DNA from: Pontibacter ummariensis
GTDB lineage: Bacteria > Bacteroidota > Bacteroidia > Cytophagales > Hymenobacteraceae
Direction of reading: 5' to 3'
Length of the DNA: 64,000 nucleotides
Assembly (NCBI RefSeq): GCF_900188175.1
Contig: NZ_FZOQ01000018.1
Coordinates: forward strand, 1-64,000
Position numbers and translations under genes: made by a program. The notes beneath the pieces are model-generated. The model did no database searches and was not told where the DNA came from. It saw only the letters and a list, made by a program, of their open reading frames with translations. Below, in pieces: positions 1 to 64,000 of the stretch; within the stretch, counting starts at the first letter, position 1, and each line of letters opens with the position of its first letter.

Positions 1-180
1 TCACTAAGTGCTACCCCAAACTCTGATGATGCCCACATAACCCGCTTGTTTCTTCCAAAACAATGCCCCCTCAAAATCATTCTAATTTTTCCCTATAAGA
101 TGAGACCCAGGGAGGGGAAACAGACTTACTTCAGCGCAATAAGCAACAAAGGTTGGTACAAGAAGCCTTAGTTGTACCAC

Positions 181-220
181 AAAGATAACGGCCTATCAAG
201 GTTGGCAGGCCGTTATCTTT
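181..220. terminator. Rho-independent-type hairpin downstream of the first low-complexity gene
   Basis: A 14-base inverted repeat (181-194 with 207-220) lies just after the stop of the leftward gene ending at 242. Its arms begin AAAGATAACGG and end CCGTTATCTTT. The rest of positions 1-180 shows no gene that I can support. Confidence 0.7.
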
Positions 221-241
221 ATCAGTCTAACCTTAAAAACA

Positions 242-1084
242 TTAACTGTTGTTCATGTCATGGTTAATGTAACCGCCCCTGTCGGAGTTGCTGGAGTAGC
301 GCGTGTTTCTGTTGTAGTACCCCGAGTTGGAGTTCCGATTGTTATCGCCTACATAGCTACGATCGCTGGAGTAAGCGCTACCGTAGTTCCCCCGGGAGCT
401 ATTCTTGTTGCCACTGTTTTCGTAGTCTCTGTCTCTCCCGTAGCGTCCATTGCCATAAGCATCGCCTCTGCGGGAGCCCTGACCAAGGCCACCATCTCCG
501 TACTGATCACCCCAGCTTCGGCTGCTAAAATTAGGCACACCTCTGTCGGGATGCGAATACGTGTTACCATGCCCGCTGCTATAATTTGAGGGGGAAGCAT
601 AGTCATCTGCATTACCGCCGCTGCCGCTCATGGAGCCATAATCCGGCGAGCCTCCGAAGTCACCGTGGGCACTGTAGTTCGCCCCTCCAAAGGCAGAGCC
701 GCTGTAGCCCCCTAACCTGCCGGAGCCATAGCCCTGCTCGTACCTGGCTCTGCGCTCCCGCTGCATGTCCTCCAGATCCTCGTTTCCGCCTGAGCTGCTG
801 AGGTTGTTATCGCTAAAGCTCATGTAGCCATGGGCTTGGCGGATATCTCCCAGTTCGTGCCTGTCGCGCCGCGTATTCTCGTAATAATCCCGCTCCATGT
901 CATAGTCACGGCTGCGATAGCTTTGCGAGCGGCTTCGTCCCTTGTTTTGGTTGTACGGGCCTTCATCCTCTCCCCGGAACCCGCTCCCGTGGTCCCGGTT
1001 ATAGCCGCCATGCAGCTTTTGGTCAAACTCTCGGTTATAGTCGGAACTGCTTCTGTTATATCGGTCTCTATAATCTCTATCCAT
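242..1084 (-). CDS. Low-complexity Arg/Tyr/Gly/Asn/Ser-rich disordered protein (copy 1)
   Basis: A 280-residue protein of unknown function made almost wholly of Gly, Ser, Asn, Asp, Arg and Tyr. It has no cysteine and few aliphatic residues. Short motifs such as RDYDRY-like, GGYSGS, RGNYGS and YGRDRDY recur without a fixed period. There is no signal peptide, membrane segment or recognisable fold, so it is probably cytoplasmic and intrinsically disordered. The mix of Arg and Tyr among Gly/Ser/Asn resembles RGG/FUS-like low-complexity domains of eukaryotic RNA-binding proteins; that comparison is inference. The start is an ATG at 1084. A second gene of the same composition lies directly upstream (1227-2057), and each has its own terminator, so they look like a tandem duplication. 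The gene is probably real: the frame is open over its whole length and its composition is shared with its neighbour. Confidence 0.7.
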   Translation of the reverse strand: MDRDYRDRYNRSSSDYNREFDQKLHGGYNRDHGSGFRGEDEGPYNQNKGRSRSQSYRSRDYDMERDYYENTRRDRHELGDIRQAHGYMSFSDNNLSSSGGNEDLEDMQRERRARYEQGYGSGRLGGYSGSAFGGANYSAHGDFGGSPDYGSMSGSGGNADDYASPSNYSSGHGNTYSHPDRGVPNFSSRSWGDQYGDGGLGQGSRRGDAYGNGRYGRDRDYENSGNKNSSRGNYGSAYSSDRSYVGDNNRNSNSGYYNRNTRYSSNSDRGGYINHDMNNS

Positions 1085-1160
1085 AGTTTGTTCTTTTTTA
1101 ATGGTATATCTTTTATTTTAAACGAAGCCAGGCAGCATCAGTTTAAGGTTAGTCTGCTGG

Positions 1161-1199
1161 TAAAATCAGAAGGGCTCCTGTTAACAAGAGCCCTTCTGA
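1161..1199 (-). terminator. Terminator of the second low-complexity gene
   Basis: Inverted repeat 1166-1177 / 1188-1199 (TCAGAAGGGCTC and its complement) with a 10-base loop. On the minus strand it is followed by TTTTA. It lies between the two tandem low-complexity genes, so they are probably transcribed separately. Confidence 0.7.
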
Positions 1200-1226
1200 C
1201 AGGTTTACGCATACCAAGAGCCCGCT

Positions 1227-2057
1227 TTACCGGTTATGCTCGCGCCCTGGTCGGTTTAAATTAGGGTTGTCATTGCGGTCCAGGTAGTCTCTGTTACGGC
1301 CGCGGTCACTGTTTTGGCCATTTCCGTAGTCGCCCCTGTTGCGCTGTTCGCTGCGGCCATAGGCGCTCCGTTCACGGTCTCTGTCACGGTTGTTGTAGCC
1401 CGTAGAGCCGTAGCCTGTGTTTCTGTAGCCGCCCATGCTGTTATCGTAGCCCGTGCTGCGGCGGCCCGTGTTCCCATAGTCCCTGTCGGACTCATCGCCC
1501 CGACCAGGATTGCCGTAGTTATGATGGATGTAATCGCTGTAGTCGTTTATACCCCGCTCCCCGGCATAACCGCCGTAGCTTCTGTTGCCGGAATCCAGGT
1601 AATCATCATAGCCATTTCTGACATTATCAGAGCGGTTACTGCCCCTGTTTCTGTCTGGGAGTTCGCTGCTGTAATCTCGCGAAGAACCATAGCTGGAGTG
1701 CCCGTAACTGGAGCCGCCTCCGTAGGTGCTGCCGCCCTCTCCATAGCGTGTGCCGTTGGAATAATCGCCACGAGCACTTGCCCCGAACCGGTCAGGGCGT
1801 CCTCGCTCTTCGCGGTTGTAGTCGTTCGTATAGCCGGCAAAGTTATTCGCGCTTCTACCGCCTCTGCTCCTGTTATAAGCGCCACCACCGTTATCTTCAA
1901 CAGGGCCATATGCGTTTCGCCTATCGTCGTACCGCGCAAAGTCATTGCGGTGAAAGTTTCTGCTACGATCGTTTCCATACCGGTTACGGTCATTCAGATT
2001 ACCGTAATCATCCCTGGATCTATCGTTCTGCCGGTCATTGTTTAAGTTTCTTGCCAT
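1227..2057 (-). CDS. Low-complexity Arg/Tyr/Gly/Asn/Ser-rich disordered protein (copy 2)
   Basis: A 276-residue relative, by composition, of the gene at 242-1084. The N-terminus is rich in Asn, Asp and Arg (repeated NDR and DRNRYGN-like units). The middle is Gly/Tyr/Ser rich (GGSTYGGGSSYGHSSYG), and the C-terminus is again Arg/Asp/Asn rich. There is no cysteine, signal peptide or transmembrane segment. I do not recognise a named family. A disordered, charge-balanced polypeptide with regularly spaced Tyr and Arg could form assemblies or bind nucleic acid, but nothing in the sequence proves this. The ATG at 2057 is the only good start. Confidence 0.7.
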   Translation of the reverse strand: MARNLNNDRQNDRSRDDYGNLNDRNRYGNDRSRNFHRNDFARYDDRRNAYGPVEDNGGGAYNRSRGGRSANNFAGYTNDYNREERGRPDRFGASARGDYSNGTRYGEGGSTYGGGSSYGHSSYGSSRDYSSELPDRNRGSNRSDNVRNGYDDYLDSGNRSYGGYAGERGINDYSDYIHHNYGNPGRGDESDRDYGNTGRRSTGYDNSMGGYRNTGYGSTGYNNRDRDRERSAYGRSEQRNRGDYGNGQNSDRGRNRDYLDRNDNPNLNRPGREHNR

Positions 2058-2264
2058 AGCTTTGGTTTATTGATTGAACAGATACTAATGGTATAACGGA
2101 GACCAAAGGCGCATGTTTTGCCACAAGCCTCCTAATGCGAATTCTGGAGATCTCCCCTACTCCAACTCCTGCCCAACTCTGCTTCACATGTGGTGCCTTT
2201 TACCGCCCTCCGAACTTGCACCCACAGATAAAAGTATATGCAGAGACAGAAGAACTTAGGAAAC

Positions 2265-3008
2265 ATGGAACAGAAAATACACATCGGTACATCCGGCTGG
2301 CATTACAAGCACTGGATGGGCACTTTTTACCCACCTGAGGTAAAGCAAAAAGGCTTTACCGACTACTACCTGCGCTTTTTCAGCACAGTGGAAGTAAACA
2401 ACTCCTTCTACAGGCTTCCTACCCCCGAGACCTTCGCCAACTGGCGTTCGGCTACTCCCGAGAACTTTGTGTTTGCCGTAAAAGCCAGCCGATTTATCAC
2501 GCACATGAAAAAGCTCAAAGAACCCCAGGAAGGACTTAGCCGGTTATTTAACAGTGTGAACAGCCTGGAAGAGAAGCTGGGCCCTATCCTGTTTCAGCTG
2601 CCTCCGATGTGGCACGTGAACAAAGAGCGACTGCAGGACTTTCTTAGATTGCTCCCCCCGTATTACCGGTACACCTTTGAGTTCCGGCACCCTAGTTGGT
2701 ATGCCCCGGAGGTACTGGACCTCCTGCGGGAGCGAAACATTGCGTTCTGTATTTATGAACTGGAGGGGCACATGTCGCCGCTGGAGATAACAGCAGACTT
2801 TGCATACGTGCGCCTGCACGGCCCTGACGGAAAGTACGCAGGCAGCTACAGCGAAAGCGCTATGCAGTGGTGGGCAAAGCAGTGCCTGGACTGGCAGGCA
2901 CAAGGGCTGGACGTATACGTGTATTTCGACAACGACCAGTTGGGCTACGCTGCCTTTAATGCGCAACGACTGCAACAGCTGGTCCTGGAACAAATGCAGG
3001 CACTTTAG
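2265..3008 (+). CDS. DUF72 family protein (YecE-like)
   Basis: A 247-residue member of the DUF72/YecE family, a TIM-barrel-like fold of unknown biochemical function. The family signature is clear: the N-terminal IHIGTSGWHYKHW, then EVNNSFYRLP, FAVKASRFITH, LGPILFQLPP, FEFRHPSW and YVRLHGPDGKYAGSYS near the C-terminus. The reading frame is open from an ATG at 2238, but the family begins at MEQKIHIGTSGW, so I place the start at 2265. It stands alone, 120 bases before the ferredoxin reductase gene and in the same direction. Family assignment is firm; function is unknown. Confidence 0.9.
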   Translation: MEQKIHIGTSGWHYKHWMGTFYPPEVKQKGFTDYYLRFFSTVEVNNSFYRLPTPETFANWRSATPENFVFAVKASRFITHMKKLKEPQEGLSRLFNSVNSLEEKLGPILFQLPPMWHVNKERLQDFLRLLPPYYRYTFEFRHPSWYAPEVLDLLRERNIAFCIYELEGHMSPLEITADFAYVRLHGPDGKYAGSYSESAMQWWAKQCLDWQAQGLDVYVYFDNDQLGYAAFNAQRLQQLVLEQMQAL

Positions 3009-3062
3009 CAGTTATACATTGATCCTTACCCTCTTCCGAAGGACTAATTATAGACGGAAAGG

Positions 3063-3094
3063 TTTAGATATGCTATAAATGAGGCGTATATTTG
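3063..3094 (+). promoter_or_regulatory. Probable Bacteroidetes-type promoter of the ferredoxin reductase operon
   Basis: TATATTTG at 3087-3094 matches the TAnnTTTG -7 element. A T-rich -33-like TTTAG at 3063 is 21 bases upstream but lacks TTG. The start codon at 3131 follows about 36 bases after the -7 box. Confidence 0.5.
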
Positions 3095-3130
3095 TAGCAA
3101 CAACAAATCATTCAACACCAACATGATTGT

Positions 3131-4141
3131 ATGGAAAAAGTAACCACAGATATATGTATAGTTGGAGCCGGCCCAGTGGGCCTTTTTGCTGTATTTGAGG
3201 CAGGGCTTTTAAAAATGCGTTGCCACGTGGTGGACGCGTTGGCGGCCGTAGGCGGACAACTAACAGAGATATACCCTAAAAAACCGATATACGACATTCC
3301 CGGGTTTCCCGAAGTACTGGCAGGCGACCTAGTAAAGAACCTGCAGCAACAAATTGCACCTTTTCACCCTACCTTTACCTTGGGCGAGCGCGTAGAGCAC
3401 CTGGACAAGCAGGAAGACGGCTCTTTTATTGTGAAAACAGTTGCTGGCACCGAGATTGCCTGTAAAGTAGTAGTCATTGCCGGTGGCCTAGGCTCTTTTG
3501 AACCCCGTAAGCCAGCGATCGAGAACCTGGAGGGGTATGAAGGCAAAGGCGTTACGTACATGGTGCGCGACCCAGAGGAGTTCCGCGACAAGCGCGTGGT
3601 GCTAGCGGGCGGCGGGGACTCTGCCTTGGACTGGACCATTTACCTGGCTGACCTGTGCAAAGAGCTAACCTTGGTACACCGTGGTACTACCTTTCGGGGA
3701 GCGCCAGAATCTGCCGAGAAAGTGCTGCACCTGGCCGAGGAAGGCCGCATCAATCTGGTACTAAAGTCTAACGTAACGGAAGTACACGGCGAAGAGCAAC
3801 TAGAGGGGGTAACCATAGAGGCTAACAACGAAGCAAACCAGGTGGAGGCTGACTATTTTATCCCACTTTTCGGCCTGGTGCCTAAGCTCGGTCCCCTGGA
3901 GAACTGGGGGCTGGAACTGGAAAAGAACGCCATCGTTGTCAATACCTTCGATTACTCCACGAACATACCCGGTATATTTGCCATTGGAGACATCAACACC
4001 TACCCGGGCAAGCTAAAGCTGATCCTGTGTGGCTTCCACGAAGCAGCCCTGATGGCACAGAGCGCCTACAACATCATTTATCCGGACAAGAAGTTCGTGC
4101 TAAAATATACCACCGTTAACGGTATTCAGGAATTACAGTAA
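3131..4141 (+). CDS. Ferredoxin--NADP+ reductase, thioredoxin-reductase type
   Basis: A 336-residue flavoprotein that moves electrons between NADPH and ferredoxin. The FAD-binding GAGPVGLF is at residues 12-19, the NADPH-binding GGGDSA at 160-165, and the C-terminal FAD motif GIFAIGDINTYPGK near 280. It lacks the CxxC redox pair of true thioredoxin reductases, which fits the type-2 ferredoxin/flavodoxin-NADP+ reductases of Bacteroidota and Firmicutes. The stop codon TAA shares its last base with the ATG of the [2Fe-2S] ferredoxin gene, so the two are translationally coupled and very likely work as reductase and partner. Confidence 0.93.
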   Translation: MEKVTTDICIVGAGPVGLFAVFEAGLLKMRCHVVDALAAVGGQLTEIYPKKPIYDIPGFPEVLAGDLVKNLQQQIAPFHPTFTLGERVEHLDKQEDGSFIVKTVAGTEIACKVVVIAGGLGSFEPRKPAIENLEGYEGKGVTYMVRDPEEFRDKRVVLAGGGDSALDWTIYLADLCKELTLVHRGTTFRGAPESAEKVLHLAEEGRINLVLKSNVTEVHGEEQLEGVTIEANNEANQVEADYFIPLFGLVPKLGPLENWGLELEKNAIVVNTFDYSTNIPGIFAIGDINTYPGKLKLILCGFHEAALMAQSAYNIIYPDKKFVLKYTTVNGIQELQ

Positions 4142-4470
4142 TGAAGGACTTAATTAACATTTACGTAGAGCAGGAAGACGGGGAGCGCATTACCCTGGAG
4201 GCTCCTACCGACATGGGCCTTTCGGTCATGGAAGTGCTCAAGGCAAATGAGTTTGATGTGCAGGCCCTTTGCGGCGGCATGGCTATCTGCGCCACCTGCC
4301 ATGTGGAGGTGCTTCAGAACGAAGAAGAACTGCCAGAAATGAGTGACGACGAGGCCTACATGCTGGAGACCTTGCCACACGCCACTGCTAACAGCCGCTT
4401 GTCCTGCCAGTTGCGGGTAACACCAGCGCTCGAAGGCCTTGTGGTTCGCATCATGCCAGAGGCGCACTAA
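4141..4470 (+). CDS. [2Fe-2S] ferredoxin, adrenodoxin type
   Basis: A 109-residue electron carrier. Four cysteines in the vertebrate/bacterial adrenodoxin pattern are visible: C44, C50, C53 and C89 (C-x5-C-x2-C-x35-C), within ALCGGMAICATCHVEV and SRLSCQL. The acidic stretch LPEMSDDEAYML before the last cysteine is typical of the partner-docking surface. It begins inside the stop of the upstream ferredoxin reductase gene (shared A at 4141) and is followed by a strong terminator, so the operon has two genes. Such ferredoxins serve Fe-S cluster assembly or oxygenases; which one here is not visible. Confidence 0.94.
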   Translation: MKDLINIYVEQEDGERITLEAPTDMGLSVMEVLKANEFDVQALCGGMAICATCHVEVLQNEEELPEMSDDEAYMLETLPHATANSRLSCQLRVTPALEGLVVRIMPEAH

Positions 4471-4495
4471 GAGCAATAAAAGCTACTATTTTATA

Positions 4496-4528
4496 AAAAA
4501 CGAGGCACCCTGACAGTGCCTCGTTTTT
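4496..4528 (+). terminator. Terminator after the ferredoxin gene
   Basis: Perfect 13-base inverted repeat (4496-4508 / 4516-4528) with a 7-base loop. It is A-rich on the left and ends in a T run. Confidence 0.85.
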
Positions 4529-4647
4529 GTTTATAGGATCCCCTCTCACCCTCAATCCATCCTCTGAAAGAGTCTGAAATGTGTGCCTCACTAAATGCTA
4601 TTACTCCTAAATATTTCTATATTTAGTACCGTTAACCAGAAACAAAC

Positions 4648-5277
4648 ATGAAAACACTATTTGCCGCTACTCTTTTTGTACTGTCCAGTGCCAGTGCCTT
4701 TGCACAAACCTCGTCTGGCACTGTCGTTGTATCCGGTTCCGTTGGCTTCGCACAGCAGGCCTATGAAAGGACAAACTTTGATGGCAACAGCACGAACATA
4801 CAGGTCTTTCCCAGCATTGGCTATTTTTATAAAGATAGGCTAGAGGTAGGCATTAGCACCGGATTTAGCTTTGGGAGAAACACGAGTAAAAGTGAGGACG
4901 GGGAATACATCAGCAAAAGCTATAACATCAGTGCCGGGCCTTATATAAGAAAGTACCTGCCTATTACAGAAAAACTGTTTTTTACTGCTAGTGCAGGTCT
5001 TAGCGCTGGCATCGGCAGCGCTAAGACCAAAGCTTTCCAGAATGAGTCGTTCGGGGAACCTTCCAGGAGCTTTACCTATGGCATCAGTGCCGCACCAGGC
5101 CTCACTTACTTTGCGACAGAGAAGCTTGGGCTCTTTGTAAGCATTGGCCAGGTTTACTTTAGCAGAAGCACTACTAGGCTCGAGCCAACCGACACAAAAT
5201 CCACAGAGACCTATTTTAATGCCGATGTCTCCCCTTCCAGCAGCTCTATTGGCCTGCGTTACCTTATCAACCGCTAG
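4648..5277 (+). CDS. Outer-membrane beta-barrel-like protein (paralogue 1)
   Basis: A 209-residue secreted protein. A signal peptide with a likely cleavage at AFA-Q (residues 1-19) is followed by QTSSGTVVVSGSVGF and alternating polar/hydrophobic strands ending in SSIGLRYLINR. The aromatic/hydrophobic last strand suggests an outer-membrane beta barrel of roughly OmpW/porin-like size. It belongs to the general group of Bacteroidota outer-membrane beta-barrel proteins; no specific function can be given. The next gene, 13 bases on, encodes a protein with the same start to the mature chain (QTTQGTIVATGALGY), so the pair arose by duplication. Confidence 0.8.
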   Translation: MKTLFAATLFVLSSASAFAQTSSGTVVVSGSVGFAQQAYERTNFDGNSTNIQVFPSIGYFYKDRLEVGISTGFSFGRNTSKSEDGEYISKSYNISAGPYIRKYLPITEKLFFTASAGLSAGIGSAKTKAFQNESFGEPSRSFTYGISAAPGLTYFATEKLGLFVSIGQVYFSRSTTRLEPTDTKSTETYFNADVSPSSSSIGLRYLINR

Positions 5278-5290
5278 AGGAGCTTTGCCG

Positions 5291-5968
5291 ATGAAAAAGT
5301 TACTGATCCTCCTCTGTCTTGTTGCTATCGTAACGGGAACACAGGCACAGACCACCCAAGGTACTATTGTCGCCACAGGTGCACTAGGCTACACGACTTC
5401 AAAAGATAAGGACCCTAACTCGACAGAAAGAACTTTCCGTTATAACCTCTCCCCGCAGTTGGGCTATCTTGTTACAGATAACCTTGAAGCAGGGCTTACC
5501 GGGACCTTTGATAAATACCACTATAGGTTTGAAAACAGCATAGATTCTCAAGAAAAGGAGCATTTTAAGCGAAAAGCAACAGAGAAAGCGACAGGCGCTT
5601 ACCTGAAGAAGTACATCTTCCTGACAGAAAACTTAGCCTTTTCAGGGACAGGCGACATAACCTACCAACACTTTACTGAAACAACTGTTCAAGACAGAGA
5701 ACAGGACGGATCTCGCCACACTTTGTACAACTCGACTTACGAAAGGGAACTGTTCATAGTCGCTGTCCGGCCAGGGCTTTCCTTCTTCCTCTCTAACAAG
5801 ATCAGCCTAAACACTACGTACGGGACCTTAAGCTATACGGTACTTGCCATTGAGCAAGAAACCTGGCAGCAGGACTTATTGAACGAGTACGAGGATAGGA
5901 CAAAAGCATTCACCTTAAATCTTACCTCCTCCAGTTTCTTCCTTGGGCTCAGCTACTACTTTCATTAA
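5291..5968 (+). CDS. Outer-membrane beta-barrel-like protein (paralogue 2)
   Basis: A 225-residue secreted protein, paralogous to the gene just upstream. The signal peptide MKKLLILLCLVAIVTGTQA is followed by QTTQGTIVATGALGYTTS, then predicted amphipathic strands and a C-terminal FFLGLSYYFH typical of a beta-barrel end. The frame is open from 5144, but the signal peptide fixes the start at the ATG at 5291. It is only 13 bases from the preceding gene, so the two form an operon, and a long bidirectional terminator follows. Function unknown. Confidence 0.8.
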   Translation: MKKLLILLCLVAIVTGTQAQTTQGTIVATGALGYTTSKDKDPNSTERTFRYNLSPQLGYLVTDNLEAGLTGTFDKYHYRFENSIDSQEKEHFKRKATEKATGAYLKKYIFLTENLAFSGTGDITYQHFTETTVQDREQDGSRHTLYNSTYERELFIVAVRPGLSFFLSNKISLNTTYGTLSYTVLAIEQETWQQDLLNEYEDRTKAFTLNLTSSSFFLGLSYYFH

Positions 5969-5977
5969 CCCGAACAT

Positions 5978-6023
5978 AAAGCAAAAGGCCCGAACAAGTG
6001 AACTTGTTCGGGCCTTTTGCTTT
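5978..6023. terminator. Bidirectional terminator between convergent genes
   Basis: A 22-base perfect inverted repeat (5978-5999 / 6002-6023) with a 2-base spacer, A-rich at its left end and T-rich at its right. It serves the outer-membrane protein operon from the left and the CCG-protein gene from the right; the stop codon of the latter begins inside it. Confidence 0.85.
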
Positions 6024-6763
6024 TACCAGCCGCTTGCCAGCACGTCGGCAATGTGCATGGTTCTGATCGGCTTTTTCTGCTTTTGAATATAGGCCTCCAG
6101 GTGCATGAGGCAACTACTGTCTGTCGATACAATGTAGTCTGCCCCCGTGGCAATGGCATTGTCTACTTTTTGTTCGGCCATAGCAGTGGAAATAGCCTCG
6201 AACTTAACGGCAAAAGTCCCTCCGAAGCCACAGCAGGTTTCACTGTCTTCCATTTCTACCAGCTCTAGCCCCCGCACGTTGTTTAGCAACTCCCGTGGGC
6301 CCGCCTTAATGCCGCATTCCCTTAAGGCACTGCAGGAGTCGTGGTAGGTATAACGCCCTCTAAGAGTGGCATCAGGAATACGGGTAATGCCCATCACGTC
6401 GGTCAGGAACTCCGTCAGCTCATACACCTTTTTCTGCATAGCCCGGTACTTTACCAACTTCGATGACTTCACGAAGATATCCTGATAGGCATTGCGCACC
6501 ATCCCCACACAGGACGCAGAAGGCGCCACAATGTAATGGGATGTCTCATTGGTGAAATCATCCAGAAACTTGTTGGCTACTTCACGGGCCTCATCAAAAA
6601 ATCCGGCATTAAAAGCAGGCTGTCCGCAGCAGGTCTGGTTCGGGTTGTAGTTTACCTCGCAGCCCACCTTCTCTAGTACTTTCACCATGTTCATGCCTGT
6701 TTCCGGAAACAATTGATCCACGAAACAGGGAATAAATATATCTACGATTGTTCTTCTTGCCAT
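6023..6763 (-). CDS. (Fe-S)-binding CCG-domain protein, LutA/LldE-like
   Basis: A 246-residue protein with two CCG domains: QTCCGQPAFNAG (C45, C46) and ETCCGFGGTFAVK (C177, C178). This is the architecture of LutA/YkgE, a subunit of the iron-sulfur L-lactate oxidation complex, and of the heterodisulfide reductase B group. CCG cysteines bind an Fe-S cluster in these families. No lutB or lutC gene is next to it. Instead it is the second gene of a tight operon: its ATG (6763) comes one base after the TGA of the lyase gene. Its redox partner is therefore not clear from context. Confidence 0.85.
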   Translation of the reverse strand: MARRTIVDIFIPCFVDQLFPETGMNMVKVLEKVGCEVNYNPNQTCCGQPAFNAGFFDEAREVANKFLDDFTNETSHYIVAPSASCVGMVRNAYQDIFVKSSKLVKYRAMQKKVYELTEFLTDVMGITRIPDATLRGRYTYHDSCSALRECGIKAGPRELLNNVRGLELVEMEDSETCCGFGGTFAVKFEAISTAMAEQKVDNAIATGADYIVSTDSSCLMHLEAYIQKQKKPIRTMHIADVLASGW

Positions 6764-6764
6764 A

Positions 6765-7610
6765 TCAGGAGAATACAGCCTCCGAGAGCCTCATTGCCCC
6801 GGCAAATGCTGCCTTGTTCAAGCTCAAATTTAAGCCAATATTTTCGAAGTAGCCTACCAAACTTTCGGTTGGCATATTGCCCACCAACTCGTCCTTGGCC
6901 ATGGGGCAGCCCCCGTAGCCGCGCAGTGCCCCGTCGAACCGGCGGCACCCCGCCTGGTAGGCGGCTTCGACCTTCTCCTGCCAGGTGGTGGGCGTGGTGT
7001 GCAGGTGTGCCCCGAACTCAATCCCCTCAAAAGCAGGGATCAAATGCTTGAACAGGTTGCTGATCTTGTCCGGATCAGACACTCCGATGGTATCCGACAA
7101 GGAGATGATTTGTACCTGTAGCTTGTGCAGTTGCTCTACAAAACGGATCACTGTATCGGCATCCCAAGGGTCTCCGTAGGGATTCCCGAAACCCATCGAA
7201 ATGTAGGTAACCAGCACTTTCCCGTGCTTCTGGCAAATATCCTGTATCTGGGCCAGTTGCTGCATGGCCTCTGTGATGCTTTTATTGGTATTGCGCTGCT
7301 GGAAGGTCTCGGACACAGAGAGCGGGAAGCCCAGGTAAGCTATCTCTTTATGCTGTGCCGCCTCTTCTGCTCCCCTTACATTTGCCACTATGGCCAGCAG
7401 TTTAGAAGAAGTACTTTCCAGTTCCAGATTGGCCAGCACCTCTGCTGTGTCGCTCATCTGCGGGATAGCCTTGGGTGAGACAAAACTGCCGAAGTCGATG
7501 GTATCGAAGCCTACCTGCAACAGCTGGTTGATGTATTTTACCTTTTGCTCGGTAGGTATAAATTCTTTCATGCCTTGCATGGCATCACGCGGACATTCAA
7601 TGATTTTCAT
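6765..7610 (-). CDS. Hydroxymethylglutaryl-CoA lyase-like enzyme
   Basis: A 281-residue TIM-barrel enzyme of the HMGL-like/DRE-TIM family. It should split 3-hydroxy-3-methylglutaryl-CoA into acetyl-CoA and acetoacetate, the last step of leucine breakdown. The N-terminal ECPRDAMQG carries the metal- and substrate-binding Arg-Asp. SLSDTIGVSDP and FGAHLHTTP (His-x-His metal ligands) follow, then the signature GYGGCPMAKDELVGNMPTE with the catalytic Cys loop. The usual ECPRDG is ECPRDA here, a small change. It is the first gene of an operon with the CCG protein. A related acyl-CoA aldol-lyase cannot be excluded. Confidence 0.87.
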   Translation of the reverse strand: MKIIECPRDAMQGMKEFIPTEQKVKYINQLLQVGFDTIDFGSFVSPKAIPQMSDTAEVLANLELESTSSKLLAIVANVRGAEEAAQHKEIAYLGFPLSVSETFQQRNTNKSITEAMQQLAQIQDICQKHGKVLVTYISMGFGNPYGDPWDADTVIRFVEQLHKLQVQIISLSDTIGVSDPDKISNLFKHLIPAFEGIEFGAHLHTTPTTWQEKVEAAYQAGCRRFDGALRGYGGCPMAKDELVGNMPTESLVGYFENIGLNLSLNKAAFAGAMRLSEAVFS

Positions 7611-7661
7611 AGTCTTGCTTTTTTCTCTAATCCGTTCGGGAGGCCTTCACCCAAAGATACA

Positions 7662-7669
7662 AATATAAA
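7662..7669 (-). promoter_or_regulatory. Probable -7 element for the HMG-CoA lyase operon
   Basis: On the minus strand these bases read TATCTTTG, a full match to TAnnTTTG, 52 bases before the start codon at 7610. No clear TTG -33 box is seen, so the call is tentative. Confidence 0.45.
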
Positions 7670-7769
7670 CCTACCTGTTCACTAAAAAAGGGACGAGGCG
7701 CTTCCAAATGTGCTACAGTATAAGTATCTTAATCAGATTATACTCCCTGTTTTAACACCGTTTTGAACT

Positions 7770-8609
7770 ATGACGCAAATTCTGGGAAGTACAGTACTTG
7801 TGACGGGTGGCGGCTCTGGCATCGGCCGGCTAATGGGCCTCAGGAGCCTGCAAAAGCAGGCCAAGCGCCTTGTTGTCTGGGATATAAACCCGCAGAGCCT
7901 GGATGAGGTTGCAGCAGAAGCCCGGGCACTGGGATTCGCCATTTATCCCTACCAGGTAGATGTTGCCGACCCAACGGCCGTACAGGCTACTGCGAACCGA
8001 GTAATAGCGGAAGTTGGAGTGCCAGACATCCTCATCAACAATGCCGGTATCGTGGCCGGAAAGACTTTCCTGGAGCACAGTGACACAGACATACAACAAA
8101 CCCTGGGCATCAACACGATGGGACCCATGTTGGTATGCCGTGCCTTCTTACCTGCAATTGTCGCGCGCGGCTCCGGTCATATCGTCAACATCGCCTCTGC
8201 AGCGGGCTTACTGCCAAACCCGCGTATGAGCGTGTATGCTGCCAGCAAGTGGGCCTTACTGGGTTGGTCGGAGAGCCTGCGGCTGGAGTTGGAAGCCTTA
8301 GGCAAGCAACTACATGTGACGACGGTAACCCCCAGCTATATTGATACGGGCATGTTTGCCGGGGTAAAAGCACCGCTCCTCACCCCTATTCTAAAACCAG
8401 CGGATATAACTGAGGACATCCTGAAGGCTGTGGAGGAGAACAAGGTCATCCTGCGCAAGCCAGCCATTGTGCACCTACTGCCCTTGCTTCGGGGCATCCT
8501 GCCCGCACGGCTCTTCGACCGGGTCGTGGGGCGCGGATTTAACGTATATACCTCTATGGACCAGTTTACAGGGCGCCCCTTGCCTGCAGCTGTTCCGGAA
8601 ACTAAATAA
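7770..8609 (+). CDS. Short-chain dehydrogenase/reductase
   Basis: A 279-residue classical SDR, an NAD(P)-dependent oxidoreductase. The cofactor motif TGGGSGIG is at residues 12-19, NNAG at 90-93, and the catalytic triad at S143, Y156 and K160 (YAASK). Asp38 after the second strand (VVWDIN) suggests preference for NAD over NADP. The C-terminal extension past residue 200 (TPSYIDTGMFAG..., then a Leu-rich stretch LLPLLRGILPARLF) is like retinol/11-beta-hydroxysteroid-dehydrogenase-type SDRs. The aldehyde dehydrogenase gene starts 27 bases after it in the same direction, so together they could oxidise an alcohol to an acid in two steps. The substrate is unknown. Confidence 0.88.
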   Translation: MTQILGSTVLVTGGGSGIGRLMGLRSLQKQAKRLVVWDINPQSLDEVAAEARALGFAIYPYQVDVADPTAVQATANRVIAEVGVPDILINNAGIVAGKTFLEHSDTDIQQTLGINTMGPMLVCRAFLPAIVARGSGHIVNIASAAGLLPNPRMSVYAASKWALLGWSESLRLELEALGKQLHVTTVTPSYIDTGMFAGVKAPLLTPILKPADITEDILKAVEENKVILRKPAIVHLLPLLRGILPARLFDRVVGRGFNVYTSMDQFTGRPLPAAVPETK

Positions 8610-8636
8610 CATCAACGCTTCTAACCCACCTGTCCT

Positions 8637-10046
8637 ATGCAGCCTATCCAGGCATCACTATCAACAGAGCAACAGCGCGTCGAGCAAATTGTGCAACAGC
8701 AGCGGCACTTCTTTGCCAGTGGGCAGACCTTAGACCTAGCGTTCAGGAAAGAGAGCCTGAAGCGGCTGCAGCAGGCAATACGCCAGCACGAGCAAGTCAT
8801 CTTCGATGCTATGTACGCCGACTTTAAAAAACCGGCGTTTGAGTCTTTTGCCACAGAGGTAGGTTTCGTAGAGCTGGAGCTAAAGCTTATCCTAGACAAC
8901 CTGCATAAGTGGGCAAAGCCCCGAAAGGTTAAGGAAACGCTCATCAACTTTCCAGCCCGCAGCTATATTTACCCGGAGCCCTATGGCGTGGCCCTGGTTA
9001 TCGCTCCCTGGAACTATCCCTTCCAGCTGTTGATCAACCCGCTGATTGGAGCCATGGCGGCGGGCAACTGTGCCGTCGTCAAACCCTCAGAGATCACAGC
9101 AAACACATCAGCCGTAATTTCCAAGATCATCAGGGAAAATTTTGATGAGGCGTATATCGCCTCGGTAGAGGGGGGCGTCAGCACGAGCCAATACCTGCTG
9201 GCACAGCGCTTTGACTATATCTTCTTTACCGGCAGCACAAAAGTAGGGCAGATCGTGATGAAAGCCGCCGCAGAGCACCTGACACCTGTTACGCTGGAAT
9301 TAGGCGGTAAGAGCCCTGCCATTATTGCGGTGGACGCGGACCTGGAGCTGGCAGCAAGGCGCATTACGTGGGGGAAGTTTCTGAACGCCGGGCAGACCTG
9401 CGTGGCGCCTGACTACGTGCTGGTGCGGGAACAGGTAAAAGAGGAGTTTATACAACTCGTAGAGCAGTGCATCCAGGAGTTTTATGGACCAGACCCGGCT
9501 GAGAGCCCTGACTATGCGCGCATTGTAAACGACAGCCATTTCAACCGCCTGCAAAGTTACCTCCGGAACGGGAACGTGCGCACCGGCGGAAAAACTGAGG
9601 TTGCGACGCGCTACATTGCCCCCACCGTGCTGGACCAGGTAAGCTGGGAGCACCCGGTGATGCAGGAAGAGATCTTCGGGCCCATCCTGCCCGTACTTTC
9701 CTATAACAGCCTGGATGAAGCGATTAAAATCGTGAACCAGCAGGAAAAGCCCTTGGCCTTGTACCTCTTCTCCTCCAGCGAGCAACGCAAAGAACGGGTC
9801 CTGAAAAACGTTAGCTTTGGGGGTGGCTGTATCAACGACAGTATCTCGCACCTGATCAACCCTAACCTGCCTTTTGGCGGGGTGGGGCAGAGTGGCATCG
9901 GCAGCTACCATGGCAAGAGCAGTTTTAACCTCTTTTCACACCAGAAAGGTGTTGTGCACCGCGGCACCTGGGTGGACCTGCCCTTGCGTTACCCCCCTTA
10001 TAAAGATCGCTTGCCTCTCCTGCGAAAGTTATTTAACTGGCTCTGA
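8637..10046 (+). CDS. Aldehyde dehydrogenase, class-3-like
   Basis: A 469-residue NAD(P)-dependent aldehyde dehydrogenase. APWNYPFQL (residues 123-131), FFTGSTKVGQ, catalytic Glu221 in LELGGKSPAI and nucleophilic Cys255 in NAGQTCVAPDY are all intact, followed by EEIFGPILPV and the NLPFGGVGQSG region. The short N-terminus, about 470-residue length and hydrophobic C-terminal tail fit the class 3 (fatty-aldehyde/coniferyl aldehyde) type. It is the second gene after the SDR, and the two probably act in sequence on an alcohol or long-chain aldehyde. The exact substrate cannot be read from sequence. Confidence 0.93.
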   Translation: MQPIQASLSTEQQRVEQIVQQQRHFFASGQTLDLAFRKESLKRLQQAIRQHEQVIFDAMYADFKKPAFESFATEVGFVELELKLILDNLHKWAKPRKVKETLINFPARSYIYPEPYGVALVIAPWNYPFQLLINPLIGAMAAGNCAVVKPSEITANTSAVISKIIRENFDEAYIASVEGGVSTSQYLLAQRFDYIFFTGSTKVGQIVMKAAAEHLTPVTLELGGKSPAIIAVDADLELAARRITWGKFLNAGQTCVAPDYVLVREQVKEEFIQLVEQCIQEFYGPDPAESPDYARIVNDSHFNRLQSYLRNGNVRTGGKTEVATRYIAPTVLDQVSWEHPVMQEEIFGPILPVLSYNSLDEAIKIVNQQEKPLALYLFSSSEQRKERVLKNVSFGGGCINDSISHLINPNLPFGGVGQSGIGSYHGKSSFNLFSHQKGVVHRGTWVDLPLRYPPYKDRLPLLRKLFNWL

Positions 10047-10178
10047 AATGCTTGCGGCCAAAGCAGTTTATTACGCTCAAAGAGTCCCAAACCTGACAGT
10101 TGTGACCACCGTTTTACGGACTACAGCGTGTAAATAAACCATTCTTTTTACGTATAAAAGACTTAACATTCGCCCTTT

Positions 10179-10592
10179 ATGAACAAGTTACAAAGTATGG
10201 AAAATCAGACAGAGTTTTTAAGTGAACCGCTTGCGCCGCTGGAGGATAAGATACAGGCCTACCTGGATACGGAGCGGGACATCCGCCTGCTGGAAGTAGA
10301 GCTTCTTTCGCTGCAGAGCATCAAGCCGGACTTTGTGCCTGACAGCAATGACATGGAGAAGTTAATCCACTCAGGAAAAATTGAGGATAAGCTAAACGAT
10401 AAAGAACGGCGCCTCGCCGAGCTGATGCAGCAGTACAGGCAGTTACGTGAGGAGGTTATTGCTATGCTGCCAGCACAGAACACGTTCTATGAGATAAATA
10501 TAGGATATGGCCCTAGCCGGGTAGGCTACTTTACAATAGACCAGGAAACACACCAACCCCTAACAGAACCTGTCCTGCACGTGTTCCACTAA
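10179..10592 (+). CDS. Hypothetical coiled-coil protein
   Basis: A 137-residue soluble protein that I cannot assign to a family. Residues about 20-95 are strongly charged with heptad-like Leu/Ile spacing (ERDIRLLEVELLSLQSIK, DKLNDKERRLAELMQQY), so a helical coiled coil is likely. The C-terminal 35 residues (FYEINIGYGPSRVGYFTIDQ) look like two beta strands. The ATG at 10179 is used here; MENQTEFL at 10197 is a possible alternative start. It stands alone, followed by a small hairpin at its stop codon. Confidence 0.65.
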   Translation: MNKLQSMENQTEFLSEPLAPLEDKIQAYLDTERDIRLLEVELLSLQSIKPDFVPDSNDMEKLIHSGKIEDKLNDKERRLAELMQQYRQLREEVIAMLPAQNTFYEINIGYGPSRVGYFTIDQETHQPLTEPVLHVFH

Positions 10593-11018
10593 CAAAGCTG
10601 CCAGCAAGGCAGCTTTACAACTGAAAGCACCTGTAAAGTTTAACCAACGTACTTATAGACACTAACCTTTACATTCCATCGTCCTATTACTTTCCTAATC
10701 CTCCTAGTGATGTTGCGGTTGCACTTCTCTAAGCTACTGTTGCTTTTGGCAAGCTTACCTGCCAACAGTAGGGCAACAACGCAACGGTCATTCTTCTTGT
10801 CCTTTCACGCAAGGCCTAAATTAGCTGAGGCAAGACACGGAGAGCGGTCTCTACGGCCGTAAAGGAGCTTTAGACGATAAGCCAGGGCATAAACGAGGAC
10901 TTCACGCTAATTTATCACCTCTGGCCCTGCCCCTTGTCATGCAAAAAAGTCCTATCTTCGGGGCAGAGGAACCGGCGCACCGCCGGTATTGCAGGAGAAG
11001 AAGTTAGTTGTAGAAGTC
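10593..11018. other. Gene-free stretch with hairpins upstream of xseA
   Basis: No ORF here looks real. It holds a 9-base stem at 10594-10616 without a T run (weak terminator), a two-part long hairpin at 10712-10785, a 7-base perfect hairpin at 10971-10987, and a possible degenerate -7 box TATCTTCG at 10953-10960 before xseA. Confidence 0.5.
10712..10785. repeat. Compound inverted repeat, possible structured RNA
   Basis: An outer 11-bp stem (10712-10722 with 10773-10785, one 2-base bulge) encloses an inner perfect 9-bp stem (10734-10742 with 10763-10771). No T run follows, so it is not a plain terminator. Function unknown. Confidence 0.45.
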
Positions 11019-12581
11019 ATGTCCCAGATTTTCTTTCGCCAAACGGTAACATACGAGGAGTTCCAGACACCTCTCTCGCTATACGAGCTGCACCAGCAGA
11101 TACGAGACGAGCTGGAGGTGGCTTTTCCGGAGAATTACTGGGTCGTGGCAGAAGTTGCACAGATTTCGCCTGACCGCCGCAAGGGCCACTGCTACCTGAC
11201 CCTGGTCGACAAAGGCGAGGATGCCCGCCAAATGCTGGCGCAGGCACGGGCCACGATCTGGAGCGCCCGTTTCCAGACGCTGGGGCGCCACTTTGAGGAG
11301 CGAACAGGGCAGCCTTTGAAAGCAGGGCTAAAGATCCTGTTTCAGGCACAGGTCCGCTTCCATGAGTTGTATGGCCTGAGCCTCGACATCGTTAACATAG
11401 ACCCGAACTATACCATTGGCGACCTGGCCCGGCAACGACAGGAAACCCTAAAACGCCTGGAAGGGGAAGGCCTGCTCGAAGCCAACAAGGCCCTGGACCT
11501 TGCCCTGGTACCACAACGCCTGGCCATTGTTTCCTCTGCTACCGCCGCCGGTTACCAGGACTTTGTGCACCAACTGAAAGGCAACAGCTTCGGCTATACG
11601 TTCTCTACCACCCTTTTCCCCGCCACCGTGCAGGGAAACGAAGCGCCTGCCTCCATCAAACGTGCCATGGCCTTGGTGGCAAAATACCAGGAGCGGTTTG
11701 ATGCCATTGTCCTGATACGTGGAGGAGGATCGCAGACAGACCTGAGCTGCTTTGATGACTATACAGTAGCCGCGGCTATCGGGCACTCTCCCCTGCCGGT
11801 GCTGACCGGTATCGGGCATGAGCGGGATGAAAGCATCGCCGATATTGTGGCGCATACCCGCTTAAAAACGCCGACTGCCGTAGCCAACTTTTTAATAGAC
11901 CGGTTCCGCGAGACGGAGGAGCACACCGAGGGCTTGCTGGACAGCATCCGCATGTTTGCTGCCCAGCAAATGAAGCTGACCGGGGACAAACTGGAACGGC
12001 TGAGCCTGCGCTTTACGAACCAGACGAAAGAGTTACTTCAAACAAACAAAGACAAGCTGGAGCAGTTATCCCGTGGCCTGTTGCTAAAGCCTAGGTCCTA
12101 CCTGGAGGCCCAGAAGCACCAGGTAAGTGACCTGGAGAAAGACATCAGCGCCAACACGAAAGACCTGCTGCACACGCGTAAGAGTCACCTGCAAGAACTG
12201 TCTGTTTGTGTAGAAGGAAAAAGCCAGCGCTACCTGCACATGAAAGAGCACGAGCTTAACCACCTGGTACATTGCCTGGAGACAGAAGCAAATGGCAAAC
12301 TAAAACAGGAGCAGCTGTCCTTTACCAAGTACAGTGACAAAGTAGGCTATTGTGTGCAACAAAAAGTGCAAAATGAGAAACACCGCCTGAGATTACTGGA
12401 GATGAGCATTGAGGCAAACAACCCGGAAAAATTACTTTTACGGGGTTATACCCTCACCTTGGTTAACGGCAAGATCATCAAGAGCACAAAGGGTATCAAA
12501 GACGGAGACGTGATCGTGACAAAGATGCAGGACGGTACGCTCCACAGTAAAGTTGTAACTATTAACCACCATGACAAATAA
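11019..12581 (+). CDS. xseA: Exonuclease VII large subunit
   Basis: A 520-residue catalytic subunit of exonuclease VII, which degrades single-stranded DNA to short oligonucleotides during mismatch and recombination repair. The N-terminal OB-fold (WVVAEVAQISPDRRKGHCYLTL) is followed by the catalytic domain: VPQRLAIVSSATAAGYQDF, VLIRGGGSQTDLSCFDD and TGIGHERDESIADIVAHTRLKTPTAVANFLI. A long coiled-coil helix region (about residues 300-460) comes next, then the short closing C-terminal domain. This matches the family in order and is slightly longer than usual. The frame opens at a TTG (10989), but the ATG at 11019 is the better start. The last 11 bases overlap xseB. Confidence 0.95.
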   Translation: MSQIFFRQTVTYEEFQTPLSLYELHQQIRDELEVAFPENYWVVAEVAQISPDRRKGHCYLTLVDKGEDARQMLAQARATIWSARFQTLGRHFEERTGQPLKAGLKILFQAQVRFHELYGLSLDIVNIDPNYTIGDLARQRQETLKRLEGEGLLEANKALDLALVPQRLAIVSSATAAGYQDFVHQLKGNSFGYTFSTTLFPATVQGNEAPASIKRAMALVAKYQERFDAIVLIRGGGSQTDLSCFDDYTVAAAIGHSPLPVLTGIGHERDESIADIVAHTRLKTPTAVANFLIDRFRETEEHTEGLLDSIRMFAAQQMKLTGDKLERLSLRFTNQTKELLQTNKDKLEQLSRGLLLKPRSYLEAQKHQVSDLEKDISANTKDLLHTRKSHLQELSVCVEGKSQRYLHMKEHELNHLVHCLETEANGKLKQEQLSFTKYSDKVGYCVQQKVQNEKHRLRLLEMSIEANNPEKLLLRGYTLTLVNGKIIKSTKGIKDGDVIVTKMQDGTLHSKVVTINHHDK

Positions 12582-12843
12582 GAACTTAAATGAGATGTCG
12601 TACAGGGAGGCGACACAGGAGTTGGAGGAGATTCTGCGGGCAATAGAAAACGACGCCGTGGATGTGGATGAACTGACACAAAAAGTACAACGCTCTTCGC
12701 AGCTCATTAAGCTATGCAAGGAAAAGCTACGCAAAGCCGAAAAGGCCATTGACCAAGTCTTTAACGAGGAGAACTGTGAGGCCCCGGAGCCCCCAAAACC
12801 CAAACAAAAAGAAAGCAAGCCCGCGAGCGGAAGCCTGTTTTGA
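12571..12843 (+). CDS. xseB: Exonuclease VII small subunit
   Basis: A 90-residue helical small subunit that binds the long coiled-coil arms of XseA. The family core MSYREATQELEEILRAIEN, with heptad-spaced hydrophobics up to about residue 65, is plain. It is followed by a Pro/Lys/Glu-rich disordered tail (EAPEPPKPKQKESKP). It overlaps the end of xseA by 11 bases, so translation is coupled, and a strong terminator follows within 10 bases. Confidence 0.94.
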   Translation: MTNKNLNEMSYREATQELEEILRAIENDAVDVDELTQKVQRSSQLIKLCKEKLRKAEKAIDQVFNEENCEAPEPPKPKQKESKPASGSLF

Positions 12844-12852
12844 GCTCCTCGC

Positions 12853-12899
12853 TAAAAGCAAAGAGCTGCTCCTTCACAAGAGCAGCTCTTTGCTTTTAA
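12853..12899 (+). terminator. Terminator of the xseAB operon
   Basis: A 19-base perfect inverted repeat (12853-12871 / 12880-12898) with an 8-base loop, ending in a T-rich tract. Confidence 0.85.
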
Positions 12900-13004
12900 C
12901 TACCTATCATCTTTTACCACTGTTGTTTGGGGTAAAGGAATCAACCTTAAAGCTTTCCTTCTTAAACAGCCTGTTAGGAAAGCATAAAATAACCCTTGTT
13001 TCAA

Positions 13005-13046
13005 ACAAAAAGAGCCTCCTATCTTACTGTAGGAGGCTCTTTTTGT
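13005..13046. terminator. Terminator downstream of the otsA-otsB fusion gene
   Basis: A 16-base perfect inverted repeat (13005-13020 / 13031-13046) with a 10-base loop and T/A runs at both ends. It sits 21 bases beyond the stop of the leftward otsA gene and can also back up the xseAB terminator. Confidence 0.85.
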
Positions 13047-13066
13047 CATGTAGGTTTAGGACTGTT

Positions 13067-15289
13067 TCAACCGGTCATCAAGGCACCGCCTGATGTCTGC
13101 TCTTGCTTGCTGCTTGACTGTACGAGACGGAGGAGCGTCTTACGGGCTTCCTCGCAGGTGTCTACGTGGTACTTGGCAACAGAATAAGCATTGCCTACTT
13201 TAATGGTGTAAGCTTCCCGCGGCATGGCCTTAAAGATGTCTTCATCGCCCCAGTCATCGCCCACTGCCACTACAAATTTGTGCGGGAACTTGCTTAGCCA
13301 GTAACTGGATGCTTTTCCTTTGTTTATCTCCTGCGCCTTCACCTCCACTGCCATCTGGCCGTCCAGTACCTGTAGGTTACTGTTAGAGGCCAGGAAATTC
13401 AGGTGGCTCACCAGCTCGCGTGCCCGCAGGTCACCCAAGCCTGTTTCTACCCGACGGTAGTGCCATACCAGCGAGTACTCTTTCTCTTCGATAAACGAGC
13501 CTGGGGTACGGTCCACGTAGAGGTCCAGAATCAGGCGAATGTCCTTTTTCCAATCATCCATCAGGCTTAGCATGGTTTGCCAGCCGGTTCCGCGCTGCTT
13601 GATCCACACCCCGTGTTCTGCAATGATATCGATGTTCAGGTGGCCCAGCCAATCCTGCATGGTGGCTTTCTCACGACTGCTAACCACTACCACCCTGTTC
13701 TTCGGGTTACTGCTGATAAGTTCCAGCAGGTCCATTAGCTCATCATCCGGCCGGGCCATCAACGGACGGTTACGGTAGTCTACCAGCGCGCCGTCATATT
13801 CGAGGAAGAATAAGCGGGAGCTGGCCGAATCATAGGCATCGCTCATCTCCAGGAAGGTAGCCTCATCCAGGTAAGAGGTAGCCAGCGACATCTGCTTGAT
13901 CTTCACATAAGACAGCCGGTCCATGAACATGCTCACCCAGTGGTGAATGTTATAGCGCTGCAGGGACTCCTGCATGTTCTGCATTTGGGCCTGCTGCATC
14001 TCTTCCGGCATCGTAAGGGCCGTATAGAGGGACTCGACGATCTGGTTGATGTCGTTCGGGTTGATCAGCAGGGCATCAGAAAGTTCTTTAGAAGCTCCTG
14101 CCATCTCGCTCAGGATCAGAACACCTTTCTGGTCCAGCTTGCTGGCCACATATTCCTTGCACACCAGGTTCATGCCGTCACGCATAGGGGTTACCAGCGC
14201 CACGTCGGCCATGCGGTAGAAAGCAGACAGGGTCTCCAGCGGATAAGAGCGGTAGAAATACTGGATCGGGTTCCAGTTGATGTGGCTGTACTTACCGTTA
14301 ATGCGGCCCACCAGCTCATCTACCTCCTCTTTCAGCTCCTTGTATTTCTCCACCGCATCACGGCTTGGCACCACCAGCATCAGCAGGGTTACCTGCTCAT
14401 GGAATTCGGGGTACTTCTCCAGGAACAGCTCAAACGCTTTCAGGCGTTGGGCAATACCTTTGGAGTAGTCCAGGCGGTCGATGGAGAGGATGATCTTCTG
14501 TGCGTTCAGGTTGCTGCGGTAAATACGTTCCCGCTTCTTTACTTCTTCCGAGGCGGCTGTGCCGGCGTACTTCTCGTAGTCAATCCCCATCGGGAAGGAG
14601 TCTACCAGCAGCGAACGGCTTGGCGTGTTAATCCAGCCATGCATGCTGCCATAGCCAACAATACGGTTCACAGAACTCAGGAAGTGGCGCATGTCGTCGT
14701 AGGTATGGAAACCCACCAGGTCAGCCCCCAGCATGCCCTCCAGCAGTGACTTGCGCCAGGGCAACAGGCGGAAGACCTCGTAAGACGGGAAAGGAATATG
14801 CTGAAAGAAACCGATGGTACTGTCCGGCAATCTTTCCCGAAGCATAGAAGGCAGCAACAGCAACTGATAATCGTGCACCCAAATGGTATCTTCCGGCCCG
14901 GCCTGCTTTACCACCTCCTCACAATACTTCTCGTTCACCTTCACATAGGTTTCCCACAGTTGCTGCTCATAAATGGCATACTGGCTAAAGTAGTGGAAGG
15001 TAGGCCATAAGGTTTCATTGCTAAAGCCCTCGTAGAACTCCTTTATCTCCGTTTCGGTGAGGAAGACAGGGTGCATGTTTTCAGGACGCAGGTCCTCGGT
15101 GATCTTGTCCTGCTTTTCCGGTTCATTCACTACCATACCAGGCCAACCTATCCAGAGGTTGTCCTTCTGTTTGTAAATGGAACCCAAGCCGGTTGCCAAC
15201 CCGCCTTCACTCGTCTTGTAGCTGAGTTCCCCCTCCTTTTCTTGCAGTTTTACAGGAAGCCTGTTCGATACAATGATCAGTTTTGCCAT
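13067..15289 (-). CDS. otsA: Trehalose-6-phosphate synthase fused to an altered trehalose-phosphatase domain
   Basis: A 740-residue two-domain protein. Residues 1 to about 470 are a GT20 trehalose-6-phosphate synthase with the expected motifs: [40 protein letters not shown] and [13 protein letters not shown]. Residues about 485-725 are a HAD trehalose-6-phosphate phosphatase domain. Its catalytic motif I, normally DYDGTL, reads EYDGAL: the nucleophilic Asp is Glu497 (codon GAA, 13799-13801). The later acidic motif [10 protein letters not shown] and the lysine region (INKGKA) are kept. The synthase half should be active. The phosphatase half is probably weak, dead or regulatory, as in class I plant TPS proteins. 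It is transcribed alone, leftward, with its own terminator. Confidence 0.93.
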
Positions 15290-15584
15290 GTGTTATGGTA
15301 GTTTTCATTCAGTTTTCTAAAAACAGCCAGGTAGGGTGTTGAACCTGTTTCTGTTCTTGCACTGATGTTAGTGTGACTTTTATCCTCTATTCTGATTTAT
15401 CTATATTTTACCTCTAAATCTTACGTAAAAAAAGCGATTGTGTTCTAGTGTATAGCATAATATCTATAAAGCCATATATATAAACACTTTATGGATTTGG
15501 AGCTATCAGATACAACCCAAGGAGGCAAAGCGAAGTAAGCACTGAATTGCATTCACCCTTAAGATAGAAAACAATTTGCACTTT

Positions 15585-16673
15585 ATGGAGTACCTGGAAC
15601 AACTATTTAGTCGTTACCATGATTTTTTTATTGGTGTCGCCACATTTGTTGTCGCAGTTATATTGGGGCTTGTTGTAAAGCTCATCTTGTTTAAGCTCTT
15701 GCGCCTTTACAACAGGCACGATAATCCCGTACTGGTTAAATCGCTTACGGCGCACCTGAGCAAGCCAATTGCACTGTTTCTTCCCTTGCTGTTCGTGTCC
15801 ATCACCCTAGCAACTGCGGAAAACGAAGAAGAGGTGCTGCGGCCCCTGCGCCGGCTGATTGAAATCATGAACATCCTGACCTTCGCCTGGATACTTATAG
15901 AGCTCACCAACGTGGCGCGCGACATGGTCCGGCACAAATACGCCATCGACAAACCCGATAATTACCGGGAACGGAAGCTCTTCACCCAACTGCAGTTCCT
16001 CCGGAAGCTCACGATAATACTCATTGTTTTTGTGGCGGTCTCGTTGGTGCTCTTAAGCTTCGAGCCCGTGCGGAAGCTGGGGACCGGTCTGTTAACCTCT
16101 GCCGGCGTGGCCGGCATTGTGATCGGCTTTGCCGCGCAACGGTCCATCGCTAACCTGCTGGCAGGCCTGCAGCTGGCATTTACCCAGCCCATCCGGCTCG
16201 ACGATGTGTTGGTGGTAGAGGGCGAGTTTGGGCGCGTGGAGGAGATTACCATGACCTACGTGGTCTTGCGAATATGGGACAACCGGCGTCTGATCCTGCC
16301 GCTTAATTATTTTATCGACAAGCCCTTTCAGAACTGGACCCGCACAAGCTCCGATATCCTGGCAACCGTATACCTGTACACCGACTATTCATTGCCCATA
16401 GATGCCGTACGGCAGGAGTTTGACCGCATACTGGCCAATACCCCACTGTGGGACAAGAATGTAAAAGTACTGCAGGTAACCGACTCGAAAGAAAAAACCC
16501 TGGAGCTACGGGCCCTGATGAGTGCTAACAGCTCGGCCGTTGCCTGGGATCTGCGCTGCCTGGTTCGTGAAAAGCTAATTCATTTTATCCAGCAGAATTA
16601 CCCTGAAAGCTTGCCGAAGACCCGGTCTGAGTTTGTGGGCAATAAACTACCAGCCATAGCCGAACTTTCGTAA
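15585..16673 (+). CDS. Mechanosensitive ion channel, MscS family
   Basis: A 362-residue inner-membrane protein. Several hydrophobic helices lie in the first 190 residues. The pore helix and beta domain signature follow: LTSAGVAGIVIGFAAQRSIANLLAGLQLAF, then IRLDDVLVVEGEFGRVEEIT and the LPLNYFIDKPFQNWTR region. A soluble C-terminal domain completes it. MscS channels open on membrane tension and release osmolytes, which fits a location beside trehalose genes, though that link is inference. The frame begins with a TTG at 15576; the ATG at 15585 is the likely start. Confidence 0.92.
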   Translation: MEYLEQLFSRYHDFFIGVATFVVAVILGLVVKLILFKLLRLYNRHDNPVLVKSLTAHLSKPIALFLPLLFVSITLATAENEEEVLRPLRRLIEIMNILTFAWILIELTNVARDMVRHKYAIDKPDNYRERKLFTQLQFLRKLTIILIVFVAVSLVLLSFEPVRKLGTGLLTSAGVAGIVIGFAAQRSIANLLAGLQLAFTQPIRLDDVLVVEGEFGRVEEITMTYVVLRIWDNRRLILPLNYFIDKPFQNWTRTSSDILATVYLYTDYSLPIDAVRQEFDRILANTPLWDKNVKVLQVTDSKEKTLELRALMSANSSAVAWDLRCLVREKLIHFIQQNYPESLPKTRSEFVGNKLPAIAELS

Positions 16674-16719
16674 GTTAGGCCTATTATTCTACCGCGCTCA
16701 TTTATGCTTAACAGTCCTT

Positions 16720-17319
16720 ATGAATTATTTTGAAGGCATAGCCCCTGGAATCGTGGAGTGGGTGATCATACCTGCTCTTATCTTTCTGGCCCGTATTTGC
16801 GATGTCACGCTAGGTACACTGCGTATCGTCTTTATCTCCAAAGGCGACAAGGCAATTGCCCCTATCCTGGGCTTCCTGGAGGTTTTGATCTGGCTCATCG
16901 CCATTACCCAGGTCATGGAAAACCTCAGTAACGTAGCCTCCTACCTGGCCTGGGCCGGAGGGTTTGCAACAGGCAACTTTCTGGGGCTACGGGTAGAGCA
17001 AAAGCTGGCACTGGGGCAGATGGTCGTCCGCGTGATCACGGTGGAGCCTGCCGATAAACTGATCGAACGGCTCAAGGGCCGTGGCTATCGCCTAACCTGC
17101 GTGGACGCCCGCGGGACAAGAGGCAAGGTCAACCTGTTGTTCATGATCGTGAAGCGTAAAAAGCTGGACGAGGTACTCGGTATCATCAGAGACTACAACC
17201 CTCAGGCCTTCTATACAGTGGAGGATGTGCGTTCTGTTTCCGCCTTCGATGTTCCGCAGGAGGAGTCCCAGCGCAAAGCAGGCTTCCGAAAGCTCTTCCC
17301 GCTCCGGAAGGGGAAATAG
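16720..17319 (+). CDS. UPF0316/DUF2179 membrane protein
   Basis: A 199-residue membrane protein of the UPF0316 family (DUF5698 plus DUF2179). Three transmembrane helices fall within residues about 10-100 (IIPALIFLARICDVTLGTLRIVFI is the conserved first one). A soluble DUF2179 domain follows (VITVEPADKLIERLKGRGYRLTCVDARGTRGKVNLLFMI). DUF2179 resembles the small regulatory domain of YitT proteins. Function unknown. It follows the MscS gene by 46 bases and is probably co-transcribed. The basic tail (RKAGFRKLFPLRKGK) is likely cytoplasmic. Confidence 0.9.
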   Translation: MNYFEGIAPGIVEWVIIPALIFLARICDVTLGTLRIVFISKGDKAIAPILGFLEVLIWLIAITQVMENLSNVASYLAWAGGFATGNFLGLRVEQKLALGQMVVRVITVEPADKLIERLKGRGYRLTCVDARGTRGKVNLLFMIVKRKKLDEVLGIIRDYNPQAFYTVEDVRSVSAFDVPQEESQRKAGFRKLFPLRKGK

Positions 17320-17344
17320 GCTAGCCCTTCTTTAACAAGGCATA

Positions 17345-17389
17345 AAAGCCAGAAGAGGCAGGGAAAGCTTTCCTGCCTCTTCTGGCTTT
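17345..17389. terminator. Bidirectional terminator between UPF0316 and glgB
   Basis: An 18-base perfect inverted repeat (17345-17362 / 17372-17389) with extra pairing in the loop, between two convergent genes. Confidence 0.85.
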
Positions 17390-17411
17390 CACATGAGCTC
17401 ATTGCGTTAAG

Positions 17412-19790
17412 CTATTGCCGCATGCCGGGTCTGTACTTAAAGTATACCACAGCTAAAGGCGGAACTTTGAGGATAAGGGAATTGCTTCTACCATGGAATG
17501 GCTCTGGCACTGCAAACAAAGGCTCCGTGTTATGCACGTTGCTGCCTCCGTAGCGCCCGTCATCCGAGTTGAAGATTTGTATCCATTCGCCGTCATGCGG
17601 CACGCCCAAACGGTAGTGCTCGTGTACCACAGGCGTAAAGTTACACACCACCAGTATCTGCTCTTCCGGCCTGTTGCCCTTCCGCAGGAAACTGATCACG
17701 CTGTTATGCGCATCGTTGTAGTCGACCCACTCAAAGCCTTGCGGATCAAAGCTGTGCTCATACAGGGCTGGCTCGTTTTTGTAAATAGCGTTCAGCTCCC
17801 GTAGCTCGTCCTGTACGCCCTGGTGGAAACCGTACTGTAACAGGTGCCAGTCCAGGCTGCTATCATGGTTCCACTCACCGCCCTGTGCTAGCTCTGCCCC
17901 CATAAACAGCAATTTACCGCCTGGGTGCGCGTACATATAAGCATACAGGGTACGCAGGTTTGCAAAACGCTGCCAATCGTCTCCGGGCATCTTCTGGAGC
18001 AGCGATCCTTTGCCATGCACCACCTCGTCGTGAGAAAGCGGCAGCATGAACTTCTCAGAGAAGGCGTACATCATGCTAAAGGTGATCTCGCCCTGGTGGT
18101 ACCGACGATATACGGGGTCCTTGGAGAAGTAATCCAGGGTATCGTGCATCCAGCCCATCATCCACTTCATGTTGAAGCCTAGTCCGCCGTTCTCGATTGA
18201 GTTGGTAACACCAGGCCAGGCCGTAGACTCCTCTGCCACCGTTCTTACATCCGGGAATTTGTCGTGCACCGCCTTGTTGAAGTCCTTCAGGAACGAAATA
18301 GCCTCCAGGTTCTCCCGTCCGCCATACTCATTCGGGATCCACTCCCCTTCCTTACGGCTGTAATCCAGGTAAAGCATGGAAGCCACGGCGTCCACCCGCA
18401 GGCCGTCAGCATGGTACTTGTCCAGCCAGAAGAGCGCATTGCTGATCAGGAAAGAGCGCACCTCGTTGCGGCCGTAGTTAAAGATATAGCTGTTCCAGTC
18501 CGGGTGGAACCCCTTGCGGGGATCTGCGTGCTCGAACAGGTGCGTGCCGTCGAAGTAGGCCAGGCCGTGCTCATCTGACGGGAAGTGCGAGGGCACCCAG
18601 TCCAGGATCACGCCAATGCCGTGCTGATGCAGTACATCGATCAGGTGCATCAGGTCCTGCGGTGAGCCGAAGGTGCTGGCCGGGGCAAAGTAGCCCGTTA
18701 CCTGATAGCCCCACGACCCGGCGAAGGGATGGAACATAATCGGCATCAGTTCCACGTGCGTAAAGCCCATGTCCCTCACATAGGCTGGCAACTCCTCTGC
18801 CAACTCCCGGTAGGTAAGCGGGCGGTTATTGTCTTCAATCTTGCGTCGCCAGGAACCCAGGTGCAACTCGTATACGCTGTACGGCTGGGGCTGGCTAGCC
18901 AGGCTTTTGCGCTGCTGCAGCCACTCCTGGTCCTGCCACTCGTAGTTCAACTCGGCCACCACAGAGGCGGTCTGTGGCGGTGCTTCCCGGCTAAAGGCAA
19001 AGGGGTCACTCTTCTCCACATGGTACAGGTGGTAGCGCGATTTGATATGGTACTTGTACAACATGCCTTCCGGTACGTCAGGAATAAAACCTTCCCAGAT
19101 ACCAGAACCGTCATCCCGCTGCAGCAGCTGGTGGCTCTCGCGGTTCCACCCGTTAAAATCACCGATCAGGGAAACGGATTCGGCATTAGGCGCCCACACG
19201 GCAAAGCAAATGCCCTCCTTGCCCGCGTACTCCATCTTATGCGCCCCCAATTTCTCGTATAGGGAATAGTGCCGGCCTTCTTTAAAGAGGTAGATATCAA
19301 AGTCTGTCAGCAGGCTGGCTTTGTACACGCCATTGTTATCCAGTTCGGCAGGCTCGCCAGACGGCTGCGCCACGTTTCCCTGGCCTCTCGCATTTACTTT
19401 GATATACTCCTGCACGTTGTCTGAAGAGGCAATAGGAGCTACCACCTCTGTCTCTTCTGCATGGACATCCCCCTTCTTAGGTCTGCCGCGTTTAGGCTGG
19501 TCCGGGGTCTCTGCCTCCGATTTCTTTGGCCTGCCGCGCTTTTTAGGCTTATCCTCCCCAGCGCCTGCTTCCGTTACAGGCGAGCCCATTTCAGCCGCCG
19601 GAGTCGTGTCCGTGGCTTTCGAGCGGCCTCGTCTGGCAGTAGGCTTGTCGCCGGCAGCTGCCTCGGCTTTGGCATCCTTCGCTGCCATCGGCTCATCCCC
19701 TTTCGTGCTTTTTTTTGCGGGGGCTGCCTTTTTTGCTGCTTTTTTGCCTGTTGCCTCGTCGGTGGTTGTGCTTTCTTTTTTCTTAGCCAT
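17412..19790 (-). CDS. glgB: 1,4-alpha-glucan branching enzyme with an AT-hook-like basic N-terminal tail
   Basis: A 792-residue GH13 branching enzyme that cuts alpha-1,4 chains and rejoins them through alpha-1,6 links. The core starts near residue 160 ([24 protein letters not shown]). The CBM48 domain ([21 protein letters not shown]) and the catalytic barrel follow, with [13 protein letters not shown] (nucleophile Asp), [12 protein letters not shown] (acid/base Glu) and [12 protein letters not shown]. The first 150 residues are not normal for GlgB. They are Lys/Ala/Pro-rich ([12 protein letters not shown]) and carry two RGRPKK AT-hook cores (residues 85-90 and 101-106) plus a variant RRGRSK near 53. 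The start is an ATG overlapping the end of treS-mak by 8 bases. It is the last gene of the glgE operon. Confidence 0.95.
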
Positions 19791-22700
19791 TCTTATACTT
19801 CCTCATGATGTATTTAATGCCTCTGATCGGGATAAGCACCCAATCCGGACGGTTGTTTAATTCGTATCCGAGTTCATAGATCGCCTTCTCTAACAGGAAG
19901 GTGTGGATCAGTATCTCGAAGTCTTCTTCCTGCGCCGGCACGATACCCGTACCCTGCGTCTTACCCAGGTAATTGTGCATAAAGAACCCGCTGGCGTACT
20001 GGTACCACTGCTCGGCCCACGCCTCCAGGTAGTCTACGTCCTCGCGGCGTAGCCCTTCCTGTTGGAACAGGGCACTGTAGGCGGCGTAGTGGAACGAGCG
20101 AATCATTCCGGCCACATCGCGCAGGGCCGACCGCTTTAAGCGGCGCTCGCTGAACGAGCGGGCCGGTTCACCCTCAAAGTCGATGATGTAAAAGTCCTTG
20201 CCCGTAAACAGCACCTGCCCGAGGTGATAGTCCCCGTGCGTTCTGATCTTCAGCGTATCTATTTTACGGGAGAAGATCATCTTCAGGCGCTCGAGTACTT
20301 CCTCGCGAATGTGGAGCACTTCCTCGGCCTCCCCCCTGACACTGTCTGGCAGGTTCGGCAGGTGCTTCTGCAAACTGTCAAAGTTGCTGCGCACCAGGGA
20401 GGTTAAGGAAGAGTACAGGGAGCGCTGGTAGTGCAGCGAGAACTCTTCCGGGTTAAAGTCTTTGTCATCGGTTATGCTGCCAAGCGCCAGGTGCATCTCT
20501 GCCGTGCGCAGGCCTAAAAGCTCTACCCGCTCCACATGCGCTCCGCCCAGCTGAAGCTGTACCTCTTCCGGGATAGCGGAGAAAGGCAGGGGCCGGGCCA
20601 GCGAGCCTCCCGCCTGCTTCACCTTCATGCGGTCGGTCTGTGTCAGGAGCCGCTCATACAGGCGTTTCAGCGAGTCGCCAATATAACTCCAGGCGTCTCC
20701 CTGGTTTGGCACCAGCTCCTGCAGCATCACCAGCACCATCGGCTGCTTATTCTCTTCGTGCTGTTCCAAGGAGCCTAGGTAGCGGGGTACATTCTCGAAG
20801 CCGACTTTCTCGGTCAGCATCTGCACAATCTCCACGTCCGGGTTCATGGTCCTGTCCAGTTTCCGGTATACCTTCAGGAACAGGGCATTGTCGTAAACAA
20901 CGGAGGTATTGCTCTGTTCCGCAGCCAGAATCTTGGAAGTGAGTGGTCCTTCTACCTCCCGGATGATGTCGGTCACATTGCGGCTGCTCTGCCCTATCAG
21001 CTCGGCACCGTTCTGGCTTACCCTTTTGCGCTTGACCATCATCTGCAACAGCATTTGCCGGAACTCCTCGCTGTAGAGCGCATCGTACAGGATACCGTCC
21101 TTGCCATCTACTGCCACGCGGGCAATCACGCTGTTCGGGGATGCGTCCCGCAGTTCCTGCTCTTCTTCGCCGGTGGCAAAGCCAACAGGCAGCTGGTACA
21201 TCTCCGGTAAGCCTTCGTTATAGCTTACCTCTATAAACAGGAGTGAGGCACCTGTCTTGCCCAAAGGCAGCGGCATGTTGTTTACAACCTGCATGCGCTG
21301 CACTGTTCTCGCCTTACCGCCGAACCAACGCCGCTGGTACACATAACTTGGCAGCACCTGCCCTTCCAGTGCTTTCAGGGTCTTGCCGTCCAAGGCTTCC
21401 TTCAAAGACCCTAGCTGCACCACCCGCTGCTGCTCACCGGTTCCCTGTCCAACTTCCTGTGCCTGTAGCTCCATCCAGTAATAACCGTGGCCGCTCAGGG
21501 TAAACAGGTAATCGTCGTCTTTGATGTTCGGGAACTTGTTCTTGCTAAACACCTCCACTGGCGTACGGCCCCGGTACTCGTGCAGGTCCAGCTCCACGGC
21601 CTCCGGGAAGCGTGATAGGTTGGCGATCACCAGGATGGTCTCGTTCTCATACTCCCGCACAAAAGCCAGTACTTTGGCATTGCTTGGCGATAGGAACTTG
21701 ATCGTGCCGCGGCCAAAGGCTTTGTAGCGCTTGCGCATGTTAATGATGCGGCGCATCCACCAGAGCAGTGAGTTGGCGTTATGGTTTTGCGTTTCCACGT
21801 TCACCGACTCGTACTTATACTCTGGGTCAATGATCACAGGGAGGTACAGGCGCTGCGGGTTTGCGGAAGAGAAACCGGCGTTGCGGTCCTCGTTCCACTG
21901 CATGGGAGTGCGGACCCCATCCCGGTCACCGAGGTAGTAGTTATCGCCCATTCCGATTTCATCGCCGTAGTACACCACGGGTGTGCCACGCATCGAGAAG
22001 AGCAGCACGTTCATCAGTTCGATTTTGCTGCGGTCGTTGCCCAGCAGCGGGGCCAGGCGGTGCCGTATACCCAGGTTAATGCGGGCCTGCGGGTCTTTAG
22101 TGTATACCTTGTACATGTAATCCCGCTCCTCGTCCGTCACCATCTCCAGCGTCAGCTCGTCGTGGTTGCGCAGGAACATGGCCCACTGGCAGCTCTCCGG
22201 AATCTCCGGCGTCTGGTTAAAGATGTCGATGATCGGATAGCGGTCTTCCATCTTCACAGACATGAACAGGCGCGGCATGATCGGGAAGTGATAGTTCATG
22301 TGGCACTCATCCCCGTTTCCGAAGTAAGAAGCAGAGTCTTCCGGCCACATGTTGGCCTCTGCCAGCAGCAGCTTCCCTGTGTACTTCTCATCCACGTGCG
22401 CACGCAGCTTCTTCAGGAAGTCGTGGGTCTCGGGCAGGTTCTCGCCGTTTGTGCCTTCCCGCTCGAACAGGTAAGGCACCGCATCCAGGCGGAAGCCGTC
22501 CACTCCCAGGTCCAGCCAGTAGTCCAGCACCTTAAACACCTCTTTCTGCACCTCCAGGTTATCATAGTTCAGGTCCGGCTGGTGCGAGAAGAAACGGTGC
22601 CAGTAGTACTGCTGTGCCACAGGGTCCCAGGTCCAGTTGCTTTGCTCCGTGTCTGTAAAGATGATGCGCACATCTTTGTACTTGGTCGGGTCGTCTGTCC

Positions 22701-23112
22701 ACACATAATAGTCCCTGTACTTCGAATCCCGCTTCGCCTTGCGGGCCCGCTGGAACCAAGGGTGCTGGTCAGACGTGTGATTAATAACAAGCTCTGTAAT
22801 TACCTTCAGCCCGCGCTTGTGCGCCTCCCGCACAAAGACCTTGAAGTCCTGCATGTTGCCGTAAGACGGGTTGATGCTGAAGTAGTCGGCAATATCGTAG
22901 CCGTCGTCCCGAAGAGGCGATGGGTAGAATGGGAGCAGCCAGATCGCCGTCACACCTAGGTCCTCCAGATAGTCAAGCTTCTGCATCAGCCCTTTAAAGT
23001 CGCCAATGCCGTCGCCATTCCCATCCTTAAAAGCCTTAATGTGCAGCTCGTAGATGATCGCGTCCTTGTACCAGAAAGTGTTGTCGTCTAACAGGTCTTT
23101 GTTATCTGCCAT
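19783..23112 (-). CDS. treS: Trehalose synthase fused to maltokinase
   Basis: A 1109-residue fusion. Residues 1 to about 555 are GH13 trehalose synthase (maltose alpha-D-glucosyltransferase), with [14 protein letters not shown] (nucleophile D210), [11 protein letters not shown] (E252) and [10 protein letters not shown]. Residues about 575-1109 are a Mak/Pep2 maltokinase with the aminoglycoside-kinase-like motifs [11 protein letters not shown] and [10 protein letters not shown]. Together they convert trehalose to maltose and then to maltose-1-phosphate with ATP, the donor for GlgE. The fused form is common in the GlgE pathway. The ATG at 23112 lies 29 bases after glgE, and the 3' end overlaps glgB by 8 bases, so this is the middle gene of the operon. 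Confidence 0.96.
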
Positions 23113-23141
23113 AGTTATGTGTGGTGATCATAAGGGTTTTC

Positions 23142-25163
23142 TTATTCGTTGCTGTGGTGCTCGTTTGGCAGCCAGTTGTCATCTAAGTCTGCGTGTCCCA
23201 TGCCCGGGGTAGCTTCCTCAATCCGGAACACGTGTACCGGCATCTCGTGCGGACGAAGCTCTACGTAGTTCCACTCCGATGTCCAGGTGTACTTGCGCTC
23301 CGTAAGCAGGTCATGCACCAGGTACTGTTGCCCATCCTGCATCTTCAGTTTCCACAGCGGTACTTTTACCCAGCCGGCTTGCGTGTGGTAGGGGTCCAGG
23401 TTGATGATCATCAGCATTTTGTTCTTGTAGTCGCTGCTCCACTTGGCGTAGCACAGGAAGGCCGGGTTATCCGTATCGCCAAATGCAATGTTCCAGGTGG
23501 TCTGCAGGGCAGGGTTTACCTTCCGGATTTTGTTGATGAGCGTGATCACTTCCCGGATCTTGGTCAGCTTGCCCCAGTCCCAGTGCTTGATCTCATACTT
23601 CTCCGAGTCGAGGTACTCTTCTTTGCCGGGTACCGGCGTGGCAATGCCGAACTCGTAGACAGGGCCATAAATACCATAGTTAGAGGACAAGGTGGCCGCC
23701 ATCACCACGCGGGTAATGTGCGCCGGCTCTCCCCCCTCCTGCAGGGCCACCGGGTTAATGTCCGGCGTGTTAGGCCAGAAGTTAGGGCGGTAATACTCCC
23801 GCAGCTCCGTTTGCGTGAGCTCCTGCATGTACTCCCGTAGTTCCTGCGCGCTGTTGCGCCAGGTGTAATAGGTATAGGTCTGCGTGAAGCCGATCTTAGC
23901 CAAACGCTCCATCACACGGGGGCGGGTAAAGGCTTCGGACAGGAAGATCACCTGCGGGTACTCGCGGTGTACCTCGGCAATCACCCATTCCCAGAAAGCA
24001 AAGGCCTTGGTATGGGGGTTATCCACCCGGAACACAAAAACGCCCTGGTCTATCCAATGAAACAATATCCTTCTCAGCTCGCGCCACAGGTTCGGCCAAT
24101 CCTCTGTTTCAAAGTTCACCGGCAGTACGTCCTGGTACTTTTTAGGAGGGTTCTCTGCATACTGCACGGTGCCGTCCGGGCGCCACTTAAACCACTGCGG
24201 GTGCTCCTTTACATACGGGTGGTCCGGTGAGCACTGAATGGCAAAGTCCAGGGCCACCTCTATGCCATGCTCCCGCGCCTGGTGCACAAACCCACGGAAT
24301 TCCTCCAAGGTGCCCAACTCTGGCAGGATGGCGTCATGACCGCCCTGCTCTGAGCCGATGGCCCAGGGAGAGCCAGGTTCTCCGGGCTCAGAGGTAACCG
24401 AGTTGTTCTTGCCCTTGCGGAAGGCATGGCCGATCGGGTGGATCGGTGGCAGGTAAATCGTATCGAAGCCCATCTCCGCAATGCGGGGCAGCAGGCGCTC
24501 ACAGTCCTTAAAGGTGCCGTGGCGTCCGGCTTCCTGGGCTGTAGACCGCGGGAAAAACTCATACCAGGCACTGAAAAGCGCTTTCTGACGCTCTACGTTC
24601 AGCTGCAAGATCTTATCGTAGGTGGTCACGTTCTTGCGCTCACAGCAGGCATTCATCAGGTCGCTCACGTCGTGACCGGTAGCCAGGGCTACGGCTTCGG
24701 CGTGCGAGTTACTTTCCCGGAGTTGCTCCGCCCACTTGTACAGGCGCTTCTGCTGGCCTGGCTTGGCTGTTTCCGCGGCCTCCTCCAGGTGCTGTGCCCC
24801 AATCTGGAGCTCCACGGTGATGTCCTGATTTGCCTCAAACTTCTTTTTAAGGCCTTTCTGCCAGGTAAAAAAGTGGTCCACCCAACCTTCCACGGTGTAC
24901 TCGTAGGTCCCCATGCCGTCGGGCGCAAAGGTTGCCTCCCAGCGGTCGTTTCCTAAGAACCGCATCGGCACCCGCTCCCACTTTTTCTTCCGTTGGTGGC
25001 GGTAGAGCAGTTCTGCCTTTACCTCATCGTGACCGTCGCCGAAGACATCGGCCGTCACCACCATCTCCTCTCCCACCACGCGCTTGGCAGGGTATCGCCC
25101 ACAATTAATCTCTGGTTTTACATTCTCTATAACAACGCGTTTTGTTCCTTCGAGCTGTTCCAT
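23142..25163 (-). CDS. glgE: Alpha-1,4-glucan:maltose-1-phosphate maltosyltransferase
   Basis: A 673-residue GH13_3 enzyme that adds maltosyl units from maltose-1-phosphate to alpha-1,4-glucan. The N-terminal beta domain (residues about 10-115) and helical domain lead to the catalytic barrel, with IYLPPIHPIGHAFRKGKNN (the GlgE signature), VFRVDNPHTKAF (nucleophile D381) and IFLSEAFTRP (acid/base E410). The length is normal for the family. It is the first gene of a leftward operon with treS-mak (29 bases on) and glgB, which supplies donor and branches the product. A 214-base spacer separates it from the divergent treZ operon. Confidence 0.97.
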   Translation of the reverse strand: MEQLEGTKRVVIENVKPEINCGRYPAKRVVGEEMVVTADVFGDGHDEVKAELLYRHQRKKKWERVPMRFLGNDRWEATFAPDGMGTYEYTVEGWVDHFFTWQKGLKKKFEANQDITVELQIGAQHLEEAAETAKPGQQKRLYKWAEQLRESNSHAEAVALATGHDVSDLMNACCERKNVTTYDKILQLNVERQKALFSAWYEFFPRSTAQEAGRHGTFKDCERLLPRIAEMGFDTIYLPPIHPIGHAFRKGKNNSVTSEPGEPGSPWAIGSEQGGHDAILPELGTLEEFRGFVHQAREHGIEVALDFAIQCSPDHPYVKEHPQWFKWRPDGTVQYAENPPKKYQDVLPVNFETEDWPNLWRELRRILFHWIDQGVFVFRVDNPHTKAFAFWEWVIAEVHREYPQVIFLSEAFTRPRVMERLAKIGFTQTYTYYTWRNSAQELREYMQELTQTELREYYRPNFWPNTPDINPVALQEGGEPAHITRVVMAATLSSNYGIYGPVYEFGIATPVPGKEEYLDSEKYEIKHWDWGKLTKIREVITLINKIRKVNPALQTTWNIAFGDTDNPAFLCYAKWSSDYKNKMLMIINLDPYHTQAGWVKVPLWKLKMQDGQQYLVHDLLTERKYTWTSEWNYVELRPHEMPVHVFRIEEATPGMGHADLDDNWLPNEHHSNE

Positions 25164-25377
25164 GTATATGTTTCTGCTTTGACTACTGTAGTACTATACT
25201 TAGATAAATAGGTTACGCCATATATTTTAAAATAGACAAGAACATACGTCAGGGGGCCGGTAGCAACAGCCAATGCACTAAAAACTTTACCCTCAGCTGC
25301 TAACCGTGTTCACTAAAAAGGAACAACCAATTGCCCATTTAGCCAGTTAATACGTGCTAAGGAAAAAGAAAGACCTT
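25164..25377. promoter_or_regulatory. Divergent intergenic region between the glgE and treZ operons
   Basis: This 214-base spacer must hold the promoters of both operons. I found no full TAnnTTTG box on either strand and no obvious operator palindrome, so a sigma factor or activator of another type may be used. Confidence 0.5.
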
Positions 25378-27222
25378 ATGTCAATACTAAGAGAAATTGG
25401 AGGCATTTATCACCCCGACAAGGGTACCACCTTTACCGTTTGGGCTCCAGAAGCGGAGCTGGTAGAGGTCGTACTACATCAACCCGAAAAGAAAACGTTA
25501 CCTCTGCAACGCGAAGCCTTTGGGTATTGGACTGGTTTGGCCGAAGATGCTGGCCCCGGCTCGCTTTACACCTTTAAGATAAACAAAGAAATTGAAAGAC
25601 CTGACCCTGCCTCGCATTTTCAACCAGAGGGAGTACACCAGGCTTCGGCCGTAGTAGACCACAGCGGGTTTGAGTGGACGGACCAGCAGTGGAAAGGCCT
25701 GCCCCTGGAGCAACTCCTTATTTATGAGCTGCACGTCGGCACCTTTACCGAGGAGGGCACTTTCGAGGGTATCATCCACAAGCTACCAGAGCTAAAAGAC
25801 TTGGGCATCACGGCGATTGAGCTCATGCCCGTGGCCCAGTTCCCCGGCAACCGCAACTGGGGCTATGACGGGGTTTACCCATTTGCCACCCAAAACTCCT
25901 ATGGCGGGCCCGAGGGACTGAAAAAGCTGGTGAACGCCTGCCATGAGCAGGGCATCTCGGTGGTGCTGGACGTCGTGTACAACCACATGGGACCCGAAGG
26001 GAATTACCTCAACGACTTTGGCCCCTACTTCACCGACAAGTACCATACCCCCTGGGGAAATGCCCTTAATTTCGACGACGCCCACTCAGACCACGTCCGC
26101 AACTACTTTTTCCAGAACGCCCTGATGTGGCTACGCGACTACCACCTAGACGCGCTGCGCCTGGATGCCGTGCATGCCATTTACGACACCGGGGCCCGGC
26201 ACTTTCTGCAGGAACTGCGGGAGCACGTAACCCAACTGGCAGACCAGCAAGGACGCCCTTACCTGCTCATTGCCGAAAGCGACCTGAGCGATGTGCGCCT
26301 CATCAACCCCATTGAACAGGGAGGCTATGGCCTGGACGCCCAGTGGTTCGACGATTATCACCACACCATCCATACCTTAGTAACAGGTGAAGTGGAAGGC
26401 TATTATGAGGATTACGGCAAACCTGAGCAATTACAGAAAGCACTGGAGAAGACCTTTGTGTACGACGGGCTCTATTCGGAGCACCGGAAAAAGACCCTGG
26501 GGACCGATGCCTCGGCTAACCCGCCACAGCAGTTCGTGGTGGGCTCGCAGAACCACGACCAGGTAGGGAACCGCATGCTGGGCGAGCGTCTGCCCCAACT
26601 CGTGTCTTTCGAGATGCTGAAGGCCGTGGCAGGTCTCGTGCTCCTGTCGCCCTATGTGCCTATGCTGTTTATGGGAGAGGAATACGCCGAGGAGCACCCC
26701 TTCCTGTACTTTGTCAGCCATACAGACCCGGACCTGGTAGAGGCTGTCCGGAAAGGAAGACGGGAGGAATTCTCGGCCTTTGCCTGGAAGGGAGAGGCAC
26801 CGGACCCTCAGAGCGAAGAGACTTTCCAGCAATCTAAACTGCAGTGGAGCTACCACTCTAATGAACAACAGAACAAGCTGCGGGAGTTTTACAAAGAATT
26901 GATTCAGCTGCGTAAAACAGCCCCTGCCCTGGCCAAGCCGAGCAAACAGCAGATGCAGGTACACATGGAAGACGAAAGCCTTGTGCTGCACCTTATTCAT
27001 AAATCAAAAGAACCTTACCTTTATTGCCTGTTCAACCTGAGCAAGCAGCCCCAGCGCGTACAGCTCTTGACCACAGAAAAGGACGCTAATTGGCAGCCAA
27101 TACTGCACTCTGCCGACAGAGCATGGGGCGGCCCCGGTATAGAACAGCAAGAAGCCCTGCAAGGACAAGCCGAAATAAACCTTCCGGCAGCCTCTGTTCT
27201 TGTGCTACAACACCAGCAATAA
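25378..27222 (+). CDS. treZ: Malto-oligosyltrehalose trehalohydrolase
   Basis: A 614-residue GH13 enzyme that releases trehalose from the maltooligosyl trehalose made by TreY. The N-terminal domain (GGIYHPDKGTTFTVWAPEAE) is followed by the barrel, with VVYNHMGPEGNYL, YHLDALRLDAVHAIYD (nucleophile Asp), LLIAESDLSDVRL (acid/base Glu) and GSQNHDQVGNR. The frame extends to a GTG at 25354; the ATG at 25378 (MSILREIGG) fits better. It is the first gene of a rightward operon and ends one base before the GH57 gene. Confidence 0.95.
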   Translation: MSILREIGGIYHPDKGTTFTVWAPEAELVEVVLHQPEKKTLPLQREAFGYWTGLAEDAGPGSLYTFKINKEIERPDPASHFQPEGVHQASAVVDHSGFEWTDQQWKGLPLEQLLIYELHVGTFTEEGTFEGIIHKLPELKDLGITAIELMPVAQFPGNRNWGYDGVYPFATQNSYGGPEGLKKLVNACHEQGISVVLDVVYNHMGPEGNYLNDFGPYFTDKYHTPWGNALNFDDAHSDHVRNYFFQNALMWLRDYHLDALRLDAVHAIYDTGARHFLQELREHVTQLADQQGRPYLLIAESDLSDVRLINPIEQGGYGLDAQWFDDYHHTIHTLVTGEVEGYYEDYGKPEQLQKALEKTFVYDGLYSEHRKKTLGTDASANPPQQFVVGSQNHDQVGNRMLGERLPQLVSFEMLKAVAGLVLLSPYVPMLFMGEEYAEEHPFLYFVSHTDPDLVEAVRKGRREEFSAFAWKGEAPDPQSEETFQQSKLQWSYHSNEQQNKLREFYKELIQLRKTAPALAKPSKQQMQVHMEDESLVLHLIHKSKEPYLYCLFNLSKQPQRVQLLTTEKDANWQPILHSADRAWGGPGIEQQEALQGQAEINLPAASVLVLQHQQ

Positions 27223-27223
27223 T

Positions 27224-29647
27224 ATGAACCGCTACATTTGCATCCACGGACACTTTTACCAACCGCCACGCGAAAACCCCTGGCTAAATGAGGTAGAAAT
27301 ACAGGAGTCCGCTTCCCCTTACCATGATTGGAACGAACGCATCACCGATGAGTGCTATGCCCGTAACTCCGCCTCCCGTATCCTGAACGGGCAGGGCAAC
27401 ATCGTGGATATCATGAACAACTACGCCCACATCAGCTTTAACTTCGGCCCTACCCTCTTAGAGTGGATGGAAAAGAAAGAGCCGGAGACCTACGCGGCAA
27501 TTCTGGAGGCTGATAAGGAGAGTCAGAAACGCTTTTCGGGGCATGGCTCCGCCATCGCGCAGGTTTACAACCACGTGATTATGCCACTGGCCAACGAGCG
27601 CGACAAGCGCACGCAGGTGGTCTGGGGTATCTATGACTTTAAAAAGCGCTTTGGACGCGACCCTGAGGGCATGTGGCTCGCTGAAACAGCGGCAGATACG
27701 CCCAGCCTGGAAGTACTGGCCGAGCACGGTATTAAATTCACTATCCTGTCTCCGTACCAGGCAAAGCGCTACCGGCAGATCGGGGCAAAGGAGTGGCATA
27801 ACACGGAAGGTGCCAAGATCGATCCCCGAAGGCCTTACCTGTGCAAGCTTCCATCAGGCAGAAGCATCGTGCTGTTCTTTTACGATGCGCCCGTATCGCA
27901 GGGGATCGCCTTCGAAAAGCTGCTGGAGCGTGGTGAGGACTTTGCCAACCGCCTCACGAGCACCTTTGACGAGAAAAGCAAGGAGCCACAGCTGATGCAC
28001 ATTGCCACGGACGGGGAGACCTACGGGCATCACCACCGTTTTGGCGAAATGGCCCTCTCCTACGCCATTCATCACATTGAGGAGGAAGGCCTTGCGCAGA
28101 TCACCGTCTACGGGGAGTACCTGGAGAAATTCCCGCCAACGCATGAAGCGGAGATCATTGAAAACAGTGCATGGAGTTGTGCCCACGGGGTAGAACGCTG
28201 GCAGAGCAACTGCGGCTGCAATACCGGGGGCAACCCTGACTGGAACCAGGAATGGCGCGGCCCCCTGCGGAAGGCCTTCAACCTCCTGCGCGACCAACTG
28301 ACCCCGCTCTATGAGCAGGAGATGAAGAAGCTGGGCGCAGCCCCGTGGCTCACCCGGAACGATTACATCCAGGTGATCATGGACAGGTCCGAAGCCAACG
28401 TGATGGCTTTCATCCAAAAGCACACCGGCAGGCAATTGAACCGGGAGGAAAGCGTCCGCTTTCTGAAGCTGCTGGAAATGCAGTACCACACGCTGCTGAT
28501 CTACACGAGCTGTGGCTGGTTCTTTGACGAGGTGACGGGCATTGAGACCATGCAGGACATTTACTATGCGGCCCGCGCCATACAGTTAGCCCAGGACCTG
28601 GGCCAAGAAGACTATGAGTCTGTTTTTTTGCAGCAGTTGGAGCTCGCCGAAAGCAACCTGAAAGACCAGGGGACGGCAGCCAAAGCCTTTATTTCCCTTG
28701 TAAAACCTACCGTCATCGACTTACTGCGGGTAGGGGCGCACTATGCCGTGTCCTCCCTGTTTGCTGACCACGCAGAGCAGCTGAACCTGTACTGTTACCA
28801 GGCTACTTCGGAGGCCTATGACCTGCAAGAGGCAGGGCGCCAGAAGCTGGCTGTGGGACGCGCACGCATCAAGTCGCAGATAACCTGGGAAGAGGACACC
28901 ATCTCCTTTGCTGTGCTACACCTGGGCGACCATCAACTGTTCGGCGGCGTGCGCGAGTTCATGAGCCCAGAGGACTATAAAAGACTCCGCTACGAGTTAC
29001 GCTCGGCTTTTGAAAGAGGCAACGTAAGCGAGGTGATCATGCTGCTGGACAAGCATTTCCAGTCCCACAACTACTCTTTCTGGCACTTGTTCAAAGACGA
29101 CCAGAAGAAAATACTGGACCAGGTGCTCGACCAGACAATGGGAAGAGTGGAAAACGAGTTCCAGCAGATCTACGACAACAACTACCCGCTGATGGCCGCC
29201 ATCAAAACGCTGGGCATGAAACTGCCCCGCCCCCTGCATACCACCGTAGAGTACATCATCAACACCCGGCTGTTACGGGAGTTTGAGTCCGAAGGGCCCG
29301 ATATCAACGAAATACGCCGCCTGCTGCGCGAAGCCCGCCGCATGAAAGTACGCCTCAACTATGAGCCGCAGGAGTTTGCCGTATCACAACGGATAGACCA
29401 CCTGATGGAACAAGTGCAGGCGCAGCCGGAAAGGCTGGATAAGATGCAACTGATCATTGACCTGGTGCACGTGCTGGAGGGCTCCAAGCTGGAGACGGAC
29501 TACTGGCAGGCACAGAATATCGCCTTCCGGATGCAACAAAGTTTGTACAATGACTATAAAAAACGTAGCACGGAGGGTAACCAGGAGGCAAGGGCCTGGT
29601 GCCATCAGTTTGACGCGCTCTACAATACCCTGAACCTGAAAGCATAA
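27224..29647 (+). CDS. Glycoside hydrolase family 57 protein with DUF3536
   Basis: An 807-residue GH57-type protein. The N-terminal (beta/alpha)7 barrel opens with ICIHGHFYQPPRENPW. It holds MWLAETAADTPSLEVLAEHGI, where the Glu is the likely nucleophile, and IATDGETYGHHH, where the Asp is the likely acid/base. The second half (from about residue 330) matches the DUF3536 region, including WSCAHGVERWQSNCGC and GWFFDEVTGIETMQ. GH57 enzymes act on alpha-glucans as amylases, branching enzymes or transferases; this subgroup has no firmly known activity to my knowledge. It lies between treZ (1-base gap) and treY (6-base gap), so it very likely works on the same glucan, perhaps trimming or debranching it. 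The start is the ATG at 27224. Confidence 0.9.
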   Translation: MNRYICIHGHFYQPPRENPWLNEVEIQESASPYHDWNERITDECYARNSASRILNGQGNIVDIMNNYAHISFNFGPTLLEWMEKKEPETYAAILEADKESQKRFSGHGSAIAQVYNHVIMPLANERDKRTQVVWGIYDFKKRFGRDPEGMWLAETAADTPSLEVLAEHGIKFTILSPYQAKRYRQIGAKEWHNTEGAKIDPRRPYLCKLPSGRSIVLFFYDAPVSQGIAFEKLLERGEDFANRLTSTFDEKSKEPQLMHIATDGETYGHHHRFGEMALSYAIHHIEEEGLAQITVYGEYLEKFPPTHEAEIIENSAWSCAHGVERWQSNCGCNTGGNPDWNQEWRGPLRKAFNLLRDQLTPLYEQEMKKLGAAPWLTRNDYIQVIMDRSEANVMAFIQKHTGRQLNREESVRFLKLLEMQYHTLLIYTSCGWFFDEVTGIETMQDIYYAARAIQLAQDLGQEDYESVFLQQLELAESNLKDQGTAAKAFISLVKPTVIDLLRVGAHYAVSSLFADHAEQLNLYCYQATSEAYDLQEAGRQKLAVGRARIKSQITWEEDTISFAVLHLGDHQLFGGVREFMSPEDYKRLRYELRSAFERGNVSEVIMLLDKHFQSHNYSFWHLFKDDQKKILDQVLDQTMGRVENEFQQIYDNNYPLMAAIKTLGMKLPRPLHTTVEYIINTRLLREFESEGPDINEIRRLLREARRMKVRLNYEPQEFAVSQRIDHLMEQVQAQPERLDKMQLIIDLVHVLEGSKLETDYWQAQNIAFRMQQSLYNDYKKRSTEGNQEARAWCHQFDALYNTLNLKA

Positions 29648-29653
29648 AGAACC

Positions 29654-32368
29654 ATGGTATATATTCCATCCGCCACCTATAGAATGCAGGTATCGCCCAG
29701 CTTTACGCTAAAGCAGCTGCGGGAGCAACTCCCTTACCTGCACGCGCTGGGCATCAGCACCATCTACTCTGCACCCTTTTTCTGTTCCAAGCCGGGAAGC
29801 GAGCATGGCTATGATGTAACCGCCCCTTATGACATTAACCCCGAAGTGGGAACACTACAGGAACTGAAAGGCATAGCGCAGGAGCTGAAGGACAAAGGCA
29901 TGGGCTGGTTGCAGGATATTGTGCCGAACCACATGGCCTACCACCCGGACAATGTTTGGCTGATGGACGTGCTGGAAAAAGGACCGCAGTCCTATTTTTA
30001 CACTTTCTTCGACATCGACTTTCACCACCCGGACTTTGCCGGGCAGGTCATGGTGCCTTTCCTTGGCGCTCCCCTGGACGAGGTGATCAAACAAGAACAG
30101 CTACAACTCGCCTTCGGGGAAAAGGGCTTTACCCTTAACTACTATGAGAACAGCTACCCCCTTAGTGTAGCCAGCTACAAGGAGCTACTGCAGGAAGTCT
30201 TACAACTGTCCGGCGACCCGGAGGTAAGCGATTTAGTGCAGAAGTTTGAGAAGGAGCTGCAGTTGTTCGCGGAAGAAAGCATCACACCAGCGGCCTGGAG
30301 CAACTATAAAAAGAAGCTCTACAGCGCCGGACAAGCACAACCAAAATGGCAAAAGGCGCTAAGCCAACTGGTACAGCACATCAATGACAACGAAGCCGAC
30401 CTGCGCAGGCTCCTGGGGCAGCAGCATTATGTACTGTGTTTCTGGCAGGAAACGGAAAAACACATCAACTACCGTCGTTTCTTCACGGTGAACGACCTGA
30501 TTTGCCTAAGCATGGAACGCCCCGAGGTGTTTGAGCAGTACCACCATTTCATTAGGCAACTGTGCGACCAGGACCTGGTGCAGGGCCTGCGCGTTGACCA
30601 CGTGGACGGCCTTTTCGACCCTACTACTTATCTGAAGCGACTGCGCCAGCTGGCCGGCCCCGAGAAGTACTTGGTGGTGGAGAAGATATTGGAGGGCGAA
30701 GAGCAGCTACCGGAGCGCTGGCCTATACAGGGCAACAGCGGCTATGATTTTCTGGCATGGGTAAGTAACCTTTACACCTCTGCCTCAGGCCGCCGTAAGC
30801 TAACCGAGGTGTACCGCCGCCTGGTACCCAAGGCCCCCACCAATTACGAGCAACTGGTGTTCGACAAGAAGATGTACATCCTGAAAACCCAGATGCAGGG
30901 CGAACTGGAGAACCTGCTGCGCCTTTTACAGGAACGACACCTGATCCCGTTGGAACAGGAGGACTCCTGGCGCAAAGCACTGGCGATACTGTTGTGTGCC
31001 TGGCCCGTGTACTGTATCTACGGCAACCGCCTGCCCTTGTCAAAAGACGAGATGCAGGTAGTGGACAATGCCTTTTCCGAGGCACGGAAACAGGCCCCTG
31101 ACCTGCAGGAACAGTTAGATCACCTGCATACCCTCTTCACTTTGCAGCCGGATGACACCGAGAGGCAAAAGCACGACAAGCTGTATTTTGTGATGCGTAG
31201 CCAGCAGTTCACAGGTCCGTTGGCAGCCAAAGGCGTGGAAGACACTACTTTTTACAACTATAACCGGCTGATCTCCTTGAACGAGGTAGGAAACAGCCCC
31301 GACATCTTCCACTTGGAAGAAGCTGAGTTTCATGAGCGCATGCAGTACCGGCAACGGGTGTATCCACACTCCATTAACGCCACCGCCACCCACGACACAA
31401 AACGCGGCGAGGGAGCCCGGATACGGCTGAACGTGTTAAGCGAGCTACCGGAGGAGTGGGAAGCGCAGGTACAAAAGTGGATTGAGACGAGCAAAAAGTA
31501 CACCACCCGGCCCTCTAACAACGACCTGTACTTCCTTTTCCAGACCCTGCTGGGCGTGCTGCCTTTGGACGGTGAGGTAGACGACACCCTGATCCAACGC
31601 GTGCAGGAGTACCTGCAAAAGGCCCTGCGCGAAGCCAAGGTAAAATCGGACTGGTCTGAGCCCAACGAGCCCTATGAGCAGGCCATGCAGGACTTGGTGC
31701 AACAGCTTTTGCAGCAGGACGGGGACTTTAAGAAGTCCTTTCAGCCTTTCCACCAGAAAATAGCGCATTATGGCTGGCTGTACTCTCTTTCGCAAACACT
31801 CCTGAAAGTAACCTGCCCGGGCGTGCCGGACGTGTACCAGGGCACAGAGCTGTGGGACCTGAGCCTGGTTGACCCCGACAACCGCCGCCCTGTGGACTAC
31901 GGACAGCGACAGGCTTACCTGCAGGAAATAAAGAAACAAGAGGAGCAAGGCGTGGCCAGGCTACACAAGCAGTTGTTGCAAAGCCCGGAGAATGGCAAGG
32001 TAAAGCTATACCTGCTGTACAAAGCCCTCAACAGGCGCCGGGAGCTACAGGCTCTGTTTAACCAGGGCGATTATATCCCACTGCAACTGCAGGGCAAGCA
32101 TAAAGACCATGCCCTGGCTTTTGCCCGTCGTTACCAGGGGCAGTGGAGTATAGTGGTGACACCTCTCCTGCTGGTGAGCCTGATCAAAGAGCAAGTGCTC
32201 CCGCTCGGGGACCAGGTATGGGCAGACACGGCGCTTGTGCTCCCAGCAGAAGCACCTGCCCAGTGGCAGCAGGTATTCGGCCAGGAGCAGCTTAACGCAC
32301 AGGGTTCCTTGCCGCTTGCCAACATTTTCAAGTCTTTTCCAGTAGCATTTTTAACAGCAACTAAATAA
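29654..32368 (+). CDS. treY: Malto-oligosyltrehalose synthase
   Basis: A 904-residue GH13_26 enzyme that turns the reducing end of maltodextrins into a trehalose unit. Signature stretches are YRMQVSPSFTLKQL at the start, then SEHGYDVTAPYDINPEVG, WLQDIVPNHMAYHPDN, GLRVDHVDGLFDP (nucleophile), YLVVEKILEGEEQLP (acid/base), AKGVEDTTFYNYNRL and NATATHDTKRGEGAR. The length is typical of the family. It acts directly before TreZ, whose gene is in the same operon. The downstream malQ starts one base after its stop. Confidence 0.96.
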   Translation: MVYIPSATYRMQVSPSFTLKQLREQLPYLHALGISTIYSAPFFCSKPGSEHGYDVTAPYDINPEVGTLQELKGIAQELKDKGMGWLQDIVPNHMAYHPDNVWLMDVLEKGPQSYFYTFFDIDFHHPDFAGQVMVPFLGAPLDEVIKQEQLQLAFGEKGFTLNYYENSYPLSVASYKELLQEVLQLSGDPEVSDLVQKFEKELQLFAEESITPAAWSNYKKKLYSAGQAQPKWQKALSQLVQHINDNEADLRRLLGQQHYVLCFWQETEKHINYRRFFTVNDLICLSMERPEVFEQYHHFIRQLCDQDLVQGLRVDHVDGLFDPTTYLKRLRQLAGPEKYLVVEKILEGEEQLPERWPIQGNSGYDFLAWVSNLYTSASGRRKLTEVYRRLVPKAPTNYEQLVFDKKMYILKTQMQGELENLLRLLQERHLIPLEQEDSWRKALAILLCAWPVYCIYGNRLPLSKDEMQVVDNAFSEARKQAPDLQEQLDHLHTLFTLQPDDTERQKHDKLYFVMRSQQFTGPLAAKGVEDTTFYNYNRLISLNEVGNSPDIFHLEEAEFHERMQYRQRVYPHSINATATHDTKRGEGARIRLNVLSELPEEWEAQVQKWIETSKKYTTRPSNNDLYFLFQTLLGVLPLDGEVDDTLIQRVQEYLQKALREAKVKSDWSEPNEPYEQAMQDLVQQLLQQDGDFKKSFQPFHQKIAHYGWLYSLSQTLLKVTCPGVPDVYQGTELWDLSLVDPDNRRPVDYGQRQAYLQEIKKQEEQGVARLHKQLLQSPENGKVKLYLLYKALNRRRELQALFNQGDYIPLQLQGKHKDHALAFARRYQGQWSIVVTPLLLVSLIKEQVLPLGDQVWADTALVLPAEAPAQWQQVFGQEQLNAQGSLPLANIFKSFPVAFLTATK

Positions 32369-32369
32369 C

Positions 32370-33878
32370 ATGATTATACCGCAGCGCAGCGCAGGACTTT
32401 TACTTCACATTACCTCCCTCCCCTCCCGTTTCGGAATAGGAGACCTGGGGCCGGAGGCTTACCATTTTGCCGATCAGCTAAAAGAGGCAGGCCAGCGGTA
32501 CTGGCAAATACTTCCCCTGAACCCCACGGAGGGAGGCTACGGCAACTCACCCTACAGCAGTCACTCGGCCTTTGCCGGCAATCCCCTGCTTATCAGCCCG
32601 GAACTGCTCGTACAAGACGGGCTGCTGCAGGAAGAGGACCTGGAAACGACAGAGGCCTTCGAGGAACAACGGGTGGATTACGACAAAGTCACCCGCTTTA
32701 AACTGGGGCTCTGGCGCAAAGCTTTCGAGAACTTTAAGAAAGGATCCGACAAGTCTCTGCAAGAGGAGAACGAAGCCTTTCAGAAAGAGCACAGGGCCTG
32801 GCTACTGGACTTTACTTACTTTGCCGCTTTTAAAAAGCGCTTTGAGGACCGTAGCTGGGTAGAGTGGCCGGACGAGATAAAACAGCGGGACCCGCAAAGC
32901 CTGAAGGAACTGGCCCAGGAGCTGTCTGAAGAAATAGCCTTTGAGGAGTTCCTGCAGTTTCTGTTTTACCGCCAGTGGGAGCACTTAAAGCAACATTGCC
33001 ACAAAAAGGAGATCTGCTTCTTCGGCGATATGCCCTTTTATGTAAGCCATGACAGCGCGGATGTTTGGGCCAACCCGCGCTTCTTTAAATTGGATGAGGA
33101 AGGCAGGGCAACGGCCGTATCGGGTGTGCCGCCAGACTTTTTCAGCGAAACGGGGCAACTGTGGGGAACTCCCGTGTTTAACTGGGAGGAACTGGCAAAG
33201 GACGGCTACAAGTGGTGGCTGCTCCGCCTCGACCATAACCTGCGCCTATTTGGGCTGCTGCGCCTGGATCATTTTCGCGCCTTCTCGGCTTACTGGGAAG
33301 TACCGGCCAGCGAGGAGACCGCCATCAATGGCAAATGGGCCAAGTCCCCTGGCAGCGATATCCTGCAGCGGGTACAGCAAAAGCACCCCGAGATGCCGAT
33401 CATTGCCGAGGACCTGGGAGAGATAGACCAGCCCGTACGCGACCTGATCAAGCAGTTCGACTTGCCGGGTATGTTGGTTTTGGTCTTTGCCTTTGGCGAT
33501 GACAAGGCCTTTGAGAGTTCCTTTATTCCGCATAACCACGTGCAGAACAGCGTGGTGTATACGGGCACGCACGATAACAGCACTGTGCGCGCCTGGTTTG
33601 AGGAAGCCAAAAAGGATGACAAGAACAGGCTCAGCGAGTATACCTTTCACAAACTCACGAAAGAGAACGTGCATGAGGTCATGAACAGGCTTGCCTTAGG
33701 CTCTGTGGCCCAGCTGGCGGTACTGCCGGTGCAGGACGTGCTTGGGCTGGGGAAAGAGGCTATCATGAACAAGCCCTCCACTGCCAACGGCAACTGGGAG
33801 TGGCGCCTGAAAAAAGGCCAGTTCAGCGACAAGTACATGAAGGAGCTACGGGACCTGACCAGAATTTATGGTCGCTAG
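32370..33878 (+). CDS. malQ: 4-alpha-glucanotransferase (amylomaltase)
   Basis: A 502-residue GH77 enzyme that passes maltodextrin chains from one glucan to another with release of glucose. Motifs are LLLHITSLPSRFGIGDLG, RYWQILPLNPTEGGYGNSPYSS, FFGDMPFYVSHDSADVWANP, LLRLDHFRAFSAYWEVP (nucleophile), IIAEDLGEI (acid/base) and YTGTHDNSTVRAWF. It belongs to the short plant/bacterial disproportionating type without the extra N-terminal domains of enterobacterial MalQ. It is the fourth and last gene of the treZ operon and would re-lengthen short chains left by TreY/TreZ. Confidence 0.95.
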   Translation: MIIPQRSAGLLLHITSLPSRFGIGDLGPEAYHFADQLKEAGQRYWQILPLNPTEGGYGNSPYSSHSAFAGNPLLISPELLVQDGLLQEEDLETTEAFEEQRVDYDKVTRFKLGLWRKAFENFKKGSDKSLQEENEAFQKEHRAWLLDFTYFAAFKKRFEDRSWVEWPDEIKQRDPQSLKELAQELSEEIAFEEFLQFLFYRQWEHLKQHCHKKEICFFGDMPFYVSHDSADVWANPRFFKLDEEGRATAVSGVPPDFFSETGQLWGTPVFNWEELAKDGYKWWLLRLDHNLRLFGLLRLDHFRAFSAYWEVPASEETAINGKWAKSPGSDILQRVQQKHPEMPIIAEDLGEIDQPVRDLIKQFDLPGMLVLVFAFGDDKAFESSFIPHNHVQNSVVYTGTHDNSTVRAWFEEAKKDDKNRLSEYTFHKLTKENVHEVMNRLALGSVAQLAVLPVQDVLGLGKEAIMNKPSTANGNWEWRLKKGQFSDKYMKELRDLTRIYGR

Positions 33879-33925
33879 GCGAAGGCTATAGAAGGCTACG
33901 AGCTTCGTAAAGCTTTAACGGGTAA

Positions 33926-33956
33926 TTTGTTATCTGCTATAAAAGTCTTATTTTAG
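33926..33956 (+). promoter_or_regulatory. Possible promoter of the redoxin gene
   Basis: TTTG at 33926-33929, 19 bases, then TATTTTAG at 33949-33956: a near match (one change) to the TTG/TAnnTTTG promoter, 63 bases before the ATG. Confidence 0.4.
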
Positions 33957-34019
33957 ATACTGTAGGAAGTAAAGCAGTTGCTTGCTGATCCGATGTTCCA
34001 CCTCTAAAACAGAACCACC

Positions 34020-34577
34020 ATGGCCTACTCCACTTCATCGGTTGAACTGGGAACAAAAGCGCAGAACTTTGCCCTTTTTGATACAGTTAGCGACAACCTG
34101 GTAGCGTTGCAGGATATAGCCTCCACTAAAGCCACTGTTATCATGTTTATCTGTAACCACTGCCCTTATGTGCAGCACATACTGGAGGAACTGGTAGAGG
34201 TGGCAACAAGCTATACGGCCAAGGGAGTGAGCTTTGTGGCGATAAACGCCAATGATGCGAACCTGTACCCGGAGGACGGGCCCCGGCAAATGAAAGCGCT
34301 GGCACTGGAGCACGACTTTCCCTTTCCGTACCTCTACGACCAGACGCAGCAAATCGCGCGCAGTTACGAGGCAGAGTGTACGCCAGAGTTTTTTGTGTAT
34401 GACAGCGGCTTAAAGCTGGCTTACCACGGGCAGTTTGATAGCTCCCGCCCGAATAACAACGAGCCTGTTACGGGGCAGGACCTCCGTCAGGCACTGGACG
34501 CGCTCCTCACCGGGCAGGCCGTACCCCAGGAGCAGAAGCCCAGCGTTGGCTGCAGCATCAAGTGGCGGGAAAGTTAG
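34020..34577 (+). CDS. Thioredoxin-fold redoxin (AhpC/TSA-like)
   Basis: A 185-residue thiol-redox protein. The redox pair is C45-N-H-C48 in VIMFICNHCPYVQHI. SFVAINANDANLYPEDGP and the cis-Pro loop AECTPEFFVYD follow. This CNHCPYV subgroup is widespread as thioredoxin family protein; the exact client is not known. No signal peptide is seen, so it is cytoplasmic. Its stop codon overlaps the stop of the convergent L,D-transpeptidase gene (34574-34577), leaving no room for a terminator between them. Confidence 0.88.
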   Translation: MAYSTSSVELGTKAQNFALFDTVSDNLVALQDIASTKATVIMFICNHCPYVQHILEELVEVATSYTAKGVSFVAINANDANLYPEDGPRQMKALALEHDFPFPYLYDQTQQIARSYEAECTPEFFVYDSGLKLAYHGQFDSSRPNNNEPVTGQDLRQALDALLTGQAVPQEQKPSVGCSIKWRES

Positions 34578-35404
34578 CTGGCCCCAGGGCTTAATTCCTT
34601 TCTGGATTCTTTCACCAGCTCCGCCATTGCGGTTGTATAGTCCAGGTACTGGGAGGTATAGTTTTCGGCTGGGGCATGGGCATACAAGGCTGTACCGCCC
34701 ATCACCGTCCTGATGATGTCTTCATGCTCTTCTGTGGGGACAGCCGGGCAGCCCAGGCTGCGGCCCAATCGCCCTGTCTTCTCAATGAAGTCCTCTGTCG
34801 CGTATTCAGCCCCATGCATGACAATACACCTGTCCATCGCGTTGGTGTTAAAGCCTTCGTCCAGCCCGTTCAGTTTCAGCGAGAGGCCGTGCTTTCCGTA
34901 ATAGGTGTCTTCTGTTACATAAAACCCGATACTACTCATGTAAGAGTCGCGCTTGTTGGAAAACTGTTCTGCAAAGTTCTCCCCGGAATTCCGTCCGTGG
35001 GCAACATACGTGTTATACAGCAGCTCCTTCTTCTCCACGTCTATGACCCACAGCCTTTTCTGGGTAGAGGCCTTCGCGAAGTCCACAATGGTGATGACAG
35101 GCTTATCGGAGACCTCGCCTTTTCTCCTCATGTTATAGTAACCTGCCAGGGCCTTGTCAAACACCTCGAAGTTTAAGCCCGTATCCTGCAGCTGCATGTA
35201 ACTGTACAGGTTGTAGGAGAGCTGGTTAAACTTCATTACTTTATAATGGGCGATGCGGCCTTTGGTCTTCTTCACGTCGGCATCCGGCAAGGCCATGCCT
35301 GTGCGCACCGGGCTGGCCATGGGGGTCAGCACCAGGGGGGCAAAAAGCGGCAGGAGCCTTTTCGCCAGCTTTTGTTTTGTTCGTTTCCATCTCTGTTTTC
35401 CCAT
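34574..35404 (-). CDS. L,D-transpeptidase catalytic domain protein (YkuD_2 type)
   Basis: A 276-residue protein of the murein L,D-transpeptidase catalytic domain family common in Bacteroidota. A basic start (MGKQRWKRTKQKLAKR) and a hydrophobic stretch indicate export or a membrane anchor. The catalytic region is CIVMHGAEYATEDF followed by RLGRSLGCPAVP, which gives the expected His, Ser/Gly-Cys arrangement. The enzyme should act on peptidoglycan peptide stems in the periplasm. It converges on, and overlaps by 4 bases, the redoxin gene, and is divergent from the M23 peptidase gene, another cell-wall enzyme. Confidence 0.88.
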   Translation of the reverse strand: MGKQRWKRTKQKLAKRLLPLFAPLVLTPMASPVRTGMALPDADVKKTKGRIAHYKVMKFNQLSYNLYSYMQLQDTGLNFEVFDKALAGYYNMRRKGEVSDKPVITIVDFAKASTQKRLWVIDVEKKELLYNTYVAHGRNSGENFAEQFSNKRDSYMSSIGFYVTEDTYYGKHGLSLKLNGLDEGFNTNAMDRCIVMHGAEYATEDFIEKTGRLGRSLGCPAVPTEEHEDIIRTVMGGTALYAHAPAENYTSQYLDYTTAMAELVKESRKELSPGAS

Positions 35405-35561
35405 CTCTTCGCATGTATTAACCCGCTATATTTTACGTATTACCGGGATGACAGTTAATTCCTGCACCTATGTTGGGGTTTTATGGCAGGTTAAGGCCAA
35501 ATTCTTCGGGCAAAGGCATCATTTTTGCCTTAAAGGCTGTAACACAAGGAGAAACACCTGA

Positions 35562-36938
35562 ATGAGTTACATGAACAAGAGAAACAACAGCAACTTTGCC
35601 TGGCTATGGTTTGGACTGGTGCTACTGCTTGCCAACTGTGGTGGCAAGCAAACCTTGCGGGGTGTGTTTACCAAGAACCAGACGCCTTATGAACGCTACG
35701 TGTCCCGGCTAAAGGACGCCAAACTGACGGAAACAGCCCTGGGACAGGACTGGATCCAGGCAGGCCAGCAAGCCCTGCAGGACTCGATTACAGTGGCGCT
35801 TCCCTTTAAGGAAACAGGTTACTTTGCGGCTGATGAACCCAAGGCCTTGGGCTATCGGGTAAACGCCAAGCGGGGCGAACGCATCACGGTTAACCTGGAT
35901 ATGAAAACGCGCGAGCAGGCGCAGGTCTTCCTGGATATATTCGAGGCATCGGCATCACCCACCGATCCGCCGAAGCATGTTGCCTCTGCCGATACCACTG
36001 CCACTTCGCTTAGTTACGAAGTAGAAGAGGACCAACAGCACCTGGTGCGGGTGCAGCCAGAACTATTGCGAGGCGGGCAGTATACCGTCACGATACAGGC
36101 AGAACCGACCCTCGCTTTCCCGGTACAGGGAAAGACAAGCCGTAACATTGCCAGCGTATGGGGCGACGAACGGGACGGCGGGGCGCGCCGCCACGAGGGC
36201 ATTGATGTGTTTGCCAAACGCGGCACCCCTGTTGTTGCTTCTGCTGCAGGGGTCGTGTCCCGCGTAAGTGAAACGCCCCGTGGCGGGAAAGTGGTCTGGC
36301 TAGCGGACGTAAAACACCGGCAAAGCCTGTATTACGCCCACCTCGACAGCCAACTGGTCGCTCCGGGCCAGCGCGTACAGGTTGGCGATACGCTTGGCCT
36401 GGTGGGCAACACGGGGAATGCCATTACCACTGCGCCTCACCTGCACTTCGGCGTTTACCGCTTCGGGCTTGGGGCGACGAACCCCTACCCTTACGTACAT
36501 CTTACAGACAAGCCTGTGCCAGGAGTAAAAATAGATACCTCCCTGGCAGGCAACTGGATACGCGTTGCTTCTAAAGCAGGGAACGTGCGCTTCCAACCCT
36601 CCACAAAATCAAACGTGTACCAGACTTTGCCACAGCACACGCCTTTGCTGGTAGTAGGCGGCACCGCTGACTGGTACCGTGTAGCCCTGCCTGATGGCAT
36701 GGAAGCGTACATTGCCAGCAGCGTAGTAGAGCCCGCAACGAAACCTGTAACCTACGAAAAGCTACCCGTGGCAACGGAACTGCTGGATGAGGCACACCCT
36801 TTGGCAGCTGCCAAAATGAGCTTAACAGCAGGTAGCAGCATCGCTGTACTGGGGCGCTACCAGGACTTTGACCTCGTGCAAAGCGAGTCTGGCGAAACAG
36901 GCTGGATCAAAGACAACGGTTCTGAAGCGGGTAGGTAG
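35562..36938 (+). CDS. M23 family metallopeptidase lipoprotein with SH3-like domains
   Basis: A 458-residue cell-wall peptidase. Signal peptide and lipobox LLANC (lipid Cys26). The LytM/M23 domain lies at about residues 195-310: RRHEGIDVFAKRGTPVVA (His and Asp zinc ligands), SLYYAHLDSQ, PGQRVQVGDTLGLVGNTGNA and PHLHFGVYR (HxH zinc ligands). All the zinc ligands are present, so it should be active on peptidoglycan cross-links. One bacterial SH3 domain follows (GNVRFQPSTKSNVYQTL) and a second SH3-like stretch at the end. A CATTTTTG near 35520 may be its -7 element. Confidence 0.92.
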   Translation: MSYMNKRNNSNFAWLWFGLVLLLANCGGKQTLRGVFTKNQTPYERYVSRLKDAKLTETALGQDWIQAGQQALQDSITVALPFKETGYFAADEPKALGYRVNAKRGERITVNLDMKTREQAQVFLDIFEASASPTDPPKHVASADTTATSLSYEVEEDQQHLVRVQPELLRGGQYTVTIQAEPTLAFPVQGKTSRNIASVWGDERDGGARRHEGIDVFAKRGTPVVASAAGVVSRVSETPRGGKVVWLADVKHRQSLYYAHLDSQLVAPGQRVQVGDTLGLVGNTGNAITTAPHLHFGVYRFGLGATNPYPYVHLTDKPVPGVKIDTSLAGNWIRVASKAGNVRFQPSTKSNVYQTLPQHTPLLVVGGTADWYRVALPDGMEAYIASSVVEPATKPVTYEKLPVATELLDEAHPLAAAKMSLTAGSSIAVLGRYQDFDLVQSESGETGWIKDNGSEAGR

Positions 36939-36961
36939 CGCGTTGCAAATAGCACTTAAGG

Positions 36962-36997
36962 AAGGGAGTTAGCTGTATGGCTACACTCCCTTTTTTC
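36962..36997 (+). terminator. Terminator after the M23 peptidase gene
   Basis: An 8-base stem (36962-36969 / 36985-36992) with further inner pairing TAGC/GCTA, followed directly by a run of T. Confidence 0.75.
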
Positions 36998-37030
36998 TTT
37001 CCCCTAAAACGGAAAACCGGGCTTAGCTGA

Positions 37031-37981
37031 ATGGTATTTTCTGCTTATATTTACAGTTATCACAACAACTCTGAACGAAATTTGAAGTTAGCAGCGATAG
37101 ATATCGGTTCGAATGCTGTCAGGTGCCAGATCTCCAGCGTGCTGAACCACCACGACAAAGTCCTTTTCAAGAAAGTAGAGTATGTCCGCTACGCCATCCG
37201 CTTCGGCGAAGACGTTTTCAACACCGGCTACATCAGCGAGGTGAAGGTAGATAAATTCCTCAAGCTACTGAAAGCTTTCCAACTCCTGCTGGACGTGCAC
37301 GATGTAGAGCACTACATGATCTGCGCCACCTCGGCTATGCGCTCTTCCCTCAACGCCCCTGAAATCATAAAGCGCGTGAAGGACGAGTTGGGCATGGAAA
37401 TTCAGGTGATTGACGGCGTACTGGAAGCGGACCTCATCAACAAGGTTATCTTCAACTACTTGGATAATCGCAACTACCTGCACATCGACGTGGGCGGCGG
37501 CAGCACAGAGTTTAACATCTACGTGAACCGGCAGAAAATGGACTCCCAGTCGTTTGAGCAGGGCTCCATCCGCCATAAGCACGGGCGCGACTCGGAGGAG
37601 CTGTGGAACAGCATGCGCCAGTGGATTGAGAAGAATGCCCGGAAGTACCACTTATCGCGTGCCATTGGTACAGGCGGTAACATAAACAAGATCTACGAGA
37701 TAGCCGGCAAAACGACTGGTAAGCCCATCTTCAGAAAACAGATCGAGGAGGTAGCCCAAAAACTAGCCGCCATGACCATGGAGGAACGCGTAACGGAATT
37801 GCTCCTGAACCCTGACCGTGCCGATGTGATCGTGCCGGCCTCCGAGATTTACCTCTCGGCCATGAAGTGGGCCAAGCTGGAAAGCATGATCGTGCCAACA
37901 GTAGGCTTAAAAGACGGCATGCTCTACGCGCTTTATGAGCAGTACCACCCTGAGCGGTTTGAGATAAGCAAAATAAGCTAA
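37031..37981 (+). CDS. Exopolyphosphatase / pppGpp phosphohydrolase family protein
   Basis: A protein of up to 316 residues of the Ppx/GppA family (sugar kinase/Hsp70 fold), which removes phosphate from polyphosphate or pppGpp. LAAIDIGSNAVRCQI is the phosphate-1 motif, CATSAMRSSLN the next, YLHIDVGGGSTEFNIY the phosphate-2 motif and AIGTGGNINKIYEI another. It has only the core domains, without the C-terminal HD part of E. coli Ppx. The family usually starts at MKLAAIDIGSN; that would be the TTG at 37082, and a TATATTTA box at 37046 supports the shorter form. It converges on ppk1, the polyphosphate-making enzyme, which supports a polyphosphate role. Confidence 0.88.
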   Translation: MVFSAYIYSYHNNSERNLKLAAIDIGSNAVRCQISSVLNHHDKVLFKKVEYVRYAIRFGEDVFNTGYISEVKVDKFLKLLKAFQLLLDVHDVEHYMICATSAMRSSLNAPEIIKRVKDELGMEIQVIDGVLEADLINKVIFNYLDNRNYLHIDVGGGSTEFNIYVNRQKMDSQSFEQGSIRHKHGRDSEELWNSMRQWIEKNARKYHLSRAIGTGGNINKIYEIAGKTTGKPIFRKQIEEVAQKLAAMTMEERVTELLLNPDRADVIVPASEIYLSAMKWAKLESMIVPTVGLKDGMLYALYEQYHPERFEISKIS

Positions 37982-38017
37982 GTGTTCGTTTAACAACTGG
38001 CAGGATATTCTTTTTAT

Positions 38018-38073
38018 AACCAAGAGCGGCTGTAGCAAGTCTTCAAAGGAAGAGGCTACAGCCGCTCTTGGTT
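38018..38073. terminator. Bidirectional terminator between ppx and ppk1
   Basis: A 19-base perfect inverted repeat (38018-38036 / 38055-38073) between the convergent genes, with T-rich flanks. Confidence 0.85.
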
Positions 38074-38095
38074 TATGGACGGTTTTAATCTGCAA

Positions 38096-40198
38096 CTAGA
38101 CCAGCTCTACCAGCTGTGGCTCGCTACAGGCTTTGTTGTAAAATATCTTGTGCACGTCCACTACCTCCTCATTGGCACCGGCGCGTTTCTTTATGTAGGT
38201 ACCATCCTCCCGCATGATGTAAGAGTTCTGGTTGTCCAGGAGGTTATAGTAAAGGATATTGATGGCTTCCATCCGCAGCTCCTCGTTCGTGATCAGGAAC
38301 AGGGCCTCGATACGGCGATCAAAGCTGCGCACCATCACGTCCGCACTGCCCCCATATACTTTCGGCTCCCCGTTGTTATGGAAGTAATACAGGCGCGCAT
38401 GCTCCAGGTACTCTCCCACAATGGATTTCACCGAGATGTTCTCACTCAGTTCCTCCCGGCCCGGGCGCAGGCAGCAAATCCCCCTGACGATCAGTTTAAC
38501 GGGCACGCCGGCTTTAGAGGCTTTATAGAACTCGTCGATCACCTCCTTATCCTCCAATGAGTTTATCTTGATCACGATGCCGCTCTTCAGGCCTTTCTTG
38601 GCATTACGGGCCTCGTTCCGGATCAACTCAATCAACTGATGCCGCATGTTCTTCGGGGAGGTCATCAGGTACTTGTACTCATTAGGCCTGGAGTGGCCGG
38701 TGATCACGTTGAAGAACTCTGACACGTCGTGGGCATAGACTTCATTGGTGGTCAGGAGGCTTACATCCGTGTAGAGGCGGGCAGTTTGCTCGTTGTAGTT
38801 GCCGCTGCCGATGTGTACATAGCGGGTCACCTTCTCTCCTTCTTTCCGGATGATCATCATCATCTTCGTGTGCGTTTTGTACTTGCTGATGCCGTATATC
38901 ACAAAGCAGCCGGCTTTCTCCAGGCGCTCTCCTTCTCTCAGGTTACGCTCTTCATCAAAGCGGGCTTTCACCTCGAACAGCACGGATACGTGCTTGCCAT
39001 TCTCCGCCGCCTTCAGCAGCGCCGCCGTCACCCGCGACTGGTCTGCCAGGCGGTAAATCGTTTGCTTGATACCCAGTACGAGCGGGTCTTCGGCAGCCCG
39101 TTCCAGCAAGCTCACCACAGGCTCCATGCTGTTATATGGGTGGTGCAACAGCACGTCGTGGTCCTTCAGGTACTCAAACATGTCTACCCCATCGCTCGGC
39201 AGGCTGTGCGGCATCACCGAAGACGGTTGCTTAAAGCCCTTGTCCCGGAAGTGGCGGTGGTTCACGATCTGCCACAGGCCCTTCAGGTCGATCAGGCTGT
39301 TGATCGTAAAGACGTTGGCATTGTCGATGGTCCAGCGTTCTTTGAGCAAGCGCATCATGTACTGCGAAGGGTTCCGCTCTACTTCCAGCCTTACCACCCG
39401 TCCTTTTTTACGGGTCTTCAGCTTGGACTTAATCTCCTGCACAAAATCTGCCTCCAGGTCGTCCGACTCCTCCAGGGTAAAGTCCCCGTTACGGGTAATA
39501 CGGAACAGGTTCACAGACACGATCTCCACGTTACGGAACAGCTTCTTGATCTTCAGGCGGATAATCTCCTCGATCGGAACAAAGATAATTTTGTCCTTCC
39601 GGTTGATCTCGTAAAAGCGGCCCAGGTTCTGTGGTATCTGCACGAAGGTTACCCGATCCTGCGGTTTCCCCTCATCGGAGGTGCGGGTTACCACGCCAAA
39701 AGTCAGCAGCTGGTTCATGAGCAGCGGAAAGCCATGGTAGTTGTCGAACACCATGGGGGTTAACAGCGGGAAGATGGTATTCTTAAAGAAAGAGTCCACC
39801 TTCTTCTGCTCTATCTCCGTCAGCTCGCTTACTTTCAGGATGTCGAAACCACTTTTGGCAAAAAGCGGTTTCAGTTCGTTGTTAAAGGTCAGGTACTGGT
39901 CGTTGACAAAACGGTGAGCATAGTCCAGCAGCTTTTTGCGGAAAGGCAACTCCCGAAGCCCAGAATAGTCGGTCCGCTCCTTGCCATAGTCCAGGTAGTT
40001 GTACAAGCTTCCCACCCGGATCATGAAAAACTCATCCAGGTTTGAGGAGGTAATGGCCATAAACTTCAGCCTGTCGAACAGGCTCTTGTTCGTATCGCGC
40101 GCCTGGTCCAGTACCCGGTAATTGAACCGCAGCCAACTGAGATCGCGGCTAATGTATTTACTTCTCTTTATTTGGTCAGAAACCTTATTGATAAGCAT
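38096..40198 (-). CDS. ppk1: Polyphosphate kinase 1
   Basis: A 700-residue enzyme that builds polyphosphate from ATP. The N-terminal domain shows ISRDLSWLRFNYRVLDQA, and the head domain RLKFMAITSSNLDEFFMIRVGSL. The catalytic C-terminal part has GISKYKTHTKMMMIIR with the phosphorylated His, YVHIGSGNYNEQTARLYTDV, and RLYYFHNNGEPKVYGGSADVM with the second conserved His. All are typical. It converges with the ppx-family gene across a shared terminator, a common pairing. Confidence 0.96.
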   Translation of the reverse strand: MLINKVSDQIKRSKYISRDLSWLRFNYRVLDQARDTNKSLFDRLKFMAITSSNLDEFFMIRVGSLYNYLDYGKERTDYSGLRELPFRKKLLDYAHRFVNDQYLTFNNELKPLFAKSGFDILKVSELTEIEQKKVDSFFKNTIFPLLTPMVFDNYHGFPLLMNQLLTFGVVTRTSDEGKPQDRVTFVQIPQNLGRFYEINRKDKIIFVPIEEIIRLKIKKLFRNVEIVSVNLFRITRNGDFTLEESDDLEADFVQEIKSKLKTRKKGRVVRLEVERNPSQYMMRLLKERWTIDNANVFTINSLIDLKGLWQIVNHRHFRDKGFKQPSSVMPHSLPSDGVDMFEYLKDHDVLLHHPYNSMEPVVSLLERAAEDPLVLGIKQTIYRLADQSRVTAALLKAAENGKHVSVLFEVKARFDEERNLREGERLEKAGCFVIYGISKYKTHTKMMMIIRKEGEKVTRYVHIGSGNYNEQTARLYTDVSLLTTNEVYAHDVSEFFNVITGHSRPNEYKYLMTSPKNMRHQLIELIRNEARNAKKGLKSGIVIKINSLEDKEVIDEFYKASKAGVPVKLIVRGICCLRPGREELSENISVKSIVGEYLEHARLYYFHNNGEPKVYGGSADVMVRSFDRRIEALFLITNEELRMEAINILYYNLLDNQNSYIMREDGTYIKKRAGANEEVVDVHKIFYNKACSEPQLVELV

Positions 40199-40504
40199 GT
40201 TCTCCTGTGTTTACTAGCATACGGAAAGGACTTCTGGCAGCCCCTGCCTGTGTCACCATAAAATATAACTATAAATCGATGCTGAATTATACAATCCGGG
40301 AAGATAATTTTTCACGCTTTGTTTAACGTACTTAGCCCTAATACTTTATAAAAACCAACTCTTTAGGCCGCTACTGCCTCCAGCACTGTCCACCTCTTTC
40401 TTCTGTCAGCGCTATAGCTTACGGGCACACACAAACCGCTGCCATAAAAAAGCCGGCTGTTGCGCTAGGGGCAACGGCCGGCTCTATGAAAATGTGTTGC
40501 CTCC
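40199..40504. other. Gene-free spacer between ppk1 and proA
   Basis: No coding region is supported here. It holds the proA terminator at 40443-40483; the rest is AT-rich upstream sequence of ppk1 with no clear promoter box. Confidence 0.6.
40443..40483 (-). terminator. Terminator of proA
   Basis: A 13-base stem (40451-40463 / 40471-40483, one G-T pair). On the minus strand it is followed by a run of seven T. Confidence 0.85.
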
Positions 40505-41752
40505 TTAGGCCCTTACCTGGCCACTGCCTTTCACGATCCACTTATAGCTAGTGAGTTCGTTTAAGGCCATTGGTCCGCGTGCATGCAGCTTTTGGGTACT
40601 GATACCGATCTCAGCTCCCAAACCGAACTGGGCGCCGTCTGTAAAGGCGGTAGAGGCATTCGCGTAAACGGCAGCCGCATCCACCGCTTTCAGAAAGTGG
40701 TCTACGTGCGCTTCGTTGTTTGAGATAATTGCCTCACTATGCTGCGAGGTATGCTGGTTGATGTACTCAATCGCCTCTTCCAGGTCGTCTACGGTTTTTA
40801 CAGCCATTTTCAGGGACAGGAACTCTGTTCCAAAATGCTCTTCTGTGGCCTGGTGCAGTTTCTCCTCCGGATAGCTCCCTTTCAGTGCCTCATAGGCCGG
40901 TGCATCGGCATACAGGTCCACCTCTTTTTCAGCCAGGCCTTTGCCAATGGCTGGCAGATCCTGCAGGCGCTTTCTGTTAATAACAAGGCAATCCAAGGCA
41001 TTACACACGCTAACCCTTCTGGTCTTGGCATTCACGATGATGTCCTTGCCGCTTTCCAGGTCCGCATCCGCGTCGTAGTAAGTGTGTACAATGCCTGCCC
41101 CTGTTTCAATTACCGGCACCTTCGAGTTTTCACGCACATAGTTGATGAGGCCCTGGCTACCGCGCGGAATGATGATGTCCACATAATCAACTGCGTGCAG
41201 CATTTCGTGTGTCGCCTCACGGTCTGGCGGAAGCAACTGTACAATATTTTTATCTACGTCGTTACTTTCCAGCACCTCGTGTATGATTTTAACGATGGCT
41301 GCATTAGAATCCCTTGCATCGCTCCCCCCCTTCAGCAGGAGGGCGTTACCGGAGCGCAGGCATAGGCTGAACACGTCGAAGGTAACGTTTGGGCGGGCTT
41401 CATAAATGATACCGATCACGCCAAGTGGCACAGACACTTTTTTCAGCTGAAGCCCATTATCCAGCTTCTGCTCGGCCAGCACCCTCCCAAGGGGTGAAGG
41501 AAGGCTAGCGACATTCCGGATGTCAGCGGCAATGGCTTCGATGCGTTCCTTTGTGAGCTTCAGCCTATCGTACTTCGGGTCATTGGCGTCCATGCGGTTC
41601 AGGTCTTTCTGGTTCTCGGCAAGGATCGTATCGGTAGCCTCTACCGCTCTGGTAGCTAAGTCTTCTAATACCTTGACTACTTTTTCCTCCGAAAGTAGGT
41701 TTAACTTCCTGCTTGCCTGTTTAACACTTTCAAAAACCTGTTGCAATGCCAT
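40505..41752 (-). CDS. proA: Glutamate-5-semialdehyde dehydrogenase
   Basis: A 415-residue NADPH-dependent enzyme that reduces gamma-glutamyl phosphate to glutamate-5-semialdehyde in proline synthesis. Family motifs are [62 protein letters not shown], the catalytic Cys in [12 protein letters not shown], and the C-terminal [19 protein letters not shown]. Length and motifs are normal. proB is not next to it, so the two proline genes are apart in this genome or proB lies elsewhere. Confidence 0.97.
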
Positions 41753-41843
41753 GTTCTGTTTCTTATGCTGTTTGATGGTATAAATGGGCTCTTGTCTCTC
41801 TCTGGTAGAGGTGTTCCCACGTAAAAGTCATTTACTCGAAAGC

Positions 41844-41851
41844 AAAAGTAC
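41844..41851 (-). promoter_or_regulatory. Probable -7 element of proA
   Basis: The minus strand reads TACTTTTG, a full match to TAnnTTTG, about 92 bases before the proA ATG. No TTG is seen at the -33 position. Confidence 0.4.
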
Positions 41852-42115
41852 AAAAAATATCCCGGCCATAAAAGCAGGTAGTGGGTCAGACAGCTCTTCA
41901 CATCCCCACACAAGCTGCTCAGTCGACCTTATAATCTTCTTACCTACTGCTTCTTATGTATACAGACTGATACACCAGCAGGAGACATGAAAAACTATGG
42001 GAAGGCGCGCCTCAACATTAGCTTACACACCAGAAAGAGTCATATCGGAAAAATCATAAACGGCCTCCACATGAGAGCGGGCCTGACGATAGCCGGGACA
42101 ACAACAGTAAAAAAC

Positions 42116-42157
42116 AAAGGCGGCTGCACCTTCATGGTACAGCCGCCTTCTATCTGG
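42116..42157 (-). terminator. Terminator of gyrB
   Basis: A 10-base perfect stem (42125-42134 / 42148-42157) beyond the gyrB stop codon. On the minus strand it is followed by TTGTTTTTTAC. Confidence 0.8.
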
Positions 42158-42169
42158 ATGCCTTTTGTA

Positions 42170-44910
<2,741 letters not shown>

Positions 44911-45861
44911 ATGATTAGGAGCTTCTATATACAGGGGAATGAATTGTGCTGGGAAAAGGACCCAAGTGATTTTAACAATGAGAGCCAGGGTAAGACGATT
45001 TGGATAGATTTACAGGAGCCGACCCCGGATGAACAGAAGTGGGTGGAAGAGTACTTTGGCATCGAGTTTTTCACCCCACAGGAGGCAGCAGAGATTGAGA
45101 GTAGCTCAAGGTTCTTCGAGGAGGTCAACGGGTTTGAGGCAAACAGCGCTTTTGTGGTGAAAGAAGGTACTTCCTACACCACGCGGCAAGTATCCTTTAT
45201 CCTGAAGAACAACATTCTCTTTACGCTGCGGCACAGCGACCTGAAGTCTTTTGCCGAGACCGTGAGAAAGCTCAAGACCTTTACCGCAACCAACAGCAAG
45301 GCCCTGCAAATATGGCTGCTGTTACTGGAAACGCAGACGGATCTGGATGCTGACTTTATCGAGTTCCTTACCCGCTCAACGAATAAAGTCAGCCGCAAAC
45401 TGGTAAAAGAGCGGTCTATTGAAGAAGAGGTTCTAATCCATATCACAGAACTGCAGGAGAACACCATCCTGATTAGGGGTAGCGTGGTAGACAAACAGCG
45501 CCTGGTCTCGTCTCTGCTTAAGAGCTTTTTGGTGGACGAACCCGAGAAGGAGCGCCTGCGGATTATCCTCAAGGACATCAACTCCCTGCTTCAGCATGCA
45601 CAGTTCAGCTTCGAAAGGCTGGAGTACCTCCAGAACACTTTTCTGGGCCTGGTGAACATCGAGCAGAACCAGGTAATCAAAATCTTTACGGTAGTAACGG
45701 TGGTGTTTATGCCTCCCACCCTCATTGCCAGCATTTACGGTATGAACTTTAATTTTATGCCGGAACTGGAATGGAAAATGGGATACCCTTTTGCCCTGTT
45801 GTTGATGGTCATATCGTCCCTGGGATTTCTATGGTATTTCAAGCGGAAGAACTGGCTATAG
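44911..45861 (+). CDS. corA: CorA family magnesium/divalent cation channel
   Basis: A 316-residue inner-membrane channel for Mg2+ or related divalent cations. A soluble N-terminal domain is followed by a long helical stalk (residues about 140-255). Two C-terminal transmembrane helices come last, the first ending in the selectivity motif GMN (SIYGMNFNFMPE), then a short acidic loop and a basic tail KRKNWL. The frame extends up to a TTG at 44848, but that TTG is the -33 box of the promoter, so the ATG at 44911 is taken as the start. Confidence 0.93.
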   Translation: MIRSFYIQGNELCWEKDPSDFNNESQGKTIWIDLQEPTPDEQKWVEEYFGIEFFTPQEAAEIESSSRFFEEVNGFEANSAFVVKEGTSYTTRQVSFILKNNILFTLRHSDLKSFAETVRKLKTFTATNSKALQIWLLLLETQTDLDADFIEFLTRSTNKVSRKLVKERSIEEEVLIHITELQENTILIRGSVVDKQRLVSSLLKSFLVDEPEKERLRIILKDINSLLQHAQFSFERLEYLQNTFLGLVNIEQNQVIKIFTVVTVVFMPPTLIASIYGMNFNFMPELEWKMGYPFALLLMVISSLGFLWYFKRKNWL

Positions 45862-45904
45862 GCTGGCTCTTGTGATAGGTATATGAATCCCCCGCCTTCA
45901 GGGC

Positions 45905-45945
45905 CTGACAAAACAAAAGGCTGCCCTCCAGAGGGGGGCAGTCTT
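45905..45945 (-). terminator. Terminator of the leftward lipoprotein gene
   Basis: A 13-base stem (45917-45929 / 45933-45945, with wobble pairs). It is followed on the minus strand by TTTGTTTTGTC. It lies between corA and the convergent lipoprotein gene. Confidence 0.7.
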
Positions 45946-45965
45946 AAAAAAGAAAACAGGAAGTA

Positions 45966-46604
45966 CTAATCGTTTAGCCGGGCTTTTACCTTCACGCGCG
46001 ACACCATCCGGCGGTTAAAATCATAGTAATCGGGCCCATAGGGCTGTACATTATCCAACTCTTCTACGCTCACGATCTCATACCCCTCTTCCCCCCCGTT
46101 CAGGAAACGCAGCTTTGCCCGGGCATTTTCCACGGCCTGTTCCAGCAGTTCCTGTTGCACGTCCGCCCGCCGGGACGGATCCACAAAAGTACCTGAGACG
46201 TTCACACTAAAGGGGAAATGATGGGCCAGCGCATCCTGCATGATGCGGGAATAGGTAGCGCTGTCTGGTACATTTATGTTATATGTGACACTGGTCTGAA
46301 ACATCTCAGGCCTTATCTTCTCCTGGCCCATTTGCTCGGGCATGTAGTTCACGAAAATACTTTCGTTCGTCAGCATCATGCCTGGCACCTGTTTTTGCAA
46401 GGAGTCGGCCCAGACCATAAACTTTTTCCGCATCTCCAACGGCCCGTTATACGACAGGTTCAGCCGGAAACCAGCATCGGGCATTGGCTGCTCATACTCG
46501 CCGATTACCTGCAGGTATTCCTCCTCTTCCGGGCGCATCCCGCATCCTGCCAGAGCGCCCATGGCAAAAACCAGTGCCAGGGAACTTACAAACACTTTTT
46601 TCAT
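45966..46604 (-). CDS. Lipoprotein, possibly SIMPL/DUF541-like
   Basis: A 212-residue lipoprotein with signal peptide and lipobox LAGC (Cys21). The mature part has LQVIGEYEQPMPDAGFRLNLSYNGP, ENARAKLRFLNGG and a closing VSRVKVKARLND strand. This layout (beta strand, helix with ARAKAxxLA-like motif, strand ending in a xVxVxARL pattern) recalls SIMPL (DUF541) domains, but the resemblance is partial and I am not sure. It converges on corA over a terminator. Function unknown. Confidence 0.75.
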   Translation of the reverse strand: MKKVFVSSLALVFAMGALAGCGMRPEEEEYLQVIGEYEQPMPDAGFRLNLSYNGPLEMRKKFMVWADSLQKQVPGMMLTNESIFVNYMPEQMGQEKIRPEMFQTSVTYNINVPDSATYSRIMQDALAHHFPFSVNVSGTFVDPSRRADVQQELLEQAVENARAKLRFLNGGEEGYEIVSVEELDNVQPYGPDYYDFNRRMVSRVKVKARLND

Positions 46605-47037
46605 AGGTATAGATAGAGCTTTTATATATAGTTATCAGGTAACGAGAATCGTGCCAGATATTACGTTTAACCTATAAGTTTTCTGCAGCCAGTGCAGGGG
46701 CAGGGCATAAAATTTAACAGCATGGCAGCCTGAGTAATTAGTGCAGGAAAGTTCGTTCTCCTACTGCTTGTCTCCAGCCTCTTCGTGTCCTTTGCATGGC
46801 TTCTTCGCTTTCCAAGGTTACGCTCTGTAAGTGATCCTGATAAACTGGCGGATCTCCTTTCTGTTTGCTTTAGCCACTGCCTGCACTACTTTCAGGAAGT
46901 GGTACAGGAACTAACCTGGCTTTCTAAAGTGAAGGACACCCGCTCAGGCAAAACAGCACACCGAAAGGTATAAACCCTGTCCTCCCTGTCTCGTTATAAA
47001 ATAGAGATGTTTAATCCATAAAAAAGGAGGTAAAACT
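46605..47037. other. Gene-free stretch before the DUF2267 gene
   Basis: No convincing coding region, RNA gene or repeat is seen. The only notable element is the strong ribosome binding site at its right end (47025-47030). Confidence 0.5.
47025..47030 (+). promoter_or_regulatory. Strong Shine-Dalgarno site of the DUF2267 gene
   Basis: AGGAGG is placed 7 bases before the ATG at 47038, in an A-rich context. Most other genes in the window lack such a site, which makes this one stand out. Confidence 0.7.
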
Positions 47038-47463
47038 ATGTCAATGAACTTTGAAAATTATTTAAAAGATTCCAAAACCTGGCTACATGAACTATGCGAC
47101 TACTTAGGCATAGACGATGAGCAAAAAGCTGGCAGGATATTCAGAGCCGTATTGCACGCCATCCGGGACAGGATCCCTGCAGGCGAGGCGATCCACTTTG
47201 GCGCACAGCTGCCCATTATCTGGAAAGGTATCTATTTCGACGGCTTTACGCTGCACGAGCCAGTGCGCATCCGCCATGAAGACGAGTGGCTGGAGTTTAT
47301 CCGCTCGAAGGATGCCTTTGCGGAAGACGCTGACTTCCCTACCCTGGACCATGCCTTCTACGCTTTTCAGGATGTGATGAGCTTCCTGCGCGACCATATT
47401 TCAGAAGGACAGTATAACCAGATCACGGAAGCAATCCATTCGGAGATTACCGTACCAGCTTAA
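47038..47463 (+). CDS. DUF2267 domain protein
   Basis: A 141-residue soluble, mainly helical protein of the DUF2267 family. NFENYLKDSKTWLHELCDYLGIDDEQKAGRIFRAVLHAIRDRI is the typical N-terminal half, and HFGAQLPIIWKGIYFDGF the centre. The family is small, stress-associated in several bacteria, and has no known biochemical activity. The gene stands alone with a perfect Shine-Dalgarno site and its own terminator, which suggests high expression under some condition; that is inference. Confidence 0.9.
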   Translation: MSMNFENYLKDSKTWLHELCDYLGIDDEQKAGRIFRAVLHAIRDRIPAGEAIHFGAQLPIIWKGIYFDGFTLHEPVRIRHEDEWLEFIRSKDAFAEDADFPTLDHAFYAFQDVMSFLRDHISEGQYNQITEAIHSEITVPA

Positions 47464-47485
47464 GGAAAACAAACAAAGAATCAGT

Positions 47486-47516
47486 AAAAAGGCCTGGCAC
47501 TGTCCGGGCCTTTTTT
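47486..47516 (+). terminator. Terminator of the DUF2267 gene
   Basis: A 12-base stem with one G-T pair (47486-47497 / 47504-47515), flanked by A and T runs. Confidence 0.8.
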
Positions 47517-47572
47517 GTTTTAAACCTGTTTCTGTCTGGCCGCTGCCCCTCTTTCCCAAAGACAAACAACAC

Positions 47573-47603
47573 TTGCACTTGCAATCGTGCGGGCATACCT
47601 TTG
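47573..47603 (+). promoter_or_regulatory. Promoter of the SCO/cytochrome c operon
   Basis: TTG at 47573, 20 bases, then TACCTTTG at 47596-47603. The next ATG is at 47608, so transcription probably starts at or within a few bases of it. Confidence 0.65.
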
Positions 47604-47607
47604 CAGC

Positions 47608-48000
47608 ATGCGGCGCAGCTACTTTTTCGGCCTTGGGATGCTGATCATCTACCTGATGACGACTTTGCGTTTTCTGGCACCTGTTGTGCATTACAGCCTG
47701 AATTATGCCTACATCTCAAGGGTACTGTGCGTGAACCGGGAGAGGCCACAACTGCAGTGCTATGGGCAATGCCATCTCCAAAAAAACCTGGAGGCCCTGC
47801 AACCTGCTCATAACAGAGGTAAAGAGGCGATGCAGCATGTACTTGGTTCTTACCATCCTACAGAAGATGTCCCGGCACTTTCCGGCCTTGTTCCCGGTCC
47901 TCCCGCCCCGGCAAAGGCTTCGCCAGGTACCGTCCACACCTTTAACTTGCTAAACGTCGCACTGCCAACGCTCTTCCACCCGCCGCAGCTGTTCGCGTAG
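47608..48000 (+). CDS. Small membrane protein with a conserved cysteine cluster
   Basis: A 130-residue protein with an N-terminal membrane helix (YFFGLGMLIIYLMTTLRFLAP) followed by the cluster CVNRERPQLQCYGQCHLQKNL (Cys41, Cys51, Cys55). Small Bacteroidota proteins with this CVNRDKP...CNGKCYL-like pattern are familiar to me as uncharacterised proteins, often near metal or copper genes. The rest is Pro/Ala-rich and variable. Downstream are a lipoprotein, SCO and cytochrome c genes, so a role in copper handling or cytochrome maturation is likely, but this is inference from context. The ATG at 47608 is chosen because the promoter ends at 47603. Confidence 0.72.
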   Translation: MRRSYFFGLGMLIIYLMTTLRFLAPVVHYSLNYAYISRVLCVNRERPQLQCYGQCHLQKNLEALQPAHNRGKEAMQHVLGSYHPTEDVPALSGLVPGPPAPAKASPGTVHTFNLLNVALPTLFHPPQLFA

Positions 48001-48128
48001 CCGCCACAAAGTGCATGAGCAACGAAACGCGGTACCGAACGATAAACTTTTTCACTGTTAAAATCATTCTAAGGAAGAGAAAGCAGAGAGCACTTTTGAT
48101 GCCTTCTCTCCTGTTTATATAAAGCACC

Positions 48129-48563
48129 ATGAAGAACCGGGTGATGTACCTTGCTTTTCCCCTGGCACTGCTCTTAAGCTGTCACAGCGGCCCTACGGAG
48201 GAGACACAGCAGGCAGAACTGCAAGGCAATGTGATGGCTATCCACGATGCAGCCATGGCCAAAATGGAAGATATCTTTAAACTCCGCCGCAGTCTGCGGG
48301 CTCTCCGTGATACGCTGGAGGCGCAACAGGCCGACAGCACCACACTCCTTGTCCTGCAGCGCGATATCAGCGGCTTGAACGAGGCAGACGAAGTGATGAT
48401 GTCCTGGATGCGCCAGTACCAGGCGCCGGACAGTCTGCAGCACCAGGAAGCCATGGCTTACCTGCAAGCGGAATTACAAAAAATAGAACGTGTACAAACC
48501 GTGATGGACAGCACCATACAAGCTGCCCGTACAACCCTTACGCAATATGATCAACAGAAATAA
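48129..48563 (+). CDS. Small helical lipoprotein of unknown function
   Basis: A 144-residue lipoprotein: signal peptide with lipobox LLLSC (Cys18), then mostly helical, charged sequence (VMAIHDAAMAKMEDIFKLRRSLRALRDTLEAQ) with coiled-coil character. Relatives in Bacteroidota have been labelled viral A-type inclusion protein, a name without functional meaning. Its last 17 bases overlap the start of the SCO gene, so it is in the same operon. Function unknown. Confidence 0.78.
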   Translation: MKNRVMYLAFPLALLLSCHSGPTEETQQAELQGNVMAIHDAAMAKMEDIFKLRRSLRALRDTLEAQQADSTTLLVLQRDISGLNEADEVMMSWMRQYQAPDSLQHQEAMAYLQAELQKIERVQTVMDSTIQAARTTLTQYDQQK

Positions 48564-49230
48564 ACTCAGTTTAAGGCGGCTTTTATTCGCTGCCTCTCTT
48601 ACCCTTACAGCCGGCATGTTTTACAGTTGTAGCGAGTCGGCGGCAGAAGAAGCTAAGCTACCGATACTGGGCAACCGTGAGCCCGTGGAGCGCGTGGTGG
48701 AAGGGCAGACGGTGGTGGATACCCTTTACCACCAGATACCTGACTTTGCGTTCGTAAACCAGGACAGCCAGCAGGTAACCCAGGAGACTTTTGCAGGCAA
48801 GCTGTACGTAACAGACTTCTTTTTTACGACCTGCCCTACCATCTGCCCTAAAATGAAAAGCCAGATGCTGCGGGTGTACGAGCAGTACAAAGACAACCCG
48901 AACGTCCTACTCCTGTCTCATTCTATCGACCCTACGCATGATACAGTGGCCGTACTGAAAGACTATGCCGCCCGCCTGAACGTAACGTCCGATAAGTGGC
49001 ACTTCGTGACTGGTGAGAAAGACAGCATTTACGACATTGCCACTAAGTACATGGTAACAGCCATGGAAGATGAGCAGGAAGCCGGCGGCTTTGTGCACAG
49101 CGGAGCCTTTGTGCTGGTGGATGAGAACCGCCATGTGCGGGGCGTGTACGACGGCACCAAGCCAGAGGAAGTAGACCGGCTGATCAATGACATCCCCGTA
49201 TTGCTAAAAGAGCAAAATGACCAGAAATAG
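48547..49230 (+). CDS. SCO family copper chaperone lipoprotein
   Basis: A 227-residue Sco1/SenC-type protein that delivers copper to cytochrome c oxidase or reduces its cysteines. Signal peptide and lipobox near Cys28 (MFYSCSES). The thioredoxin fold carries the copper motif C96-x3-C100 (TTCPTICPKM) and the later conserved His in GGFVHSGAFVLVD. The start overlaps the lipoprotein gene by 17 bases and the end overlaps the cytochrome c gene by 14 bases, so the genes are translationally linked. Confidence 0.93.
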   Translation: MINRNKLSLRRLLFAASLTLTAGMFYSCSESAAEEAKLPILGNREPVERVVEGQTVVDTLYHQIPDFAFVNQDSQQVTQETFAGKLYVTDFFFTTCPTICPKMKSQMLRVYEQYKDNPNVLLLSHSIDPTHDTVAVLKDYAARLNVTSDKWHFVTGEKDSIYDIATKYMVTAMEDEQEAGGFVHSGAFVLVDENRHVRGVYDGTKPEEVDRLINDIPVLLKEQNDQK

Positions 49231-49627
49231 ATCAATCTCTGTGGTGGCGGGCCTTGTTGCCCTCACTACCCTTACCCAATGCTTTACCAATCGCAAAAAC
49301 GAGGGCGAGAAGCTTTACGTGGCCAACTGCCAAAGCTGCCATATGGAGGACGGTAGCGGCTTGCGCGGCCTGATTCCCCCATTGGCGAAGGCCGACTACC
49401 TGCAACTGCACCGGGAGGAGCTTCCCTGCCTGATCAGGCATGGGATAAGCGGCGAGATTGTGGTAAACGGGCAGGAATACAACAAGGAGATGCCAGGCCT
49501 GGAAAGGCTGCAGCTAGACGATGTGACCAACCTGCTGAACTACATCCAGACAAACTTCGGGAACGACAACCAACGTTACACGATGACGGAGGTAGAAGAA
49601 TTGTTAGAGAGCTGCCCCGCACATTAA
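49217..49627 (+). CDS. Class I cytochrome c lipoprotein
   Basis: A 136-residue single-haem cytochrome c. N-terminal membrane signal with a likely lipobox LTQC (Cys22), then the haem site C38-Q-S-C41-H42 (VANCQSCHMEDGSG). The probable axial Met is in NKEMPGLERL, and the final helix is DDVTNLLNYIQTNF. It overlaps the SCO gene and closes the operon. It probably carries electrons at the outer face of the inner membrane, to a terminal oxidase that SCO would help to load with copper. Confidence 0.92.
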   Translation: MTRNRSISVVAGLVALTTLTQCFTNRKNEGEKLYVANCQSCHMEDGSGLRGLIPPLAKADYLQLHREELPCLIRHGISGEIVVNGQEYNKEMPGLERLQLDDVTNLLNYIQTNFGNDNQRYTMTEVEELLESCPAH

Positions 49628-49646
49628 GGGGTTAGCTGTTGCCTTG

Positions 49647-50591
49647 TTACCTGGCTGACGGCAGCAGGTCCTCGAGCCCGTACTCCCCTTCTGAATTAAA
49701 CCAGTCTCTGATTAAACGGTAGGCGATGGATACAGGCGGCGGAAGGCGGAAATCGCCCGCCTTCAGGCCTGCGGCGATCTCATTCCGCGTAAACCAGCGG
49801 GCATCGTCCATTTCGTCATGATTTACTTTGAGTTGACGAGAGCTGGCTACGGCACTGAACCCTACCATGATGGAGCTTGGGAAAGGCCAGGGCTGTGAGG
49901 AATGGTAGGCAATGCTTTCCAGTTCCACGCCTGTCTCCTCTTTTGCTTCCCGGGCCACAGCCTGCTCCAGGGTCTCCCCTGGTTCTAGGAAACCTGCAAT
50001 GGTGGCGTACTGCCCCTGCGGCCAGGTCGCCTGCCGCCCCAGCAAACAAGCGTCCCCCTCCGAAATGAGTACAATAACGGCCGTATCAGTGCGGGGATAG
50101 TGCTGCCGGTTGCAGTCCGCACCGCTACATTTCCGCACATGGCCGGCTTCCGCGCTGTGCATTACACTACCGCAATCGGGGCAGTACTGATGACGCAGGT
50201 TCCAGTGCACGATGGCGCGGGCGTAGCTCAGCAGGGCCGCCTGCTCTTTGGGTAACTCCAGCGCGACCGTCCGCAGGTCTTGCAGGCTAAACTCCCCTCC
50301 CAGTTGCCCCAACAGTTCTTCCTGCTTCCCTTCAAAACCTAAGGCAAAGTAGGGTATGTCGCCCTCCGACCCAAGGTATACCCGTACCTGCGCCAGTGCC
50401 TCCAGTGCCGCCGCTTGTTCCTTTGTAAGGAAAGCAGCCTCTACCCTATCCTCCTGCTCTAGTAGAAGACTTAAGGTATCGCTTACCACGACCACCCGCA
50501 CCTGTTCTGATCTCCAAAGCTTGTCTATGTGCTCCTCGTCGGCGCGAAGTTCCGAGAATCGGTACAGGGGGGTATGGGAAAAGTAGTTCAT
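49647..50591 (-). CDS. nudC: NAD+/NADH pyrophosphatase
   Basis: A 314-residue Nudix hydrolase of the NudC type, splitting NADH (or NAD caps of RNA) into NMNH and AMP. The zinc ribbon uses CPDCG and the KCSGADCNRQHYPR cysteines. The Nudix box reads GFLEPGETLEQAVAREAKEETGVEL, followed by the NudC tag SSQPWPFPSSIMVGF. The frame runs up to a GTG at 50690, but the ATG at 50591 (MNYFSHTPLYRF) fits the family and lies 28 bases from a -7 box. It converges closely on the cytochrome c gene. Confidence 0.94.
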   Translation of the reverse strand: MNYFSHTPLYRFSELRADEEHIDKLWRSEQVRVVVVSDTLSLLLEQEDRVEAAFLTKEQAAALEALAQVRVYLGSEGDIPYFALGFEGKQEELLGQLGGEFSLQDLRTVALELPKEQAALLSYARAIVHWNLRHQYCPDCGSVMHSAEAGHVRKCSGADCNRQHYPRTDTAVIVLISEGDACLLGRQATWPQGQYATIAGFLEPGETLEQAVAREAKEETGVELESIAYHSSQPWPFPSSIMVGFSAVASSRQLKVNHDEMDDARWFTRNEIAAGLKAGDFRLPPPVSIAYRLIRDWFNSEGEYGLEDLLPSAR

Positions 50592-50618
50592 GTGATCAGC
50601 CAACAGTGTAGCAAGTAT

Positions 50619-50626
50619 CAAAAGTA
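50619..50626 (-). promoter_or_regulatory. Probable -7 element of nudC
   Basis: The minus strand reads TACTTTTG, a full match to TAnnTTTG, 28 bases before the ATG at 50591. The -33 box is unclear. Confidence 0.4.
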
Positions 50627-50796
50627 AGTAATCTATACGCAAGAAGGGATAAATGTAGAAGAACGGCTCCGGAAACGGCAATTTCTGCACTACAAAGCGA
50701 AACGGTTTTATCCCAAATCACCAACTTTTCGTATTACCCTCAATATTTACTAATTTGAATATTAAAACCTTTGTCTCACTATAAAACCATCTGACA

Positions 50797-51672
50797 ATGA
50801 AGCGTTCTTTTCCCCTCTTATTCCTTGCGGCTACGCTGCTTTCCTGTTCCAGTGAGCAGGAGGTACAGGATACCGCAGAAACCGACGCAACGGCCGTAGT
50901 CGTAACACCCACCCTTACCAAGGCCTGGGAAACAGATACCGTCATGACCACAGCCGAATCGACCTTGTACGATAAAGAAGCCAACATTATTTATGTCAGC
51001 AACATACAAGGGGACCATTCCACGAAAGACGGAAAAGGGTTCATCGCCACCATGAGTCCCGACGGGTCGGTTCGTAACTTAACCTGGGTTACAGGACTGA
51101 ATGCCCCAAAAGGCTTAGCCAAAATGGGGGACAAACTCTACGTAACGGACATTGATGAACTGGTGGAGATCAACATCGCAGACAGCACCATCGCCAACAG
51201 ATATCCTGTGCAAGGCGCTACTTTTTTAAATGATGCTGCCACAGATGGGGAGAAGGTTTATTTTTCAGACTCCGGAACAGGTAAAGTGCACGTGCTGGAA
51301 AACGGGCAGGTAAACACTGTTGCGGAAGGCATGGAAGGCATCAACGGAATCGCCTTTAACGAGGAAGGTGAACTGTTTATCCTGGACGGAAAGGGCTTGC
51401 GGCAATACGGCCTACAGGATCAAAGCTCCCGGTTCGTGAACGAGACAGTAACCGGAGGCGATGGCCTGGTGATTATTGACGACAGCACTTACATTGCCAG
51501 CCGCTGGCAGGGAGAGATTTACCTGATCCGCAACGGGAAAGAGGAGTTATTGCTGGATACGAAAGAGCAGGAGTCGAACACGGCTGATATTGACTACATA
51601 GAAGACGAGAAGCTGGTACTCGTTCCTACTTTCCTGAAGAACAGAGTAGTGGCTTATAAGCTGGATTACTAA
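50797..51672 (+). CDS. SMP-30/gluconolactonase-like beta-propeller lipoprotein
   Basis: A 291-residue lipoprotein with signal peptide and lipobox LLSC (Cys17). The rest forms repeated strands typical of a six-bladed propeller: IYVSNIQGD, LYVTDIDELVEINI, VYFSDSGTGKVHVL, GINGIAFNEEGELFILDGKG and YIASRWQGEIYLI. It resembles SMP-30/NHL-type sugar lactonase proteins. The substrate is unknown and it may simply be a binding protein. It stands alone with a strong terminator downstream. Confidence 0.82.
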   Translation: MKRSFPLLFLAATLLSCSSEQEVQDTAETDATAVVVTPTLTKAWETDTVMTTAESTLYDKEANIIYVSNIQGDHSTKDGKGFIATMSPDGSVRNLTWVTGLNAPKGLAKMGDKLYVTDIDELVEINIADSTIANRYPVQGATFLNDAATDGEKVYFSDSGTGKVHVLENGQVNTVAEGMEGINGIAFNEEGELFILDGKGLRQYGLQDQSSRFVNETVTGGDGLVIIDDSTYIASRWQGEIYLIRNGKEELLLDTKEQESNTADIDYIEDEKLVLVPTFLKNRVVAYKLDY

Positions 51673-51736
51673 CCCAGACCACACCTCCGCGCAGTACCAG
51701 GAAAGGTCTGCCGTCAAAACAATCCTGTTTAACAAG

Positions 51737-51785
51737 AAACGAGGAAGCCTCTCTAGTATACCTAGAGAGGCTTTCTCGTTTTTCT
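51737..51785. terminator. Bidirectional terminator
   Basis: A 20-base stem with one G-T pair (51737-51756 / 51762-51781) and T/A-rich ends, between convergent genes. Confidence 0.85.
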
Positions 51786-51825
51786 GCTTATGCGCCGCTA
51801 AGACTTCAGAAGCAAGCGTGCTGCC

Positions 51826-54800
51826 TTAAGCCCTGGTCCCTGGCAAGAACGTAACCGTCTTGAGCATGGGCTTTTGTTTGCCAACTTCTGTCAGCGGGCG
51901 GAAGACAAGGTAAACATCCTGCAGCTCGTTTGTACTGGTCTGCTGCAGTGGAATAGTGCCGGACGCTTTTCCTTTATCGGCACCGAAGTTGAGTTGTCCC
52001 TCCCCTATCTTTTTACCGTTAGGGTTTCCTACCCGCACTTCTACCGCATAGCGGCCAGCTTGCCCACTGCCTAAGCCCGTTAGCTCAATGGCACGTACGC
52101 CTGTGAGGTCTACCTGATCGGCCTTCAGCCAGCCGTCACCGCCTGGTAACACGAGGAACTTACTGCCGTCAATTTCTCTGGCGGCAAACCAACGGGTTTC
52201 CTTAAAGTCAGCGGCATCCATTTGATTGCTGCGCAGGTACACCGCCTCGGCTCCAGCCAAGGGCCTAACGCGCGCACTTCCCTGGTCAGTGTATGTTGCC
52301 ATCAGCTTCAGCACTGTATTTTGGGCAGTAGTAGGGGCTGGGGCAATGGTGCCACTGGCTGGCAAAGACTCGAACATGCTTTCCGTGTCCGCCAAGGAAA
52401 GTACCCACTGTACAATACGACGGGCCTCACCTGGTTCCATGGTCGGGTGGGCAGGCATGGCCGCTTCCCCCCAAACACCGCTACCGCCTTTGATGATTTT
52501 CTGCGTCAGAAAGGCAGGGGCTTCCGGGTCTTTCTGATACCGAAGGGCTACCTGCGTAAAGGATGGTCCAATAGATTTTTCGCTCACCTGATGGCAGGAC
52601 TTACAGTCAGAGGCCTCCATCAGGTTCTTGCCGATCATGGCTTCTGATAAAACCTGGTGCCCCATAGAGGCACCGGCAAGGTCTGTGCCCTGCACGTAAT
52701 CAGAAGAAACATGCAGGTTATTGGCGCTATACGCACCGTCCTTGTCTGTCACTTTCACCTGATACTGCACGGGCTCTCCCGGGAAGTAGAAGGTACGGTT
52801 ACCTTTGATGGCTATGTCTACTTCCGGCTGCTCGTTGCCGGCATATACGAGCACGTCGCTGCTTTTAGAGGACGCCTGTTTAGTATCTATTACCTCCACG
52901 CTTACGTTGTGGTCGCCCACCCCTTTGATCGTATGCTCGATGTAAGGCACCTTTGTCTCCTGGTAATAATCCCCCACTTTCCATACATACCGCAGCCGGT
53001 CACCTTCCGGATCAGTAGCATCTACCCTTGCTTTCACCGTTAATGGCAGGGCACCGCTTGTCTTGTCTACGTACAGCCTGTTAATCTTAGGAGGCAGGTT
53101 GCCTGACACATAGTCTAAGCGGGCCAGGCCGGCATCGGCATTTTTAGAGAACCAGCCAGAGCCGTACTCCAGCACGTACAGCTTGCCGTCCGGTCCTACC
53201 TCCATGTCTACTGGTGCGTTGAATTCAGCACCTTCCATAAACGGTTCCATGCTACGGTAATCCCCGTTCGGCTCCATGCTCACGGCCTTTATCCAGTTTC
53301 TAATCCAGTCATAGATAAAGAGCTTGCCATTATAGTAGGCCGGATAAGCCCCCCCGTTTTCATACAGGTCATTGTAGTACACAGGGCCAGCCATCGCGGA
53401 GCGGCCTCCGGCCCCTACCTGCGGAAACTCTTTCGACTCGGCGTAAGGGTACCAGATAAAGGCTGGTTTTGCCGGCGGTAACTCCTGCAAGCCGGTGTTG
53501 TTGCGGGAGTTGTTAATTGGGTTCTTCGGGTTAAAGACAGGGCCTGACCTTCCGGCATCGTAATCATAGTGCCGGTAAGGGTAGTTGTTTCCTATAAAGA
53601 GCGGCCAGCCAAAAAAGCCGGCTTCACGGGCCTGGTTTACCTCATCGTAGCCTCGTGGTCCCCTCGTACCGAGGCTGTCCACGCCAGAGTCAGGGCCGAT
53701 CTCTCCCCAGTACAGGAACCCTGTTTTCTGGTCTACCGAAATGCGGTAAGGGTTACGGTCCCCCATCACATAGATTTCCGGGCGGGTCTTGGCCTGGTTT
53801 TTCGGGAACAGGTTGCCTTCCGGTATCTCATAGCTGCCGTCCTCCTTTAAGCGGATGCGCAGGATCTTTCCGCGCAGGTCGTTTGTATTGCCGGCAGAGC
53901 GACGGGCATCGTACTGCTCGTGCCCCGGACGGTCATCCAACGGTGCAAATCCGTTGTTTACATAAGCCTGGTCCGGCTCATCGAAAGGCGTGGAGTTATC
54001 ACCGGTAGATACATACAATAAATTATCCGGGCCAAAGGCAATAGAGCCGCCCGTGTGGCAGCAGATTTGGCGCTGGGAATAGAACTGCAGGATAACTTTC
54101 TCGGTGTCCTGCTGCAGTTTGTTATTGCGGTATACGAAGCGCGACAGCCGGTTTACAGATGTATCGGCCGGACTGTAGAAGATGTATACGTAGTTGTTCT
54201 TGGCAAAATTAGGGTCTGCGGCTATGCCCAGTACCCCTTCCTCGGCATTTACGCCTTCCACACCACTACTGTGGTACACGTTTAGCGCGCCTACCTGCTT
54301 AATGCTGCCGGCACTCTCGTCATACAGCATGATCTCGCCACGGCGCTGTGCAATCAGCACATCCTTGTTCGGCAGGATCGTCATCTCCGTTGGCTCAAAC
54401 AGGGTGCCTTCCGTTAGTTGGGTTTTGATAAACCTTTCCTCTTCCGGCACCTTCAGCGAAGTTGCCCTAGCATAGTCGAGGCTGTTGTTTTCACCGATCG
54501 CGTATTTAATCCCGCCTATGAGGTGCTGGCGAAACAGCTCGTCCTCTGTGCCAACCGATGGTTCTAAAGCGGTATAGAAAGAGCGGCCTCCCTCAAAATC
54601 GTGGTACCAGGACACAGGGTTAACGTCCCCGGCGCCTTCCTGCATGGTCAGCAGTACCTTTACGTCCTCCACTAACTGGTTAAACTCCAGCCAGGCATCC
54701 TGTCTTGTCCACTGTTCCGGTAAGCCATTGGTGGCGGGGTGTCCTGCTTCGGCCACGCGAACAACCGCCTCTTTGGTTTGTGGATAGCCCTCATAGCGGC

Positions 54801-55197
54801 CTCCCACCAGTCTGCCGTACCAGTCCCAGCTGTACGCTGTGTCCGCCGCCTCATGGATCCCCACAAAGCCTCCCCCTGCCTGCATGTAACGCTCAAAGTT
54901 TACTTTCTGGCCGTAGCTTAGCTCCTCGCCAGTCGTGTTCAGGAAAATCACCGCGGCATAGGGTGCCAGGTTGCTTTCGGTGAACATGCGCTCGTTCGTC
55001 GTAGTGTCCACCTCGAAGTCTTGCTCTCCCCCCAGCTTGGCCAGAGCGGCCATACTTTCTGCCACGGATGCATCACCGGCATCACTGCTATACACTAAAA
55101 CTCTTGGGTTTCCTGACCGCTCCCCACAGGAGGGCAACATGAACACGGCAAGCAGGAGAAAGTAAAAAACATTAAAAAAGCGATGTTTTGTCGTCAT
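51826..55197 (-). CDS. Large lipoprotein: ThuA, sugar-dehydrogenase propeller, PKD-like and cytochrome c domains
   Basis: A 1123-residue secreted, multi-domain protein. Lipobox MLPSC (Cys24). ThuA-like trehalose-utilisation domain at about 30-245 (RVLVYSSDAGD..., GGGFVGIHEAADTAYSW, YPQTKEAVV). Then a PQQ-dependent glucose/sorbosone dehydrogenase-like propeller at about 265-700 (EGVLGIAADPNF, GNTNDLRGKILRI, GDRNPYRISVDQKTGFLYWGEIGPD). A PKD-like domain follows near 720-795, a cytochrome c domain with C865-K-S-C-H869 and MPAHPTMEPGEA, and a C-terminal carbohydrate-binding-like beta domain from about 1000. It probably oxidises a sugar outside the cell membrane and passes electrons to its own haem. 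Such chains are common in Cytophagales. The substrate is unknown. Confidence 0.9.
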   Translation of the reverse strand: MTTKHRFFNVFYFLLLAVFMLPSCGERSGNPRVLVYSSDAGDASVAESMAALAKLGGEQDFEVDTTTNERMFTESNLAPYAAVIFLNTTGEELSYGQKVNFERYMQAGGGFVGIHEAADTAYSWDWYGRLVGGRYEGYPQTKEAVVRVAEAGHPATNGLPEQWTRQDAWLEFNQLVEDVKVLLTMQEGAGDVNPVSWYHDFEGGRSFYTALEPSVGTEDELFRQHLIGGIKYAIGENNSLDYARATSLKVPEEERFIKTQLTEGTLFEPTEMTILPNKDVLIAQRRGEIMLYDESAGSIKQVGALNVYHSSGVEGVNAEEGVLGIAADPNFAKNNYVYIFYSPADTSVNRLSRFVYRNNKLQQDTEKVILQFYSQRQICCHTGGSIAFGPDNLLYVSTGDNSTPFDEPDQAYVNNGFAPLDDRPGHEQYDARRSAGNTNDLRGKILRIRLKEDGSYEIPEGNLFPKNQAKTRPEIYVMGDRNPYRISVDQKTGFLYWGEIGPDSGVDSLGTRGPRGYDEVNQAREAGFFGWPLFIGNNYPYRHYDYDAGRSGPVFNPKNPINNSRNNTGLQELPPAKPAFIWYPYAESKEFPQVGAGGRSAMAGPVYYNDLYENGGAYPAYYNGKLFIYDWIRNWIKAVSMEPNGDYRSMEPFMEGAEFNAPVDMEVGPDGKLYVLEYGSGWFSKNADAGLARLDYVSGNLPPKINRLYVDKTSGALPLTVKARVDATDPEGDRLRYVWKVGDYYQETKVPYIEHTIKGVGDHNVSVEVIDTKQASSKSSDVLVYAGNEQPEVDIAIKGNRTFYFPGEPVQYQVKVTDKDGAYSANNLHVSSDYVQGTDLAGASMGHQVLSEAMIGKNLMEASDCKSCHQVSEKSIGPSFTQVALRYQKDPEAPAFLTQKIIKGGSGVWGEAAMPAHPTMEPGEARRIVQWVLSLADTESMFESLPASGTIAPAPTTAQNTVLKLMATYTDQGSARVRPLAGAEAVYLRSNQMDAADFKETRWFAAREIDGSKFLVLPGGDGWLKADQVDLTGVRAIELTGLGSGQAGRYAVEVRVGNPNGKKIGEGQLNFGADKGKASGTIPLQQTSTNELQDVYLVFRPLTEVGKQKPMLKTVTFLPGTRA

Positions 55198-55609
55198 CGG
55201 ATAAGGGCTGTTATACTATTGATGTAGGTTGTGCCTTTCCTGTTTGCTGATGCCAGAAGAAAAAAGCAACAGGGCAGACTTGTACAATTTTTCGTGCCCG
55301 AATATAAGCTATTATGTAAGTAATCACAACACCTATCTCAGCGTTCAGGCAAAGGAACAGCAAGGCCTGTAAAGGTATATACGGAAAGATTTCTAACCGT
55401 TATACACCATACACTCCCCGAACTGCCCCAACAAATAAACGCCAAAGGGCCCATAAAAAGTCTGTCTACTCCTTATACACCTTTTGTTATTTCCTCGTTT
55501 ACCCTACAAAACCAGTGCATTTCTCGTAAAACGCCAAGTGCACCTGTACTGTAAGTACATCTTCGAAAGACAGATAACGTTTTATTTTCACCATTCAAGC
55601 TGAAGGCAT
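55198..55609. other. Gene-free stretch between divergent genes
   Basis: Upstream regions of the large lipoprotein gene and of the gene at 55610. No ORF, RNA gene or full promoter box is visible; a small palindrome TGTAC-5-GTACA lies near 55545. Confidence 0.5.
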
Positions 55610-56329
55610 ATGAACACCCTACCTGTCAATTGGCTAACTGAGGGACTCATCGACTTTGAGTACAAGAAGTATTTGCTGCTGGCTTACCTGAAGGCAGTAA
55701 AAGCTGAGTTCGGGGAACAACGTCTGTACCCTGTCTTCTCAGACCTCATCATGCATTACCGCAACCTGCAACAGGTAAAAGAACACAAGCAGCTGGTGTA
55801 CGAGCAATTTCCTGAGCGCATCAGCCGGTCGGATTTTGAGAAACTGGAGTTGGTGTATGAGAAAATCGTGGAGGATGATGAGACGATGCAGCAGATAGAG
55901 GAAATCATACAGTTTGCCTCTCCCCTCTTCAACCACGCCCTTAAGGAGGGGAAAGAGCTTTATGACTTCGTAGAGCGCCACCTGGAGATCAACCCTGTCG
56001 GCATCACCCCTATCTACCACAACGAGGGTTATATCTTTTTAGAGGCTTACCCGGGAAAGGAAACACAGGTGTACCTGTACCACATCACGGTATTTGAGAA
56101 CACTTACGAGAAGTATAAAGGCATCAACACCAGACACCTCCAGACCATACGGCGAGGCCTGGCCCAGACGCATGAGAGCCTGAAAGTAAGATTATTGCGG
56201 GAAAGGCAGGAACTCCCCAATCCGGCGACCTTTGCGGTCGTCTCCCGCGTACCCGTCCCACTGGAACACGCACTCCTGCCCATCGCCAAGCGCTCACTTG
56301 TGAAATATGTTACCCGATTGGCTTCCTAG
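55610..56329 (+). CDS. Conserved hypothetical protein
   Basis: A 239-residue soluble protein that I do not recognise as a named family. It begins WLTEGLIDFEYKKYLLLAYLKAVKAEF, has a long helical middle (EKLELVYEKIVEDDETMQQIEEIIQFA), and ends in a mixed region with FLEAYPGKETQVYLYHITVFEN and HALLPIAKRSLVKYV. Proteins of this look occur as hypotheticals in Bacteroidota. It has no signal peptide or membrane segment. A GC-rich hairpin with a T-rich tail follows its stop. The next genes belong to sulfur assimilation but are controlled by their own leader. Confidence 0.75.
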   Translation: MNTLPVNWLTEGLIDFEYKKYLLLAYLKAVKAEFGEQRLYPVFSDLIMHYRNLQQVKEHKQLVYEQFPERISRSDFEKLELVYEKIVEDDETMQQIEEIIQFASPLFNHALKEGKELYDFVERHLEINPVGITPIYHNEGYIFLEAYPGKETQVYLYHITVFENTYEKYKGINTRHLQTIRRGLAQTHESLKVRLLRERQELPNPATFAVVSRVPVPLEHALLPIAKRSLVKYVTRLAS

Positions 56330-56365
56330 CCTCCGAATTTGGAGGCGAAGGCCATCTTTCTTTAA
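56319..56365 (+). terminator. Probable terminator before the sulfur locus
   Basis: GCCTCC (56329-56334) pairs with GGAGGC (56341-56346), with outer CTTC/GAAG pairing, followed by ATCTTTCTTTAACCTTTTT. Confidence 0.55.
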
Positions 56366-56414
56366 CCTTTTTGCTGCCATCTGGTATAGTTAATTAAGAT
56401 ATTTTTAAATGAGG

Positions 56415-56448
56415 TTGATACATGTAATCAGAAAAAAGTGTAACTTTA
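56415..56448 (+). promoter_or_regulatory. Possible promoter of the cysH leader
   Basis: TTG at 56415 and TAACTTTA at 56441-56448 (one change from TAnnTTTG), but with a long 23-base spacer. The riboswitch starts 40 bases downstream. Weak match. Confidence 0.3.
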
Positions 56449-56487
56449 CAACCTATAAAAGTATCAGACCTTCAAAGGTCTAACGAG

Positions 56488-56591
56488 AATTTATAAAGAA
56501 GAGGCGAGAGAATAGGCTCCGTGACCCTCTGGCAACCACTTATAAAGGAAGGTGCCAAATCCTATCCCGGCAAAGCGGGAACATATAAATT
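56488..56591 (+). promoter_or_regulatory. SAM-I type (S-box) riboswitch
   Basis: The sequence has the conserved S-box core in order: AAGAGGCGAGAGAATAGG, CCGTGACCCTCTGGCAACC, AAGGAAGGTGCCAAATCC. An 8-bp perfect P1 closing stem pairs 56488-56495 with 56584-56591, P2 pairs AGAG with CTCT, and a P4 hairpin is TCCCG-GCAAAG-CGGGA. GGCAACC and GGTGCCAAAT are hallmarks of the SAM-binding family. It sits directly before a cysteine-rich leader ORF and the cysH-cysD-cysN genes, so high SAM should lower their expression. I see no clear intrinsic terminator after it, so control may act on leader translation. Confidence 0.85.
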
Positions 56592-56600
56592 TCTAATGCA

Positions 56601-56714
56601 ATGCAGACAACAACTCACATATCGCCTTTAGTAATGGGAAGCACACCTGCTTCCTCACGCAACGCTTATGTTACTTCTCTGGCCTACAGCATGTCTTGTT
56701 GTTGCTGTTGCTAG
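56601..56714 (+). CDS. Leader peptide ending in five cysteines
   Basis: A 37-residue ORF beginning MQTTTHISPLVMG and ending AYSMSCCCCC, then TAG (codons TGT TGT TGC TGT TGC at 56697-56711). The ATG is 9 bases after the riboswitch P1 stem. A run of five Cys codons at the very end, before a stop and upstream of cysteine-synthesis genes, is what a tRNA-Cys-sensing attenuator would look like, by analogy with amino-acid leader peptides. It is not in the usual gene size range, has no signal peptide, and probably matters through its translation rather than as a protein. The mechanism in the following 226 bases is not obvious. Confidence 0.75.
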   Translation: MQTTTHISPLVMGSTPASSRNAYVTSLAYSMSCCCCC

Positions 56715-56940
56715 CTCTCTAATCGCTGCCTCTTTAGCTTTAGAGCCTGCACCCATTCTGCCGAACCTGGCGACACCTTCTGCCTTTCTTAAACTCCTTC
56801 GGCTATCCGTGCTTCCCGCATGTTACCCTATCCCCTTACCCGTACAGGTCTGGGCAAAGTAAAATGCCACCGGTAGCAGAAGCAGCAGAAACAGAAGGCC
56901 AACTAAAAATTATATTTTCATTCGCATTAACATACCACAC
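56715..56940. promoter_or_regulatory. Leader region between the Cys5 ORF and cysH
   Basis: A 226-base non-coding stretch. CCTTCTG at 56776-56782 can pair with CAGAAGG at 56892-56898, and the overlapping CTTCTGC (56777-56783) with GCAGAAG (56876-56882), so alternative folds are possible. No T-run terminator is seen. Confidence 0.4.
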
Positions 56941-57660
56941 ATGAGTCAGCCATCAGCTTTAGAAACAAAAGTGCCGGCGCTGCTTGCCCTGTTAGAGGGG
57001 AAAAGCATAGAAGAAGGGCTGCGCCTGCTGACAGAGCAATTTGAGGGAAGCATCGCTTTCTCCTCCAGCCTCGGCATCGAGGACCAGCTCATTACACACT
57101 ATATTTTTGAGAACAACCTGCCAGTCCGTGTTTTTTCGCTGGATACCGGGCGCCTGTTTAACGAGACCTACACCCTCCTGCATAAGACCAACAACCACTA
57201 CGGCAAGAAGATCGAGGTATTCTTCCCGAAGCACGAAGCCGTGGAGCAGATGGTGAACGAAAAAGGGACGATGAGTTTTTATAACTCCATCGACGACCGC
57301 AAGCAGTGCTGCTACATCCGGAAGGTAGAGCCTTTAAACCGCGCGCTGGAAGGCGTGCAGCTTTGGATTACCGGTATCCGCGCCGATCAGTCGGGTGCCC
57401 GCCAGAACCTGCAGCTGCTGGAGTGGGACGCGGAGCGCCAGCTGATCAAGTACAACCCGCTGCTGCACTGGTCTCTGGAGGAGGTAAGCCAAACGGTGAA
57501 GGCCCTTCACATCCCATACAACCCGCTACACGACAAAGGCTTTGTCAGCATTGGCTGTGCCCCTTGTACCCGCGCTATCCGCGAGGGCGAGGACTTCCGC
57601 GCCGGCCGTTGGTGGTGGGAAGACAATTCTAAAAAAGAGTGCGGGCTGCACGCCAGATAG
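56941..57660 (+). CDS. cysH: Adenylyl-sulfate (APS/PAPS) reductase
   Basis: A 239-residue enzyme that reduces activated sulfate to sulfite. The PP-loop-like SSSLGIEDQLITHY is at residues 41-54. Iron-sulfur ligands C123-C124 and C206-x2-C209 (CCYIRK, GCAPCTRAI) mark the [4Fe-4S] type, which normally uses APS. The catalytic C-terminal Cys234 lies in KKECGLH. The enzyme works directly after CysDN, encoded downstream. It is the first full gene behind the SAM riboswitch and Cys5 leader. A 91-base spacer, partly palindromic, separates it from cysD. Confidence 0.95.
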   Translation: MSQPSALETKVPALLALLEGKSIEEGLRLLTEQFEGSIAFSSSLGIEDQLITHYIFENNLPVRVFSLDTGRLFNETYTLLHKTNNHYGKKIEVFFPKHEAVEQMVNEKGTMSFYNSIDDRKQCCYIRKVEPLNRALEGVQLWITGIRADQSGARQNLQLLEWDAERQLIKYNPLLHWSLEEVSQTVKALHIPYNPLHDKGFVSIGCAPCTRAIREGEDFRAGRWWWEDNSKKECGLHAR

Positions 57661-57669
57661 TTTAGACAC

Positions 57670-57720
57670 AGGACTAGGAGACAAAAGACTTCTTTCTGCT
57701 TTTAAACGTCCTTCGTCTTT
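57670..57720. repeat. Degenerate palindromic repeat between cysH and cysD
   Basis: AGGACTAGGAGAC and AAAAGACTTC at 57670-57692 recur in altered form after cysN (59953-59982). The element contains imperfect self-complementary GAC/GTC blocks. It resembles an intergenic REP-type unit. Confidence 0.4.
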
Positions 57721-57751
57721 CAAAAATTAATTCAACATCCTAACATTAAGC

Positions 57752-58660
57752 ATGGACAAGAGATATCTTGATTACCTCGACCAGCTGGAGGCGGAAGCCA
57801 TCCACATCATGCGCGAGGTAGCAGGGCAATTCCAGAAACCCGCTCTGTTGTTTTCAGGCGGTAAAGATTCTATCACCCTGGTTCGCCTGGCGGAGAAAGC
57901 GTTCCGTCCGGGCAAGTTCCCGTTCCCCCTGGTGCACATCGATACAGGCCATAACTTTCCGGAGGCAATCCAATACCGTGATGAGCTGGCGGAGCGCCTG
58001 GGCGAGAAGCTGATTGTACGCCACGTAGAAGACACGATCAAAAAGCAAAACCTCTCAGAGGCCAAGGGCCGTTATGCCAGCCGCAATGGCCTGCAGACCT
58101 ATACCTTGCTGGAGACCATCGAAGAGTTTGGCTTTGACTGCTGCATTGGCGGTGCCCGTCGCGATGAGGAAAAGGCCCGCGCCAAAGAAAGGATCTTCTC
58201 GGTAAGAGATGAGTTTGGCCAGTGGGACCCGAAACGCCAGCGCCCGGAGCTATGGAATACTTACAATGGTCGCATTGCCATGGGAGAGAATGTCCGTGCC
58301 TTTCCGATCAGCAATTGGACGGAGCTGGATGTGTGGAATTACATCAAGCGCGAGAACATTGCCTTGCCGAACATTTACTATACCCACGAACGTGAGTGCC
58401 TGGTGCGCGATGGCAAACTGATGGCCTGGTCTGACTTTATCTACCGTGATCCGGAAGAAGAGATCGTGACCCGTAAAGTGCGTTTCCGCACCGTTGGCGA
58501 CATGACCTGTACTGCGGCCGTGGAATCTGTGGCCTATGATGTAGATGCGGTCATTGCCGAGATCATCGAGTCAAAAATAAGTGAGCGTGGCGCTACCCGC
58601 ATCGACGATAAATTATCGGAGACAGCGATGGAAGACCGCAAGAAAGGAGGATACTTTTAA
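57752..58660 (+). CDS. cysD: Sulfate adenylyltransferase subunit 2
   Basis: A 302-residue ATP-pyrophosphatase subunit of ATP sulfurylase, which makes APS from sulfate and ATP. The PP-loop LLFSGGKDSITLVRLAEKAF and the family stretches FPLVHIDTGHNFPE, CCIGGARRDEEKARAKER, NWTELDVWNYIKRENI and the C-terminal SERGATRIDDKLSETAMEDRKKGGYF are complete. Its stop TAA shares its last base with the ATG of cysN (58660), the GTPase partner, so the two subunits are translated together. Confidence 0.97.
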   Translation: MDKRYLDYLDQLEAEAIHIMREVAGQFQKPALLFSGGKDSITLVRLAEKAFRPGKFPFPLVHIDTGHNFPEAIQYRDELAERLGEKLIVRHVEDTIKKQNLSEAKGRYASRNGLQTYTLLETIEEFGFDCCIGGARRDEEKARAKERIFSVRDEFGQWDPKRQRPELWNTYNGRIAMGENVRAFPISNWTELDVWNYIKRENIALPNIYYTHERECLVRDGKLMAWSDFIYRDPEEEIVTRKVRFRTVGDMTCTAAVESVAYDVDAVIAEIIESKISERGATRIDDKLSETAMEDRKKGGYF

Positions 58661-59937
58661 TGGATATACTAAGATTTATAACGGCAGGCAGTGTAGACGA
58701 CGGCAAGAGCACCCTCATCGGCAGGTTGCTGTACGACACCAAGCAAATCTACATCGACCAACTCGAAGCCATTGAAAGCTCTGGCAGAGTAAACGAAGAC
58801 GGACAGGTAGACCTGTCGCTGCTGACGGACGGCCTGAAGGCAGAGCGCGAGCAGGGCATCACCATCGATGTGGCTTATAAGTACTTTAGCACACCAAAGC
58901 GTAAGTTTATTATTGCCGATGCCCCTGGCCATGTGCAGTATACCCGCAACATGGTAACAGGTGCCTCCAACTCTAACCTGTCCATCATTCTGGTCGATGC
59001 GCGTAAGGGCGTGCAGGAGCAAACCCGCCGCCACTCCATCATTTCCTCCCTGCTGGGTATCCCCCACCTGGTGATCTGCATCAACAAAATGGACTTAGTT
59101 GGTTTTGATGAGACAGTTTACAACCAGATCGTAGAAGACTACAAGCAGTTTGCGAAGAAGCTGAACGCAAAGGACATCACCTTTATTCCAATCAGTGCGC
59201 TGAAAGGCGACAATGTGGTAGACCGTTCTGTGCTGATGCCCTGGTACAATGGCCCTAGCCTGTTGGAGCACCTGGAGCAGGTACCTGTTTCCAGCGACTT
59301 TAACCTGGAGAACGCCCGCTTCCCGGTGCAGTACGTGATTCGCCCCCATACCCACGAGCACCACGACTACAGAGGCTATGCGGGTAAGGTGATCAGCGGT
59401 ACTTATCGTAAAGGCGATAAAGTAACGGTGCTGCCTTCCGGTCTGACGTCCACTATCAAGTCGGTAGAGCTAGGCGGTAAAGAGCTGGAGGAGGCCTTTG
59501 CCCCGATGTCTGTCGTGCTGCAGTTAGAAGACGATGTAGACATCAGCCGTGGCGATGTGATCGTGAAGGAGGAAGAAAACCTGGAGGTAACCAAGGAGTT
59601 TGAAGCACTGGTATGCTGGATGAACAACAAGCCATTAAAACCAGGTGCCAAACTGTTGTTGCGCCATAACTCTACTGAAACGCGCGCCATTGTGCGACAG
59701 ATACAGTATAAGGTAGATGTAAACGGACTGGACAACATCCTGGACGCAGACCAGGTACAACTGAACGACATCTGCCGGGTACAGCTGAAGACCGCCACGC
59801 CGCTGCTGCTCGACAAGTATGAGGACAACCGGGCAAACGGTGGCTTTATCCTGGTAGATGAGACCTCCTTTACAACGGTTGGCGCAGGCATGGTGGCAAG
59901 TATCACCCACGAGAGTGAGCTTAACTACATGATCTAA
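58660..59937 (+). CDS. cysN: Sulfate adenylyltransferase subunit 1 (GTPase)
   Basis: A 425-residue EF-Tu-like GTPase that drives APS synthesis by CysD. G1 is GSVDDGKSTLIGRLLYD, then the switch region EREQGITIDVAYKYF, G3 DAPGHVQYTRNM, G4 NKMDLVGFD and G5 ISALKGDN. Beta-barrel domains 2 and 3 follow. There is no fused CysC (APS kinase) domain, which agrees with a CysH that uses APS directly. A hairpin repeat and a strong terminator follow, closing the operon. Confidence 0.97.
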   Translation: MDILRFITAGSVDDGKSTLIGRLLYDTKQIYIDQLEAIESSGRVNEDGQVDLSLLTDGLKAEREQGITIDVAYKYFSTPKRKFIIADAPGHVQYTRNMVTGASNSNLSIILVDARKGVQEQTRRHSIISSLLGIPHLVICINKMDLVGFDETVYNQIVEDYKQFAKKLNAKDITFIPISALKGDNVVDRSVLMPWYNGPSLLEHLEQVPVSSDFNLENARFPVQYVIRPHTHEHHDYRGYAGKVISGTYRKGDKVTVLPSGLTSTIKSVELGGKELEEAFAPMSVVLQLEDDVDISRGDVIVKEEENLEVTKEFEALVCWMNNKPLKPGAKLLLRHNSTETRAIVRQIQYKVDVNGLDNILDADQVQLNDICRVQLKTATPLLLDKYEDNRANGGFILVDETSFTTVGAGMVASITHESELNYMI

Positions 59938-59951
59938 AAGGACAGAAGTAT

Positions 59952-59983
59952 CAGGACAGAGGTCGAAAGACTTCCTGGTCCTG
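59952..59983. repeat. Hairpin repeat with GAAA loop after cysN
   Basis: CAGGAC (59952-59957) pairs with GTCCTG (59978-59983), and AGGTC with GACTT around a GAAA tetraloop (59965-59968). It shares AGGAC...AAAGACTTC with the spacer between cysH and cysD. Confidence 0.45.
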
Positions 59984-59989
59984 TGCAAT

Positions 59990-60031
59990 AAAGAAAGAGC
60001 CACTGCAGAACTCTGCAGTGGCTCTTTCTTT
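59990..60031. terminator. Bidirectional terminator of the cysHDN operon
   Basis: A 19-base perfect inverted repeat (59990-60008 / 60013-60031) followed by a T run, between convergent cysN and OsmC genes. Confidence 0.88.
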
Positions 60032-60083
60032 TTATAACGTAAAGAGATTTCGTGCTGCGTGTGATGTAGAACGTGCCACTAGC

Positions 60084-60530
60084 TTACACTCCCTCGCTTG
60101 ATGCCTTTTGTTTTCCGGCTGCCACTTCAAAGCTGTGGGTAATAGTAGCCGTTTTATAAAGGATAGCCGCCACTGAACAGTATTTGTCCATCGACAGGTT
60201 GACCGCTTTGCCAACTTTCTCTTCCTCCAGCGGACCGCCTACCGTAAAGTGCACATGAATCTGCTTGAACAGGGAAGGCACCTCTCCGGGGACCCGCTCA
60301 GCCGTTACCTTGATGTGAAAGGAGTCTATCTGCTGGCGCTGTTTCTTCAGGATCTGTATGATGTCGATGGCGCTGCATCCGCCAAGCCCCATCAGCAGCA
60401 ACTCCATAGGGCGTGCCCCTGCATTGTGCCCCCCAATTTCCGGGGAACCGTCTATATGTACCTCTACTCCGGATGCCCCTGCTCCGGTGAAGTGGAAATC
60501 CTCATCTACGCGTGTTAAATTAACTTCCAT
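60084..60530 (-). CDS. OsmC family peroxide-reducing protein
   Basis: A 148-residue OsmC-like protein. The two active cysteines are C52 in MGLGGCSAIDI and C118 in MDKYCSVAAIL, each in the expected helix context, with the NAGARPMELLLMGL lead-in. Proteins of this family reduce organic hydroperoxides with thiols. It is transcribed leftward, next after metZ (49 bases apart), so a thiol-linked role within the sulfur cluster is plausible. Confidence 0.93.
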   Translation of the reverse strand: MEVNLTRVDEDFHFTGAGASGVEVHIDGSPEIGGHNAGARPMELLLMGLGGCSAIDIIQILKKQRQQIDSFHIKVTAERVPGEVPSLFKQIHVHFTVGGPLEEEKVGKAVNLSMDKYCSVAAILYKTATITHSFEVAAGKQKASSEGV

Positions 60531-60579
60531 TAATTTCTACTGTATGTTCTTGTCCAAAAAATAAGATTGAGAAACAGGC

Positions 60580-61746
60580 TTAAACTTTCGCCAAAGCCTG
60601 CTCCACGTCCTCGATAATATCCTGTACGCTTTCTAAACCGACAGAAACCCGGATCAGCCCGGCAGCGATGCCTGTCGCTGCCTTTTCTTCGTCTGATAGT
60701 TTAGAATGGGTGGTCGAAGCCGGATGCGTCACAATTGTTCGGGTATCACCCAGGTTAGAGGTGATGGAGGCTATCTGCAGGGCGTCTATAAATCGTTTTG
60801 CCGCATCGTATCCTCCTTTCACCACGAAAGTGACGATTCCGCCCCCCTGGCTCATCTGCTTTTTGGCCAGCTCATACTGCGGGAAGGACGGCAGGAAAGG
60901 ATAACTCACGACTTCCAAAGCCGGGTTATTTTCCAGCGCCTGTGCAAGCTTCAACGCATTTTCACAGTGCTTGTTTATCCGTAAGGACAGGGTCTCCAGG
61001 CTCTTGGACAGGACCCAGGCATTGAACGGCGACATAGCCGGCCCGGTGTGGCGCGAGAAGAAGCGGATTTCTTTGATAAGCTCCGCTTTGCCAACCACTA
61101 AGCCCCCCAAAACGCGGCCCTGCCCGTCGATATACTTGGTGGCAGAGTGCACCACCAGATCGGTTCCATAGTCAGTGGGCGTTTGTAGCAAAGGCGTTGC
61201 AAAGCAGTTGTCTACCACCAGAATCAGGTTGTGCTTCTGCTTCAGTTCTCCGAGCCACTCCAGGTCAATCAGCTCCAGGCCGGGGTTAGAAGGCGTCTCT
61301 ACCACAATCATTTTGGTCTGCGGCGTGATCAGGCTTTCCCATTCCTCCGGCTTGCCCGCATCCGCGTAGGAATGGGTGATGCCCCAGCGGGGCAGGATGC
61401 TCGTGAGCAGCTGGTGCGTAGACCCAAACACGGCCCTGCTGGCCAACACGTGGTCACCTGATTTTAGCAGGGCCGCCATGCTGGTGAACACGGCCGACAT
61501 GCCGGTGGCAAAGGCAAAGCCGTCTTCGGCCTTCTCTAAGTAGCACATTTTCTCCACCAGTTCATCCACGTTGGGATTGGAGAAGCGGGAATAAATGTTC
61601 CCTTCCTCTTCGTCGGCAAACACCGCGCGCGCCTGCTCGGCACTCTCATACGTGAAGCTGGAAGTAAGGTAGAGCGGTACAGAATGCTCCCGGTTGTGGC
61701 TGCGCTTGGCCTGTATCCGGATCGCTTTTGTTTCTTTATCAGACAT
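60580..61746 (-). CDS. metZ: O-succinylhomoserine sulfhydrylase-like trans-sulfuration enzyme
   Basis: A 388-residue PLP enzyme of the Cys/Met metabolism family. It probably makes homocysteine from activated homoserine and sulfide. YSRFSNPNVDELVEKM and FATGMSAVFTSMAALLKSGDHV bind cofactor phosphate; VVETPSNPGLELIDL and VVDNCFATPLLQ lead to the PLP lysine K204 in HSATKYIDGQGRVLGG. The GQGRVLGG form is typical of MetZ; cystathionine gamma-synthase is the main alternative. It lies between the siroheme/transporter fusion gene and OsmC, all leftward, and would consume the sulfide produced by the pathway. Confidence 0.9.
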   Translation of the reverse strand: MSDKETKAIRIQAKRSHNREHSVPLYLTSSFTYESAEQARAVFADEEEGNIYSRFSNPNVDELVEKMCYLEKAEDGFAFATGMSAVFTSMAALLKSGDHVLASRAVFGSTHQLLTSILPRWGITHSYADAGKPEEWESLITPQTKMIVVETPSNPGLELIDLEWLGELKQKHNLILVVDNCFATPLLQTPTDYGTDLVVHSATKYIDGQGRVLGGLVVGKAELIKEIRFFSRHTGPAMSPFNAWVLSKSLETLSLRINKHCENALKLAQALENNPALEVVSYPFLPSFPQYELAKKQMSQGGGIVTFVVKGGYDAAKRFIDALQIASITSNLGDTRTIVTHPASTTHSKLSDEEKAATGIAAGLIRVSVGLESVQDIIEDVEQALAKV

Positions 61747-61780
61747 GTAACTGTATTACTGCTTATAGTTTATGCACTAA

Positions 61781-61814
61781 AACAAGAGGTACCGTTTATA
61801 GAGCACCTCTTGTT
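61781..61814 (-). terminator. Hairpin between the fusion gene and metZ
   Basis: A 10-base perfect stem (61781-61790 / 61805-61814) without a good T run on the minus strand. It may attenuate rather than stop transcription into metZ. Confidence 0.45.
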
Positions 61815-61849
61815 ACTCGGTTTGTTAATGGTACTAAAAATCCGTCGTC

Positions 61850-63394
61850 TTAAAAAGGAAGCGCCATAAAAATCAGTCGCAGGCTGACAATAATGACAAC
61901 GATCCCGACAATGATCATCATGGTTTTAACCGGTAGCCTCCTGGCCAGCATCGCTCCCAGCGGTGCCGAAATGGTACCTCCTAAGATCAGGCCTACTATG
62001 ATCTGCCAATGCGTAATCCCGATTAAGGAAATAAAGGCAGCAGAGCTGGCAAAAGACACAAAGAACTCGGCCAGGTTCACTGAGCCAATGGTGTACATGG
62101 GATGCCGGCCTTTGGCAATAAGGGTGGAAGAAACGATAGGCCCCCAGCCGCCGCCGCCAATAGCATCCATAAATCCACCGATGGCGCCCAGCATGCCCAG
62201 CCTTTTCACAGGCTTCTTTTGCACATGCTTCTTCAGCACTTTCCGAATGATCAGAATACCCAGGAACAGGGTATAGCTTGCCACGACCGGCTTGATCAGG
62301 TACAGGTACTCCTCTAGTGTATACAGCAGGAAGGCCCCTACAATAGCCCCCAGTACTCCCGGAAACACAATTGTCTTAAACAGTTTGCTGTTCACGTTGC
62401 CAAACTTCAGGTGCATCCAGCCAGACACCCCCGAGGTAAAGATCTCGGAGGCATGCACGCTGGCACTCGCCGCCACCGGCGACACGCCGAAGCTAAGCAG
62501 GAAGGTGGTGGCACTCACGCCGTACGCCATCCCTAAGGCACCGTCAATCAACTGCGCCACAAAGCCAGCCAGGATGAAGATCAATATTTCCTGGTCTATC
62601 TGCGCTGCCACATCCATGGCCACCGCCCCGATGGTGCTGAACGGGACGTAGCTGAAAAGCAGGTGGCCTGTTATCATCAGGGAGAGGGCAGCAAAGAGAA
62701 GCATCAATACAACCTTCAGGCTGTACTTGCTCTCCTTCTTCTTTCTGGTAGTGGCCGGTGCATTGGCTGGCTCCACCAGCAGCTCCGTTACCTCATTCAG
62801 CCGCTTTACCTTGTAAGCGAAGTCGCCTTTCAGTTGTGCCCGTATTTGGGTCAACTTATCGAGCACCTGCTCCATTTCCTCTGGCAAGGCCTCATTCAAC
62901 ACCTGCTTCAGGCGCTTTGCGACTGTTGGCGACTTGCCGTTGGTCGAAATCGCCAGCTTCAGGCTTCCCTTCTGCACAATAGAGCCCAGGTAAAAGTCGC
63001 ACTGCTGCGGGGTGTCGGCCACGTTGGTTAAAATCTTGCGCGATTTCGCCAGGTCCCGGATGGTTACGTTCAGCACATGGTCGTCCGTCGCCACCAGCAC
63101 CAGGTCCTGGCCTGCCAGGTCCTCCTCCCGAAACTCACGCGCGATCAGTTCTACCTGCGGGTGCTTCGCCGCCAGTGCCCAGATGTCCACGTGTATCTCC
63201 GGGGCTACCAGCACCACACTTGCTTTGGGGCTATTGGCCAGTATTGCAGACAGTTTCTCAAGCCCCACCGCGCCGCCGCCCACTACCAGCGTCTGTAGCT
63301 CTTCCAGTTTGAGAAAGACCGGAAACAATGGGTTTGCTTTGGGCTGTACCGCCTCGGCAGAGGAGCTTTCCGTTACGTCTGGCGTTTTATCCAT
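61850..63394 (-). CDS. Precorrin-2 dehydrogenase domain fused to a TSUP (TauE/SafE) transporter
   Basis: A 514-residue fusion. Residues about 20-215 are a siroheme synthase N-terminal (Met8/CysG-type) domain: LFPVFLKLEELQTLVVGGGAVGLEKL binds NAD, NVADTPQQCDFYLGSIV carries the catalytic Asp, and ISTNGKSPTVAKRLK follows. A basic linker (TTRKKKESK) leads to a TSUP/TauE-SafE permease from about residue 230 to the end, with about eight transmembrane helices (FVAQLIDGALGMAYGVSATTFLLSFG, GGFMDAIGGGGWGPIVSSTLI). One polypeptide would thus make siroheme for sulfite reductase and move a sulfur anion across the membrane. The stop of the methyltransferase gene is 33 bases upstream, so they form an operon. 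The direction and substrate of transport are unknown. Confidence 0.92.
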   Translation of the reverse strand: MDKTPDVTESSSAEAVQPKANPLFPVFLKLEELQTLVVGGGAVGLEKLSAILANSPKASVVLVAPEIHVDIWALAAKHPQVELIAREFREEDLAGQDLVLVATDDHVLNVTIRDLAKSRKILTNVADTPQQCDFYLGSIVQKGSLKLAISTNGKSPTVAKRLKQVLNEALPEEMEQVLDKLTQIRAQLKGDFAYKVKRLNEVTELLVEPANAPATTRKKKESKYSLKVVLMLLFAALSLMITGHLLFSYVPFSTIGAVAMDVAAQIDQEILIFILAGFVAQLIDGALGMAYGVSATTFLLSFGVSPVAASASVHASEIFTSGVSGWMHLKFGNVNSKLFKTIVFPGVLGAIVGAFLLYTLEEYLYLIKPVVASYTLFLGILIIRKVLKKHVQKKPVKRLGMLGAIGGFMDAIGGGGWGPIVSSTLIAKGRHPMYTIGSVNLAEFFVSFASSAAFISLIGITHWQIIVGLILGGTISAPLGAMLARRLPVKTMMIIVGIVVIIVSLRLIFMALPF

Positions 63395-63427
63395 TTAATT
63401 TTGTTAAAGCCTCTAAACTACTCATCC

Positions 63428-64000
63428 TTACACCGTCGCCATTTCCCGGGCCGGTTTCGTTACGCCTACCTCCAGGGCATAGCGCAGGGACGGATGGTAA
63501 TTCACCACCTCCCCTATTACAATAATAGCCGGGGCACTGACACTATGCGCCTGTACCCGCTCTACAATGTTATTGACATTGCCTAACACCACGCGCTCAT
63601 CCGGCAAAGAACCGTTTTGAATAACAGCAACTGCCGTATCGGCTTTCCCTACCTCTGCAAAGAGGTCCGCGATCTGTGCAAGCTTGCTTAACCCCATCAG
63701 GATAACAACACTAGCTTCGGACTGAGCCGCCAGGTAAAGGTCCTTCGATACCTCACCGGAACGCGTGGTGCCTGTAATTACCCAGAAGCTCTCATTCACG
63801 CCTCGTATGGTGAGTGGGATTTGCTGTAGCTCTGGCACAGCAATAGAGCTGGATATACCCGGGACCACGGCTGTGGTAATGTTAAATTTATCGGCGTAAG
63901 CTAACTCCTCGTAGCCGCGGCCAAACACAAAAGGATCACCTCCCTTTAAACGCACCACATGGCCATAGGCAAAGGCGGACTCCACGATCAGCTGGTTAAT
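63428..64000 (-). CDS. cobA: Uroporphyrinogen-III C-methyltransferase (partial)
   Basis: The 3' part of a SUMT-type methyltransferase; the 5' end lies beyond the window edge at 64000. Visible motifs are VVRLKGGDPFVFGRGYEELAYA, VVPGISSSIAVPELQQIPLTIRG, FWVITGTTRSGE, VVILMGLSKLAQI and VAVIQNGSLPDERVV. The enzyme adds two methyl groups from SAM to uroporphyrinogen III, giving precorrin-2, the substrate of the neighbouring dehydrogenase domain. About 190 codons are present out of the usual 250-280. No in-window start is given because the frame stays open to the edge. Confidence 0.93.
   Translation of the reverse strand: MNQLIVESAFAYGHVVRLKGGDPFVFGRGYEELAYADKFNITTAVVPGISSSIAVPELQQIPLTIRGVNESFWVITGTTRSGEVSKDLYLAAQSEASVVILMGLSKLAQIADLFAEVGKADTAVAVIQNGSLPDERVVLGNVNNIVERVQAHSVSAPAIIVIGEVVNYHPSLRYALEVGVTKPAREMATV

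Follow-up and report, generated by a model that had tools for sequence, protein, structure and literature searches.

A probable cysteine-responsive leader peptide behind a SAM-I riboswitch upstream of cysHDN in Pontibacter

A 64,000-nt stretch of DNA from Pontibacter ummariensis (contig NZ_FZOQ01000018.1), which is the window of this analysis, carries a short open reading frame whose last five codons before the stop all encode cysteine. The question raised by this locus was what such an upstream ORF (uORF) could do ahead of sulfate-assimilation genes. The features of the locus are given in Table 1. The first-pass annotation had proposed an ORF ending in Cys5-TAG that used both Cys codons, and this was confirmed on the forward strand. 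It had also placed the ORF directly upstream of cysH-cysD-cysN; the genes do lie downstream on the same strand, but "directly" was too strong because a 226-nt spacer stands ahead of cysH. The ORF probably serves the cysHDN mRNA as a regulatory leader peptide, in which a ribosome pause at the terminal Cys codons would raise the expression of the sulfate-assimilation genes. The overall explanation, a regulatory leader peptide with a SAM-gated start and protection from Rho, was considered probable. The promoter in Table 1 was a weak candidate, and its downstream element matches seven of the eight letters of TAnnTTTG, which we take to be the Bacteroidota-type promoter consensus.

Table 1. Features of the cysHDN leader region and operon in the 64,000-nt window.
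Feature	Position	Strand	Details
Possible Bacteroidota-type promoter	56415..56448	+	TTG 56415-56417, TAACTTTA 56441-56448; by eye, weak candidate
SAM-I riboswitch aptamer RF00162	56488..56591	+	79.2 bits, cut-off 44.4, model positions 1-108
Aptamer P1 strands	56488..56495 and 56583..56592	+	AATTTATA and ATATAAATTT, respectively; assigned by eye
Leader ORF, 37 aa	56601..56714	+	ATG to TAG; peptide MQTTTHISPLVMGSTPASSRNAYVTSLAYSMSCCCCC, then stop
Five consecutive Cys codons and stop; predicted stall site	56697..56714	+	TGT TGT TGC TGT TGC 56697-56711, TAG 56712-56714
Untranslated spacer, 226 nt; candidate Rho-loading or attenuator region	56715..56940	+	C 0.32, G 0.16
cysH, (phospho)adenylylsulfate reductase	56941..57660	+	NF002537 274.1 bits, TIGR02055 252.2 bits (NCBIfam)
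cysD, sulfate adenylyltransferase small subunit	57752..58660	+	NF003587 442.9 bits
cysN, sulfate adenylyltransferase large subunit	58660..59937	+	TIGR02034 572.6 bits

The conservation of the arrangement was evaluated via a CysH search over 50 genomes of the genus, which gave 38 places in 37 genomes, and 30 of these were read. The riboswitch and a poly-Cys uORF were both present at all 24 Pontibacter cysH loci with a CysH identity of at least 66%, the window locus included; the other 23 (L062-L084) all contained RF00162. The Cys run in these uORFs was 3-8 codons long and lay near the stop. The rule, with a tail limit of three codons, recovered 23 of the 24 uORFs, and L065, which missed the limit, was counted after reading; a tail limit of five codons was used in the later scans beyond the cysH count. 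Six cysH loci of 54-55% identity (L085-L090) had no RF00162 in the stretch examined and no poly-Cys uORF within 800 nt. All 14 named Pontibacter cysH loci (66-82% identity) carried the uORF, although these overlap with the 24 and are not independent of them. A Cys run lost or frameshifted while the riboswitch stayed had been named as the outcome fatal to the leader-peptide reading, and it was seen at none of the 24 cysH loci, which keep both elements.

The same device was found before other genes behind SAM riboswitches. Searches of the genus, the order and the class provided a set of 186 SAM-riboswitch loci, drawn from score-ranked lists and our own picks and thus not random, and a poly-Cys uORF was defined as an ORF with at least three Cys codons, at most five codons before the stop, in a run starting within 350 nt. 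Each gene was labelled after its top tblastn match in a reference set with Pfam or NCBIfam names. The incomplete locus L093 and L238 were left out, L413 was unused, L234 held only about 230 nt behind its riboswitch, and the genus-list riboswitches that belong to cysH loci (L066 at least) were passed over in this set and read separately. A poly-Cys uORF preceded MetY at 46 of 62 loci (27/31 in the genus, 17/26 in the order and 2/5 in the class), an ATP-grasp gene at 8 of 8 and a Na+/H+ antiporter-family gene at 3 of 3. It also occurred before MetX (2/10), unlabelled genes (4/21) and CysD-labelled genes (2/2, the window and L252, a doubtful positive because the 15-aa ORF begins as far away as +79 and is possibly a chance one). 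It was found before none of the MetH (0/49), homocysteine methyltransferase (hcyMT; 0/15), MetC/CGL (0/10) and MetK (0/3) genes or those labelled OSHS-like sulfhydrylase (0/3). The Fisher p value for this gene specificity was 2e-23, uncorrected for relatedness.

The controls were close to zero. Under the first rule, 29 of 57 riboswitch loci were positive, as against one of 57 each for the antisense, upstream and far-downstream positions; these 57 include the incomplete loci L093 and L108, with wrong coordinates. None of 30 TPP riboswitches was followed by a poly-Cys uORF, nor was any of the 30 best-scoring class-level SAM riboswitches. With 20 further loci added, two of all 50 class-level loci were positive, and 25 of the 50 were labelled MetH or hcyMT. 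A pattern scan for four TGY codons followed by TRR gave many matches per genome, which were left unsorted and served as a lead alone.

The ATP-grasp label was shared by L419 and by L013, L018, L029, L178, L182, L186, L187 and L207. One of these loci was read further (L419, 4372-6386), where an ATP-grasp protein of unknown role is followed by an SfnG/SsuD-like luciferase-family monooxygenase. This neighbour resembles SfnG and alkanesulfonate monooxygenases at scores below their curated cut-offs, and the ATP-grasp operon may therefore scavenge organic sulfur. The antiporter-family loci L021 (PF03553), L195 and L203 (by tblastn) combine a SAM riboswitch with a poly-Cys leader, and their gene is a candidate transporter for a sulfur compound. 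In the same genus, a terminator-like hairpin ending in a T run came after the riboswitches of the metC/CGL-type genes at L001, L002 and L003, where no poly-Cys ORF was present.

The distance between the riboswitch and the uORF start was then of importance. At the window locus the covariance model gave a full-length RF00162 match above the gathering cut-off, which is the likeness to SAM-I riboswitches of the S box, namely a 79.2-bit aptamer before sulfur genes. Unlike the usual SAM-I arrangement, neither a terminator nor an enzyme start directly follows; the leader ORF start does, its ATG beginning at the tenth base past the aptamer end. Among the 65 poly-Cys uORFs, the first counted ATG lay at +9 in 37 and at +7 in 14, and 62 had an in-frame ATG at +6 to +12. 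The letters TATAAATTGATA ahead of the start codon were invariant in the 27 Pontibacter MetY leaders. An ATG at +6 to +12 behind the riboswitch was absent from the MetH (0/49), hcyMT (0/15) and MetK (0/3) loci, and it was present at 2 of 10 MetC/CGL loci and at 5 of 8 MetX loci without a poly-Cys uORF. The spacing suggests that the uORF start is positioned against the aptamer P1 helix, i.e., that the riboswitch gates it. In the ligand-free fold of the aptamer and uORF (56470-56720), P1 was not closed and the stability was no better than that of shuffles (z -0.82); hence, folding gives SAM gating no support.

The start codon was kept more strictly than the Cys run before metY. The 16 MetY leaders without a strict run had their start codon at the same position in all 16 cases, a median length of 40 and an excess of C over G in 16 of 16. 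At least three Cys or Met residues were present among the last ten in 8 of the 16, and 5 of the 16 had none, which counts against the proposed sensing. Since the start codon is kept while the Cys and Met codons vary, the uORF start looks like a shared platform of the metY group, and the sensing codons look like an optional addition, open to loss. The loss of the run beside a retained riboswitch, unseen at cysH, was seen in a few cases before metY: 4 of 31 Pontibacter loci (L007, L017, L198 and L204) lack a strict run. Three of these four still have five or six Cys or Met residues among the last ten.

From these positions and the codon content we infer that the leader is translated and acts in two steps, gating by SAM and stalling, ahead of a termination step. 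SAM would be expected to switch these genes off, and P1 adjoins the uORF start; therefore, translation of the uORF should be activating. The SAM-bound aptamer, with P1 about 10 nt ahead of the leader ATG, would block initiation of the leader. That SAM acts in this manner on the leader and not on the enzyme was given an even chance. When charged tRNA-Cys is scarce, the ribosome would pause at the terminal Cys codons, and this pause would lead to higher expression of cysH-cysD-cysN. Expression would thus need low SAM together with low cysteine, and in metY also low methionine.

Protection from Rho would be the likeliest route from the pause to the genes, an assignment held at somewhat less than an even chance. 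Rho would load on the C-rich RNA of an untranslated leader, or of a spacer bared after the ribosome departs, and ribosomes held at the Cys run would keep it off. The base composition was examined accordingly. An excess of C over G marked 62 of the 65 uORF bodies and, across five gene groups, 75 of 78 spacers, so that the C-rich, G-poor untranslated stretch of Rho-dependent attenuators was present here. The corresponding counts in the comparison sets were 30/59 for MetH/MetC leaders, 17/30 for TPP leaders and 9/30 upstream of the riboswitch, and the two coding controls gave 24/30 and 12/70. Rho is encoded once in this genome. The C-rich, G-poor composition of the leader suggests Rho-dependent attenuation. 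A weakly structured Rho loading site was not found in the window, whose leader was the one folded: shuffled versions of 56690-56960 were mostly less stable than the native sequence (z -2.60, with 2 of 200 folding as well), which makes this region ill-suited to a bare Rho site. It also counts against Rho protection that a stalled ribosome would leave much of the 226-nt spacer uncovered.

The strongest rival places the switch in the spacer RNA, in the manner of classical or translation attenuation. The stalled ribosome would tip the balance between alternative hairpins and so unmask or sequester either the cysH start or an intrinsic terminator, and the SAM riboswitch would act independently; this was judged fairly unlikely. 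The stable fold of the window's spacer region speaks for it, and RNAalifold on 12 aligned cysH spacers returned just a 5-bp hairpin, placed over the last Cys codon and the stop. Visual inspection showed a small hairpin with CAG[AG] and [CU]CUG arms behind the leader stop of several MetY spacers in Pontibacter (e.g., L010, L188 and L200), and in the three antiporter leaders the pairing between the Cys run and the spacer was better than in shuffles (mean z -1.17). However, RNAalifold on the MAFFT alignment of 27 MetY spacers gave a consensus with 0 pairs and did not recover the CAG[AG]/[CU]CUG hairpin. Pairing between the Cys run and the spacer was about that of shuffles for 45 MetY, 24 CysH and 8 ATP-grasp leaders (mean z -0.20, -0.67 and 0.02, respectively). 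Terminator-like hairpins, scored with a crude rule of this analysis, do occur in 12 of 82 poly-Cys spacers, but they are rarer there than in the uORF-free MetH/MetC/hcyMT leaders (28/74). Classical arm pairing of the Cys codons with GCAGCAG-like downstream arms was tried and rejected, as such arms were found in 4 of 45 MetY spacers (6.9 expected) and 1 of 8 ATP-grasp spacers (2.7 expected). The same motif was modestly enriched in CysH spacers (13/24, 8.2 expected).

A second rival takes the peptide itself as the product, a small Cys-rich metal- or redox-binding peptide, and this was rated very improbable. A row of five to eight thiols would be capable of metal binding. On the other hand, none of the six leader peptides tried had an NCBIfam match, and the placement was leader-like: 46 of 65 positives stood before MetY and 13 more before ATP-grasp, antiporter or cys-operon genes. 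Much of the remaining peptide also varies. In the alignment of the 24 cysH leader peptides, the agreement was best in two places, the Cys run and the start (M in 24, Q in 19 and T in 20 of 24); an added Met-Cys followed the run in 10 of 24, and Trp-Met-Cys did so in one. The pairwise differences at codon positions 1/2/3 were 0.071/0.060/0.436 in the Cys run, whereas the remaining uORF codons gave 0.550/0.446/0.584 (kinship ignored). On the evidence of these alignments, the pattern is that of selection on decoding as cysteine. The comparison of codon with peptide conservation that the first-pass annotation had called for thus gave constrained Cys codons within a peptide that varies over much of its remaining length.

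The frame of the run bore on a third rival, in which (UGY)n is an undecoded RNA motif or protein-binding motif. The UGY repeats tolerate exchange of U and C, as an RNA motif could. Every run of at least three TGY codons within 260 nt was counted, regardless of whether the frame was open, for the riboswitches with an ATG at +6 to +12, and 65 of the 66 runs shared the reading frame of that ATG. In 46 of the 65 poly-Cys uORFs the stop codon follows the run immediately, and in the others the run lies a few codons from it; the uORF length varies (median 41 codons) and the frame is kept. Met codons, moreover, are enriched in the same frame of the MetY leaders: Met occupied 78 of 644 codons in the 14 positions before the run, and the two alternative frames had 9 and 5. 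The enrichment was marked in the Pontibacter MetY leaders (62/378, compared with 3 and 0) and weaker in those of the order and class (16/266, compared with 6 and 5). In the ATP-grasp leaders, Cys numbered 6-7 and the start codon was the sole Met. The undecoded-motif reading was rejected on the frame test and the controls, and is about as improbable as a peptide product. A chance ORF, which a short ORF by itself cannot argue against, was refuted by the 24 of 24 similar Pontibacter loci, by the near-zero controls and by the single match of (TGY)5-TAR in the whole window, at the leader ORF, with 0 of 100 window shuffles containing it; its probability is negligible, and the claim that such a Cys5 run is very unlikely to arise by chance was borne out.

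The preferred reading remained a decoded regulatory leader. On the comparative evidence, the codons are decoded and their identity suits the gene behind them, and the best reading of their content is a metY leader sensing Cys and Met and cysH and ATP-grasp leaders sensing Cys. The analogy with amino-acid leader peptides that had first been drawn from the window finds comparative support, because the run is selected as Cys codons and is in frame with the uORF start. Of the features of an amino-acid attenuator, the small ORF ahead of the operon was found, with its repeated codons for the amino acid that the operon makes and their conservation as codons. Mutually exclusive hairpins ending in an intrinsic terminator were not found in conserved form.

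Several known systems share parts of this arrangement. The poly-cysteine uORFs of mycobacteria are reportedly leaderless, as treated by Canestrari et al. in Mol. Microbiol. in 2020. In mycobacteria, short ORFs that contain an unbroken series of Cys codons and precede cysteine genes are described as sensing cysteine via ribosome speed (PMC9031893, PMC13236596). Contiguous Cys codons before cysteine genes are the feature in common, and it was present in Pontibacter. By those accounts the mycobacterial uORFs are leaderless, whereas the Pontibacter ORF sits behind a SAM-I riboswitch and its metY versions add Met codons. The anatomy speaks against a leaderless status in Pontibacter, as the 104-nt aptamer ahead of the ATG at 56601 would be expected to form part of the transcript. 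The uORFC-8-2 motif upstream of cysS in Rhodobacterales has conserved tandem Cys codons and was read by its authors as a ribosome-mediated attenuator; it has two Cys codons, most often the 14th and 15th of the uORF, and is accompanied by stems and an intrinsic terminator (PMC8632094). The Bacteroidota uORFs differ in their terminal run of 3-8 codons, in the lack of any conserved terminator found and in the genes that they precede.

The relay from a riboswitch to a uORF also has a counterpart. In M. tuberculosis ppe2, a B12 riboswitch controls the translation of a leader ORF, and downstream expression depends on that uORF (PMC11260477). The proposed Pontibacter relay is alike in having a riboswitch upstream of a uORF on which the gene would depend. 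The ppe2 uORF, however, overlaps the gene start and acts mainly through termination-reinitiation, and no amino-acid sensing is described in the portion of PMC11260477 available. Stalling beside a Rho site is likewise known elsewhere. The E. coli tnaC leader stalls at its end, next to a Rho site, in response to tryptophan. In E. coli toiL-topAI, uORF stalling was linked to the relief of Rho-dependent termination (PMC12121999). The signals in these two systems are antibiotics or tryptophan and involve no riboswitch, whereas the Pontibacter leader has a SAM-I riboswitch. The first-pass annotation had known of no described Bacteroidota case. None appeared among the top-ranked open-licence papers; for F. 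psychrophilum, amino-acid operons are reported to show "strong clues" that leader peptides attenuate them (PMC9723704). No earlier description of a SAM riboswitch paired with a Cys leader was found among the top-ranked open-licence literature.

The spread of the uORF beyond Pontibacter was limited. Among 80 named cysH loci, 22 carried a poly-Cys uORF, namely all 14 of Pontibacter and 8 of 66 others; the antisense and far-upstream controls gave 0/80 and 0/75. Five of these eight were labelled Puia, Hydrotalea or Chitinophagaceae, and just one of the eight (L356) had an RF00162 riboswitch; some Chitinophagaceae thus have a poly-Cys uORF before cysH without the riboswitch. In the phylum sample, in which 59 of 107 listed cysH loci were read, the uORF was present at 6 of 59 (antisense 1/59) and the riboswitch at 2 of these 6. 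The cysH loci without the uORF, 53 of 59 in this sample and 58 of 66 among the named non-Pontibacter loci, count against generality. The occurrence of poly-Cys uORFs without the riboswitch indicates that the leader and the riboswitch are separable modules. The broadest form of the proposal is serial two-signal control, modular across Bacteroidota, in which the output of the SAM-I riboswitch would be the leader start codon, the terminal codons a second sensor and Rho the executor; it is tentative and seems rather less likely than not to hold in full. Four of the riboswitch-free cysH leaders (L319, L337, L344 and L345) showed, by eye, GTAGAC/GTCTA repeats around the promoter and just past the uORF stop, as well as CACCACCACC-like letters right before cysH.

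If the explanation is true, it would account for how the Bacteroidota SAM riboswitches that lack a terminator or a nearby enzyme start work, and it would place cysteine leader peptides far from the mycobacteria. It would also provide a case from nature in which the output of a metabolite riboswitch is passed on to an amino-acid attenuator. In the broadest form of the proposal, the amino-acid test would be run only if SAM allowed it. The codon content of each leader could then serve as a readout of the amino acids that its operon tracks, and uncharacterised genes are flagged by it as possible sulfur-supply genes, namely the ATP-grasp operon with its SfnG-like neighbour and the antiporter-family transporter. 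In the window itself, the cys genes are adjoined by a notable fusion on the reverse strand (61850-63394), a 514-aa protein that joins a siroheme-synthase N-terminal domain of the precorrin-2 dehydrogenase type to a TauE/SafE sulfite-exporter-like domain.
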